Shown: piece by piece, positions 1 through 47,312 of the stretch | How the letters are laid out: the number at the start of each line of letters is the position of its first letter | Position numbering within the stretch: position 1 is the first letter of the stretch | Assembly (NCBI GenBank): GCA_016196225.1 | Contig: JACPXZ010000002.1 | Coordinates: 1-47,312 of the forward strand | Length of the DNA stretch: 47,312 nucleotides | Direction: 5' to 3' | Source of the DNA: Candidatus Peregrinibacteria bacterium | GTDB taxonomy: Bacteria; Patescibacteriota; Gracilibacteria; Peribacterales; Peribacteraceae | The notes under the pieces: model-generated | The model's input: the letters and a program-made list of their open reading frames with translations, nothing else | Databases searched by the model: none | What the model was told of the DNA's origin: nothing | Position numbers and translations under genes: made by a program

Positions 1-1
1 C

Positions 2-1894
2 AATAACGCTCAGGCCTCCCTCACCTCGGACAGCAATGTCACCGCCTCCGGGACGATCAATGTGGGAGCAAGCGGGATCGTGACCGCGACCGGTGGAACG
101 TGGACATTTGTGGATAACGGGGCGCAGGTCGTCGGCATGGCGGGGAATGAACTCAATAATGTCACCTTCAATCTTGTGCCCATTCTCGTTGGCGATGATC
201 AGGTTATCATGAAGAACGCCTTTACGGCGAGCGGGACGGTGACGATCACCCGTGGAGACGTTAATATGGGAGGAAAGACTCTTATTATTTCGGGAGGTCT
301 CATCATCGCCAATGCCGGGACCGCAACACTCACGGCAACAGGGGAAGTTACCTTTGGATCCGGAATGGATCTTGGTGCCAATGGCGGACTGATGCTCTCG
401 GGGGCGACGATTATCCTTGAGGGTATTGATCAAAAAGTAACCAACAACCGGACGACCCTCCGTGGGGAAGAAACCGTGACGACCAATGGTGCGGTGATTC
501 GAGCACTAACCATCGGTTCCAATAGCGGCGCGACGATTTTGCGACATTTCCATGTGGGGAAGACCTTTCAGGTGAATACGGGATCGGTCTTTGCGTTGGA
601 GGGGGGACTAAAGCTCTTTGCGACGGGAGGAACGATCATCAATTATGCCACGATCACAGAAGGGACGGGAGCGATTGTTTCTACCGGGTCGGCATTGGCC
701 GTCGCAGACAGTGCGTTTGCGCCCATTATCGAAGTAAAGACGGGAGAGATCGCGTACTTTACCCTGCGCGATCAGGATGAAAATATCAACGGAACCACTC
801 GCGACACGATCTCCATTACCGTGACGACTGCGGCGGGGGACTCGGAGACATTGACGCTCCAGGAGACGAATACTACGTCGGGTATTTTTCGGGATACGAT
901 ACTAACAGAAAAGGCAACGATTGTGACCGGTGACGGAACACTCCAGACAACGGTGGATACGACGATTAATATCACGTATACCGATGCGCAAGATGGCTTT
1001 AGTATTTCGGATAGCGCGCTCCTTTCGCCGGTTGCGACGAGTGGCGGTGGAGGGGGGGGAGGGGGCGGTGGAGGAGGAGGTGGGGGAGGTGGGGGAGGTG
1101 GTGGGAAAGGCCCTGTTGGGCCGAGGCAGCCTGGGACGGCAAATCAACGACAAGGTTGGCTCTCGGTTCTGACTGCTGCTGCGAAGAAAGAGCTTCAGGA
1201 AGCAAAAGGAGTCCCGTCAGAGAATACCGAGGATCGTCGTCAGGACCGTCTTGAAGATCAAGCGGTCTCGGGGCCGATCCTTCCGAATAGAAATGGGAAC
1301 CTCCAGACGGTAGTGGGAGGAGTAGCGGTTGTGTACCTCGATGTCCCGGTACGGGAATGGTATGCGCCGTTTGTATCGGCGGTGATTGAATCAGGGGTGG
1401 CCTCGGGATATAAAGATGCCGCAGGGAACTTCCTTGGAGAGTTCCGACCGGGCAGCAATGTCACCTATGCCGAGATCCTGAAAATGGCGATGGAAGCCGC
1501 TGGGAATGACGTGACGAATGTCCCGGGGATGCCGAAGAATACCTCGGCACGACGCGGATGGGCGGATCAGTATGTGAAAGCCGCGGAAGATCAGAATATT
1601 TCGGTCATCGGCACACAATTGAACGTGTATTCGCCGGCGACTCGCGGTGCCGTCCTCCAGACGGTTCTGGAAGCGTTACGGATACCTATCGGAGATATGG
1701 TACCGGAGTACCTCGATGTTCGAGGATCGCATCCGTATGCGCATGCTATTGCGGTGGCGACACGTTTGGATCTTGTGCATGGGGATACGGATGGACAGGG
1801 GAATCTCAAAGGAACCTTTCGGCCGAATGACCCGATCAATCGGGCGGAGACGGCAAAGATCATGAGTAGGGTACTACAACTTCTCTCACCATGA
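2..1894 (+). CDS. SLH-domain surface protein, 5' truncated
   Basis: The reading frame is open to the left edge, so the N terminus and any signal peptide are missing. The first ~220 visible residues are Gly/Thr/Ala-rich beta repeats typical of secreted parallel-beta proteins. A beta-sandwich-like segment follows (GEIAYFTLRDQDENINGTTR and on). Next is a run of more than 20 glycines (DNA about 1041-1107) acting as a linker. The C-terminal ~180 residues hold two to three S-layer homology units (AYxxAI, GxFRPN/GSNVTYAE patterns, with FRPNDPINRAE near the end). SLH domains bind secondary cell-wall polymers, so the protein is probably an envelope-anchored S-layer or adhesin component. It has no LPxTG-like tail. 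It ends three bases from the convergent transporter gene. The SLH call is firm; the ligand is unknown. Confidence 0.85.
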   Translation, partial: NNAQASLTSDSNVTASGTINVGASGIVTATGGTWTFVDNGAQVVGMAGNELNNVTFNLVPILVGDDQVIMKNAFTASGTVTITRGDVNMGGKTLIISGGLIIANAGTATLTATGEVTFGSGMDLGANGGLMLSGATIILEGIDQKVTNNRTTLRGEETVTTNGAVIRALTIGSNSGATILRHFHVGKTFQVNTGSVFALEGGLKLFATGGTIINYATITEGTGAIVSTGSALAVADSAFAPIIEVKTGEIAYFTLRDQDENINGTTRDTISITVTTAAGDSETLTLQETNTTSGIFRDTILTEKATIVTGDGTLQTTVDTTINITYTDAQDGFSISDSALLSPVATSGGGGGGGGGGGGGGGGGGGGGKGPVGPRQPGTANQRQGWLSVLTAAAKKELQEAKGVPSENTEDRRQDRLEDQAVSGPILPNRNGNLQTVVGGVAVVYLDVPVREWYAPFVSAVIESGVASGYKDAAGNFLGEFRPGSNVTYAEILKMAMEAAGNDVTNVPGMPKNTSARRGWADQYVKAAEDQNISVIGTQLNVYSPATRGAVLQTVLEALRIPIGDMVPEYLDVRGSHPYAHAIAVATRLDLVHGDTDGQGNLKGTFRPNDPINRAETAKIMSRVLQLLSP

Positions 1895-1897
1895 CAT

Positions 1898-2893
1898 TTA
1901 GAAATGATGACGGTGGTGCTGTTTGGTGATGACGACCACCTGCTCCTCGGTCGTGTGGACACCGTTGGTTCGGGTGAGGAAGATCCCGCAGAGGATCAAT
2001 CCTCCTCCGGCAAAGTGATACGGGAGCAACGGTTCTCCAAGATAAAAATGCGCAAAAATAACGGCAAGGACCATCGAAACGGGCGTAAAGAACGAAATAG
2101 TGGTAATGGGGAGACGTTCGATGGCCTGGTAGATACCGAGAGTGGCGATGAATCTTGAGAGAAAACCAAATCCGAGGAGCGGGGGGAACAGATGGAGAGG
2201 GAGGAGGCGGATCTCTTCGATAAATCGCTGTTCGATAAAAGGGGAGAAGAGAAAGAAGGTCAATATGGCTATGGCGGACCTTGTAAAGAGGATAAGTTCG
2301 GGCGGCACGTTTGCGAGATATTTTTTCAAGATGATGCTGACTGTTGCAAAGCAGAGCGCCCCCCACATGATAAGGAGATCCCCCGTTCTAAGGGAGATGA
2401 CTTCGGTAAATCCACGGAACGAAACTACGGTAATCCCAAGAAGGATAAGAAAGCCTCCCACAACATGGAGTTGGGTCAGTCGTTCATGGAGAATGAAGAT
2501 GGCGAGGACGATGAGGAAGACCGTTTCGGCCCGACCAAAGAGTTCCGCATTGGTGGCCGATGTGGAATGCATACCCGTAAAGATCAGGGTGAGACCGAGG
2601 GTCGCGAGGAGTCCGATCATGAGGAGGGGGATGATTTGCGCATGCGTAAGACGACGGGACTCTTCCACCAGTCGGATCGTGCCAAACGAAAAGAGCGTAA
2701 AGAGGAGCATCATCGTCTCGCCGACAAAGAGGATCGATAGCGGCGAGAGAGCGCTTCCCAATTGTTTGGCAAATGCGGAGAATGTCGCACCGGCCAGAAC
2801 TCCGATAACGAGGGCGATCCATCCGATCGTTACTCCCCGCGCATAGGCGGATTCGGTTTGGATGAATGGCCAATAGGGCTGGAGGTGAAGCAT
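1898..2893 (-). CDS. EamA/DMT-family transporter
   Basis: 331 residues, almost entirely hydrophobic, with about ten predicted membrane helices arranged as two similar halves, the usual 10-TM EamA drug/metabolite transporter layout. Typical features are the helix-ending GxYQAIERLP segment and the LGEPLLPYHFAGGGLILCGI end of the second repeat. Substrate cannot be told from sequence; relatives export amino acids or metabolites. The chosen ATG gives a short hydrophilic N terminus before the first helix. It is convergent with the SLH gene, and the next gene to the right is the plus-strand tRNA-Leu, so it is probably monocistronic. Confidence 0.85.
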   Translation of the reverse strand: MLHLQPYWPFIQTESAYARGVTIGWIALVIGVLAGATFSAFAKQLGSALSPLSILFVGETMMLLFTLFSFGTIRLVEESRRLTHAQIIPLLMIGLLATLGLTLIFTGMHSTSATNAELFGRAETVFLIVLAIFILHERLTQLHVVGGFLILLGITVVSFRGFTEVISLRTGDLLIMWGALCFATVSIILKKYLANVPPELILFTRSAIAILTFFLFSPFIEQRFIEEIRLLPLHLFPPLLGFGFLSRFIATLGIYQAIERLPITTISFFTPVSMVLAVIFAHFYLGEPLLPYHFAGGGLILCGIFLTRTNGVHTTEEQVVVITKQHHRHHF

Positions 2894-2969
2894 GTGTTTC
2901 TTATTATTTTAACATATTTTTTAACTTTTATGAAGATGCCCTGCTAATGATGAGTAGGTATTGAGGTTG

Positions 2970-2975
2970 TATAAT
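2970..2975 (+). promoter_or_regulatory. -10 box of tRNA-Leu(UAA)
   Basis: A perfect TATAAT preceded by TTG lies 14 bases before the mature 5' end of the tRNA. No convincing -35 is visible, so it may work as an extended -10 promoter. Confidence 0.5.
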
Positions 2976-2989
2976 CATAGGGTCTCGTC

Positions 2990-3077
2990 GCCGCTGTGGT
3001 GGAATGGTAGACACGAGGGACTTAAAATCCCTTGCCTGTAACTGGGCGTGTAGGTTCAACTCCTGCCAGCGGCACCA
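2990..3077 (+). tRNA. tRNA-Leu (anticodon UAA)
   Basis: Acceptor stem GCCGCTG pairs with CAGCGGC, followed by A73 and an encoded CCA. The anticodon loop CTTAAAA carries TAA. A long variable arm (class II tRNA) and a T-arm with loop GTTCAAC-like sequence are present. Confidence 0.95.
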
Positions 3078-3101
3078 CGTAAAGCCCTTCGGGCTACGTG
3101 G
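3075..3101. repeat. Hairpin-forming repeat after tRNA-Leu
   Basis: CCACGT..AGCCC-TTC-GGGCT-ACGTGG forms a strong hairpin overlapping the tRNA CCA end and lying just beyond the sortase stop. It has no T-run, so it is not a standard terminator. It resembles small dispersed palindromes of the kind found elsewhere in this window. Confidence 0.5.
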
Positions 3102-3110
3102 CGCAGCCAA

Positions 3111-4187
3111 TTAAATCGGCAGCATCTGCGGTTGGACAAGCGGGAGACTCTCGTTCTGCAGAGCACGGTCGCCGATGTCGAGAAGAAGGCCGGAGATTGG
3201 ATCAAGTTCTTGAGCCTTGAGAACAAGACGCCTTAGTGTTGTTCCTACAGGGGTGCAGGTCATAAGGGTACTGAGACGTTTATCCGTCGGCTGATCCAAA
3301 ACAGAAACCATTGAGGGACGAACCTCGTTCTTTTCGCGGATAATGTACCGATGACGATCGCCGCCGTAGTACACCCAGTACTCATCTCCGACGGTAAGCT
3401 CGGGGAGGCGGGCAAAAACAGATTTGAAGGCACCTGTTGCCCATGGATAGTACGAACTATGGCCCGTAAGGAAAAAGTTTCCGGCCTGACCGGGGCGGGC
3501 AGTCCCCGGGTAATGGACGACGCCATCTTCGAGAGCCTTCTGAATATCGATTTCCAATTGATCCCAATCTTCGACAAGGAGAGAGGCATTTGAGGGGATC
3601 ACGATCGGGACGTTGAGATTGAGGGCGGGGATGATTAAGCGATCATCCGGAGGGCCGACGGGAGGGAGAAAACTTAAAATATTCCCCTCCATCCTCCCGG
3701 CAATGGAAAGCGAGGGAACAAGTTTGAGTTTGTCGCGCAAGGTTTCCTCAATATTTGCCGCGGTGGATTTATCGACGATGGACTGGAAGGGATCGATTTT
3801 TTTCTGGGCGATTTCCCAAAAACTCTCAAAGTTAAGTGACACAAAGATCGAGAGGAAGATCACCGCGAATGTTGATCCAAAGCGTAGAACATCCAGCATA
3901 AAGAGCGTGCAGCGGCTCATTTGTTTGGGCATAAAATTTCGTCCCGGGATCCACACCGGTTGCCACAAAAACGCCCACGTGGTCTTTAGACCATTGTGGA
4001 ATTCTTTACGAATATTCTTCCACGAAGAGCAGGCTTCTGGAATGAGAGAAAGATATTGAGTGCAAAATTCCCGTAGCGTTCTTTTCGCAATAACATTTTG
4101 AGAAGAGGGTGTCGGGGATGGAGAGGAGTCGGGAAGGATGATATTCCCCTCGGTATCGTAGAATGCGTGATGTCGAGAGAAGCGCAT
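3111..4187 (-). CDS. Sortase (class D/E-like)
   Basis: 358-residue membrane-anchored transpeptidase. A long ~95-residue cytoplasmic N-terminal part precedes one membrane helix (about residues 95-118). The sortase beta-barrel follows, with catalytic His243 (TGHSS), Cys311 (TLMTC-TPVGT) and Arg319/320 (TTLRRLVL). Sortases cleave LPxTG-like signals and attach proteins to the cell wall or to pilins. No clear substrate motif was seen in the window's surface proteins. The N-terminal extension is unusually long for a sortase. It lies 41 bp downstream of mnmA on the same strand and could be co-transcribed. Confidence 0.9.
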   Translation of the reverse strand: MRFSRHHAFYDTEGNIILPDSSPSPTPSSQNVIAKRTLREFCTQYLSLIPEACSSWKNIRKEFHNGLKTTWAFLWQPVWIPGRNFMPKQMSRCTLFMLDVLRFGSTFAVIFLSIFVSLNFESFWEIAQKKIDPFQSIVDKSTAANIEETLRDKLKLVPSLSIAGRMEGNILSFLPPVGPPDDRLIIPALNLNVPIVIPSNASLLVEDWDQLEIDIQKALEDGVVHYPGTARPGQAGNFFLTGHSSYYPWATGAFKSVFARLPELTVGDEYWVYYGGDRHRYIIREKNEVRPSMVSVLDQPTDKRLSTLMTCTPVGTTLRRLVLKAQELDPISGLLLDIGDRALQNESLPLVQPQMLPI

Positions 4188-4228
4188 GGGATCGAGATAG
4201 TATAGCAGAAAAGGAGGTTTTTGAATAC

Positions 4229-5359
4229 TTAGGTTATTACTCCTCCCCCCACAATCTCTTCTCCTCGATAGAGGACAAGGTGTTGCCCCGGGGATTGTGG
4301 GGGGATCAAAGAAGCAAAAGTAAAGATCCCCTTATCGTTTCGATATTCCAATTTTCCCTCATATTTTTGACCCATAGAATGGGTCCGTGCCTTGAGAGGA
4401 TGACAAAGTTTGGAGGGAAGAGGAGAACCAACCCATCTTATTGAATTAATTTTTAGTTCTTTAATTTGAGTTTTGCCCTTTATATCAACAATAAGTTTGT
4501 TTGATGAATAATTTTTTTGTACTACTTCGAGCGGGATCCGCTGTCCGCCAACTCCTAATCGTCTTTGACCTATTGCATAGAGCAAAACTCCTTGATGGGT
4601 GCCAATTTTTTTCCCATCGCTTTTGCAAACAATGGGGCCAGGTTTGAGTGCATTGCTTAAGTGGCGTTTGAGGAAGGCTCTGGGTGTTTTTTCGGGGAAA
4701 AAGCATAAATCCTGACTCTCGCGGTAACTTGCGTGTTCGTAGGGGATGCCAAAGTAATCTGCTAATGCATAGACCTCGGATTTGAGCAAGTTCCCGAGAG
4801 GAAAGAGGACGCGGGAGAGTTGTTTTTGCGTTAATCCATAGAGAAAGTAACTTTGGTCTTTGGATGTATCGAGGGCTTCGAGGAGATGGAATTTTTTACC
4901 TCCTCTCTCCTTCGTCAGGCTCAGGACAGGCTCTAACCCTCCCCCCGAGGGGGAGGGGAGAATTTGGGCATAATGGCCGGTAGCCAACTTTTCACACCCA
5001 AGTTCATCCGCAAATTCCAGTAATCTCCCAAACTTGATTGTTCGGTTACACCCGATACAAGGATTTGGATTTACACCTTTTCGATGTCCATTCAAAAATG
5101 GATCCACAACCTCTCTTTTAAATTCTTCTTCAAGATCAAGGATATGGAGAGGGATGCCAAGTCTTTTAGCTACTCGATCAGCGCGGGAGATATTTTGGGC
5201 ATTGCAACATTTGCTCGGGAGGATTTCTGCGAGAGGCGGAGCGAGGGGATCGGTCCAGAGGGTAAATCGGACGCCGATAATATCGTGACCCTGCTCTTTG
5301 AGGAGGTGAGCAACAACGGAGGAGTCGATGCCGCCGGACATAGCAATAAGGATGCGCAA
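4229..5359 (-). CDS. mnmA: tRNA-specific 2-thiouridylase MnmA
   Basis: 376 residues, normal length. MnmA makes 2-thiouridine at U34 of tRNA-Lys, -Glu and -Gln. The PP-loop SGGIDSS is at residues 8-14, catalytic Cys101 lies in NPNPCIGCN and persulfide Cys219 in ESQDLCFF; the GHYA and KDQSYFLYGL motifs are present. Residues about 134-156 (ILPSPSGGG..LSLTKERGG) are an in-frame insertion made by two dispersed repeat elements (DNA about 4909-4961) between conserved GHYA and LLEALD. The insert falls in a surface loop, so the enzyme is probably active. Confidence 0.96.
   Translation of the reverse strand: MRILIAMSGGIDSSVVAHLLKEQGHDIIGVRFTLWTDPLAPPLAEILPSKCCNAQNISRADRVAKRLGIPLHILDLEEEFKREVVDPFLNGHRKGVNPNPCIGCNRTIKFGRLLEFADELGCEKLATGHYAQILPSPSGGGLEPVLSLTKERGGKKFHLLEALDTSKDQSYFLYGLTQKQLSRVLFPLGNLLKSEVYALADYFGIPYEHASYRESQDLCFFPEKTPRAFLKRHLSNALKPGPIVCKSDGKKIGTHQGVLLYAIGQRRLGVGGQRIPLEVVQKNYSSNKLIVDIKGKTQIKELKINSIRWVGSPLPSKLCHPLKARTHSMGQKYEGKLEYRNDKGIFTFASLIPPQSPGQHLVLYRGEEIVGGGVIT
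4909..4961. repeat. Composite dispersed repeat inside mnmA
   Basis: It contains the palindrome CCCTCCCCC-GAGGGGGAGGGG, related to the purD and 20.3-kb repeats, joined to a CCTGTCCTGAGCCTGACGAA-type unit. It is read in frame as part of MnmA and falls between conserved blocks. Confidence 0.6.
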
Positions 5360-5381
5360 ACTAAGTCAAGTATATACATCT

Positions 5382-6680
5382 TTATTGTTTGAACCATTTC
5401 TCCGTTCCATCCGGTGGAAGGAGGCACAGGTTGGCTTTACCGGCAAGATAGGCGCCTCTGCGATACGCGAACGCCGATTGAACAATGTAATTCGCCGGGC
5501 GAAGGGTTCCACACCAACTCCGTGACCATGCGAGGCAGGTCTCGGGGCTATGCATTGGGCCATACCAGACGGTGCGATCCATCGAAGATCGCAAATACTC
5601 CCGGGAAACTCCTTCCGGGATCTGTTCGGGATCGGGGATTACCGCTCCGACAACCGTCGCATTACACCAAAAGTCCGTGTAGACCCCTCCCCATTGGAGG
5701 GTTCCCTGGAGTCCAAATAATGGGGGAAACATCATGGTGGTGAGAATAGTGAGAGTGGTTAGGCCGAAGAAGGTACGGACATGATGTTTGGGATTTTGGG
5801 AATATTTAAGTTTCCAGGGCAACAGGGGAATATACCGATCGTGCTTTATCATATATTCTTCGTGTGTCATCCATGCAAAGAGGACAAGAACCCAGAGGAC
5901 TGCATGGGGGCCTGCTCCGAGGAGCCAGGTCCAGTATTGGAGGACCATGGAGACCGTGAGCCACAGAGCTCCATACAACCGCCATCGCGTAATAAGGACG
6001 CCGGTGAAAAAGACATCCACCCACCACTTTGCCGCAATCAAAAATGATCCAAAAGAAGTAGCGGAGATCGCAAGCACCATGTTTTTCCAGAATGGGGTGA
6101 TTGACATGATCTCCTTCTCAAGGTGTATGCGATGCCAGGCGACCGAACTGACCCACGGGTCACCCGCATTGTAACGGTTATAGAGGTGGAGAATCGCCAG
6201 CACAATGAGGAAGAGGGTCATCAATCTCCAGAATGATGTTTCCCATTGACCGAGCTTTCTGGGAGCCAGGATATAAAAAAGAGCCGCCCAAAGAGAAATA
6301 CCGACGACATCATTAAAACCAGTGTCTTTAAGTACGCCAAGACCCACATTGATCTGGAGGAAGAGGATGATGACTGCCGCGGGTCGGACATGCCAGTTGA
6401 GGGCGATAAAAGCACCGGGGATGAATTGTCCGGCGACAACCCCTGCAGCGAGGAGTTTATGATGACCTTGTCCCCATCGTAAAAATTCGGCATACCATGC
6501 GGGGGGATAACCGCTGTCCAGCCAGAACTGGAAGTGATCTTTAAGAGAAAGATCGCCGATGAGGAAGTAGTTATAGAGCTTATAGAGGCCGAGCCCAACG
6601 AAAAAGAGTCCGATAAAGATGCGCGCAGAGCGGATCCAGATATCCTCCGGGATGGCGAGTGACTGACCTTTTCTTTTCAT
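5382..6680 (-). CDS. Polytopic membrane protein, DoxX-like N-terminal half
   Basis: 432 residues with about ten hydrophobic helices. The first ~170 residues (ARIFIGLFFVGLGLYKLYNY, HKLLAAGVVAGQFIPGAF) resemble DoxX/DoxD-type four-helix membrane proteins. The second half has Trp- and His-rich loops and resembles HTTM-like proteins only loosely. The C-terminal ~80 residues are soluble with several Cys. Function unknown. A TATGAT box at 6689-6694 lies 8 nt before the ATG, suggesting a leaderless mRNA. It is divergent from the zinc-ribbon gene. Confidence 0.75.
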   Translation of the reverse strand: MKRKGQSLAIPEDIWIRSARIFIGLFFVGLGLYKLYNYFLIGDLSLKDHFQFWLDSGYPPAWYAEFLRWGQGHHKLLAAGVVAGQFIPGAFIALNWHVRPAAVIILFLQINVGLGVLKDTGFNDVVGISLWAALFYILAPRKLGQWETSFWRLMTLFLIVLAILHLYNRYNAGDPWVSSVAWHRIHLEKEIMSITPFWKNMVLAISATSFGSFLIAAKWWVDVFFTGVLITRWRLYGALWLTVSMVLQYWTWLLGAGPHAVLWVLVLFAWMTHEEYMIKHDRYIPLLPWKLKYSQNPKHHVRTFFGLTTLTILTTMMFPPLFGLQGTLQWGGVYTDFWCNATVVGAVIPDPEQIPEGVSREYLRSSMDRTVWYGPMHSPETCLAWSRSWCGTLRPANYIVQSAFAYRRGAYLAGKANLCLLPPDGTEKWFKQ

Positions 6681-6688
6681 TGATCGAT

Positions 6689-6694
6689 ATCATA
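6689..6694 (-). promoter_or_regulatory. -10 box, leaderless-type
   Basis: TATGAT, read leftward, ends 8 nt before the ATG of the 432-residue membrane protein. No good -35 is seen. Confidence 0.35.
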
Positions 6695-6728
6695 CGCGTG
6701 ATGAATGGTTTTTTGATACACTTGTCCC

Positions 6729-7739
6729 ATGTGTACATTTCTCCGCAAGTTCTTTTCGAGACAAGCGCAGGGCACGCGTGATGATCTCTCCTACCCTTTC
6801 GGCATCAAGGTTCTGATGGTTTTTATGACCGGTGTGCTTTTGCTTCTTGGTGAGCGGGCATTTCAGGATTTGAGTGACGGGATCCCGTGGATCGAATATC
6901 CTCTCTTGGAGAATATTCCAGAAGTAAAGGAACTTCGCACATTTGAACAGGAGGAGTGGTGGCCGCTCCATGAACGGATCGGTGTACTGGAACGGAGCCT
7001 TTCACAGCGGCGGGGGGAATATGATTCGCGATTGCTGGAAAAAATTGCCCGTGAGCCTGTGTCGTTTTATGGAGGTGAAGAGATCATCCGGGGGAGCATA
7101 ACCGAACTCGAAGCAGATCTTGCCCAGTCCAAGCGTACACTTACCGAGAAGGAGGTTTTGTATAAAGAGCTTTCTGACCGTGCGCGCGACGCCGAGAAGC
7201 CTGTACTGCGCGCGTACGAATGGAAAGTGAAGAAGCGTCAGGCCAATGTCTTTGCGTGGGAAGCTCTCTTTTGGATTCCATTTTTTCTTCTTTCGCTCTT
7301 TTGGTACTCGGCGTCCGAACGGAAAAATTCTGCATGGCTCATTGCTGCATTGCCGTGCTTTATTGCCGCAAGTATTCTCGCACTCCAATCGGTCTGTGTT
7401 CTGCTGTGGAGTTGGATCCCGAAGGAACTGTTAGAGCGATTATGGGAACTGCTCCGTGCGACACTCTTTACTCGGGTGATTGGGTATTACCTTTTTATGG
7501 CGCTTGCGGTGTTGATTCTTGGAGGGCTGACGATCCTCATCTTCCGGTGGGTTATGGATCCCGCGCGATACGGAAAACGGCGGATCCGCCATGGGGGATG
7601 CCCTTCGTGTAGTTATCCCTTACATTTAAGTGCAAAATTTTGTGGGGGGTGTGGGAAGGAGTTAAAGAAGATTTGTGAGCATTGCAAAAAGGAGCGGTAT
7701 GGATGGGAGGAGAGATGTTCGGAATGTGGCCATGATTGA
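6729..7739 (+). CDS. Membrane protein with C-terminal double zinc ribbon
   Basis: 336 residues of unknown function. It has one N-terminal helix (~residues 27-42), a Glu/Arg-rich coiled-coil-like stretch (~65-155), then a helix pair and one more helix (~170-285). Two zinc ribbons close the protein: CPSC..CGGC and CEHC..CSEC. The layout suggests an outward or periplasmic coiled coil between membrane helices with a cytoplasmic metal-binding tail. Its last 8 bases overlap the start of prfA, so the two are translationally coupled. Confidence 0.8.
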
Positions 7740-8793
7740 AAAGCTCCGTTCATTGGCTAAAGAATATGATGACCTCCAAAAGAAACTGCAAGATTCGCAT
7801 GTCATTGCGGATCATAAGGAGGTTGCGCGTATCGGGAAGCGACTTAAAGAACTTGAGCCCGTCGTCCGTTGTTTAAAAGAGTACGATCATTGTGAGTCCG
7901 TTGTTCGGTCGGTAGGTGAGGTAGAGGACGATCCCGAATTAAAAGTACTTGCGGAGGAAGAAGCGGAGATCGCGCGTCAGCGTATAGGTATCCTCGAGGG
8001 GGATATGCGGCGATTTCTGGTCCCTTTGGATCCCAATGACGATCGCAACGTTATTCTCGAAGTGCGGGCGGGAGCGGGAGGAGAGGAGGCGGCGCTCTTT
8101 GCGGCGGAGCTCCTCCGGATGTATCTGCGATATGCGGAGCGGAAGAGTTGGAAAACAGAACTATTCGATACATCCCATGGCGATGCCGGGGGAATAAAAA
8201 ATGCAACGGCGAAGATCTCCGGTGATGGGGTATACGGGATTTTTAAGTTCGAATCGGGCGTACATCGTGTCCAGCGTATCCCCGAGACGGAAGCAAAAGG
8301 GCGTGTTCATACTTCGACAGCAACAGTTGCTGTTCTTCCCGAGGCGGAGGAGGTGGATATTGTTATTCGCCCCGAGGATCTTAAGGTCGATACGTTTCGC
8401 AGTGGTGGCGCCGGCGGGCAGAATGTGAACAAGGTGGAAACGGCCGTGCGTCTTACCCATATCCCGACAGGGGTTATTGTCGCATGCCAAACCGAGCGAT
8501 CCCAACTCCAAAATCGTCAGAATGCTCTTGCGATGCTTCGGAGTCGTCTCTATGCGGCGGAGCAGGAGAGACTCGCCAAGGAGCGGGGAGATCTGCGGTC
8601 GGGACAGATCGGGTCAGGGGATCGGTCTGAGAAGATCCGTACGTACAACTTCCCTCAAGATCGGGTGACGGATCATCGCATCAACCAGAACTTTAGTAAT
8701 CTCCCGGGGATGTTAGAGGGAGATTTGGAAGGGATACTGCAAAGTCTTAAGAAGTGGGATGTTGAACAACGATTGGAAAGTATTAAAGAATAA
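7732..8793 (+). CDS. prfA: Peptide chain release factor 1
   Basis: 353 residues from the ATG at 7732. RF1 reads UAA and UAG and triggers peptide release. The codon-recognition tripeptide is PET (residues 184-186, the PxT of RF1, not the SPF of RF2). The catalytic GGQ is at 228-230 within [18 protein letters not shown]. The frame is open further left, but the conserved N terminus starts at [15 protein letters not shown], and this ATG overlaps the previous gene's stop (ATGATTGA). No RF2 gene is in the window, but TGA is used as a stop. Confidence 0.96.
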
Positions 8794-8806
8794 AACATAC
8801 ACACAC

Positions 8807-8882
8807 ATGTCATCCTGAGGTGCATTGCGTTTTTTATGATGCTTCGAGGCTCGGCCAAAGGCCTCGCACCTCAGCATGACAT
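8807..8882. repeat. Dispersed inverted repeat (TGTCATCCTGAG family)
   Basis: Outer arms ATGTCATCCTGAGGTGC (8807-8823) and GCACCTCAGCATGACAT (8866-8882) enclose a GAGGC/GCCTC and GGCCaaaGGCC core. It lies between convergent prfA and the BT1 transporter and may act as a two-way transcription stop. The same 12 bases (ATGTCATCCTGA) recur at about 35239, at the end of the TPM gene. Confidence 0.7.
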
Positions 8883-8926
8883 GGAGCAATGCCTCGAAGG
8901 ATTATAAAAGAATGTATCTTTGGTTT

Positions 8927-10267
8927 TTATGAAACTTCTGTCTTTCCTCTATCCGCCGTTCGTAAAAGTATCCCTTCACCAGATGGACTGACATCCGGTG
9001 GATCAATTTCATCCCTTACCCTTGTCTCGGGTAAAAATTGAAGGAGCGGGAGAGGCAGGAGGCTACTTAAGATCGCAATCCACATAACCTTATCGAGGTG
9101 AATGTAATTTGCGGCAACCCCTTCGGACGCCTGATGAATGTCAAATGCGACGGAGAGGAGACCTCCTCCAAGATCCGATATCGCAAGGCCGATATTGGCG
9201 AGGCTGGCAAGGAGTGCGAACATTGTGGCTTCCACTCCTTTGGGACAGATCCGTGCGATGAGGACCATGAGCGGAAGAAAGCCGATTTCGGAGAGCGGGG
9301 CGGAGATCAACGTATCGGCCATCGCAAATAGTTTTGGGCTGACCCCAAGGACGTTATACCACCCATAAATGAGACCGAGTGTGGGGAGACTCAAGATGAC
9401 ACTTGCAATCATGATCCAAAAGAAGAGTACGCGGAGCGGCACGGACAGAAGGAATTTTCGGAAGACCAGTACGCCGACGATGCCCATGACATGGGAGATC
9501 ACGCTCAATCGTCCAAAGAACTCCGGCTCAAAGTGGAGTTCATCAATCAAAAAGTATGAGAATGCGCCCCCACTCGAAGGGGTAGAGCGCCAAACGAAGA
9601 GGAAGAGAGCGGCCCAGAGGAGTCCGGGTGAGAGCGCGGATCGGATGCTCTGCCATGTCTCCCGGAGAGAAAATGTTGACAAAAGTCCCGGCGTTTCTTT
9701 GATCAGGAGCGCCATGATGCAGGTAAGGAGGGGAAGGGTGCCGGTGATGAAGAACACATTCCGGGCGCCGATCAGTTCGACCAGGATCCCAGAAAGGTAT
9801 GCGACGATCAGTGCGCCTGTAAGGAGTGCGGCACGACAAATACTTTGCAATTGTCCGGCTTTACGTTGGGTGGGACTACGCTCGGCGACGATCCCGTCTA
9901 CGATGACATCCGCAAGGGCGAATCCCATGCCGGAGATGAACACTGCCCCGAATGCTCCCCAAAAATTTTGCACCCACGTTGCCATGGAGAAGTACCCCGC
10001 AGACCCGAGTAATCCTGCGAAGATAAGATAGGGTTTGCGGCGAAGGCCAAAAACGGGAGTCCGATCGGAGAAGAATCCATAGAGCGGTTTGATGCTCCAC
10101 GGGATGAGGGCGATCGATCCGAGAATCGATGTTTGGGGGATCGTGAGACCCAAGTCTTCTTTAAAGTAAAACGTTGTCGCTACCCCCGCGAGAGAGACGG
10201 CTCCCGCGATAAAATATACGAATGGGATGAGGATACCGGTGAGGTCCCGTTTCATAGGAGCAATCAT
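8927..10267 (-). CDS. Folate-biopterin transporter family (BT1) MFS protein
   Basis: About 446 residues with twelve hydrophobic helices. The segment IPWSIKPLYGFFSDRTPVFG followed by RRKPYLIFAGLLG is the signature of BT1/FBT carriers, which import folates or pterins in plants, protists and cyanobacteria. Start: an ATG at 10267 overlaps the purD stop (ATGA); a second ATG at 10255 is also plausible. It is the last gene of the tmk-folD-GGQ-purF-purD block, which supports a folate-related substrate. Family assignment is from motif; substrate is inferred. Confidence 0.8.
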   Translation of the reverse strand: MIAPMKRDLTGILIPFVYFIAGAVSLAGVATTFYFKEDLGLTIPQTSILGSIALIPWSIKPLYGFFSDRTPVFGLRRKPYLIFAGLLGSAGYFSMATWVQNFWGAFGAVFISGMGFALADVIVDGIVAERSPTQRKAGQLQSICRAALLTGALIVAYLSGILVELIGARNVFFITGTLPLLTCIMALLIKETPGLLSTFSLRETWQSIRSALSPGLLWAALFLFVWRSTPSSGGAFSYFLIDELHFEPEFFGRLSVISHVMGIVGVLVFRKFLLSVPLRVLFFWIMIASVILSLPTLGLIYGWYNVLGVSPKLFAMADTLISAPLSEIGFLPLMVLIARICPKGVEATMFALLASLANIGLAISDLGGGLLSVAFDIHQASEGVAANYIHLDKVMWIAILSSLLPLPLLQFLPETRVRDEIDPPDVSPSGEGILLRTADRGKTEVS

Positions 10268-11634
10268 AGCGCGGAACGGAGGCGCCGCATAAGATCGATC
10301 CTTTTTTGAATGAGTGCGTGGGTGCCGATGTCCGAGCGAAATCGAACAGGGCCTTGCACTTGTTCGCATAATTTCTGTGCGATGGACTCCGCTTCGGAGA
10401 TCGTTTTGCCAATGCCGACGATTCCTACTGTTCGCGAGGTGCCAAGCCGCAGTGTTCCATCAGGGTCTTGAGAAATGTCTCCGTAATACATGCGGGACTC
10501 TCTTTTTATATTTGGAAATCGCACTTCTTTTCCAAGCTGTTCTTTTTTATCCGGATAACTTTCCGGAACGATATATTTACAAACAGTCGCTTTTTTTGCG
10601 AATCGGACCATTTCCTCCGTAAGTTCTCCGCTCAAGATCCCCTGACAGATCGCGACAAAATCTGAGTCCAGAATGGAGAGAATATTCAGCGCTTCCGGAT
10701 CACCAAAGCGGCAATTGAATTCGATAAGTTTTATGCCATCCCGCGTCGCCATATACCCTCCATAGAGAATTCCCTTATAACATATTCCCTCTCCCTTTAA
10801 AGGGAGAGGGTTAGGGTGAGGGTTGAATTCATGTTGCAATGCCTCCACGGTCAAGCGCTGAATTTCCTTCGCCCGTTCCACGTCTGCGATTTTCAAAAAA
10901 GGCAGGGAATGATTCGCATCCGAGTATGTTCCCATACCGCCGGTGTTTGGCCCCGTATCTTTGTCGTATGCGCGCTTGTGGTCTTGCACGAGAGGGCAGT
11001 GGATAACATGCGAGCCATCGACAAACGACATCAAACTAAATTCACATCCGGTGAGTTTTTCTTCCACGACAACCTGTCCGCATTCCTCGATACATCGCAG
11101 GGCGTAGGTTATGCCTTCTCTGGTGGTCGCAAGATGCTCTCCGGATACTTTTACCCCCTTACCACCCTTCAAAGCATCATATTTGACGACGTACTCTCCC
11201 CATAATTCTTGTTCTATAAAATTGTTCAAAATTTTGCTGTTCTCTTTCGTAAAAACTTTAAATTTTGGTGAGCAATCTATATCGTATTTTTGGAGGAGAT
11301 CACGGGCGAATCCTTTGCTGGATTCGAGCCGAGCAAGCATTTTTTTCGGTGCAACGGTGGGAATACCGTTTTCTTCAAGGAGATCAGCGATCCCTGCGGC
11401 GATCGGGTCTTCGGGTCCGATGATTGCGAGATTAGGTTTGGTGCGTTTTGCTATTAAAAGAAGCCGATCAAGATTGGTAAGACTGCGTTCAATAAATTGC
11501 TCCTCGGCGAGTTCTTTTATCCCGGGATTGGCGGTTGTGGCAATGGAAACAATATCTGGATGTTGCGGACTGTGTTTGAGGGCATCGGCAATGGCGTGAC
11601 CACGGGCAGAGGACGTCATCAAGAGTATGCGCAT
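10264..11634 (-). CDS. purD: Phosphoribosylamine-glycine ligase
   Basis: 456 residues. GAR synthetase, the second step of de novo purine synthesis, joins glycine to phosphoribosylamine using ATP. It has the N-terminal pre-ATP-grasp fold, the ATP-grasp KYDALKGGKGV (~151-161), the signature TGPNTGGMGTY (~228-237) and the metal-binding EFNCRFGDPE (~305-314). Residues ~271-283 (NPHPNPLPLKGEG) are not purD sequence: they are translated from a dispersed repeat inserted in frame. The gene starts 3 bp after the purF stop. Confidence 0.95.
   Translation of the reverse strand: MRILLMTSSARGHAIADALKHSPQHPDIVSIATTANPGIKELAEEQFIERSLTNLDRLLLIAKRTKPNLAIIGPEDPIAAGIADLLEENGIPTVAPKKMLARLESSKGFARDLLQKYDIDCSPKFKVFTKENSKILNNFIEQELWGEYVVKYDALKGGKGVKVSGEHLATTREGITYALRCIEECGQVVVEEKLTGCEFSLMSFVDGSHVIHCPLVQDHKRAYDKDTGPNTGGMGTYSDANHSLPFLKIADVERAKEIQRLTVEALQHEFNPHPNPLPLKGEGICYKGILYGGYMATRDGIKLIEFNCRFGDPEALNILSILDSDFVAICQGILSGELTEEMVRFAKKATVCKYIVPESYPDKKEQLGKEVRFPNIKRESRMYYGDISQDPDGTLRLGTSRTVGIVGIGKTISEAESIAQKLCEQVQGPVRFRSDIGTHALIQKRIDLMRRLRSAL
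10787..10822. repeat. Dispersed palindromic repeat inside purD
   Basis: The perfect palindrome CCCTCTCCCTTTAAAGGGAG continues into AGGGTTAGGGTGAGGG. It is read in frame as PHPNPLPLKGEG. Relatives occur in mnmA, twice in the 20.3-20.95 kb glycosyltransferase, before it, and near 47.1 kb. Confidence 0.8.
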
Positions 11635-11637
11635 GAT

Positions 11638-13122
11638 TTAGATGATAATGAGATTTTGTCCTTCGTCCTCATAGGACTCCCGTGTTTCTTTTCGGATTTT
11701 TCCCATACGCCGAAGGAGGGCGGGAGTGACCTCGGGGGTTGCGTAAGTGCCGGAAAAGTATCCGTCACTAAAGCATTTGATGGCGGGGTTCCCATAGCGC
11801 ACAGCATCCCGCACGTCTTCAAGATCGCCGTAGAAGAGCGCGTCCGCACCGATGAATTTCCGTATTTCTTCGATACTTTTTTTGGCGCCGATCAGCTCAT
11901 CGAAGGTTGGCATATCAATCCCATAGACATCGGGGCTGATAATAGGAGGAGAAGCAGAAGCAAAATATACTTTTTTGGCTCCGGCTAAACGCGCAATTTG
12001 TACAATTTTTTTACTCGTATTTCCACGGACAATCGAATCATCGACCAAAAGAACATTGTTCCCTTTAAATTCGAGTTCGATGGGATGGAGCTTGAAACGG
12101 AGACTTCGTTTGCGAAGCGGTTGCCCTGGCATGATGAATGTCCGGGCGATGTAACGGTTTTTGATAAACCCTTCGCGGTAGCGGATACCGAGTTTGTCCG
12201 CGAGCCCCGTTGCCATGGCGCGGCCAGTGTCGGGAATGGGGATAATGGAATCAATCGTAAGATTGGCACTGCGAATTTTTTTGGCGAGAGCTTCCCCCAT
12301 CCGGATGCGCGCTTTGTAAACCGACACCTTGTCGAGAGTCGAATCGGGTGCGGCGAGATAGACCCATTCAAAAAGACAGGGGGAAAAATTCGCGCGTTGG
12401 CATTCGTGACTAAAAAGCCTCCCCTTTGTATCGATGAAGATCGCTTCGCCGGGGTTGATGTCACGAATGAATGAAAAATCGAGAGCGGCCATGGCGGTGT
12501 TCTCGGAGGAAACGACATAGTGTATTTCTTTTCCATGGTGACGTTTTCCAAGCTGCAGGGGACGGATGCCGTGGGGATCGCGAAAGGCGAGGATACCGCC
12601 GCCGCCGATGAGCGCGACAACCGAATACGCTCCCGTGCAGGTTTTCATCACGCTCGTCACCGCTTTGAAGATATGGTCGGGTGTAATACGTTTGGGGTGA
12701 GTTTTTTCCAGTGCGACAGCAAGGATATTCAAAAGTACTTCCGAATCCGAGTCTGTGTTGAGGTGGCGGTAGTGATCGCTCACGAGGCGACTCCGAAGTT
12801 CTTCGGCATTGGTCAAATTACCATTGTGGGCGAGGGCGATCCCAAAGGGGGTATTCACGAAAAACGGTTGCGCCTCGAATTCACTATTGCATCCGGCGGT
12901 AGGGTAGCGGACATGCCCGATGCCCATGTTCCCTTTCAGGCGCAGGAGAGATTTGATGTGGAAGACTTCACGGACGAGGCCGTTCCCTTTTTTGAGATGG
13001 AACTGGCTGTTATACGTGATGATCCCGGCGGCATCCTGTCCCCGATGCTGCAGGAGAATAAGACCGTCATAGAGATCATGAATCGCATTCTTTGGGCCGG
13101 TGACCGCAAGGATGCCACACAC
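11638..13122 (-). CDS. purF: Amidophosphoribosyltransferase
   Basis: The first committed step of purine synthesis (PRPP plus glutamine to phosphoribosylamine). The N-terminal nucleophile Cys sits in CGILAVTG, followed by LLQHRGQDAAGI; the PRPP loop is VLLVDDSIVRGNTSKK. The start is ambiguous. A GTG at 13122 places Cys directly after the initiator, as in E. coli PurF (MCGI), and begins 16 bp after the GGQ-protein stop. An ATG at 13179 would give a 20-residue propeptide and a 41-bp overlap. I prefer GTG. No 4Fe-4S cluster cysteines were noted. Confidence 0.93.
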   Translation of the reverse strand: MCGILAVTGPKNAIHDLYDGLILLQHRGQDAAGIITYNSQFHLKKGNGLVREVFHIKSLLRLKGNMGIGHVRYPTAGCNSEFEAQPFFVNTPFGIALAHNGNLTNAEELRSRLVSDHYRHLNTDSDSEVLLNILAVALEKTHPKRITPDHIFKAVTSVMKTCTGAYSVVALIGGGGILAFRDPHGIRPLQLGKRHHGKEIHYVVSSENTAMAALDFSFIRDINPGEAIFIDTKGRLFSHECQRANFSPCLFEWVYLAAPDSTLDKVSVYKARIRMGEALAKKIRSANLTIDSIIPIPDTGRAMATGLADKLGIRYREGFIKNRYIARTFIMPGQPLRKRSLRFKLHPIELEFKGNNVLLVDDSIVRGNTSKKIVQIARLAGAKKVYFASASPPIISPDVYGIDMPTFDELIGAKKSIEEIRKFIGADALFYGDLEDVRDAVRYGNPAIKCFSDGYFSGTYATPEVTPALLRRMGKIRKETRESYEDEGQNLIII

Positions 13123-13138
13123 GGGTAGGGGAAGTATA

Positions 13139-13561
13139 TCACTCTTCCAGGCTCTTATGCCATGCGGAGGAGCGGGCATCTTTAATGGAGCCGCGCGCTT
13201 TTTTTTGACGAAGTGTTTTTTCTTTGGCTCCCCCCCGACGCAGGCGTCGGGATTGGCGCTCGCGGTGCGCCGTTCTCGCAATATTCTCATCGGCGGTCTT
13301 CTTTATTTGTTCAATTTTTTTGATCAGCATTTTGTAGGCCAGAATGCGGTTTTTATGTTGTTCGCGATTTTTTTGTACCCGCAAATTTATTCCTGTTGGC
13401 GTGTGGGTAAGTTCCACGCACGAGCTCGTTTTATTCTTCTTTTGTCCTCCGGGTCCGGTCCCTCGGATGAAATGCTCTTCGCAGTCCTCGGGGAGAATGC
13501 CTAAGTTCGTAGCCTCTTGTAGAAGGTCTTCGGGAAGATCGGGAGGGAAGTGGGAGGGCAT
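13139..13561 (-). CDS. Stand-alone GGQ-domain peptidyl-tRNA hydrolase (RF-1 domain)
   Basis: 140 residues containing only the catalytic domain of release factors: GTGPGGQKKNKTSSCVELTH with GGQ at 38-40, then a Lys/Arg-rich C-terminal tail (KTLRQKKARGSIKDA). It lacks the codon-recognition domain, as do ArfB/YaeJ and mitochondrial C12orf65-type proteins, which free peptides from stalled ribosomes. A rescue role is inferred; it could also be a truncated RF paralogue. It lies between folD and purF on the same strand. Confidence 0.85.
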   Translation of the reverse strand: MPSHFPPDLPEDLLQEATNLGILPEDCEEHFIRGTGPGGQKKNKTSSCVELTHTPTGINLRVQKNREQHKNRILAYKMLIKKIEQIKKTADENIARTAHRERQSRRLRRGGAKEKTLRQKKARGSIKDARSSAWHKSLEE

Positions 13562-13564
13562 AGA

Positions 13565-13600
13565 GGAATGTAAAATGCAAAATGTAAAATGAAAAATGAA
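13565..13600. repeat. Short A-rich tandem repeat (AAAATG units)
   Basis: Near-repeats of TAAAATGCAAAATG and TAAAATGAAAAATG fill the 41-bp gap between folD and the GGQ gene. The same text recurs at about 19784-19803 between groES and groEL. Confidence 0.6.
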
Positions 13601-13602
13601 GA

Positions 13603-14454
13603 TTAGGTATTTTTTTGTTGCTCCTTCGCCCTCACGACATTCCGAATCAAGCTGGCGACGGTCATGGGTCCGACGCCGCCGGGTACGGGAGTGATCGCGG
13701 AGGCGATTTCTTTTATGGCATCAAAATCGGTGTCCCCGACAATTTTTTCTGTCTCGGTTCGGTTGACACCTACGTCGATGACCACTGCACCCTTTTTCAC
13801 CATATCGTTGGTGACAAATTTTGGGATCCCCACTGCTGCGACGAGAAGATCGGCATCTAAAGTCTTTTGTCTCAAGTCTGATGTCTTGCTATGACATACG
13901 GTTACCGTTGCATCTCTGTTCAGCAGCATAATCGCCAACGGTTTTCCTACAATATTGCTCCGTCCGACGATTACCGCGTGTTTGCCCGCAATCGGGATTT
14001 TATAATATTCAAGGAGGGCGATGATCCCGGCGGGGGTGGCGGGAGGGAGAGTTTCGAATTCGGTCGAGAGAAATATTTTTCCGAGATTGTAGGCCGTGAA
14101 TCCGTCCACGTCTTTGCGCGGATCGATGGCGCGGAACACAAGAGGAGTTGCTTGACGAAGGTGGGGGGGAAGGGGGAGTTGGATGATGAATCCCGTTGTC
14201 TTGGGATCGCGATTGAGGTCTTCAATGGTTTGGAAGAGTTTGTCGATTGGTGTTTCAAACGGGAGCTCCCGGTGCTCTGCCTCGAGTCCGATCTTTGCAC
14301 AGGTCTCGATCTTTTTTTTGATATAACTCATGGATGCCGCTTCCTTCCCGATCTGGACAATCACCAGCTTGGGTTTCAGCTTTTTGATCGATGGCTTGAG
14401 AGATTCTAAAAGAGCTTCAGCGGCTTTGTTGCCATCAAGAATTGTTGCAGACAT
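13603..14454 (-). CDS. folD: Methylenetetrahydrofolate dehydrogenase/cyclohydrolase
   Basis: 283 residues, the family's usual length. FolD interconverts 5,10-methylene-, methenyl- and 10-formyl-THF, feeding purine and thymidylate synthesis. The catalytic-Lys block is YIKKKIETCAKIGL, the substrate loop QLPLPPHL, the dinucleotide motif VGRSNIVGKPLA, and the end signature ITPVPGGVGPMTVASL. A TGC-TATCAT box ends 6 nt before the ATG. Confidence 0.96.
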   Translation of the reverse strand: MSATILDGNKAAEALLESLKPSIKKLKPKLVIVQIGKEAASMSYIKKKIETCAKIGLEAEHRELPFETPIDKLFQTIEDLNRDPKTTGFIIQLPLPPHLRQATPLVFRAIDPRKDVDGFTAYNLGKIFLSTEFETLPPATPAGIIALLEYYKIPIAGKHAVIVGRSNIVGKPLAIMLLNRDATVTVCHSKTSDLRQKTLDADLLVAAVGIPKFVTNDMVKKGAVVIDVGVNRTETEKIVGDTDFDAIKEIASAITPVPGGVGPMTVASLIRNVVRAKEQQKNT

Positions 14455-14460
14455 GGGAGA

Positions 14461-14466
14461 ATGATA
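14461..14466 (-). promoter_or_regulatory. Extended -10 box of folD, leaderless-type
   Basis: TGC-TATCAT read leftward, with only TCTCCC between it and the folD ATG. Confidence 0.45.
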
Positions 14467-14490
14467 GCAGATGTTCCTTCGATTTTTTCG

Positions 14491-14532
14491 TAAGGGGGAT
14501 AGGGAACCTTGTCCGGTTCCCTTTCCCCCTTA
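14491..14532. repeat. Strong inverted repeat between tmk and folD
   Basis: Two 18-base arms (TAAGGGGGATAGGGAACC and GGTTCCCTTTCCCCCTTA, one mismatch) with a 6-base loop. It lies after the tmk stop and before the folD promoter. No T-run follows on either strand, so it is either an atypical terminator of tmk or another mobile palindrome. Confidence 0.6.
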
Positions 14533-14594
14533 CAACCCCTTACCCTCCTGACGCAATCGTAAAAAGAGACCGAATGCACAGGAGGAAATGTGTA

Positions 14595-15182
14595 TTAAAG
14601 ATTTTTGGAAACAATCTCAAGAATCTTTTTTGACACCTCATTCTTATTTCCTGATGTATCCACAACGTGGATGGAAGGATCTTCCTTCGCGAGACGTTCG
14701 TACGCCGCGTATACCTTTTGTTGGAGATCGGTCGCTTCGAGAGAATCTTTATTCTCCCGCCGTGCGACGCGTTCAAGGCATACAGAAAGTGGCGGGAGGA
14801 GGAAAATCGTACAGTCAGGTTGAATAAATTTGTTGTTCGTATTTTTGAGCCAATCTCTGTCACATCCGAGTGCTTCACCGTATGCAATGGTGGAATGGGA
14901 GTAGCGGTCGGAGATGACAACGGTGTTCTGATGAAGAGCATCGCGGATGAACGTTTGATGCATTGCGCGATCCGCAGTGAAGAGGAGCTGGAGGGCATCG
15001 GGAGGGAGAGGGGTATGTTCTCCCTTGAGTTGTATGCGAATAAACTTCCCAATCGGTCCGTCGGTCGGTTCTGCGGTGAGGACGATATTTTTCCCCTGAG
15101 AACGGAGAGTTGAAGCAAGGAGCCCTGAGTGGAGCGTCGTCCCGCTCCCGTCGGGTCCTTCGAGGACAATGAATGGAGCCAT
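14595..15182 (-). CDS. tmk: Thymidylate kinase
   Basis: 195 residues. It phosphorylates dTMP to dTDP. The P-loop GPDGSGTT is at residues 9-16, the DR(Y/S) motif is DRYSHSTIAYGEALG, and the LID region RRENKDSLE precedes a typical KVYAAYERLAKED. Start at 15182: TAGAAT at 15189-15194 and GGGAG lie directly upstream. It opens the folate/purine block and is divergent from the small membrane protein before the Clp-like gene. Confidence 0.94.
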   Translation of the reverse strand: MAPFIVLEGPDGSGTTLHSGLLASTLRSQGKNIVLTAEPTDGPIGKFIRIQLKGEHTPLPPDALQLLFTADRAMHQTFIRDALHQNTVVISDRYSHSTIAYGEALGCDRDWLKNTNNKFIQPDCTIFLLPPLSVCLERVARRENKDSLEATDLQQKVYAAYERLAKEDPSIHVVDTSGNKNEVSKKILEIVSKNL

Positions 15183-15188
15183 GCTCCC

Positions 15189-15213
15189 ATTCTAGCCTTT
15201 TTTGTGCTATAAT
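15189..15213. promoter_or_regulatory. Divergent -10 boxes, tmk / membrane-Clp operon
   Basis: Leftward TAGAAT (15189-15194) is 6 nt from the tmk ATG. Rightward TGC-TATAAT (15208-15213), an extended -10, is 13 nt from the ATG at 15227. No good -35 boxes are seen. Confidence 0.5.
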
Positions 15214-15226
15214 CATGAGATTCTCT

Positions 15227-15649
15227 ATGCAACAAACAACCTTCGTTGACCGATATGCATTACTATGGACAACTCTTTGGGGATTTGTCTCATGGTACAT
15301 CGGCGAAAAACCCGTCCGGATCTTCCAGCGTTACTGGGATTATACAACCGCTTTTGCAGAGATATTTTCATTTATTTTTTTACTGAAGACACTTTTTGCA
15401 CCCTGGAAGAATATTACCGATGTCAAAAAGAAATCCGGTTTTGATCTCTCGCAGTGGGGTCAGCGGGTTGTGCTCAATATAACATCCCGTGTGGTCGGCA
15501 TGATCGTTCGGATGATCGCGCTGATCACCGGTGTCGTTATCGAAGTTCTTTTGCTCGCGGGATTTGTTTTTTTGAGTGTGGCATGGTTTGCATATCCGGC
15601 TCTCGCCGTTATTGCGGTGACATTTCTTACACGTTCCCTATTGTCGTAG
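15227..15649 (+). CDS. Small membrane protein upstream of Clp-like ATPase
   Basis: About 140 residues with three hydrophobic segments (residues about 12-30, 42-57 and a long C-terminal pair). No known family recognised. The start is taken at ATG 15227 because the -10 TATAAT at 15208-15213 makes the in-frame ATG at 15215 too close for transcription. Its TAG is immediately followed by the ATG of the AAA+ gene (TAGATG), so the two are tightly coupled and may form a membrane complex. Confidence 0.75.
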   Translation: MQQTTFVDRYALLWTTLWGFVSWYIGEKPVRIFQRYWDYTTAFAEIFSFIFLLKTLFAPWKNITDVKKKSGFDLSQWGQRVVLNITSRVVGMIVRMIALITGVVIEVLLLAGFVFLSVAWFAYPALAVIAVTFLTRSLLS

Positions 15650-18070
15650 ATGGTTGTTCCTATTTGTGATTGCGCGGCGACGAGAGTATATGCAGCGAGG
15701 TGGGTGCGCCGTATTTTTTTGTCACCAATATCGATGATCGCATATCTGGCAATCGGGACACCGTTTGTCATTGTTTTTTCACGGAGCGGCGATGCTATTC
15801 CTCTTATCGTGTATGCGACTGTCATTCTCACGGCAATGGGAATTCTGGAAGAGTTTATCCGGGATGTTCTCGAATCACCCGACCGCGCTGCTCTTTCGAC
15901 CGATAACATTGCGGAATATCTTTCCAGTGAAACACTTCGGATACTCGGATGTGTCAACGTGTGGACGGGACTGGGTCTTCTTAAGGTTCTTACGCTGAGT
16001 CGCCGGGGGGCATTTTTGGTACGAGAAATGGGATTATCTGTGAATAATCTGCTCGATAAGGCGCAGGGGAGAACAGAAGGGCAGGTTCATCTTCCGGCTT
16101 TGATTGCCGAAGGAAGGAAGATGTGTTCATTTTGTGGTGAAGAGCGGGTGACACCTGCGATGTTGCTCTCTGCCGTTTTTTCCACCGGAGGAGTATTCGA
16201 AGAAATTCTGAATGAGCAGGATCTCTCGCGTGAAGATGTTAAGAAGATGGTGCAATACGAATCATTCCATGAACGTTTACGTATGCGTCGCAAGAACATT
16301 TTGCACCCCGATACGTTGCTCAAACGTTTTGGAGCAATGGGGAGATCTTGGGTGAAAGGATACACGGGGTGGCTCGATCGATTGACGGAGGATATCGGAC
16401 CGACCATCCGCTGGTCTGCGGATCGGGGAGTGAAAATCCATACTCAGGTCATCGAAAATACCCTTCGTATCTTTGCGCGATCCGCACAACATAATGTTCT
16501 TCTCATCGGGAAATCCGGTACAGGGAAGCGTACTCTTGCACAGAATATCGCATTCACGATTCGTACTCTGGAGCGACAGCAGGGGAGATCGGATACACGC
16601 TTGAGAGTACTTCGGGAAGACATGCTTTTGTCGGGCACGGCATCACCTGATGAAGCGTTGCTCCGTGCTTTTGGGGAACTCAAGGGGATGGAGCGTGCAC
16701 TCCTTATCATCGATGACGTTCCATTACTTCTCCAAACTTGTGACCCAAAACTCAAGGCGGTACTGATAAAGATATTCGATGCTCCTAATATCAATGTCCT
16801 TGGCATTGCGGATGCGAAGGGATATCACGAGCATGTGCGTGCGGATGCAAGCGTCGATCGATCGTTCGAGCCCGTCAGGGTGGATGATTCCTCCGATGAC
16901 GAAACTATGTTTGTACTGATGGAGCATCTCTTTCAATTGGAAGGTCGAAGTCGTCTGACCCTGACATACCGTTCACTTCGGCAGGTGGTGGACTTGGCCA
17001 AGCGTTATGTTGGAGCAGGAGGATTTCCCGGAAAAGCGGTGGAGATTATCAATGATGCCTGGCACATTGCGCAGGAAGAACGTCGAACATTTATCGGAGA
17101 GGACGATGTGCGCAAGGCGATATCGGTCAAGGCCCATATGGATATCCAGGAAATCGGAGAAAGAGAACGTGAACGGCTTCTCAAACTAAAAGGGGAACTC
17201 GCGAAGCGTATCGTGGGTCAGGAAGAGGCGACCGATATGATTGTCCATGCCCTCAAGCGCGCCCGGCTGGAGATCGGTACACGCAATAAACCGTCTGGAA
17301 CATTTCTTTTCCTCGGACCGACGGGAGTGGGAAAAACGCACACTGCCAAAACGATTGCCGACGTGATTTTTGGCGGGGAATCGGCATTTATCCGGTTGGA
17401 TATGAATGAATATGCGCTTGAGCAATCACTCGAACGCGTGATCGGAGAACTATCACAGCGTATCCAGGATCGACCGTTTTCGTTGATTCTGCTCGATGAG
17501 ATTGAGAAGGCGCATCCCAAGGTACTCAATACGTTTTTGCAAATACTTGATGAGGGGATACTGACCGATACGGCAGGAGTAAAGATTGATTTTCGTAATA
17601 CGATTATCATTGCAACGAGTAATGCAGGGGCGCTCTTCATCCGTGATTTTGTCACGTCGCATCCCGAATGGGGGACGGAGGATGGTCGCAGTATATTCAA
17701 GCAGCAACTGACCGACTTTATTCTCAAAGAGAAACTCTTTTCGCCGGAATTCATCAACCGCTTTGATGAGGTCATTGTGTATTACCCGATGACACCGGTT
17801 GATGCCAAGAAAATCGCGGTCATCATGCTTGATGAAGTCATCCGGGAGTTTAAAGAAGAGAAGGGGATTACCATCATATTGGAAGAATCTGTCCTTGAGA
17901 CCATTGTCGAGAGAGGATACAGCATCGAATTCGGCGCGCGAGCAATGCGTCGTACAATCACCGATGCATTCGAAAATTACTTGGCGGATTATATGCTGGA
18001 ACATGAGGTGAAGCGGGGCGATACGATCAGGATTGGAGCAGGGGACATGCCTGCCGGCAGGCAGGTTTGA
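15650..18070 (+). CDS. Membrane-anchored double-AAA+ Clp-like ATPase, pore loops missing
   Basis: 806 residues. Two membrane helices lie at ~28-44 and 50-67. A Clp-N-like repeat follows (VTPAMLLSAVFSTGG.., ~167-200). D1 has Walker A GKSGTGKR (287-294) and a degenerate Walker B LLIIDD (351-356). D2 has GPTGVGKT (556-563), LILLDE (612-617), sensor TSNAGA, FINRFDE with the Arg finger, and a C-terminal ClpB-D2-small domain. Odd: the D1 KYRGxFEER pore loop is not recognisable, and in D2 the APPGYVGYxEGGQ loop is absent, LERVIG running straight into ELSQRIQ. So ATPase motifs remain but peptide-threading loops do not. The last six residues (PAGRQV) come from a dispersed repeat. Role unknown; a remodeller or scaffold is possible. 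Confidence 0.9.
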   Translation: MVVPICDCAATRVYAARWVRRIFLSPISMIAYLAIGTPFVIVFSRSGDAIPLIVYATVILTAMGILEEFIRDVLESPDRAALSTDNIAEYLSSETLRILGCVNVWTGLGLLKVLTLSRRGAFLVREMGLSVNNLLDKAQGRTEGQVHLPALIAEGRKMCSFCGEERVTPAMLLSAVFSTGGVFEEILNEQDLSREDVKKMVQYESFHERLRMRRKNILHPDTLLKRFGAMGRSWVKGYTGWLDRLTEDIGPTIRWSADRGVKIHTQVIENTLRIFARSAQHNVLLIGKSGTGKRTLAQNIAFTIRTLERQQGRSDTRLRVLREDMLLSGTASPDEALLRAFGELKGMERALLIIDDVPLLLQTCDPKLKAVLIKIFDAPNINVLGIADAKGYHEHVRADASVDRSFEPVRVDDSSDDETMFVLMEHLFQLEGRSRLTLTYRSLRQVVDLAKRYVGAGGFPGKAVEIINDAWHIAQEERRTFIGEDDVRKAISVKAHMDIQEIGERERERLLKLKGELAKRIVGQEEATDMIVHALKRARLEIGTRNKPSGTFLFLGPTGVGKTHTAKTIADVIFGGESAFIRLDMNEYALEQSLERVIGELSQRIQDRPFSLILLDEIEKAHPKVLNTFLQILDEGILTDTAGVKIDFRNTIIIATSNAGALFIRDFVTSHPEWGTEDGRSIFKQQLTDFILKEKLFSPEFINRFDEVIVYYPMTPVDAKKIAVIMLDEVIREFKEEKGITIILEESVLETIVERGYSIEFGARAMRRTITDAFENYLADYMLEHEVKRGDTIRIGAGDMPAGRQV
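18049..18065. repeat. CCTGCCGGCAGGCAGG repeat at the end of the Clp-like gene
   Basis: The palindromic GCCTGCCGGCAGGCAGG supplies the final residues of the ATPase. A close copy (CCTGCCTACCGGCAGGCAA) is at 30665-30683. Confidence 0.65.
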
Positions 18071-18076
18071 AGATAT

Positions 18077-18111
18077 AAAAAAACCGCATGTCGGGCTCAC
18101 CATGACACGCG
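18077..18111 (-). terminator. Intrinsic terminator of groESL (possibly bidirectional)
   Basis: Read leftward, an 8-bp stem with one mismatch (CGCGTGTC / GACATGCG) is followed by a run of seven T (18077-18083), 20-50 bp past the groEL stop. Read rightward it is followed by a T-rich stretch, so it may also stop the Clp-like transcript. Confidence 0.7.
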
Positions 18112-18129
18112 ATTTTCTTTGATTTCTTT

Positions 18130-19767
18130 TTACATCATTCCATCCATTCCTCCCATTCCACCACCGCCCGCATGAACGGGTTCTTCTTTCTTGGGGATCT
18201 CGGTGATCGCGACTTCCAGCGTGAGGAACATGGCAGCAACGGATGCGGCGTTCTCGAGAGCGCAGCGGGTGACTTTTTTCGGGTCGATCACCATGGATTT
18301 GACCAAGTCCTCGTACTTCTCGGTGAGGGCGTTAAAGCCTACGTTACCCGAGGCGGCCTTTACCTTCTCGACAATTTGTTTACCATCTCTGCCTCCATTC
18401 GTTGCGATCCAGTACGTAGGGGCAACGAGCGCTCCTTTGACGATGTCGATGCCGATTTGTTCATCCTTGGTATCCCCCTTGAGTTTTTCGAGCGCGTTCA
18501 GTGTCCGGATGTAGGCCGTTCCTCCTCCGGGGACGATCCCTTCTTCGGCGGCGGCTCGGGTGGCTGACAGCGCATCCTCAACGCGGTGCTGCTTTTCTTT
18601 TTGTTCCACTTCCGTTGCGGCGCCAACTTTGATGACCGCGACGCCTCCGGAAAGTTTGGCAAGACGTTCCTGGAGTTTTTCACGGTCAAAGTCGGACTTG
18701 GTGGTCTCGACCTGCGCTTTGATTTGGTTGATGCGAGCCTCGATTTCTTTCTTGTCTCCACTGCCTCCAATAACCGTGCAGTTGTCCTTGTCGGCAATCA
18801 CTTTGCGGGCGGTCCCGAGGTCCTCAATGGTCGTGTTCTCAAGTTTGAGACCGATTTCTTCAGAAATAACGCGTCCCCCCGTAAGGATGGCGATATCCTT
18901 GAGCATATCTTTACGGCGGTCACCAAAGGCCGGAGCTTTGATCGCAAGCGTGGCAAATGTTCCGCGAAGTTTGTTCACGACGAGGGTTGCGAGAGCTTCA
19001 CCCTCGACATTCTCGGCAATGATGACCAGTTCTTTGCGTCCACGTTGGGCGAGGGCTTCAAGAACTGGAAGAATCTCCTGGATCGAGCCGATCTTTTTAT
19101 CCGTGATCAGAATGTACGGCTTATCGAACACCGCTTCCATGCGCGCGGTATCGGTGACAAAGTAAGGGGAAATATATCCGTTATCAAATTGCATTCCCTC
19201 GACATATTCCTTTTCGATACCGAGCGTTTCACCGGCTTCGACCGTGACGACGCCGTCTTTACCGACTTCGTCAATGACCTCAGCAATGATGCCGCCGATT
19301 TCTTCATCTTGGGCGCTGATCGTCGCCACGGCCGCGTACTCCTCCTTTTTGCTGACGTTTTTCTTTAACTTCTCGAGTTCAACGGCAACTGCTTTTACGG
19401 CCTTATGAATGCCGTTCTTGATCCCGATCGCATTGCAGCCGCCGGAGAGGTGCTTGAGTCCTTCTTCCATGATGGCATACGCGAGAACGGTCGCGGTCGT
19501 TGTGCCATCACCGGCCGTATCATTGGTCTTGGTGGCGGCCTCTTTGACGAGCTGCGCCCCCATATTCTCAAACGGATCTTCGAGTTCCACTTCTTTTGCA
19601 ACGGAAACACCGTCTTTGGTGACCGTGGGGCCACCATACTTCTTTTCGATAAGGACGTTGCGTCCTTTGGGACCCATCGTTGCGCGGACGGCCTCGGTGA
19701 GTTTTTTGACACCGATGAAAATCTTTTCACGGGCAGTGGTATCGAAGATGAGTTGTTTTGCGGACAT
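18130..19767 (-). CDS. groEL: Chaperonin GroEL (Hsp60)
   Basis: 545 residues, standard length. It forms the ATP-driven double-ring folding chamber with GroES. The N-terminal [18 protein letters not shown], the ATP site [12 protein letters not shown], the apical domain and the C-terminal Gly/Met tail ([10 protein letters not shown]) are all present. It follows groES by 39 bp filled with A-rich tandem text. Regulation is through the groES CIRCE site. Confidence 0.98.
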
Positions 19768-19806
19768 AGGATTGAAAGTAAAAAATGTAAAATGAAAAAT
19801 GATGAA

Positions 19807-20157
19807 TTAAGCAATCTTGCCAAGGACAGAATCGAGATGAAGGATCTTCACTTCGATGTCTTTTCCGTTGGTCGCTTTAAGTTTCACATCGTCGCCGGCG
19901 TATTTGCCGAAGAGCACTTTATCGCCGACCTTCAGGAATTCCGTGGGATTGGCGCAGTCTTTGCCGACGCCGCCTTTTCCGAGAGCAATGACTACTCCCT
20001 CTTGGGGCTTTTCACCGCTCGCGGTCTCGGGGATCACAATCCCGGAGGCCGTGACTTGTTCTTTTTCGAGGGACTGAACGACGACGCGATCACCGAGAGG
20101 CTCAATACTTACGGCGAGTTTGAGCAGAGATTTGCTTGCAAGGGCGCTGGGGCTCAT
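19807..20157 (-). CDS. groES: Co-chaperonin GroES (Hsp10)
   Basis: 116 residues, about 16 longer than usual at the N terminus: MSPSALASKSLLKLAV precedes the conserved SIEPLGDRVVV. No in-frame ATG, GTG or TTG start lies closer to the conserved part, so the extension is probably real. The mobile loop (TASGIVIPETASGEKPQEG) and the roof segment are present. First gene of the groESL operon, with a long leader (~50 nt), unlike the leaderless genes around it. Confidence 0.96.
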   Translation of the reverse strand: MSPSALASKSLLKLAVSIEPLGDRVVVQSLEKEQVTASGIVIPETASGEKPQEGVVIALGKGGVGKDCANPTEFLKVGDKVLFGKYAGDDVKLKATNGKDIEVKILHLDSVLGKIA

Positions 20158-20195
20158 AGGGGATAATGGTTAAAGAATTGAAGAAAAGAATATTT

Positions 20196-20222
20196 TTAGC
20201 AGGCGAGAGTATAGAGTGCTAA
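20196..20222 (-). promoter_or_regulatory. CIRCE operator (HrcA site) of groESL
   Basis: Read leftward: TTAGCACTC, nine bases, GCCTGCTAA. The consensus is TTAGCACTC-N9-GAGTGCTAA, so the left arm is perfect and the right arm matches 7 of 9. It overlaps the -10 box. HrcA binding here represses groESL until heat shock. hrcA is not in the window. Confidence 0.88.
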
Positions 20223-20235
20223 TAGGCTCTGTCAA
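20208..20235 (-). promoter_or_regulatory. Sigma-70-type promoter of groESL
   Basis: -35 TTGACA (20230-20235), 16-nt spacer, -10 TATACT (20208-20213). The -10 lies in the CIRCE spacer, the usual arrangement for HrcA repression. Confidence 0.85.
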
Positions 20236-20260
20236 GAAAAAATTAGGAGTGTTGCTAATT

Positions 20261-20366
20261 CCCTCTCCAAGAGGGGTACGGTTGGGGGTGAGGGGATTCG
20301 TGTATAGTTTTAATATATGGGTGCAACTGACCCCCTCCCCTTAATCCCCTCCCGTCGGGAGGGGTG
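20261..20366. repeat. Two dispersed repeats at the start of the TMTC-like gene
   Basis: One copy (20261-20295, CCCTCTCCAAGAGGGG..GGGGGTGAGGGG) is intergenic. A second (20331-20366, CCCCCTCCCC..CCCCTCCCGTCGGGAGGGG) is translated as residues ~5-17 of the next gene. Both belong to the purD/mnmA repeat family. Confidence 0.65.
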
Positions 20367-21849
20367 TGTTTTCGCTGTGATTTTTATTACTTTCCTTCTT
20401 GTTCTTGTCTATGGAAGAGCAATTTTGCAGAACGAGTTTGTGGAGTGGGACGATGGATTGCTTATCCTTAATAACCCCATTATTCAGGAGTTGAATTGGG
20501 ATAATATTAAAACAGCCTTTACCTCGTACGACCCCGAGCTCTATATCCCCCTGACATTTTTAAGTTATCAACTTGATTATGCGATCTGGGGACTAAATCC
20601 AATTGGATTTCATCTGACCAATCTTTTGTTGCATATCGGGAATGCGTTTTTGATCGTATGGTTTTTGAAACGACTAGGTTGGCGATGGGCAATTTTTGGC
20701 GGTGCATTATTTGCCATCCATCCCCTGAATACGGAGGCTGTTATGTGGGCGAGTGCGCGGAAGGACCTCCTCATGGGACTTTTCTTTTTATGGAGTTTGA
20801 ATTTGTACCTTGTTGGCAGAAAACATTTAAGTCTCGCAGCATTTTTATTGGCCTGTCTTGCCAAAGTCACAGCAGTCATGTTGCCGTTTATCTTGCTCCT
20901 GATCGATTGGCGTGCTTTTTCCCTCTCCCGGCGGGAGAGGGATAGGGTGAGGGGGTCTGAGCGAGCTTATGTATTGCAGAAAATGCCGTATTTTTTCATA
21001 AGTATTCTCTTCATCATCATCGCCCTCTTCGGCAAAGCGGGGTCCCATGGTCTCTGGTGGGAGAAAGTTCTTATCGGATCAAAAGCGACTATGTTTTATC
21101 TCCAGAAACTTTTTTGGCCGACAGGATTATCGGTGCTGTATCCATACACGCAAAAGATCGCTCTTTCGAATCCGGATTTGCTTGTTCCGCTTATTCTTTT
21201 TTGCTTCGTTACGTTGATTGTTGGATATGAATTTGTGCGCGCCCCGCGAAGCTCCTTTTGGAGCGAAGTTGGGTTTGGCTGGTTCTTCTTTCTCCTCCTC
21301 CTTGCTCCTTCCTTTACCAACTTTGCGAAAGGGCAGGATATCCTCAAGGATGTGTACTTTGCCTCGGACCGGTATGCATACTTGGCATCGATTGGAATAC
21401 CGTATGTAACGGTGTTGTTTCTATCTCATATCCCTTGCCCCGTCCCTCGGCAAGCTCGGGATAAACTCCGTATTGAGCGAAGTGGGGTCGGAATCATCGG
21501 ACTCTTCGGAATCCTCGGACTCTTTTCCTTCCTCTCCTATCATCAGTCTCTGGTTTGGCAGACAACAGAAAGTCTGTTCACAAATGTTGTTCAACATTAC
21601 CCAGATAGTCATGTCGCACAGAATAATCTGGGGAGCCTGTACTATCGTCGAGGCGAAACTGATCGTGCGATTGAGAAGTATAAAGAATCTCTTAACATTC
21701 GTCCTAATGCGACAGCCTTCTTTAATCTCGGGGTGATTTATAGGGACAATGGATATCCGGCCATCGCTCGGGAGGCGTTTATACAGACAATCAAATTACA
21801 TCCGGCTGACGAGGAGGCAAAGAGGAATCTCGAAGCGCTCGGCATTTGA
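20317..21849 (+). CDS. TMTC-like GT-C glycosyltransferase with TPR tail
   Basis: 510 residues. About ten membrane helices follow an early acidic WDDG motif (Asp45-Asp46) in the first outer loop, as in TMTC/PMT-type dolichol- or polyprenyl-sugar mannosyltransferases. The C-terminal ~95 residues are TPR units (AQNNLGSLYYRRGETDRAIEKY, ATAFFNLGVIYRDNG). It probably transfers a sugar to exported proteins or lipids. Four stretches look like inserted repeats: residues ~5-17, LSRRERDRVRGSE, RAPRSSFWSEVG and CPVPRQARDKLRIERSG. TATAGT (20303-20308) is 8 nt before the ATG; an alternative GTG start at 20377 would avoid the first repeat. Its end overlaps the convergent gene by 59 bp. Confidence 0.8.
   Translation: MGATDPLPLIPSRREGCVFAVIFITFLLVLVYGRAILQNEFVEWDDGLLILNNPIIQELNWDNIKTAFTSYDPELYIPLTFLSYQLDYAIWGLNPIGFHLTNLLLHIGNAFLIVWFLKRLGWRWAIFGGALFAIHPLNTEAVMWASARKDLLMGLFFLWSLNLYLVGRKHLSLAAFLLACLAKVTAVMLPFILLLIDWRAFSLSRRERDRVRGSERAYVLQKMPYFFISILFIIIALFGKAGSHGLWWEKVLIGSKATMFYLQKLFWPTGLSVLYPYTQKIALSNPDLLVPLILFCFVTLIVGYEFVRAPRSSFWSEVGFGWFFFLLLLAPSFTNFAKGQDILKDVYFASDRYAYLASIGIPYVTVLFLSHIPCPVPRQARDKLRIERSGVGIIGLFGILGLFSFLSYHQSLVWQTTESLFTNVVQHYPDSHVAQNNLGSLYYRRGETDRAIEKYKESLNIRPNATAFFNLGVIYRDNGYPAIAREAFIQTIKLHPADEEAKRNLEALGI
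20921..20955. repeat. Dispersed palindromic repeat inside the TMTC-like gene
   Basis: CCCTCTCCCGGCGGGAGAGG followed by ATAGGGTGAGGGG, the same family as in purD. It is read in frame as SLSRRERDRVRG between two membrane helices. Confidence 0.75.
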
Positions 21850-22294
21850 AGTAAAATTCATAGGTATGACGGTCGAGGATCTGTTCTGCTGCGATTGTTG
21901 TAAGTCTGTCTGCAATGTTCTTGGCGGTCACCCGTTTGATTGCTTCGATCCGTGTTAATGCATTTTTGAGTAATGCATAGAGGACAAGGACAGATTCCAG
22001 TTGTTCATGCGCGGGAGAAAAGGGGTCGTAGGGTTGGTGTGTTAGGAGGGAAGCGAGCGGTCGAAGCATTCTGCACATGATAGCTGTAATTTCTTCGTCT
22101 ATCTCAAAGTGTTCACGATCTTCATATCCAAAATGATCTTTTAGATCCTGGAGACTGACAGGAATATCAAACTGGCTCCCCATACATTCGAGGCGGTAGG
22201 TATTTGCGCCATGCGGCTCTCCCGGTCGCTGGATCACGATGATCTCGGGGAGCGCTCCTTGTTCGATCATCTGTGGGAACTCTTCTAGTTGCAT
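21791..22294 (-). CDS. Hypothetical protein, 167 residues
   Basis: Not recognised. Start at ATG 22294 (MQLEEFPQM) because a TATACT box at 22303-22308 is 8 nt upstream; the frame is open further right but runs into tRNA-Leu. Visible features: a beta-rich N-terminal part (LPEIIVIQRPGEPHGANTY), an acidic middle, then helical segments to the end. Soluble, no signal peptide. Its 3' end overlaps the TMTC-like gene tail-to-tail by 59 bp. Confidence 0.65.
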   Translation of the reverse strand: MQLEEFPQMIEQGALPEIIVIQRPGEPHGANTYRLECMGSQFDIPVSLQDLKDHFGYEDREHFEIDEEITAIMCRMLRPLASLLTHQPYDPFSPAHEQLESVLVLYALLKNALTRIEAIKRVTAKNIADRLTTIAAEQILDRHTYEFYFKCRALRDSSLPPRQPDVI

Positions 22295-22302
22295 TAAAGA
22301 GA

Positions 22303-22308
22303 AGTATA
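22303..22308 (-). promoter_or_regulatory. -10 box, leaderless-type
   Basis: TATACT (with TTC before it) ends 8 nt before the ATG at 22294. Confidence 0.45.
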
Positions 22309-22369
22309 GAACACTCTTCTTCGATGTACCAGAAAGAGTCTTCTCGCCGTGGTTTACCATGAGCGAGGA

Positions 22370-22389
22370 GTCGTTACGACAGTAACGAC
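22370..22389. repeat. Perfect 8-bp hairpin downstream of tRNA-Leu(CAG)
   Basis: GTCGTTAC-GACA-GTAACGAC lies 11 bp past the tRNA 3' end (leftward). It could help end or process the tRNA transcript; no T-run. Confidence 0.4.
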
Positions 22390-22400
22390 GACGAGTCGAA

Positions 22401-22486
22401 TGGTGCCCAGAAGAGGAGTCGAACCTCCACGGGATTGCTCCCACTAGCTCCTGAAGCTAGCGCGTCTGCCATTCCGCCATCTGGGC
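22401..22486 (-). tRNA. tRNA-Leu (anticodon CAG)
   Basis: Read leftward: acceptor GCCCAGA pairs with TCTGGGC, A73, encoded CCA. The anticodon stem-loop CTAGC-TTCAGGA-GCTAG carries CAG. Long variable arm; T-arm GGAGG-TTCGACT-CCTC(C/T). Confidence 0.95.
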
Positions 22487-22564
22487 ACTTGTCTCTATTC
22501 TCACTCAAATACCTCATTGTCGCAATGAATGGTAGAGAAGAGGTTTCTCCGTCAGAATAGTCTT

Positions 22565-24517
22565 ATGATCAATGTCACCAGTATTCCTTCGCTGCGCCAT
22601 TGGCCGTGGGAGAAGACTCTGGAGGTTGCGGTCCTCGCGCTTGTTGCCGGTTCGGTATTATGGAAAGGGGGGAAGACGCTGGAAATTACGTGGATACTGG
22701 TGGGGGTGAGCTGGTTATGTACCATTGTGTATTGGCGAAATAAAAAGCTGGAAGCTGAAAGCTGGAAGCTGGAAGCTGTTCCAATGTTCCTCTGGTTAAG
22801 TGTCATGCTGTTTATTATCTGGACAGCGATTAGTTACCGATATTCCACAACTCAGAATTATGGACTGGATGAGGTGTTGCAGACGGGAGCGTTGGGACTC
22901 TTGTTTTTGTGGATTGCCCGTCAAAATCTACAAACTACAACATACAAACTACAAACTGTTCTTGCGTACGTGACATTGGTGGCGTGCGTGATTGGAGTGT
23001 TGATTTATGTCTTGCAGCCGGTGAATCGATTGGTGGGGACATTCGTGGATTTTCGTTTTCACACCGATTATTGGCCCAATGCATGGGCTCAGTATTTATT
23101 GCTTGCATGGCCGATTGTTCTTTTGTGGGTAAAAAAGAATATGCGGATGGAACGATATTTATTTTTGATTCTAGGATTTGTTCTCGGATGTTTGCTCTTG
23201 AGCTACTCTCGGGCGGCGATCCTTGCATTTGGAGGACAAGTGGTGCTGTTTGGGATACTGCTCCAATGGCAGGAAGAGCAAAGCGGCATGCGGTTCCCAT
23301 GGAAAATGATTCGCACGCATGCTCTGGTCACGGCATTGATTGCAGGCGGGGTATTTTTTCTTGTGAATGGAATCCGAGGGTCGGTCTTTGAGGTACAAAA
23401 TATCATGGATAAGGCCGTGTTTACGGCGGATGAAGGATATTCTTCGGTAAGCGAGCGACAGCAATTTTGGAATCAGGCGATGGAATTCATGTGGCGCAGT
23501 CCCATGGTTGGGTGGGGGCCGTATAGCTTTCGATTTGTCCAGCCGCATGTGCAGGAAGGGATTCTTGCCACCTCCGATCATCCGCATAATGTGCTCCTCA
23601 AACTTGGAATGGAACGCGGGATTCCGGGGATGGTATTTTTTATATTGATCGTAGGTACGGTTTTTATCGGAGTATTACGCAATATTCGATACCCAAATCA
23701 TATTGCAGTGTTTGTTTCGATATCCGGAGTTCTTGCTCATAATATGGTCGATTACAATCTTCAGTTCGTCGGTATTGCGTTGCCATTTTGGTTGTTGTTG
23801 GGCGTACTTGCGGGGAAAAATACAGAATCCGCAAATTTTACCAGGCTTGTTCGTCCGGTCGAGGTGCTCCTTGCAACGATCCTCATGATCGTTGCCCTTT
23901 TTGAGGGGCGATTTCTTCTTGTCTCGTCTCTTGGTCGGCATGCCGAGTCAGGAGGAGAAGATGCTCGGGCAATGCTGTGGTATGACGAAGCAAAGGGGGC
24001 ATGGTTTGATCGGGATCTGCAATTAAGTAGAACACATTTATTGATCAATAAAAATCGCTTTGAAGAGGGCTTAATAGCAATTGAAGACTATTTAAAAAGG
24101 AATAATCATGATTATCGTGCATGGAAACTCAAGGGTGAACTTCTCCTTGGACAGGGCAGGGGAGAGGAGGCGAGATCGGCATACGAACGTGCGCTCCTTT
24201 TTGGAAAAGATAATGATCTGGGGATCCTGCGGGGACTTACCGAGACACTCATTGCGCTTAATCAATGGGACACCCTTCGGGATCGATTACCAAAGATCGA
24301 AGGTGAGATGCAGCGTTTTGCCGATGCGATCGAACACAACACTCATTTTATTGCGCTGTCCAATAATGTCGAAGAGTATCTCCGTCTGAGCAACCGCTTG
24401 GCTGATTTGTATCCGAAAGATGCACCACGATATCAGTTGATGGGGGCACGGGTGGATCGAGCAGCCGCTCGGGAGCGGGAGAAGGTGAAGGGCCGGCCGA
24501 TTGGGAGATTATGGTAG
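22565..24517 (+). CDS. O-antigen ligase/polymerase-like membrane protein with TPR tail
   Basis: About 650 residues. Eleven or twelve helices surround a Wzy_C/WaaL-type core: LGCLLLSYSRAAILAFGG, then a large outer loop and HPHNVLLKLGMERGIPGM, whose His and Arg are typical of O-antigen ligases. The C-terminal ~200 residues hold TPR-like helices (RFEEGLIAIEDYLKRNNHDY, GRGEEARSAYERAL). It likely joins or polymerises lipid-linked glycans outside the membrane. Two tandem-word repeats are translated inside it: KKLEAESWKLEA and NLQTTTYKLQT, both at loop positions. An earlier in-frame ATG is at 22529. It ends 9 bp into the convergent small gene. Confidence 0.85.
   Translation: MINVTSIPSLRHWPWEKTLEVAVLALVAGSVLWKGGKTLEITWILVGVSWLCTIVYWRNKKLEAESWKLEAVPMFLWLSVMLFIIWTAISYRYSTTQNYGLDEVLQTGALGLLFLWIARQNLQTTTYKLQTVLAYVTLVACVIGVLIYVLQPVNRLVGTFVDFRFHTDYWPNAWAQYLLLAWPIVLLWVKKNMRMERYLFLILGFVLGCLLLSYSRAAILAFGGQVVLFGILLQWQEEQSGMRFPWKMIRTHALVTALIAGGVFFLVNGIRGSVFEVQNIMDKAVFTADEGYSSVSERQQFWNQAMEFMWRSPMVGWGPYSFRFVQPHVQEGILATSDHPHNVLLKLGMERGIPGMVFFILIVGTVFIGVLRNIRYPNHIAVFVSISGVLAHNMVDYNLQFVGIALPFWLLLGVLAGKNTESANFTRLVRPVEVLLATILMIVALFEGRFLLVSSLGRHAESGGEDARAMLWYDEAKGAWFDRDLQLSRTHLLINKNRFEEGLIAIEDYLKRNNHDYRAWKLKGELLLGQGRGEEARSAYERALLFGKDNDLGILRGLTETLIALNQWDTLRDRLPKIEGEMQRFADAIEHNTHFIALSNNVEEYLRLSNRLADLYPKDAPRYQLMGARVDRAAAREREKVKGRPIGRLW
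22742..22783. repeat. AAGCTGG tandem repeat within the ligase gene
   Basis: Four to five imperfect copies of AAGCTGGAAGCTG-type units, read in frame as KLEAESWKLEA. Confidence 0.7.
22924..22960. repeat. ACAAACT tandem repeat within the ligase gene
   Basis: Imperfect copies of CTACAAACTACAA / CATACAAACT, read in frame as NLQTTTYKLQT, 140 bp after the AAGCTGG repeat. Confidence 0.65.
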
Positions 24518-24808
24518 AGCGAGAGCCTTACGGACCTCCTGAATGATGAAGGGCATCGTGCGGAGTTGTCCCGGGTTGCAGGGGATTTCACAGAGCTTGA
24601 GGGGTTTTTGTTGTTCCATTTTCGAGATAACGAGGATGATTTCGTCAATATGGGTCTTGGGATTTCGATGGAAGACAAGATTGGCCGATAAGGGTACTCC
24701 GCGGAATGCGCAGTAGAGCTCATCCTCGAGATTGGCGAGTTGAGTGTCATTGTGCGTTTTGTCCCAAGAGAAGGAGAGTTGATTCAAGATTGGCGTTTGA
24801 ATTTCCAT
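24509..24808 (-). CDS. Small hypothetical protein, 99 residues
   Basis: Not recognised. The start at 24808 (MEIQTPILNQLSFSWDK) is supported by TATACT ending 10 nt upstream. The frame is open further right, but that part overlaps the divergent lipoprotein and looks non-coding. Soluble and mixed alpha/beta, with HIDEIILVISKM near the middle. Overlaps the ligase stop by 9 bp. Confidence 0.6.
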   Translation of the reverse strand: MEIQTPILNQLSFSWDKTHNDTQLANLEDELYCAFRGVPLSANLVFHRNPKTHIDEIILVISKMEQQKPLKLCEIPCNPGQLRTMPFIIQEVRKALALP

Positions 24809-24826
24809 GGAGGATCGCAGTATACT
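24797..24826. promoter_or_regulatory. Back-to-back promoters sharing an AGTATACT palindrome
   Basis: AGTATACT (24819-24826) reads TATACT on both strands. Rightward: TTGAAT (24797-24802), 18 nt, TATACT, 9 nt, ATG of the lipoprotein. Leftward: TATACT, 10 nt, ATG of the 99-residue gene. Only one polymerase can sit here at a time. Confidence 0.6.
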
Positions 24827-24835
24827 CCGCGTCCT

Positions 24836-25339
24836 ATGCATCGCAATGTCCTGTGGGTATTGGTGCCTTTCCTTCTTCTTTCGTGTGGGAAAGAGGGGGT
24901 TGACCCGAATGAAGAACCGATTGGTGTCGAGAGACACCCGCGCGCGATGCCGGGGAAGGAAGTTATGGATGCCAAGCGTGGGAAGGAGCTCTGGTTTGCG
25001 GTTGGTATTATGGAAGGCGTTGAAGGGACACCGGCGAATGGTGTTACCCAATCACACTTTTTTGAAGACGGGACGTCATTGGTCAATATTCAATTGAACA
25101 TTGAGATGCCACCGGATGGTTTTTTTTATGAAGGATGGATTGATCGTGGGAGTTTAGAGCCCTTAAGTCTTGGACATCTTCGCAGTGTAACATCCGATGT
25201 GCGACATCAGCGGACATTTGAGTCCAAAGAAGATTTTCGAGGGTATAACAATGTTTTTGTTACGCGTGAGGCGGATGATGGGAACCCTACCCCTGACATT
25301 CGTGTGGCGGAGGGGATGCTCAAAGAGAGGAAGAGATGA
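24836..25339 (+). CDS. Predicted lipoprotein, 167 residues
   Basis: The N terminus MHRNVLWVLVPFLLLSCGKEG is a lipoprotein signal with lipobox LLSC (Cys17). The mature part is beta-rich: VTQSHFFEDGTSLVNIQLNI, then DGFFYEGWIDRG, a pattern seen in small anti-sigma/DM13-like beta-sandwich domains, though I do not assign a family. The frame is open to 24740, but promoter and lipobox fix the start at 24836. It precedes the protease gene by 61 bp and may share its operon. Confidence 0.7.
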   Translation: MHRNVLWVLVPFLLLSCGKEGVDPNEEPIGVERHPRAMPGKEVMDAKRGKELWFAVGIMEGVEGTPANGVTQSHFFEDGTSLVNIQLNIEMPPDGFFYEGWIDRGSLEPLSLGHLRSVTSDVRHQRTFESKEDFRGYNNVFVTREADDGNPTPDIRVAEGMLKERKR

Positions 25340-25400
25340 ATCAATGCACCACGGGGAGAGTCATCACCATACTGAGCGAGAGTGAGGTGATGAGGAGGGC

Positions 25401-26459
25401 GTGGACGAGGACAAGGAGGCGCGCGGTGTGAAGTGGTTCCATAGAAAGGGAGGCAGTTTAGGGATTTTTATCATCTTGTCCATGCTTCTTGCGATACCGA
25501 AGGAGGTTCTGTATCCTTTTCGGTTGATGGAGAATCAACCGGCGGACTCACCGCAGTTAGAGATATTACCGGATGACATCGAACTTACAAATGTCAACGA
25601 AAGCGTTGATGAGTCATACAGATCAACGCGTCGATCTTTTTTGAGGACCGCGTGCAGCGTATTGGGTATCGCAGGCGCGGGGGGAGCATTAGGGTATCAA
25701 CAGTGGCAGATCATTCAATTGAAAGATCGTGTTGCATCGCTTGATCGCGTCCGGCAGGGGCTTCCTCCTGATCTTATTGAGCTTATCGAACGGACATTGC
25801 CTTCGGTGACGCGGATTGATCGGATCCATAAGCAGTTTTGGGACCCTCATCATGGGGAAGATACTTCCGGATCAGGGTTTTTTCTCCATGGGGAAAAGAA
25901 CACCGTCCTCATGACGGCCGGACATGTCATTTGGGACCCACTTGAGGATCACACGGAGGGTGTATGCACGATTCATCCCTCATGGAATTGGAATGGGTTC
26001 GCATCCGCTCCAAGGACACTCCCGGACGGTCGACATATGTATCTTGATCGTCATAAAGGCGATATGGCAGCGTTGGATATTCCCGCGGGACAAGCGATAC
26101 CCGATGATATCGGACTGACACTCCGTGATGTAAAGAGAGATCCGTTAAAGCAGGGAGAACGCGTGATTGCCATGGGGAGTCCATTCGGGCTTGATCAGAC
26201 GGTGACGGATGGAATTATCAGCAACACGAATGTCTATATTCCTATGAAGAATATTTTCGGTCATATTGTCCATTCTTCCATTCATCGGATCCAAATCAGT
26301 GCCCCCTTAAATTCAGGGAACTCCGGCGGTCCCATTGTGGATATGCAGGGGCGTGTTGTCGGCATGGCAACGATGGTCGTCGGCGGGTCAAACGGTATCG
26401 GGATCGCGACGCGGGCGGATTCGATTGCAGAAACATTACGCGAGTGGAGGCTAGCGTGA
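25401..26459 (+). CDS. Membrane-tethered trypsin-like serine protease
   Basis: 352 residues, chymotrypsin fold of the S1/HtrA type without a PDZ domain. Triad: His175 (MTAGHV), Asp221 (GDMAAL), Ser308 (GNSGGP). The GTG start at 25401 has GAGGAGG 3-4 nt upstream, a rare clear Shine-Dalgarno here. One hydrophobic segment is at ~20-32. A second sits at ~83-99 after TRRSFLRTAC, a twin-arginine-like motif. Either the protein has two membrane segments, or translation from Met43 makes a Tat-type precursor. Likely envelope protein quality control or processing. It overlaps the typA 3' end by 9 bp, tail to tail. Confidence 0.88.
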   Translation: MDEDKEARGVKWFHRKGGSLGIFIILSMLLAIPKEVLYPFRLMENQPADSPQLEILPDDIELTNVNESVDESYRSTRRSFLRTACSVLGIAGAGGALGYQQWQIIQLKDRVASLDRVRQGLPPDLIELIERTLPSVTRIDRIHKQFWDPHHGEDTSGSGFFLHGEKNTVLMTAGHVIWDPLEDHTEGVCTIHPSWNWNGFASAPRTLPDGRHMYLDRHKGDMAALDIPAGQAIPDDIGLTLRDVKRDPLKQGERVIAMGSPFGLDQTVTDGIISNTNVYIPMKNIFGHIVHSSIHRIQISAPLNSGNSGGPIVDMQGRVVGMATMVVGGSNGIGIATRADSIAETLREWRLA

Positions 26460-28271
26460 CCGTTTGCGTTCGAATTCGCGGAGGATTTTTTTGCGAAGTC
26501 GTATGGACTGTGGCGTCACTTCGACCAGTTCGTCATTCGCGATGTACTCCAGAGCCTGTTCGAGGGTCATCGGATGGACGGGCTTGAGGAGGATCGCCTC
26601 GTCACTCCCGGAGGAGCGCATGTTGGAAAGTTTTTTCTCTTTTATTGGATTCACGGTCATGTCTTCGCTTTTTGCACTCTCTCCGATAATCATGCCCTCG
26701 TAGACCCGTGTTTGCGGAATAATAAAAAGTTCTCCGCGTTCCTGGAGCTTCCACAGGGCGAAGGCAACGGCAGTGCCGTTCTCCATGGAGATCATGGATC
26801 CGCGCGTGCGTTCGGGGAGGTCTCCTTTGTAAGGATCGTACCGGACAAAGGAGTGCGTGAGGATCCCTTCGCCGCGGGTCTCGATGATAAAATCGCCGCG
26901 CAGTCCCAGAAGTCCGCGCGTGGGGATCATGAATTCTAATCGCGTATGCCTGCTCGCCGTAGCTTCAGCGAAGGCGGGGGCGCTTGTTTGCATACTGAGC
27001 ATCTCCCCCTTTCGCCGCGCCATCATGTCGATAATGGTGCCGGTATAGGCTTCCGGCACATCGATGACGGCTTGTTCAATCGGTTCTTCTTGTATTCCAC
27101 TTCTCTCTCGCAGAATCACCTCCGGCCGGGAGACCTGGAGTTCGAAGCCTTCCCGTCGCATATCCTCGATCAGGACCGCAAGATGAAGTTCGCCTCGGCC
27201 CGACACCTTATAGGCATCGGTCCCCGGCACTTCTTCGATATGAAGTCCCACATTGGTTTCGTGTTCTTTTTCCAGACGTGCGCGGATGTGACGGGTGGTG
27301 ACGAGCGAACCCTCTTTTCCGGCGAAAGGGGAGTTATTGACGAGGAAGAGCATCGAGATGGTCGGAGGATCGATCGTGATTGCAGGAAGGAGTTCTGCAT
27401 GTTCATCGGTGGAAATTGTTTCTCCCACATAAATGTCGGGAATACCCGCGATCATGACGATGTCGCCGGCAAGGGCTTCGGGGACCTCTGCACGTTTGAG
27501 CCCTTGCATGATGAATATCTTGGTGATCTTCCCTTCGCGTTTTTTTCCATCCTGTGTTTTGACATAGACGCGACTCCCGATATTGACCTTGCCCTCAACC
27601 ACGCGACCGACCGCCAGACGTCCGAGATAGGAGTCGTATCCGAGCGAACTTGGCTGCATGCGGAAGGGGACATCGAGCTTTTGTGGAGCTTCAGGGACAT
27701 GCTGCATGATCAATTGAAAGAGGGGAGTTAAGTCTTTCGAGTCATCGTCGAGTGTGCGTTTGGCGATGCCTTCGCGAGCGATCGTGAAGAGATAGGGGAA
27801 TTCCAATTGTTCGTTACTCGCACCGAGTGCGACGAAGAGATCGAAGACCATGTCGACGACTTGGAGGGGGCGTGCGGCGGGTTTGTCGATCTTGTTGATA
27901 AGGACGATGGGTTTGAGTCCGAGCTCGAGAGATTTTTTGAGGACGAACTTTGTCTGCGGCATCGGGCCTTCCTGTGCATCGACGACGAGGAGAACGCAGT
28001 CGATGGTGCGGAGAATCCGTTCCACCTCAGACCCGAAGTCCGCATGGCCGGGAGTATCCACAATGTTAATCTTGCAATCCTGATACCGAATTGACGTATT
28101 CTTTGCGTAGATCGTGATGCCGCGCTCCTTTTCTTGCGCATTGCTATCCATCATGAGTTCGCCAACTTCTTCGTGCGCCGCGAATGCGCCGCCCTGTTTG
28201 AGGAGGGCGTCGACAAGCGTGGTCTTGCCATGGTCAACATGCGCGATGATGGCGATATTCCGAATCGACAT
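26451..28271 (-). CDS. typA: Ribosome-associated GTPase TypA/BipA
   Basis: 606 residues. Translational GTPase involved in stress and in late 50S assembly. G1 [10 protein letters not shown]2 region with RGITI, G3 DTPGHADF, G4 NKID; then EF-Tu domain II, EF-G-like domains and the BipA-specific C-terminal domain ([19 protein letters not shown]). Residues around [12 protein letters not shown] are an in-frame insertion from a CGCCGTAGCTTCAGCG-type dispersed repeat (26955-26978) between conserved domain-V blocks. Confidence 0.96.
26955..26978. repeat. CGCCGTAGCTTCAGCGAAGG repeat inside typA
   Basis: Read in frame as PAFAEATA. A near-identical copy is at 47111-47135, fused there to a purD-family repeat. 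Confidence 0.7.
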
Positions 28272-28326
28272 AAAGTATGCTCATCCGCTATGGGATGCGG
28301 CTCATGTAGTGTACTATCATTATGGT

Positions 28327-28908
28327 ATGAAAAAAGAATCAAACATTGCCTTTATTGACGGACAGAACCTTCACTTAGGGACGACAAAAAACAATTGGAA
28401 AGTCGATCTTGGTAAATTCCGCACCTATCTCAAGGACAAGTACGCGGTTTCTGACGCGTACTACCATCTTGGATTTGTGTCGGATGAAGAGCAGGATCTC
28501 TATGACAATCTCCAAAAGATGGGGTTTATCGTGCAATTCAGAGAACATAGTGCGGCCATGAAGGGGAAAAAGAAAGGCAACGTGGATACCGACATCGTCT
28601 TTGAGGCCATGAGGGCGCTTGTGGATAACGACCACTCTCGCAAAATTCTTTTGGTCTCGGGAGACGGCGACTACCGCAAACTTGTTGACTATCTCATTGC
28701 GCAAAGTCGGTTAAAAAAAATCCTGTTCCCCAACAGAAGATTCGCCTCGTCCTTGTATCGGCATTTATCTCCACTCTATTACGACGCCTTGGATAACTCG
28801 GGCGTAAAGTCCAAAATAGAGTATGTGCAGAAGCCCAAAGGGCTCCCCGTTGGGGAAAGGAAGCAGAAGGGGAAGAGCAGGCATACAAAAAAGAAAAGGT
28901 CTCCTTAG
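28327..28908 (+). CDS. NYN-domain (PIN-like) protein
   Basis: 193 residues. It starts at ATG 28327, with TACTAT ending 9 nt upstream. NYN/LabA-DUF88 proteins are PIN-fold putative ribonucleases. The acidic residues expected at the active site are present: FIDGQNL, GNVDTDIVFEAM and VSGDGDYRKLVDYL. The Lys/Arg-rich tail (GERKQKGKSRHTKKKR) could bind RNA. The RNA target is unknown. Divergent from typA. Confidence 0.9.
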   Translation: MKKESNIAFIDGQNLHLGTTKNNWKVDLGKFRTYLKDKYAVSDAYYHLGFVSDEEQDLYDNLQKMGFIVQFREHSAAMKGKKKGNVDTDIVFEAMRALVDNDHSRKILLVSGDGDYRKLVDYLIAQSRLKKILFPNRRFASSLYRHLSPLYYDALDNSGVKSKIEYVQKPKGLPVGERKQKGKSRHTKKKRSP

Positions 28909-29127
28909 GCACGGGCACCGTTCGGATCCCTCTTCCTCTTGATACCTTTACAGTATATCGATCTCTTACATGATCGTGCAAGGGGCTTTTTTATTTCCCT
29001 TGGGGGGAATCCTTGACGATATCAATCCTTTGATCAATACTTTGGTGTAAACCTATGAGGTCTCGTTGCGTGATTAGCCGGATTATTATTGCCGCTCCGT
29101 GAGCGGAGGGAATCCCGGTTGATCATT
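28909..29127. other. Non-coding stretch between NYN gene and 29.19-kb gene
   Basis: No supported gene. It contains a small hairpin CCGCTC-cgt-GAGCGG near 29093. A 26-codon ORF at 28970 has no promoter or RBS support. Confidence 0.4.
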
Positions 29128-29166
29128 GCCCTCCACTTGCGGAATACGCGGATGGGCGTTTTTTTT
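29128..29166 (+). terminator. Intrinsic terminator after NYN gene
   Basis: GCCC-TCC / GGA-T-GGGC stem with an inner GCG/CGC pair is followed by G and eight T (29159-29166). Confidence 0.6.
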
Positions 29167-29191
29167 GTATTCCTTTTCTCCCTTCGTCTAT

Positions 29192-29596
29192 ATGGAACGT
29201 GATCGATTATCCCCTGATGAACGTCTGACCAATCTCTGTTTCGTTCTACCGAAGGACAATATCTCGTGGTCAACCCTGTGTTTGATTTTCCGCAAGCGGA
29301 AGCAGTTTCGGAGCGCCCTTCGTCTCTCTGATGAGACTGCCGATACCGTCTCTCGTCTTTCGGATGACGTCCTGAGCGAGATCATTGCTGCAGTGGAACC
29401 CCATACGATGTATATGACCACGGCGCAAGCTGCACAATTTGTTTGTGATGAATTAGAAACGTATGTTCGCAGAAACGGTTGTAACAAGGGGCTGCATGGT
29501 GGGGGATTGGGAGTGAGTGATGACGTCGGGATGACGATGGATATCGAGGCGCGTGAGAAGCATGCGGATGAGGAGTGTCCGGTGTGTGCGGGATGA
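29192..29596 (+). CDS. Hypothetical protein, 134 residues
   Basis: Not recognised. Start at ATG 29192 (MERDRLSPDERL). Mostly helical and soluble: RLTNLCFVLPKDNISWSTLCLIFRKRK suggests a compact helical bundle. The tail HADEECPVCAG ends in a CPVC pair that could bind a metal with another Cys. Preceded by a terminator, so it needs its own promoter; a T-rich start (TTTTTTGTATTCC) leaves no clear -10. Confidence 0.6.
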   Translation: MERDRLSPDERLTNLCFVLPKDNISWSTLCLIFRKRKQFRSALRLSDETADTVSRLSDDVLSEIIAAVEPHTMYMTTAQAAQFVCDELETYVRRNGCNKGLHGGGLGVSDDVGMTMDIEAREKHADEECPVCAG

Positions 29597-29625
29597 TTTT
29601 TTTGTCATCATGAATGACGCGTATT

Positions 29626-29880
29626 CTATATCTTCATCCACCACTTCCTGATCCATGGCAACGACAGTGTGGAGAGGATATACCCGCCGGCGGGGACGGC
29701 GGCATGTAGCCAGAATTGCGGGACACCGATCAGCCATAGGTAGTAGCAAGCGATGGAGTAGGTGACCGCGGCAACAAAGGTACGTCGGATAATGCTGACT
29801 TCCCATGCCTTGTCTTGTTCCACACGGGTGTTGCGTTCAAGAATAGTTTGAATCTTTTGTTGGAGTCGTTGTGGATCCAT
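29626..29880 (-). CDS. Small two-helix membrane protein, 84 residues
   Basis: Residues ~1-32 are charged and helical (LQQKIQTILERNTRVEQDKAWEV); two hydrophobic segments follow (~34-50 and 57-72), then a basic end. Unknown function. TACAAT ends 6 nt before the ATG, and a 36-bp palindrome matching the arsR operator sits just upstream, so it is probably controlled by the neighbouring ArsR-type protein. Confidence 0.75.
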   Translation of the reverse strand: MDPQRLQQKIQTILERNTRVEQDKAWEVSIIRRTFVAAVTYSIACYYLWLIGVPQFWLHAAVPAGGYILSTLSLPWIRKWWMKI

Positions 29881-29886
29881 GGATTA

Positions 29887-29892
29887 ATTGTA
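29887..29892 (-). promoter_or_regulatory. Extended -10 box, leaderless-type
   Basis: TGC-TACAAT read leftward, six bases before the ATG at 29880. Confidence 0.5.
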
Positions 29893-29903
29893 GCATGTTT
29901 CTT

Positions 29904-29939
29904 ATTCTTTTATTTGCGCAAATGCGCAAATAAAAGAAT
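29904..29939. promoter_or_regulatory. Probable ArsR-family operator, site 1
   Basis: Perfect inverted repeat: arms ATTCTTTTATTTGCGCA and TGCGCAAATAAAAGAAT around AA. It lies 12 bp upstream of the TACAAT box, over the -35 region of the 84-residue gene. Confidence 0.7.
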
Positions 29940-29946
29940 TCATTTT

Positions 29947-30216
29947 TTAGAGCAGTTTGAGGACAGAGCGGATCGGTTCGGGTTGGTCTTTGAGGAGAAA
30001 GTACCGGACAATCGGACCTTGCTTTTTGAATTCCACGATCTTGGCGTTTCGTAGGATGCGTAAATGTTGAGAAGTAGCGAAGATTCTCAGATCGACTTCT
30101 TTTGCGATATCACTGACATGCATTGATTCGTGCCACTTGAGGCAGGATAAAATCTGGAGCCGCCGCCGGTTGCCGAGCGCTTTGAGTTGTCGTTCGAGGT
30201 GTTGCACATCGGTCAT
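29947..30216 (-). CDS. ArsR-family winged-helix repressor
   Basis: 89 residues, a minimal ArsR/SmtB-type regulator. HTH: MHVSDIAKEVDLRIFATSQHLRILRNAKIV, then the beta wing (VEFKKQGPIVRYFLL). The helix-3 metal site ELCVCDL of ArsR/SmtB is replaced by MHVSDIA, so it is unlikely to sense metals through it. The protein would bind as a dimer to the ATTTGCGCAAAT sites on both sides of its own gene. Confidence 0.9.
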   Translation of the reverse strand: MTDVQHLERQLKALGNRRRLQILSCLKWHESMHVSDIAKEVDLRIFATSQHLRILRNAKIVEFKKQGPIVRYFLLKDQPEPIRSVLKLL

Positions 30217-30248
30217 ATTCGGAGAATCAGAGTCTATTCCTAGTATCG

Positions 30249-30270
30249 TATTTGCGCAAATGTTTAAATA
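30249..30270. promoter_or_regulatory. Probable ArsR-family operator, site 2
   Basis: TATTTGCGCAAATG-TTTAAATA matches the core of site 1 at 19 of 22 positions; the right half is degenerate. It sits just upstream of GATACT (30242-30247), a possible arsR -10. The placement fits autorepression. Confidence 0.65.
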
Positions 30271-30366
30271 AGGGAGTGCAGGGTGATTCGTTGCCGGATA
30301 AAATGTTCTACCTTACGACGAGCAACATGGATGGGAGGGTGGATCCCGTTACGGGCGATGATCGGA

Positions 30367-30615
30367 TCATCCGGGTGGACCCGGGCGTTCTCCGGTAGAA
30401 GAGATAGTGAATATTTTTTTTCGGGAAGTCTGACCTGAGAGGAGACGGATGCCGGAGAGGGGAATGTGGAAGTGCATGGCGAGTGCTTTGGCGATAGCGA
30501 TATTGGCTTTGTTATCGGACGGGGGTTCTTTGACCGCGATGATGAAATGTGTTTTATCCAGTTGCTCAAGGGATGATTTTTTGGCGTGGGGGTGGGCGGT
30601 GATAAAGATTTTCAT
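30367..30615 (-). CDS. DUF167 (YggU-like) protein
   Basis: 82 residues from MKIFITAHPHA. The family pattern is clear: KKSSLEQLDKTHFIIAVKEPPSDNKANIAIAKALA, then SGIRLLSGQTSRKKIFTI. Small alpha/beta protein of unknown function found across life. A broken second copy of its first codons lies at 31066-31123, on the far side of the unusual RNA gene. Confidence 0.88.
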   Translation of the reverse strand: MKIFITAHPHAKKSSLEQLDKTHFIIAVKEPPSDNKANIAIAKALAMHFHIPLSGIRLLSGQTSRKKIFTISSTGERPGPPG

Positions 30616-30664
30616 TATGTGCATCATAAAGTACTTTGGTGCTCTTTTTGTAATCAAAAAGAAC

Positions 30665-30683
30665 CCTGCCTACCGGCAGGCAA
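30665..30683. repeat. CCTGCCTACCGGCAGGCAA repeat
   Basis: Near-palindrome, second member of the family seen at the end of the Clp-like gene. Confidence 0.55.
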
Positions 30684-30732
30684 GCAAAAAGTTTTGTTCC
30701 TATGCTCCTTCTCCTTTTCATCGGGGGAGTTA

Positions 30733-30762
30733 TTGACGAATCTGTATCTAATGACTTATTAT
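30733..30762 (+). promoter_or_regulatory. Promoter of the L1-stalk-like RNA
   Basis: TTGACG (30733-30738), 18 nt, TATTAT (30757-30762). Predicted transcript start near 30769. Confidence 0.55.
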
Positions 30763-30880
30763 TACTTTGGTATGGAAACAGTGCCGGGATACCTTGCTCT
30801 TTGAGACGTGACCCTCTGGTGAGAGTTACGTGTATGAGAGGTTCGACTCCTCTCCACTGGCTCCTGATTAGATTTCTCTT

Positions 30881-30954
30881 TGTGTAGAGTAGGTGGTAGG
30901 CGATGAACTATGACCGCTAGGTTATATGGAGCCAACGATGAAACACCACCCTTA
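30881..30954 (+). other. 23S rRNA domain V fragment (L1-stalk region)
   Basis: From memory of E. coli 23S rRNA (around nt 2090-2170), the segment TAGGTGG..GGAGCC..GAAA-ACCACCCTT aligns over 64 positions without gaps, about three quarters identical, and TGTGTAG extends it at the left. GTTGACCC at 30960-30967 matches the end of the neighbouring 23S helix. 23S sequence does not continue on either side. It may be a functional L1-stalk mimic or a relic of an rRNA gene. Confidence 0.65.
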
Positions 30955-31022
30955 GAGGAGTTGACCCCTTTGTCTCCGAAGTACGCTTCGAACAAAGGTA
31001 GTCAGGAGTTCCGTACTACTTC

Positions 31023-31064
31023 GAGGAGGAGCGTGTCAATCACGTTCCTCCTCTCTTTCTTTTT
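31023..31064 (+). terminator. Strong intrinsic terminator of the RNA gene
   Basis: 13-bp stem GAGGAGGAGCGTG / CACGTTCCTCCTC (one G-T pair), 5-nt loop, then TCTTTCTTTTT. Confidence 0.85.
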
Positions 31065-31065
31065 G

Positions 31066-31123
31066 AAAAAATTTCGACAACTGTTTTTCACGTATGAGGT
31101 TTGGCGGTGACGAAGATTTTCAT
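31066..31123 (-). pseudogene. Broken 5' end of a second DUF167 gene
   Basis: Leftward ATG at 31123 gives MKIFVTAKPHT, then TGA, then KTVVEIF in the same frame. This aligns codon for codon with the intact gene (MKIFITAHPHA-K-KSSLEQL) 500 bp away. The rest of the gene is absent. Confidence 0.65.
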
Positions 31124-31135
31124 AGTGAGATTGTA

Positions 31136-31162
31136 TATTGGAATTTGGTACTTGGAATTTCC
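31136..31162. repeat. GGAATTT tandem word repeat
   Basis: TTGGAATTTGGTACTTGGAA-type text, another of the short tandem-word families in this window, between the DUF167 relic and tRNA-Pro. Confidence 0.45.
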
Positions 31163-31179
31163 GCCATACAATGGCAGTA

Positions 31180-31255
31180 CGGGATGTAGCTCAGTTGGTA
31201 GAGCGCACGGTTCGGGACCGTGAGGCCGGAGGTTCGAGTCCTCTCATCCCGACCA
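31180..31255 (+). tRNA. tRNA-Pro (anticodon CGG)
   Basis: Acceptor CGGGATG pairs with CATCCCG, A73, encoded CCA. Anticodon arm CACGG-TTCGGGA-CCGTG. D-arm GCTCAGTTGGTAGAGC and T-arm with GTTCGAG are normal. Confidence 0.96.
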
Positions 31256-31332
31256 TCCGGATTCGTCTGTCGCTGAAGTGCCGAGACTACGCCGAGATGG
31301 TTGTTTGAATGGAATAGAAAGATATATTCTGC

Positions 31333-31338
31333 TATAAT
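31333..31338 (+). promoter_or_regulatory. Extended -10 box before DUF5667 gene
   Basis: TGC-TATAAT, identical to the box at 15208, ends 14 nt before the ATG at 31353; transcript leader would be about 8 nt. Confidence 0.55.
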
Positions 31339-31352
31339 GGTAGGTCATATCT

Positions 31353-32750
31353 ATGTCGTTTGCCGCTGTTGTCCTTTCGGTCACTCTCTTTGCAACGCCC
31401 GCCATGGCGCATGACACCCTACCCGATCCCGGCAGGCTCCCGGGGAGCTTTCTGTATCCGCTGAAAATGTGGGTGGAGGACGTAGGGGATTGGTTCACGT
31501 TTGGAGAGACGCGCACGTTAAATCGTTTGCTGGATCGTTCCTCTCTTCGTTTGGCGGAACTGCGTGCACTGATCGATGCAGAGGAGAGTGAGTCTGCCCA
31601 ATCTGTGGAGCAAGCATACGAAGATGTGTGGCAGGAGTTCTGGTCGCGTCTCGACAATACTGAAGACAGCGTCCCGTTTGCAGAGCAGGCGACGCGATTG
31701 TCCATAGAGCATCGTCATGCAGTTGGATCGATGTGGGAGGATGTTGATAGCAAGATGCGGGTATACATACTTAATGGCGAAATACGCGCAGTTCGTCTTC
31801 TCCTCGAAAAAAATTCTGAAGAGGGGGAGCTCATGCTCAAAGAAGTACTGATTGATCGGATACGCACGTTTCCGCAGACCACCCCTGACGATATTCTCGC
31901 GCTCGATCCGCTTGTGGGGTTGCTCCGGACGAGGGGAGAGAAAAACGTGATTGTATTGATGATGGATATTCTCCCTGCATTTGAGGATGTGCCCGCATCG
32001 GATGATCGCGACCGCATCGAACAGCATGTTTTCCGGACTATTCGCGGCGATCTTACCCGATATGTTTCGGCAAGTCCCGATGATGGGGTCGTTCTTGTCC
32101 GGGATCTCTTGGAGTGGGCACTCCATCGGGTGGAACAATCGGCGCAGCGCGCGGACGATGTTCGGATTCTTAAAGATCTCGGGGAATTGTCGGTTGTTCT
32201 TGGGATAACCGAAGAGTCAAGTCAGGGACTTTTGTCACCGTCCGCTTATCCGGCAGCAGAGAGTCTGAAGAATATATTGACCAGTATATCGTCACGATTG
32301 GAAGCACTTCCGCGTACGGGACACGAGGCAATGGTGAATGACCAACGTATGCGGATAGAGGGAGTCAGCCGGATACTCGAGGGATCTAAAGTACGGGAAG
32401 ACCTTGCACGTACGATTCCACCGGAACTCCTCAAGCTCTTCCCGGACCTTCCGTGGAAGATCCCGGCGGTGAGGTCGGGGGGAATACATGTCCCTTTAAA
32501 GGATAAGAACAAGATGAACGATCCTCTTGATAACAATCTCTTCGATTTTAAGCAGCCGTCTTCTTTGTCCAATCTGGAAGAAACGCTGAAGTCCCGACTG
32601 GCACCGATGCTCCCCGCACCGGGACGACCGACCCCCAAAATGGGAGAAGACCCGTCCGTGCGATTGCAAGAACTCCTCAAAGAAAAAAGCGGCACACTTG
32701 CACCATCTCCGATTGATCTCAAGACGCAGGGGATGCCGAAGGTGCGATAG
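31353..32750 (+). CDS. Exported DUF5667-domain protein
   Basis: 465 residues. Signal peptide MSFAAVVLSVTLFATPAMA with likely cleavage before HDTLPD. DUF5667 follows: LPGSFLYPLKMWVEDVGDWF, TRTLNRLLDRSSLRLAELRAL. The rest is a long helical region (to ~345) and a Pro/Lys-rich low-complexity tail. No membrane anchor at the C terminus, so it is secreted or periplasmic. DUF5667 proteins are common in CPR and actinobacteria, function unknown. Convergent with the PLP enzyme. Confidence 0.85.
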   Translation: MSFAAVVLSVTLFATPAMAHDTLPDPGRLPGSFLYPLKMWVEDVGDWFTFGETRTLNRLLDRSSLRLAELRALIDAEESESAQSVEQAYEDVWQEFWSRLDNTEDSVPFAEQATRLSIEHRHAVGSMWEDVDSKMRVYILNGEIRAVRLLLEKNSEEGELMLKEVLIDRIRTFPQTTPDDILALDPLVGLLRTRGEKNVIVLMMDILPAFEDVPASDDRDRIEQHVFRTIRGDLTRYVSASPDDGVVLVRDLLEWALHRVEQSAQRADDVRILKDLGELSVVLGITEESSQGLLSPSAYPAAESLKNILTSISSRLEALPRTGHEAMVNDQRMRIEGVSRILEGSKVREDLARTIPPELLKLFPDLPWKIPAVRSGGIHVPLKDKNKMNDPLDNNLFDFKQPSSLSNLEETLKSRLAPMLPAPGRPTPKMGEDPSVRLQELLKEKSGTLAPSPIDLKTQGMPKVR

Positions 32751-32754
32751 GATA

Positions 32755-34029
32755 TCAATCCAGAGCTTGCCGAAGGTCGTCGACGATATCTTCGGGGTGT
32801 TCCATCCCGATCGAAATTCGGATGAGATTGTCGGTGATTCCGTGTTTGAGCCGGTCTTTTGGCGGCATAGGAGAATGGGTGGTGGAGGCGGGATGAATGG
32901 CCATCGTGCGAATATCTCCGAGGTGCGGAGCAATGGGGATGAATGTTAATGCCTCAACGACTTTTGCTGCTTCGGCAATCCCTCCCTCAACTTCGAATGC
33001 CAAGAGATCGCTCCCGGAGTGATACACTGCCTTTACGCGCGGGTGGCTCCTCAGAAAACTGACGACATACCGGGCATTTTCCACTTTTACTGTCATGCGT
33101 TTGTTCAGGGATCGTGCGCCCCGGAGGAAGTACTCTGCTGTTTTTCCGCTCATGACGCCTATACCGGTCGGGGGAGACCACCCGAGATCCTTGTCATTGA
33201 ACCGGTCCATCAGTTCACGGCGTCCGACAATGGCGCCACCGAGATCTTCCGAGTGTCCGCCGATATTTTTTGAGAGCGAATGAACGGTAAAGTCTGCGTT
33301 GGATTCGTGGTGGGGAACGGGTTCGATGTGAGGTTGGCGGAGATACGGGGTCCCGATCGTCGTATCGACAGCAAGGAGCATATTTTTATGTTGGTGCACC
33401 AATCGTGCGATCTCTTGAGTCGGGAGTTTAACAGGTTTGGGGTTCGCATCGTCTTCGATAAATACGAGGCCGGCATCAGAATGTTTTTTGAGCACTCTTT
33501 TCCATTCCTTAAGGTCGAGTGGATCTTTGGTCATGACGGTCTTGATCCCGAGGTCGGGAAGTTTTTGTTTGATGAGTTGGTAGCTCCCGCCGTAGAGTCG
33601 CGGAGATGCAATGATCGTGCGCATTTTTCCTTTGAACTGGAGACAAAGGAGAAAGATCGCGCTCATGCCGGATGGCGTGAGAACGGCGTCATAGTGTGCT
33701 TTGAGTATCGAAGCATGTTCGCCGAGTTCGAGTGCAATAAGCTCAGAACGCAGCTCTTCTATGGGGGGGAGATTGCGTCCGACCCGCGAATAAAAAAAGT
33801 CTCGCGCTCCGGCATCTTTATCACCCCGAAATGTTGCCGCCCCCTCCGCGACATCTTTGAAGGCGAATGCAATAGAGTCATACCGATACCCTAAGTCGGT
33901 TCGGATTGGGGGGGCAATGGCTCGGAACTGGTCATCGTGTGGATCGTGAAAATTCCGTTTGCGTAAAACGTCGATGGTCTGCGGCCGCAGGTGTTGGAAT
34001 TTTTCGGGTATGGGGAGATCCTTTTCCAT
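32755..34029 (-). CDS. Cys/Met-metabolism PLP-dependent enzyme
   Basis: About 424 residues, fold-type I PLP enzyme of the cystathionine gamma-synthase / gamma-lyase / methionine gamma-lyase family. Schiff-base lysine is in VHSLSKNIGGH; the PLP phosphate/ring contacts LTPSGMSAI and LVFIEDDANPKP fit, and the C-terminal SIGMEHPEDIVDDL is the family signature. Specific reaction cannot be fixed. Start at ATG 34029, 16 bp after the upstream gene's stop; the frame is open to 34086 but the extension is unlike the family. Confidence 0.9.
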   Translation of the reverse strand: MEKDLPIPEKFQHLRPQTIDVLRKRNFHDPHDDQFRAIAPPIRTDLGYRYDSIAFAFKDVAEGAATFRGDKDAGARDFFYSRVGRNLPPIEELRSELIALELGEHASILKAHYDAVLTPSGMSAIFLLCLQFKGKMRTIIASPRLYGGSYQLIKQKLPDLGIKTVMTKDPLDLKEWKRVLKKHSDAGLVFIEDDANPKPVKLPTQEIARLVHQHKNMLLAVDTTIGTPYLRQPHIEPVPHHESNADFTVHSLSKNIGGHSEDLGGAIVGRRELMDRFNDKDLGWSPPTGIGVMSGKTAEYFLRGARSLNKRMTVKVENARYVVSFLRSHPRVKAVYHSGSDLLAFEVEGGIAEAAKVVEALTFIPIAPHLGDIRTMAIHPASTTHSPMPPKDRLKHGITDNLIRISIGMEHPEDIVDDLRQALD

Positions 34030-34045
34030 TGAAGAGAGAGAGGAA

Positions 34046-34573
34046 CTATGCGGGGCCGCCTTCGCTTTGCATATCAGCGATGGCATCTTCGGTGTGTTCC
34101 TTTACATGGGGCGCTTGCACCGGAGGGTTAGCGGGATTTTTTTGTGCGACTTTGGCGTCTTCGACCGACTGGTTCGGGGGATAGTCCGGCACATTCTCTT
34201 CCGATGGTTGCATGAATATCATGATTCCTCCCAGATCTTTCCAATTGCTCGGATCTGCTTCGAGGAGGGCGATAGCCGCCAGTTCTTCCTCTGTGAGACG
34301 ACGGGCGTCGGTGACTTGGTCACGATACGTGGAATGGAGTCGTTCTTGTATGCGATCGCGTTCTTGAGGTGAGGAGATGAGAAGCTCAAACCGTCCGCGG
34401 ATCTCATGAATAACCCCGCGAATGCGGACGATTCGGCGGTAGTACCTTTCAACCTTGCGTGTGCGGCCACCAACAGACATGAGTGCATTATCAAGACTAC
34501 CGGGGGTTACCTTTGTGGTCATGATCCACGTCTCGATTGGTTCTGGTATTGCCGGGGGATAGGAATTAGACAT
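34046..34573 (-). CDS. Hypothetical protein, 175 residues
   Basis: Not recognised. The basic middle (GGRTRKVERYYRRIVRIRGVIHEIRG) precedes a charged helical part (SPQERDRIQERLHSTYRDQVTDARRLTEEELAAIALLE) and an acidic Pro-rich tail. No signal or membrane segment. Upstream of the PLP enzyme in the same direction, probably one operon, which gives no functional hint. Confidence 0.6.
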   Translation of the reverse strand: MSNSYPPAIPEPIETWIMTTKVTPGSLDNALMSVGGRTRKVERYYRRIVRIRGVIHEIRGRFELLISSPQERDRIQERLHSTYRDQVTDARRLTEEELAAIALLEADPSNWKDLGGIMIFMQPSEENVPDYPPNQSVEDAKVAQKNPANPPVQAPHVKEHTEDAIADMQSEGGPA

Positions 34574-34609
34574 ATTGGAGCGGTGCGTTAGTATAGAGGA
34601 GTGCAGTGG

Positions 34610-35251
34610 GTGGTCAAATATTTTGGTTGGCTTGCGCTTTTTCTTATTCTGTCTCCAGTGAGGGGACTTTGTTTTACTCCTCCGCCGAATGATGGTTTTT
34701 TGACCGATGCGGCGGGAATTTTGACATCAGAAGAAGAATTGAGCATCGAAGGTCTGTTGCAGGAGTATGCCGAACAAACCGGAACGGAAATCGCCATTAT
34801 TATTGTTCGCAGTGTTGGCGGAGAAACGATCGAAGACGCTGCAAAAGACATTGCGGCGCGTTGGCGAGTGGGAGTCGAGGATTTGGCACGGGGGATTGTT
34901 CTGCTCTTCTCCTTCGAAGATCGTGATTTGTTTATGGTGATCGGCGATGGACTGCAGGGAGCATTGTCTCCTGACATCGCCCAAGGGATCATTGCGCGTG
35001 ATATTATTCCGCTTTTTCGAGACGGGGATTATGGGAGCGGATTTGAGGAGGGAGTGCGATCCATCATGAAGCATATCAGCGGAGAGTACACAAGTGAGCG
35101 ATATGATTTGTCACCACCGTCTCTTTTGTCCGTATGGCTGGTCAATATTGTCGGAATGGTGGGATTTACAGGGATGATTGCGCTCCTCTGGGCATGGTGG
35201 CGGCGGGATGCACGAGGTTCCCGTCGACGGCGACAAAGAATGTCATCCTGA
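34610..35251 (+). CDS. TPM-domain membrane protein (YgcG-like)
   Basis: About 213 residues. Signal segment VKYFGWLALFLILSPVRGLCF, then the TPM domain: GFLTDAAGILTSEEELSIEGLLQEYAEQTGTEIAIIIV and the GIVLLFSFEDRDLFMVIGDGLQGALSPDIAQGII core. A C-terminal helix (~178-200) and an Arg-rich end follow. TPM domains have been linked to photosystem repair and to weak phosphatase activity; in CPR the role is unknown. Start: GTG 34610 has GAGGAG 7 nt upstream; GTG 34601 is the longer alternative. Confidence 0.85.
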   Translation: MVKYFGWLALFLILSPVRGLCFTPPPNDGFLTDAAGILTSEEELSIEGLLQEYAEQTGTEIAIIIVRSVGGETIEDAAKDIAARWRVGVEDLARGIVLLFSFEDRDLFMVIGDGLQGALSPDIAQGIIARDIIPLFRDGDYGSGFEEGVRSIMKHISGEYTSERYDLSPPSLLSVWLVNIVGMVGFTGMIALLWAWWRRDARGSRRRRQRMSS

Positions 35252-35301
35252 GAATGTTTTGTTTCACCTTTCCAAGAAAATTTGGCATACTGGATGTCAT
35301 C

Positions 35302-36264
35302 ATGCGACGGTCTGTTTATATTTTTTTCTTATGTGTATTCCTTGGAGCATGCGGGCGGTCCGCCGATCTTCCGCCGCACGAAGTACTCAAACGGACTGCG
35401 CGCGCCAGTCAAGAGTTATCTTCTGCGCGTTTTTTTCTCCTCGCCATTCCCCGATGGGAATATGGCGCAACAGCAGGAGAATTAACATTTAACATCGATG
35501 GACGTCTTCAACATGGAGGAGATCAGATTCAGTTTTTGGCGAGTGTACAGGGAGATATCCGGGGACCAGGCGGGGAGACGACGTCGCTCACCAGCGCATT
35601 TGAGGTGATTGTATCGGGGCCGGAGGAGTTGTATCTCAATGTACATACACTTGAGAGCCAACCGCCCCTCCTTGCATTTCAATCATTGTCATTGGCCGAA
35701 CTCGTTGGCAAGTGGTTGCAACTTTCTGCTCCGGTATCTGCGATATCCGCATCATCCTCCATGGCACCGGATCCGCACTTGCTCAAGATGCAGTCGGAGA
35801 TTGTGGATATCGTGCGGGATCGCGGTCAGGAGATGCATTCCGGTCGTTCGCGTTATCATTACGACGTCCGCTTGAATACGGAAAAGCTTCTGACCTTCGT
35901 AGAGGAAGTCTCTCGCGTTCGGGAAGAATCTCTTGATACGACCATGCTGAAAACATTTTTGGCATTCGTCAATGCGGAAGGTGAATTGTTCATTGATGCA
36001 GAAACATTCCTGATTGAGCGTTTGGTGTGGCATATCAGCGCTCCTCATGTGCCGTTTGGCGCATTTTCTCTCGATTTAACGCTCGATCTCAAGGATCATG
36101 GGAAGGCCCCTCCCATTCTCCCTCCTTTGGATGCCACCCCTTTTCCGTCTGCCGCGTTGATTCCGGTCAATATGGGTGCTCTCTCCACCGGAGATCTTTT
36201 ACCGGAATTGACGCCGTCTATCGAAGAAGAAATCCAGAGCGTCATGATGGATACCGAACCATGA
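35302..36264 (+). CDS. Predicted lipoprotein, 320 residues (LppX/LprG-like shape)
   Basis: Lipoprotein signal MRRSVYIFFLCVFLGAC with lipobox LGAC (Cys17). The mature part is beta-rich with alternating strands (GELTFNIDGRLQHGGDQIQF, SAFEVIVSGPEELYLNV, LERLVWHISAPHVPFGAFSLDLTLDL), an arrangement reminiscent of LppX/LolA-type lipid-binding half-barrels. That fold is my inference. Start at ATG 35302; the frame is open to 35134 but overlaps the TPM gene. Followed 3 bp later by the PKD gene, so co-expressed with it. Confidence 0.75.
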   Translation: MRRSVYIFFLCVFLGACGRSADLPPHEVLKRTARASQELSSARFFLLAIPRWEYGATAGELTFNIDGRLQHGGDQIQFLASVQGDIRGPGGETTSLTSAFEVIVSGPEELYLNVHTLESQPPLLAFQSLSLAELVGKWLQLSAPVSAISASSSMAPDPHLLKMQSEIVDIVRDRGQEMHSGRSRYHYDVRLNTEKLLTFVEEVSRVREESLDTTMLKTFLAFVNAEGELFIDAETFLIERLVWHISAPHVPFGAFSLDLTLDLKDHGKAPPILPPLDATPFPSAALIPVNMGALSTGDLLPELTPSIEEEIQSVMMDTEP

Positions 36265-36267
36265 TCC

Positions 36268-38265
36268 ATGATTGAACCCCCTTCTCCCTCTTCGGCCGGC
36301 CCTTCCCCATCTCGATCGGTAGACAGCGTTGCGCGGGTATCATCATCGGTCCCTCCCGCGGTACTTAAATATCAACGGATGATTCTTGTCGGAGGCGGGG
36401 CATTGTATGGCTTATATGTATTGTGGTTACTGATTCTTATGGCGATGTTACCGAGTGTGGAGGAGGGTCTAAAGGCACTTGCTTCGTTGGGGGTATTCAC
36501 GGCGCTTATCGGAGTGGCGGTATTGGGAGGAGCCGGAGCGTTACTCTTTCTTCGGGCATGGCAATCGACTGCCCCCGCTCCGATCCGCATGCAGGGATTG
36601 ATCCGTGCCGGAGTGGTGATCCCGGGCATTGTGCTTGGACTCATAACGCCGGTGATGATCTCGCGCGAGCCCCCGATTGGCATCGTGGTGAGCCCGTCGG
36701 ATCCGCGGGAACTTGTGGCTCCACTCTCGGTGACTCTCGATGTCGAGGAGGCGGTTAAAGTGTTGCAAGCGCGGGGAAGTACGCCCATTCTTTACCGATG
36801 GGATTTTGAAGGCGACAATAAGGTGAATCAGGAGACGGTTCTTCCCAAGGCAACCGCACTGTACCAACGGCAAGGGGCATATACCGTTTCGGTGGATATC
36901 GGCATGACCGACGGGACGTTCCGAAAACTCGGGCGCCGGCTCATTATCCAACAGGCGGTATTCTCCGTCTCGCCGATTGTCCCGATTGTTGAGGAAACAG
37001 TTGTCTTCAATGTGTCGCACCTCTTCCCGGATCCGAAGCAGATCAAAGAGGTGCACTGGGATCTTGATGGAGACGGAGAAGTGAACGAAGTAAGTACGGT
37101 ATCTCGTGTGTCGTATACGTACTTTCGTCCGGGGAAGGTCACGGTGAGCGCAACGGTATTCCTCATGAATCAGGCACAAGAACGCTTTGAGCGGGTGATC
37201 GATGTCCAAGAGCCTCCTCCTCTTGCATTCCCCGTTGAAATGAAGACACAACCGGACCATCTTGTCGGTCCCGCGCCGTTTGGAGTTCTGTTCAATGTGG
37301 AGAGCGATGAACCGCTCGATCAGGTCTTGTGGAATTTTGGTGACGGATCGGAGGAAGAGACGGGAGGGCGCATAGCTCATACCTTTAAAAAAGAAGGAGT
37401 GTATTCGGTGAGCTCACGTATACGATCGAGCACGGGTGTGCAGGTCGAACTCGGAACGGTAGTGATTGTCGCAGAAGAATTGCAATTGCCGGATTTGACA
37501 TTCGAAGGCACGCCCCAGGTGGTCAATAACAAAATATCAGCGGGAGTGCCGGTCACGGTTAATCTCAAGCCCCATACGCAGATGCCGTTCGTAGAATTTA
37601 ATTGGGAAGCGCCGGAGGCGACAGAGGTCGGGGAGACCGAAGGATCTTTCCAGGCGATCTATCGTCGGGAGGGGATCTATACGATTACGCTTTTTGCGGA
37701 GGATCCCGATGAGCGGGTCATGAGACTACCGATCACGCTGGAAGTCTTACCCCCGACATCGAGTGTGATTATTCGGATGAACCCCGAAGGGGGAGTGGCG
37801 CCCCTCCTGGTGCAGTTTGATTCATCCGAAACGTATATCCCGGGAGAGGTGATCACCGGATTTGAGTGGGATTTTGGAGACAAATCCCCCAAAAAATTCG
37901 GCGGTGCGCAGGTGGAGCATACGTATAATCTCCCCGGCACGTATCCGATTGAGACGACTGCCCAGACGATATCCGGAGAAAAATTTATGTCCACCAGCAC
38001 GATCACGGTCCGGGCGCCTCCATTGGATGCGTGTATGTTTGCGAGTCGGACGAGCGGAGCGTCTCCCTTGGGCGTGAGTTTTTCGGCCGATTGTTCCAGC
38101 GGGGATATCCTGACCTATCTGTGGGATTTTGGAGATTCGGCCCAGAGCGATCTCCCGGATCCCGTGCATGTCTTTGAACATTCCGGAGTCTATACCGTCA
38201 CCTTGCGGTTGATGGATAAGACGGGACAATTTGCAGAGGCAACGACCATCATTCAGGTAAAATAA
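36268..38265 (+). CDS. Membrane-anchored multi-PKD-domain surface protein
   Basis: 665 residues. A short Ser/Pro-rich start, three membrane helices (~38-125), then about six PKD-type beta-sandwich domains. Each shows WDF/WNFGDG and a closing H-x-(Y/F)-x3-G-x-Y pattern: YRWDFEGDNK, VHWDLDGDGEV, VLWNFGDGSEEE, EFNWEAP, FEWDFGDKSP, YLWDFGDSAQ. PKD domains are extracellular spacers or binding modules. Several aspartates (FEGDNKVN, LDGDGEVN) could bind calcium. Stop TAA overlaps the ATG of the following 32-residue gene (TAATG). Confidence 0.88.
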   Translation: MIEPPSPSSAGPSPSRSVDSVARVSSSVPPAVLKYQRMILVGGGALYGLYVLWLLILMAMLPSVEEGLKALASLGVFTALIGVAVLGGAGALLFLRAWQSTAPAPIRMQGLIRAGVVIPGIVLGLITPVMISREPPIGIVVSPSDPRELVAPLSVTLDVEEAVKVLQARGSTPILYRWDFEGDNKVNQETVLPKATALYQRQGAYTVSVDIGMTDGTFRKLGRRLIIQQAVFSVSPIVPIVEETVVFNVSHLFPDPKQIKEVHWDLDGDGEVNEVSTVSRVSYTYFRPGKVTVSATVFLMNQAQERFERVIDVQEPPPLAFPVEMKTQPDHLVGPAPFGVLFNVESDEPLDQVLWNFGDGSEEETGGRIAHTFKKEGVYSVSSRIRSSTGVQVELGTVVIVAEELQLPDLTFEGTPQVVNNKISAGVPVTVNLKPHTQMPFVEFNWEAPEATEVGETEGSFQAIYRREGIYTITLFAEDPDERVMRLPITLEVLPPTSSVIIRMNPEGGVAPLLVQFDSSETYIPGEVITGFEWDFGDKSPKKFGGAQVEHTYNLPGTYPIETTAQTISGEKFMSTSTITVRAPPLDACMFASRTSGASPLGVSFSADCSSGDILTYLWDFGDSAQSDLPDPVHVFEHSGVYTVTLRLMDKTGQFAEATTIIQVK

Positions 38266-38363
38266 TGTTTATGAAACGCCAGACACTTGTTCGTGGCATT
38301 GCGATTGCAGGGGTGGTGGCGATTGTATTAAGCGCGTTACTACCGGTATTAAGTAGTTTTTAG
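38265..38363 (+). CDS. 32-residue single-helix membrane peptide
   Basis: MFMKRQTLVRGIAIAGVVAI plus a short tail ending VLSSF: basic start, one helix, no soluble domain. Its ATG overlaps the PKD gene's stop, giving translational coupling. An internal ATG at 38271 would make it 30 residues. The tight coupling and clean hydrophobic helix argue that it is real; function unknown. Confidence 0.6.
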   Translation: MFMKRQTLVRGIAIAGVVAIVLSALLPVLSSF

Positions 38364-38391
38364 TTTTGTTTTTCACTGGTAGCGTATTGAT

Positions 38392-39261
38392 ATGAAACAT
38401 GGGTTTTTACTTGTGGATAAGCCGGTGGGGCCAACTTCGCATGACATCGTTGAGATGGTGCGGAAGCAGTTGCATGAGACGCATATCGGGCACTTGGGGA
38501 CGCTGGATCCCGCGGCTTCGGGTCTGCTCGTGATGGCGGTGGGGAGCAAGGCGCTTAAGTGCATCGAGTTATTCCAAAATGGTACGAAGGCATATGAGGC
38601 GGAGATAACATTGGGAGCGGTAAGCACCACCTATGATCGGGAGGGGGTGATCGAATCCCTTACGCCAAAAGCGGGATGGATGGTTCCGGATGATCACACC
38701 ATCATGCTTCTCATTGCGGATCGGTTTATCGGGAAGATCAAGCAGGTACCCCCCGAGGCGAGTGCGGTGAAGATCGGCGGGGAACGTGCGTATCGAAAGT
38801 TCCGTCAGGGGAGGGGAGTGAACATCCCTCCACGGGAAGTCGAGATTACCGAATGTGCCGTTGTTGAGTATGCCTATCCTCATCTCAAACTTCGGGTCCG
38901 CTGCGGATCGGGGACGTATATCCGTTCTCTTGCGCATGATCTGGGTGCTTCGCTCAAATGCGGAGGATACCTTGCAAACTTACGACGAATAAAGGTCGGA
39001 GAGTGGAGGGTAGGAGATTCTCATCGGCCGGATTGTATTGCATGGGGGCATGTAATTCCATTAAAAGAAGTATTGAAGGATTTTTCGTCTATAGAGTTGA
39101 CAGAGGCGCAGGCAGAGAATATCCGCCACGGTCGGGATATTGTCCTGGATTCGCCGCTTTCTGCAAAAGACACCATTGCCTGGTTGAACGATCTCCCGAT
39201 TGCAATCCTTACGCCCCGTAACGATGGGACGGAGCTCGTGCACGCGCGGAAAGTATTGTAG
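38392..39261 (+). CDS. truB: tRNA pseudouridine-55 synthase
   Basis: 289 residues. Makes pseudouridine at U55 in the T-loop of nearly all tRNAs. KPVGPTSHDIVEMVRK, catalytic Asp in HIGHLGTLDPAASGLL, the Y-E-A strand (KAYEAEITLG), QVPPEASAVKIGGERAYRKFRQG, and the late RCGSGTYIRSLAHDLG motif are all present. It follows the PKD/peptide genes by 28 bp. Confidence 0.96.
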   Translation: MKHGFLLVDKPVGPTSHDIVEMVRKQLHETHIGHLGTLDPAASGLLVMAVGSKALKCIELFQNGTKAYEAEITLGAVSTTYDREGVIESLTPKAGWMVPDDHTIMLLIADRFIGKIKQVPPEASAVKIGGERAYRKFRQGRGVNIPPREVEITECAVVEYAYPHLKLRVRCGSGTYIRSLAHDLGASLKCGGYLANLRRIKVGEWRVGDSHRPDCIAWGHVIPLKEVLKDFSSIELTEAQAENIRHGRDIVLDSPLSAKDTIAWLNDLPIAILTPRNDGTELVHARKVL

Positions 39262-39262
39262 G

Positions 39263-40195
39263 ATGGATAGTCTTATGCAGTCGCTTCTCCCTCAGGGATC
39301 GGAAGATCAGAATGAGATGCTGTCTCGGATATTTCAAGAAAAAAATGAGGATACGGTGAGGAAGTGTCGGGACATTCTTGGTAAAGTTCCTTTAGACGCA
39401 TACGAGGTTCGTGTTTGGTGTTACCGGCTCCTCATGAGTCATCCCGAGATCACTATGAGCGAAGAGGAGTATGCGGATGCCGTGCGCGTCAGCAAACATA
39501 TATTGCGCAATCCCAAGGGGGTTTCTCTGAGCAGCCTCCTTGCGACGCATGTCGTGAATCAGTCTTTTTTGTATGGGGAGGATCCGAATCCCGATAAAGA
39601 ACATAACGAATTTTTTGGATTGAAGAGAGCGCGTGAAGAACTGCAAAGCTCTGACAGTACGGACAGCGATCATCGTCACGCGCTGATGGTGCTTGCATGG
39701 TATGGGGAAACGACGGAAGAAAAGAGCGCAGCACTTCAGGAATTTATTGATAAAGGGGATGAGTGGGGCATCGCCCACGGCTGTCTCGGGATGGACACCT
39801 CTTTTCATATACAGACAAAATGCGCATATCTTGAGGATGCGATCAGAGCGGTGCAGAACAAAGAATATCTTGCACAATTGTTTATACGAAAAATGGGAAT
39901 CATGCTCGAGATTCTCCCGGTATTTATTGAACAACAGGATACGGAAAACGCTAACCGTACCATCGGACAGATCCAGCAGTGTCACGCTAATCTGCAGTTA
40001 CAGGAATGTTCTCCCTGGTGGCGCGTGTTTGACCAGTACCATATGGCAAAACTGTCGGATATTTTAGGAGAACCACGGTTGGCCAAGTTTTTAGCGGTGA
40101 CCGCAAGTGTCCTCGCCAAACAATTGGAGATTATCTATTTGCAAAAACAGACACAGGACCTTATCAATGAGTTGATGGAAGGGGAAGGGGAATAG
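39263..40195 (+). CDS. Hypothetical helical protein, 310 residues
   Basis: Starts one base after the truB stop (ATG 39263, MDSLMQSLLPQG). Entirely helical and acidic, with spacing that looks TPR- or HEAT-like (DTVRKCRDILGKVPLDAYEVRVWCYRLL; KSAALQEFIDKGDEWGIAHGCL), ending in a coiled coil. No signal or membrane segment. No family recognised; coupled to truB by position only. Confidence 0.7.
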   Translation: MDSLMQSLLPQGSEDQNEMLSRIFQEKNEDTVRKCRDILGKVPLDAYEVRVWCYRLLMSHPEITMSEEEYADAVRVSKHILRNPKGVSLSSLLATHVVNQSFLYGEDPNPDKEHNEFFGLKRAREELQSSDSTDSDHRHALMVLAWYGETTEEKSAALQEFIDKGDEWGIAHGCLGMDTSFHIQTKCAYLEDAIRAVQNKEYLAQLFIRKMGIMLEILPVFIEQQDTENANRTIGQIQQCHANLQLQECSPWWRVFDQYHMAKLSDILGEPRLAKFLAVTASVLAKQLEIIYLQKQTQDLINELMEGEGE

Positions 40196-40212
40196 TAAGA
40201 TGAGGATAATGT

Positions 40213-40289
40213 GGGTCGGTAGCTCAGCCTGGTAGAGCAGTTGCCTCTTAAGCAATTGGCCGTGGGTTCAAATCCCACCCGACCCACCA
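40213..40289 (+). tRNA. tRNA-Lys (anticodon CUU)
   Basis: Acceptor GGGTCGG pairs with CCGACCC, A73, encoded CCA. Anticodon arm GTTGC-CTCTTAA-GCAAT carries CTT. D- and T-arms are normal. Confidence 0.95.
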
Positions 40290-40295
40290 TCCGCC

Positions 40296-43085
40296 TCACC
40301 ACGCCATCCTCTCCGGAGGGATCATGAGGGCGCAGTTATCAAAACATCCATCCCCATCAAGGTTGTTCCCGTCATCACATTCCTCTTTGCCTTCCACAAG
40401 ACGGTTGCCGCACACGGGGAGGTGGCAGTTGGGCATGCAGGAGTCATAGATATCGGTATTCCCGTCGTCACACTCTTCCGATCCTTGACGCACACCGTCC
40501 CCGCAATGGATGAAGGCGCATGTTGGCGCATCACACTCCGGATCGATGGTCATACCAGGGTCACACTCTTCGTCATCGAATGTTCCAAAGATGCCATCTC
40601 CTCCGAGGATCTGGATAATCCCGTCTCCGCAATATTCGATCCGGCAGTCTGCAGAACACCCGTCCCCGTCCGCAGGGATCGGACGGCCGCCTCCTTCGCC
40701 AGTAAGGAGTCCCCCCTGACAAAATCCTCCATGATCACATTCTTCACCAGATTCCTGGAGTTCGTTGCCGCAGATCGCTGGAACGGAAGAGGAAGAAGAG
40801 AATGAGGAAGAAGACATACTCGATGAAGTGAGGGAGGAGAGGGAAGACTCTGAAGAAGTAGACGAACAGCTCTGCTCCGTGCACCAAATCTCCCACCAGG
40901 AACAGGAAACTGCAGTGCACGCAGAACTCGAGTCTCCTGATGATGCAGAGGGAGGAGGGGGAGGGGGAAGAGGAGAGGGAATGATGACCGGAGTGATCAC
41001 CGGAGTCACGGTGACGGGCGTAACGACGGGGGTCACCACAGTGGGAGTCACGATGGGGGCAATCGTGGGAGTAACGACGGGAGGAGTGACGACGGTTGGC
41101 GTGATGACCGGGGTGATCACCGGAGTCACGGTGACGGGCGTAACGACGGGGGTCACCACAGTGGGAGTCACGATGGGGGCAATCGTGGGAGTAACGACGG
41201 GAGGAGTGACGGTGGGAGAGGGAACAGGGATAGGAGTGACCGTCGGAGGAGTGACGGTGGGAGAGGGAACAGGGATAGGAGTGACCGTCGGAGGAGTGAC
41301 GGTGGGAGAGGGAACAGGGATAGGAGTAACGGTTGGAGGAGTGATGGTGGGAGAGGGAACAGGGATAGGAGTAACGGTTGGAGGAGTGACGGTGGGAGAG
41401 GGAACAGGGATAGGGGTAACGGTGGGAGACGGGACAGGGAAAGGAGACGGAATGGGAGTGACCGTTGGAGGAGTAACGGTGGGAGGGGTGGATGAACAAC
41501 TCTCCGGTGTGCAGAAAAGATTCCACCACGGACAATTGACGGGACTGCAAGAGGATGAGGAGGAACCTCCAGACGAAGGAGAGGAACTTCCGTCAGAGCC
41601 ACAACTCACCGGCGAGCAGAAGAGATTCCACCACGGACAATTGACGGGACTGCAAGAGGATGAGGAGGAACCTCCAGACGAAAGAGAGGAGGCTGCGGAG
41701 GATGAAGAAGGTGCGGAAGAATCAGAAGATGGCTCAGAAGAATCTTCGGATGAAGAGGAACCTCCAGACGAAAGAGAGGAGGCTGCGGAGGATGAAGAAG
41801 GTGCGGAAGAATCAGAAGATGGCTCAGAAGAATCTTCGGATGAAGAAGAGGAAGAAGATTCAGAAGAATCTTCGGAAGAAGCAGAAGAGGGAGGAGGGGG
41901 TGGAGGGGGGGGAGGGGGAGGTGGTGAGGAAGGAGTGATCGTGGGAGGGGTAGTGGGAGGGGGAGGTGGTGAGGAAGGAGTGATCGTGGGAGGGGTAGTG
42001 GGAGAGGGAGGGGGGGGGAAAGGTGGAGGAGGAACTGCGGTGGGTCCCTGAGCGACATCGCAGTGATCTTCGGGGAGGCTGCAGGCATCGCGAATTGCTT
42101 CGCACGTTGCGTGGCATGTCGCATCAGCCTCATTCTGGCTTATGGGAACGATGCACTCGAGCGAGACATCGGTCGAGCAACAGTATGGGTCAACTGGGAG
42201 ACCAGTCGTCGGATCTACATTGGCTCCGCATCCCGCAGGAATCTCGACGTGCTTTGTGTCACAACACGGAGTATCAGCACAGGATTCACCGGACTTGGCA
42301 CACCCCTTGCATATGCAAGCACCGTTGATGAGTTGGCAAGTGTTGTTCGGGTCATTGCAAAATCCGCCACAGGTAGGAGTAGTGCTTGAACAGGACTCAC
42401 GTTGGCAGGTGCTTGAGCAGCCGTCGTTGTTAGTCGTATTGCTGTCGTCGCATTCTTCTCCCGACTCTATGGTTCCGTTGCCGCAGTTCGTGCACTGACA
42501 AGCACTGGAGATTGATTTACAGATTTTTGATGACGGACAAGTACCACCACACGCGGGAGAAGCACTTTCGCCGCAGGATTTCGGTTCGCATTCGCAGGTA
42601 GTAAGGCCAAGGCCTACGCTTTCTTTGCATACTTCGTCATCTCCACAGGTTCCATTGCACTGGGGATAACTTTCTCCACAAGTCTTCGGACAATCATCAA
42701 TACTCGTACTTCCCACGCACACACGACATGTTGTGCTTCCTTCTGTTTCTAGTATACCCGGTTCATTAGATGACACCTCGAGTGTAGAAAATCCATCAGG
42801 CACAGATGTACTAGTCGCACCTCCAGATGCCTGGCCATTAATCCAAAAATGCGTATGTGTATCATCCCCTGCACTCCAACTTACAGTGTTTCCGTTACAG
42901 GAAAACCCTGTAGGATCGGCACCACTACTATCGCTGCAGTCGAGTGCGCAAGCACTTCCTTCACTCTCTTGGCCAAGGAGCGACTGGGTTTTGTGGTATC
43001 GAACAAGGGAAAAACCAAGTGCAAATATTATTGTCACCAGAGCAAGAGCGTGCCATCGATGTTGAAGAAAAAAACGATAACGCAC
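40296..43085 (-). CDS. Large Cys-rich, Ser/Pro/Thr-repeat surface protein
   Basis: 929 residues with an N-terminal signal anchor ([17 protein letters not shown]). A Cys-rich region follows with one Myxococcus-type/DUF4215 repeat ([20 protein letters not shown]). Then come a Pro-rich block, acidic Ser repeats, and two copies of [13 protein letters not shown] plus a third variant ([13 protein letters not shown]). A long Pro/Thr/Val tandem region ([14 protein letters not shown] units) leads to four more DUF4215 repeats at the C terminus. Built like a stalked adhesin or fibre with disulfide-knotted heads. Needs an extracytoplasmic oxidant; the DsbA-like gene is next upstream. TTGTTC-N16-GATACT lies upstream of the ATG. 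Confidence 0.85.
40981..41220. repeat. Two 120-bp direct repeats in the Cys-rich protein gene
   Basis: Copies at 40981-41100 and 41101-41220 are nearly identical (GTGATCACCGGAGTCACGGT.. in both). They encode Thr/Pro/Val-rich 40-residue units. Confidence 0.8.
41200..41424. repeat. Five 45-bp tandem repeats in the Cys-rich protein gene
   Basis: GGAGGAGTGACGGTGGGAGA..-type units starting near 41200, 41245, 41290, 41335 and 41380, encoding 15-residue [15 protein letters not shown] units. Confidence 0.85.
41511..41850. repeat. 105-bp and 90-bp repeats in the Cys-rich protein gene
   Basis: GCAGAAAAGATTCCACCACG-type block at 41511 and 41616 (period 105, encodes the CPWWNLFC unit). CCTCCAGACGAAAGAGAGGA block at 41671 and 41761 (period 90, encodes the Ser/Glu/Asp unit). 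Confidence 0.8.
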
Positions 43086-43143
43086 TGCAAAGCAAACAGT
43101 ATCATAACTGTCGCTTTATGAACAATGCATCGACCCCTTCTCC

Positions 43144-43884
43144 TTAATTCTCGAGCATTTGATCAATTGCCTTTTTAAAGTTTTCCAGCGGCTGGGCGCC
43201 GGAGACCGAGACGGCTTTGCCGGTCTTGTTGTTCAAGACAAAATTTCCGGGGGTGCCGCTCACGCCGGCCGCGGAGCCGGCATCCATCTCTGCTTGGACA
43301 TCAGCCTGATATTTTTTGGCATCGAAGCAGATGCGGAAGGCGGCGACGTCGACGCCGGCATTTTTCACATGTTTGTCATAGTCCCAGTCCCCTTGACTAC
43401 CAAAGATCGCATCGGCGAATGTCCAAAAGGCATCGTTGCCACCGAGTTCGGCGACGCATTCTGATGCGATTGCTGTTGGCATGGCATTTTGATGAAAGGA
43501 GAGCGGGAAGTGCCGGTAGACCCAGTTGATCTTGCCATCGTATTCATCCAGTAGTTGCTTGAGGGTCGGGTGGACACGAGAGCAAAACGGACACTCGAAG
43601 TCCGAGTATTCGATCACCGAGACGAGCGCGTCGATGTCTCCCCGGACGTGGTCGGAGGCATCGACCGGAGGCACATCCTCTGCGAGAGGAGGGGGAGGTG
43701 GAGGCTGATTATTATTCGTAGGAGCCACTTGCGCGGGACCGCCGCCGAGGGGGGCGGAAGGGGAGGGAACAGCGGTTGCCAAACCGTATCCCACAATAAG
43801 GCCAACAAGCCCCATGGAGATGGCAAACCATGGATTCGAACTCACTACAGGTGGATTTCCATTCGATGACGATTGCGGAGTCAT
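43144..43884 (-). CDS. DsbA/DsbG-like thioredoxin-fold protein
   Basis: 246 residues. One N-terminal helix (~19-38), a Pro-rich linker, then a Thioredoxin_4/DsbA-like domain: SVIEYSDFECPFCSRVHPTLK with CPFC active site and the cis-Pro loop GVSGTPGNFVLN. It is an extracytoplasmic thiol oxidoreductase, tethered to the membrane. Directly upstream of the Cys-rich surface protein on the same strand, so disulfide formation in that protein is a natural inferred role. Confidence 0.92.
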   Translation of the reverse strand: MTPQSSSNGNPPVVSSNPWFAISMGLVGLIVGYGLATAVPSPSAPLGGGPAQVAPTNNNQPPPPPPLAEDVPPVDASDHVRGDIDALVSVIEYSDFECPFCSRVHPTLKQLLDEYDGKINWVYRHFPLSFHQNAMPTAIASECVAELGGNDAFWTFADAIFGSQGDWDYDKHVKNAGVDVAAFRICFDAKKYQADVQAEMDAGSAAGVSGTPGNFVLNNKTGKAVSVSGAQPLENFKKAIDQMLEN

Positions 43885-43937
43885 ACAAAAAAAGAGGTAG
43901 AAAGTACGTTAAGGTGCTCATCGTAGGGGAATCTTTT

Positions 43938-45341
43938 CTAGAGTTCAACTGTTTCCTCCTTCTGCTTTTTGTGTTCGGCGAGGAGTCGTATGGGGATCTC
44001 CTTATAGCGCGAAACAAGGATGTTCTCTTTCGTTTCGCCGTTCGGTCGGTGGATGCGTTGAACCCACGCGATTTCGTTCACGTGGAGCTTGCGGTTAAAG
44101 ACCGTGAGATCCTCCGGCGCGTTGGTCGCAAAGTATGGTCCAAGCAGATCAACACTTCTTCCATCGCGGACTCCGTAGAGATTAATGAACGCATCATACC
44201 CATCGGCGTATGCCTGGACGAGCATGTATGAAGGGGTGTCATTACGGAAGACCAGATCCTTGTCTCCCATGAAGATCGTTGCATCCAGCCCCACGCCGTA
44301 TTTTTCATAATAGTGAACGTAAAGACTGTGGTTATATTGTTCGATGATCGGGAGACCCGCGGCAAGGAGGGCGCGGTAGAAGGTGGTGGATGTTTGGCAG
44401 ATGCCGCCGCCGGGCGTCGGCCGCAGATCCCACCCGTCGAAGATGCCCAGCGCTTCCTTCCATCCTTGATTTAACGTAACGGCGTTATCAAGGGCCCTAT
44501 TGAAAGAGAATGTTTCACCGGGGGGAATAATAATATTATGGAGATAAGATTTAAGCGCGCGGCGAATGTTAAAATCCCGGCCGGCATCCGATCGGGCAAA
44601 GTTGGATTGTCCAACTCCAAGAAGATCCATTACCACGATGCCACTTGACGATGCAAAATAAACGCGTCCGTTGTCATGTTTAAGGGGGATGGTAAGGGTC
44701 GGGGTTCCCGATTGGATCGCCTGCGCAATCTGTGAGGACACTTCGCTCACATTGAATGTGAATCCGGCTCTGGCTATCGCGGTTGTTTCGGCGTGGGTGA
44801 CGCCGCGTTTATTGGTCACGGTACTTTGGACAATGGTATGGATGGGGGGGGAGATGAGTTCGGGATACCCATTGCGTGCAAAATATTCGACGATTCGTTT
44901 GGGGTTGACAGCAAATGACGCGGATGCGATGCCGGTGGAGAGCGTGAGCCATGTGGGGTACTTTTGGATGGAGGTATCCCATGTCCCGACCTCTTCGCCG
45001 GTGTCGGGATGAGTAAACGAAACAACGGTGGCATGGGTAAGGAGTTCTTGTCGGTCGGTAAGTGCCGGAGTGAGCACAAAGAGAGGGGGCGAGTATCCCT
45101 GCGATTCTCGAAGACGTTTTTGGAGCGCGAGAGCTTGGCGGGCGAGGGGAGTGATAGGTGTTGTACGTATGAGGGGTTGTTGTATGGCAAGTTCTGTGAG
45201 TTGGGTTGGTGCCGCAGAATGAATAACGACATGTTTTGTTGGTGCGATATTCTTCAAATGTTCACCCCATGTAAACATTCCGACGACCGTGATAAACGAC
45301 GCACCGAAGAAGAGGAGGTGATGAAGAATGTTTGTTTTCAC
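43938..45341 (-). CDS. VanW family protein
   Basis: 467 residues, GTG start at 45341. N-terminal membrane helix, a ~200-residue region with PG-binding-like repeats, then the VanW domain: FNIRRALKSYLHNIIIPPGETFSFN, GGGICQTSTTFYRALLAAGLPI and YVHYYEKYGVGLDATIFMGD. VanW proteins are linked to peptidoglycan and glycopeptide-resistance loci but have no proven activity. Has its own promoter (TTGCAA-N17-TAAAAT) ending 8 nt before the GTG. Confidence 0.93.
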   Translation of the reverse strand: MKTNILHHLLFFGASFITVVGMFTWGEHLKNIAPTKHVVIHSAAPTQLTELAIQQPLIRTTPITPLARQALALQKRLRESQGYSPPLFVLTPALTDRQELLTHATVVSFTHPDTGEEVGTWDTSIQKYPTWLTLSTGIASASFAVNPKRIVEYFARNGYPELISPPIHTIVQSTVTNKRGVTHAETTAIARAGFTFNVSEVSSQIAQAIQSGTPTLTIPLKHDNGRVYFASSSGIVVMDLLGVGQSNFARSDAGRDFNIRRALKSYLHNIIIPPGETFSFNRALDNAVTLNQGWKEALGIFDGWDLRPTPGGGICQTSTTFYRALLAAGLPIIEQYNHSLYVHYYEKYGVGLDATIFMGDKDLVFRNDTPSYMLVQAYADGYDAFINLYGVRDGRSVDLLGPYFATNAPEDLTVFNRKLHVNEIAWVQRIHRPNGETKENILVSRYKEIPIRLLAEHKKQKEETVEL

Positions 45342-45349
45342 TATTTATG

Positions 45350-45378
45350 ATTTTATCACAAAAATGAGTTTTTTGCAA
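45350..45378 (-). promoter_or_regulatory. Promoter of VanW gene, leaderless
   Basis: -35 TTGCAA (45373-45378), 17-nt spacer, -10 TAAAAT (45350-45355), 8 nt to the GTG. The best-formed leaderless promoter in the window. Confidence 0.65.
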
Positions 45379-45382
45379 ATTT

Positions 45383-46381
45383 TTAGGACGAAAATCGATC
45401 GATTCGCTCTCGAGCGATGTCGGTCAGAGATTTTTTTTGTGCATGCTCAAGGAGAGTAGGGGAGGCCTCAGGAAAACGTTCCAAAAGGTATTCTTTGGTC
45501 GTCATTCCGTGTTTCGCCAGCTTTTCTACTTCTTCCCAATACTCATGAACATCCGCTTTATACTCCTCAATATCGTAGGCGCGCGATCCGGCATCGTAGA
45601 TGGTGCAGCGTTCGAGGGCGAAGCGACTGTCCTCCTCCTGCGCTTCGATGAATGCCGGCATCAGGAGACTGTCTCGGCGCAGCAGATCGGTCCCCTGGAG
45701 CTTGATACTGACCGGTGTTTTGCTGTCTGCCAGATGGAACTTCCCTTCTATATAGAAGAGGTCGATCCCCTCAAAATCTTTGAATCTTTTCTTCCAGAGA
45801 TCATAGTATTTTTGGAGAATTTTTTCTGCCTTGTGGCAGCCGATGGTAAAGAAGATGAAGTACTTTAAGGAAGCATTCCGTTTAACAATTTCCTCCGTGA
45901 GAGCTTCGAGGCCGGACTCGAGCGTGATCCCCGTGGCAACGACGTCGCCGCAGAAGACAACAGACCCTTTGGCGATGGTAATTTTTCGATACGAATCCTC
46001 GGTGATATACCAGCGGCCGTTTTTATCCCGAGCGCGCTGGCTGCTCATAAAACTTGTGCGGTGGAAGTTCCACCCGTAGGCCCGATGAAGAGCCTGACGG
46101 AGGCCAAAATTAAGTCCACCGCGAAGAAAGTTAAAGACATTGACCTGATCCTCGTGGAGATTGTCGAAGTGATGAGGCCGAAATCCGGTCAGGAGATGCA
46201 TGAGGCCGCTCTCGAGTTTTTCGGTATAATCCATCCCCATCACGTCCGGTTTGTTCACAATGTCCCGTGTTTCGGCTGTAGAAAATATGTAGCGGCGGAT
46301 TGGTCCATCATAATCTCCGATAATTTTGGAGAGACTCAAATGTGCAGCGTTGGGCATGTCGATCGGTTCGAGTGTTTGCAT
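45383..46381 (-). CDS. Phosphoribosyltransferase-like protein
   Basis: 332 residues. The segment VVFCGDVVATGITLESGLEAL matches the PRPP-binding loop of type I phosphoribosyltransferases (D-x3-TGxT), preceded by hydrophobic strands (KGSVVFCGD) and followed by LKYFIFFTIGC. About 100 extra residues at each end are not typical of the small purine/pyrimidine enzymes. Substrate unknown; a role in nucleotide salvage or RNA/protein modification is possible. TGG-TACTCT ends 6 nt before the ATG. Confidence 0.7.
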   Translation of the reverse strand: MQTLEPIDMPNAAHLSLSKIIGDYDGPIRRYIFSTAETRDIVNKPDVMGMDYTEKLESGLMHLLTGFRPHHFDNLHEDQVNVFNFLRGGLNFGLRQALHRAYGWNFHRTSFMSSQRARDKNGRWYITEDSYRKITIAKGSVVFCGDVVATGITLESGLEALTEEIVKRNASLKYFIFFTIGCHKAEKILQKYYDLWKKRFKDFEGIDLFYIEGKFHLADSKTPVSIKLQGTDLLRRDSLLMPAFIEAQEEDSRFALERCTIYDAGSRAYDIEEYKADVHEYWEEVEKLAKHGMTTKEYLLERFPEASPTLLEHAQKKSLTDIARERIDRFSS

Positions 46382-46399
46382 GAGGATAGAGTACCAGAA

Positions 46400-47059
46400 T
46401 TACAGAGTATCTCGTGAATCGAAACGCCTTAAGGGACACCTGTTGTGGTCATGCTTTTTGGCAGGACAAAATTTTCGGCCGTATTCGATAAAGAGGTACG
46501 TTGCCTTAAACCAATCTTTTTTGGGGATAATCCCCATCAAATCCTGTTCGATTTTGTTCGGATCGCTGTGATCGGTGAGGCCGAGTCGAAAGCTAAGGCG
46601 TTTCACGTGGGTATCGACCGCGATACCCTCGACGATCCCGTAAGCATTGCCGAGGACGACATTGGCGGTCTTGCGGGCGACACCGGGGAGCGTCAGGATC
46701 CCCTCCATTGTCCGCGGTATCTTTCCACCGAATTTTTTTTGAATCATCTTGGCGGCGGCAAGGATGTTCTTGGTCTTTGCTTTATAAAAACCAGTTGAAT
46801 AAATATAATGTTCAAATTCTTTAGCATTAGCTAGGGCATAATCGGAAATAGTCTTATATTTTTTAAAGAGGATTTTCGTGACCTCATTCACCTTTTTGTC
46901 CGTGCATTGGGCGGAGAGGATGACTGCGACGAGGAGTTCCCAGTTGCTGCGGTATTTCAAAATCATCCCGGCATGGGGGAGAAGTTTTTTGAGTTTTTTT
47001 ATAATTGCTGCAGCCCGTTTTTTTCTTGTGGTAAGGGTAGAAAGAGGAGGCATAACCAT
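46400..47059 (-). CDS. nth: Endonuclease III-like DNA glycosylase
   Basis: About 217-219 residues. Base-excision repair glycosylase/AP lyase for oxidised pyrimidines. The HhH motif LPGVARKTANVVLGNA contains the catalytic Lys, and the catalytic Asp is in AVDTHVKRL. The usual C-terminal 4Fe-4S motif (C-x6-C-x2-C-x5-C) is not complete: only Cys in FCPAKK and NRCPL remain. The ATG at 47053 fits the TAAAAT box at 47060-47065 (6-nt gap); ATG 47059 is the longer start. Confidence 0.92.
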   Translation of the reverse strand: MVMPPLSTLTTRKKRAAAIIKKLKKLLPHAGMILKYRSNWELLVAVILSAQCTDKKVNEVTKILFKKYKTISDYALANAKEFEHYIYSTGFYKAKTKNILAAAKMIQKKFGGKIPRTMEGILTLPGVARKTANVVLGNAYGIVEGIAVDTHVKRLSFRLGLTDHSDPNKIEQDLMGIIPKKDWFKATYLFIEYGRKFCPAKKHDHNRCPLRRFDSRDTL

Positions 47060-47082
47060 ATTTTACAGGATCATACAAATTT

Positions 47083-47150
47083 CCCTCTCCCTAGGGGAGA
47101 GGGTTACCTGTCCGCCGTAGCTTTAGCGAAGGAGGGGGGAGAGGGGGTGA
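47083..47150. repeat. Composite dispersed repeat
   Basis: CCCTCTCCCTAGGGGAGAGG (purD family) followed by TCCGCCGTAGCTTTAGCGAA (typA family, 47111-47135) and GGGGGGAGAGGGGGTGA. Non-coding here, between nth and the right-edge gene. Confidence 0.75.
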
Positions 47151-47223
47151 ATGAGTATTCCTTGTCAGGATCTGTTCTTATTGCAGCAATTAAGCTTACA
47201 CACTAGGGGTCTATCGTGGCGGC

Positions 47224-47312
47224 ATGAAGTACCACCACGCCTACCAATTCGCAAAAATGAAGGCTGCGCTCGTTGAGCATGTCCTTTCCGGCAAGATTTC
47301 TGTCACGGATGC
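47224..47312 (+). CDS. Partial gene, possible transposase N terminus
   Basis: Cut by the right edge; 29 codons visible, beginning MKYHHAYQFAKMKAALVEHV and ending KISVTDA. The ending looks like the start of a helix-turn-helix of IS481/IS3-type transposases. The left flank (from about 47163, TGTCAGGATCTG) could be an element end, but the partner end is outside the window. Confidence 0.45.
   Translation, partial: MKYHHAYQFAKMKAALVEHVLSGKISVTD

Follow-up and report, generated by a model that had tools for sequence, protein, structure and literature searches.

A stand-alone RNA gene of a Peregrinibacteria genome joins a 23S rRNA L1-stalk head to a T-arm and may form a ribosome-free elbow contact

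The window analysed here is a 47,312-nucleotide stretch of DNA from a Candidatus Peregrinibacteria genome. It contains a stand-alone RNA gene at positions 30769–31017, with a predicted transcript that extends to approximately 31063. The gene is located between an upstream gene for a DUF167 protein (PF02594, E 2e-16) and a downstream tRNA-Pro(CGG) gene at 31180, as had been described in a first-pass annotation of this DNA. That annotation also claimed a promoter, a region free of open reading frames and a terminator with a 13-bp stem, and each of these was recovered. The promoter matches the sigma-70 consensus at 10 of 12 positions (P = 0.015 against dinucleotide shuffles of the upstream 70 nt), no coding signal is seen in 30733–31063, and the terminator stem is present and is followed by a T tract. 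The predicted fold of the RNA has an energy of -115.1 kcal/mol, compared to -88.4 kcal/mol in dinucleotide shuffles (z -4.6, 0 of 200 as good). The parts of the gene are collected in Table 1.

Table 1. Parts of the RNA gene, with positions in the window and the basis on which each was assigned
Feature	Position (strand)	Sequence or remark	Basis
Sigma-70-type promoter	30733..30762 (+)	TTGACG-N18-TATTAT; -35 starts at 30733, 18-nt spacer, TATTAT ends at 30762; predicted start ~30769, at P1	
P1, 5' strand	30769..30777 (+)	GGUAUGGAA; closing helix	MFE fold; P1 in all ten members
P2, 5' strand	30779..30783 (+)	CAGUG; inside recurrent ACAG motif	MFE fold, member comparison
D-loop-like GGG segment	30784..30793 (+)	CCGGGAUACC; D-loop-like role presumed	Sequence
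Member-specific hairpin	30806..30831 (+)	Between P2 and T-arm	MFE fold
T-arm	30836..30854 (+)	GAGAGG-UUCGACU-CCUCUC; 6-bp stem, tRNA-like loop UUCGACU at 30842-30848	
P2, 3' strand	30855..30859 (+)	CACUG, then recurrent G (CUGG)	MFE fold
P3, 5' strand	30861..30871 (+)	CUCCUGAUUAG	Inverted repeat I2, MFE fold
H76-like helix, 5' strand	30876..30882 (+)		MFE fold, comparison with own 23S
L1-stalk head	30882..30950 (+)	Homologous to E. coli 23S 2110-2178	
T-loop 1 of double T-loop	30882..30891 (+)	E. coli 2110-2119; G2112 equivalent at 30884	Alignment to own and E. coli 23S
H77, 5' strand	30892..30896 (+)	GGUGG	23S alignment, covariation
H78	30899..30933 (+)	GGC/GCC pairs and tip hairpin UAUGACC-GCUA-GGUUAUA	
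T-loop 2	30938..30945 (+)	A2169 equivalent at 30941	Alignment to own and E. coli 23S
H77, 3' strand	30946..30950 (+)	CCACC	23S alignment, covariation
H76-like helix, 3' strand	30952..30958 (+)		MFE fold, comparison with own 23S
Extra hairpin	30965..30998 (+)	CCUUUGU...ACAAAGG with inner stem	MFE fold
P3, 3' strand	31000..31008 (+)	AGUCAGGAG	MFE fold, inverted repeat
P1, 3' strand	31009..31017 (+)	UUCCGUACU	MFE fold, member comparison
Intrinsic terminator	31023..31063 (+)	13-bp stem 31023-31053 and T tract	

The center of the RNA is homologous to the L1 stalk of 23S rRNA. In a genome search the bacterial LSU covariance model (RF02541) matches positions 30872–30961 with 58.3 bits (E 4.3e-17, model positions 2126–2215); a cmscan of the whole window against Rfam at the gathering threshold did not list an LSU match. 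The match covers 90 nt in the RNA and 90 nt in the model, with no change in length, and the stalk core aligns to the genome's own 23S rRNA without gaps, in agreement with the first-pass annotation. When mapped through the E. coli 23S rRNA, the retained block corresponds to approximately 2110–2178 and includes H77 (the closing GGUGG/CCACC helix named in the annotation), H78 and both T-loops, which together make up the complete stalk head. At the place of H76 there is no more than the tip of an H76-like helix, with new sequence. No match to H75, H79 or the rest of 23S was found around 30872–30961, consistent with the earlier claim that no other 23S sequence flanks the core. The only complete 23S gene of the genome is located on contig C8, and the window RNA on contig C2. 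This 23S gene (L002:3640-4340) is itself split by ~650 nt of inserted DNA whose open frame has LAGLIDADG-like text, resembling a group I intron that encodes a homing endonuclease.

Alignment of the RNA to the genome's own 23S gene indicates that the two are not identical and that H78 has been rebuilt by compensatory changes. Of the seven pairs of the H78 tip (30909–30926), six differ from the host 23S on both strands, yet pairing is intact in all seven. Pairing of the H76-like helix is likewise kept despite changes on both sides. No second copy of the RNA was found elsewhere in the genome, so this is a single-copy gene and not a recent duplicate. The stalk core is too short for its sequence identity to the host 23S to carry a claim of origin, and the comparison to the window's own 23S is partly out of register.

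The first-pass annotation had suggested a search of related CPR genomes, and this search has yielded nine further RNAs with the same architecture. The relatives are too diverged for sequence comparison, as blastn of the whole RNA against 74 genomes of the order returned no homolog. Roughly half of the class's genomes had one 23S match to a small stalk model (R1), and a few had extra matches. A pattern combining a T-loop with the stalk gave 15 matches over 84,980 species, four of which are stalks outside any 23S context: L168 (Parcubacteria SURF_56), L169 (Gracilibacteria), L171 (Wolfebacteria) and L179, from a MAG labelled Woesearchaeota on the basis of binning only. The presence of both T-arm and stalk was the criterion by which these first four relatives were selected. 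Searching 380 genomes of the window's phylum with a covariance model of T-arm and stalk (R2) added L241, L245 and L252, and reading of the second R2 matches added L278 and L284, neither of which is in any model. Together with the window RNA these nine, eight in bacterial (CPR-type) genomes and one in the Woesearchaeota bin, are designated type A; among the 379 other genomes sampled from the phylum, at least 5 carry one. With model R3 every type A member except L284 (nine in all) scores 85 bits or more, compared to 77 bits for the best 23S gene; L278, which is in no training set, scores 85 bits. L284 scores 71 bits, within the 23S range, and was accepted on context and architecture rather than score. 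E-values of the models built here are rough. Two scans of small classes added no member, and a viral pattern with T-arm gave 101 matches, none of which is a stalk by model or pattern check. One candidate from the genome scan (L167) was rejected because it contains the T-arm of an ordinary tRNA by chance, and GUAG[A/C] was rejected as a marker of stand-alone copies because many CPR 23S genes also have GUAGC. In three carriers (G363, G538, G666) the stand-alone match was the only match with R2, with no 23S stalk at that threshold; the 23S gene may be unassembled or its H78 reduced.

The ten type A members share a common order of parts: promoter, P1, a recurrent ACAG, P2, a variable segment that often starts with GG or GGG, T-arm, P2' ending in CUGG, P3, H76-like helix, H77, H78, extra sequence, P3', P1' and terminator. 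The T-arm-like stem-loop that had been noted just 5' of the stalk core (loop TTCGACT) is present in the window and proves to be a constant element of the family; in the window it partially matches the T-arm of tmRNA. The T-stem and P2 together make 11 bp in the window RNA and in the members with a clear P2, compared to 12 bp in tRNA. Exceptions to the common plan are L169 and L252, which have no clear P2, and L284, which lacks the CAG/CUGG motif. A GG or GGG run is found at a comparable place in most members, and the D-loop-like GGG is a weak feature that was picked by eye. The closing helix P1 is 7–11 bp long in all ten members and has a different sequence in each. All 70 chosen P1 pairs can pair, as against 51% when the strands are dealt among members, a descriptive figure since the P1 strands (like those of P2) were picked by eye before counting. 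No 23S landmarks were found around any of the type A members.

Selection on these structures has been probed by covariation, as the first-pass annotation had proposed. In an eight-member alignment 96% of the cells are paired and 12 of 20 pairs have changed on both sides, giving a covariation score of 0.68 compared to 0.205 in shuffles (0 of 500 as good) and at most 0.143 in slid controls. The changes on both sides are located in the T-stem, where three of the five modelled pairs covary, in H77, and in the base and tip of H78. Both modules, the elbow and the stalk head, have thus long been kept by selection on sequence and pairing.

Type A members also have their own transcription signals. Promoters with at least 10 of 12 consensus matches end 5–7 nt before P1 in the window, L241, L252, L278 and L284, and 26 nt before P1 in L171. 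Strong terminators are located just after P1' in the window, L169, L171, L241 and L245. The neighbouring genes differ between members, with no conserved protein neighbours seen, and most members checked have no called tRNA neighbour. Because of this shared anatomy, together with the covariation, the promoters and terminators and the differing neighbours, these results indicate that type A members form transcription units of their own, with a product that acts in trans. That a family of stand-alone structured RNAs exists is close to certain, and the dedicated RNA around the L1 stalk that had been claimed from one locus is borne out by nine further members. The contig of L179 is unusual in two respects. 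A tRNA-like sequence ending in CCA, not called by ARAGORN, directly follows the type A RNA (L179:990-1065), and frames on this contig are longer when TGA is read through, yet there are no convincing recoded genes.

The stalk head also occurs without an elbow in cis, as seven stalk RNAs without T-arm were found (L231, L237, L234, L182, L376, L379 and L378). Two of these, L231 and L237, come from genomes of the window's class (G133 and G143) and have a long H78 extension with a common motif. Both stalk RNAs are on the - strand (L231, 1490-1648; L237, about 1500-1680), and the motif, AAGAATG...GGGTGnnAACGTCCG...ATAAG, is absent from the viral contigs. One Gracilibacteria genome (G354) contains a type A copy, a 23S gene and the short stalk RNA L234; the latter (L234:1501-1590) follows an apparent bL33 gene and precedes tRNA-Trp by 16 nt. 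In the viral contigs L182 (412 kb), L376 and L379 (~105 kb each) the stalk RNA is located in a tRNA array, with tRNA-Arg(UCU) upstream of it and tRNA-Arg(ACG) directly 3'. Two more viral copies are L192 and L378. None of these stalk RNAs corresponds to an Rfam family, and L376 was matched only as an LSU fragment.

The function of the RNA can be considered in light of the ribosomal E site. The pair of bases that stacks on G19-C56 of tRNA is G2112 and A2169 of the L1 stalk (PMC5309774). The double T-loop device is also found in RNase P and T-boxes, and further RNAs that recognise tRNA or tRNA-like structures are expected (PMC4810234). The equivalents of G2112 and A2169 are G30884 and A30941 in the window RNA, and A and G in L252. 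Because both stacking bases are kept and a T-arm with a perfect T-loop stands at a fixed distance from the junction, the RNA appears to carry an elbow and an elbow-gripping surface in one molecule. The P1 closing helix joins two modules. The first is a short tRNA-like elbow, made up of P2 stacked under the T-arm with the loop 11 bp from the junction, probably together with the D-loop-like GGG. The second is the complete copy of the 23S L1-stalk head with H77, H78 and the double T-loop. The double T-loop is predicted to stack on the flat face of a tRNA elbow, as it does in the ribosomal E site, and the elbow that is gripped is most likely the RNA's own, which would give a compact stalk-on-elbow contact in cis that is free of the ribosome. 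The RNA would then probably act in trans in translation, for example by presenting an E-site-like surface to a protein that binds tRNA or the stalk. Such a ribosome-free contact in cis is the explanation we favour overall for the type A RNA, tentatively and at a little under an even chance. Docking of the T-arm elbow on the stalk head in cis is a plausible lead that falls just short of probable. In its broader form, the proposal is that these RNAs of CPR bacteria, together with the related RNAs of phage tRNA arrays, are a class of ribosome-independent mimics of the E-site contact in which docking of a detached stalk head on a tRNA elbow (for type A, in cis) regulates translation or tRNA traffic; this too may well hold, with a likelihood slightly below one half.

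The first-pass annotation had suggested an RNA that could bind protein L1 or compete with the ribosome's L1 stalk. The main rival explanation is that the RNA is a ligand or decoy for ribosomal protein uL1, which binds through H77/H78, and that it either titrates uL1 or uses it as a partner, coupling uL1 to some output. Autoregulation of uL1 through stalk-like mRNA sites is established, and the part of the stalk that binds uL1 (H77, H78 and the GAGCC strand) is retained with covariation. The protein is encoded in the window's genome (G000) and in G356, G363, G538 and G666, but of eight type A carriers tested it was not found in three, G353, G354 and G355, all of them MAGs whose completeness is not stated; the same family search was positive in 14 of 14 control genomes. 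Paceibacteria are reported to keep H78 but to have no uL1 (PMC12641178), which also counts against this explanation. Finally, a uL1 ligand leaves the T-arm unexplained, and since the T-arm is fixed in the family the likelier mechanism shifts towards contact with a tRNA elbow. A role as a uL1 ligand is considered unlikely, though it is the alternative to be taken most seriously. A uL1-regulated mRNA leader was rejected, as the RNA is not 5' of the uL11/uL1 genes: the uL1 gene is located on contig C27, the RNA on C2, and its neighbours are DUF167 and tRNA-Pro.

Binding of a separate tRNA in trans by the stalk head is a further explanation and is regarded as unlikely to about the same degree. The double T-loop residues that it requires are retained, and the genomic setting of several copies is suggestive: three phage stalk RNAs immediately 5' of tRNA-Arg(ACG) and downstream of tRNA-Arg(UCU), L234 just 5' of tRNA-Trp, and the window copy with tRNA-Pro downstream. 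Type A, however, carries its own elbow, which would compete with a tRNA in trans, and no second tRNA-reading element such as a specifier or an NCCA-pairing loop was identified. Moreover, most of the type A members checked have neither a called tRNA neighbour nor common neighbour genes.

A variant tmRNA, a split tRNA or a c-di-GMP-II riboswitch, suggested by the T-arm-like element and by a weak c-di-GMP-II alignment (19.1 bits), is highly improbable, as the genome has a canonical tmRNA and 43 tRNA genes, the RNA has no CCA end and its P1 encloses the acceptor-like helix, and the riboswitch alignment (RF01786, cut-off 53.5 bits) covers the stalk homology in an RNA whose own terminator makes it no gene leader. 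The separate canonical tmRNA also led to rejection of the window RNA as the genome's tmRNA, and neither ARAGORN nor Rfam called a tRNA or tmRNA at the window RNA. A T-box leader was rejected as well, with no Rfam T-box match and a terminator that ends the transcript. The less exciting reading offered by the first-pass annotation, a relic of 23S rRNA with a promoter acquired by chance, accounts for the sequence homology to 23S but is scarcely credible and is rejected by the rebuilding of H78 through compensatory changes, the same architecture in nine other genomes, the single copy that is no recent duplicate, and the covariation in the family, which already counts as a refutation.

Comparison to known systems places the elbow-on-stalk reading in context. 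The RNA resembles the mRNA leaders of the rplK-rplA type that are regulated by uL1 in that a stalk-like RNA is found outside the ribosome, but it is not located upstream of rplK/rplA and ends at its own terminator. With tmRNA it shares a T-arm-type module within a larger structured RNA, but it has no CCA end and no recognisable tag ORF. There is also a likeness to the L1-stalk head of 23S itself (RF02541), with homology in sequence and structure that includes H77, H78, the double T-loop and the equivalents of G2112 and A2169; in contrast to that head, the window RNA is detached from 23S, its H76 hinge is replaced, it has its own promoter, terminator and closing helix, and a T-arm module is attached. 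If it docks as its sequence suggests, it would use the same elbow-docking type of double T-loop as the RNase P specificity domain and T-box Stem I (PMC4810234, PMC5309774). The motifs of those two RNAs are unrelated in sequence and converged, whereas that of the window RNA is ribosomal by descent and is found in an RNA with its own T-arm.

Rfam 15 contains no family for the type A RNA, and a full-text search of the open-licence literature found no description, although it may be described elsewhere. This is a previously undescribed family, sparse across tiny-genome (CPR-type) bacteria and with relatives in large phages. It represents a working part of the ribosome that became a gene in its own right, under its own promoter, and that selection has maintained. 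The L1 stalk is among the most variable parts of CPR ribosomes, with uL1 and H78 lost by lineage (PMC12641178), and a free stalk copy offers a testable link to this puzzle. If docking on its own elbow is true, the stalk-elbow contact can be studied without the ribosome in an RNA of 250 nt. If the RNA is a mimic of the E-site contact, double T-loop elbow binders would gain a fourth natural class, and the first to have arisen from the ribosome. The presence of phage copies in tRNA arrays suggests a part in the takeover of translation.

Several further observations were made on the viral contigs. The stalks in the tRNA arrays are located at L182:6000-6098, L376:4709-4799 (-) and L379:374-464 (-); P1 encloses the stalk in L376 but not in L182, where the stalk is found outside that helix, as if the parts had been permuted. 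Real-looking 23S fragments at two viral contig ends (L183:1-130 and L375:3750-3888) are abruptly joined to other sequence and may be chimeric assemblies. Seven phage contigs (L208, L209, L210, L215, L216, L217 and L219) have a common mini stalk-like hairpin, CGTGGAAGGCT...GCCTCCGATGAAATACCACG, which scores 18 bits and may be coding. On the 78.6 kb viral contig of L378 (6403-6493 and 7481-7549, both -) a stand-alone stalk lies in a structured stretch, and the same strand carries a Pistol ribozyme at a distance of 1 kb.
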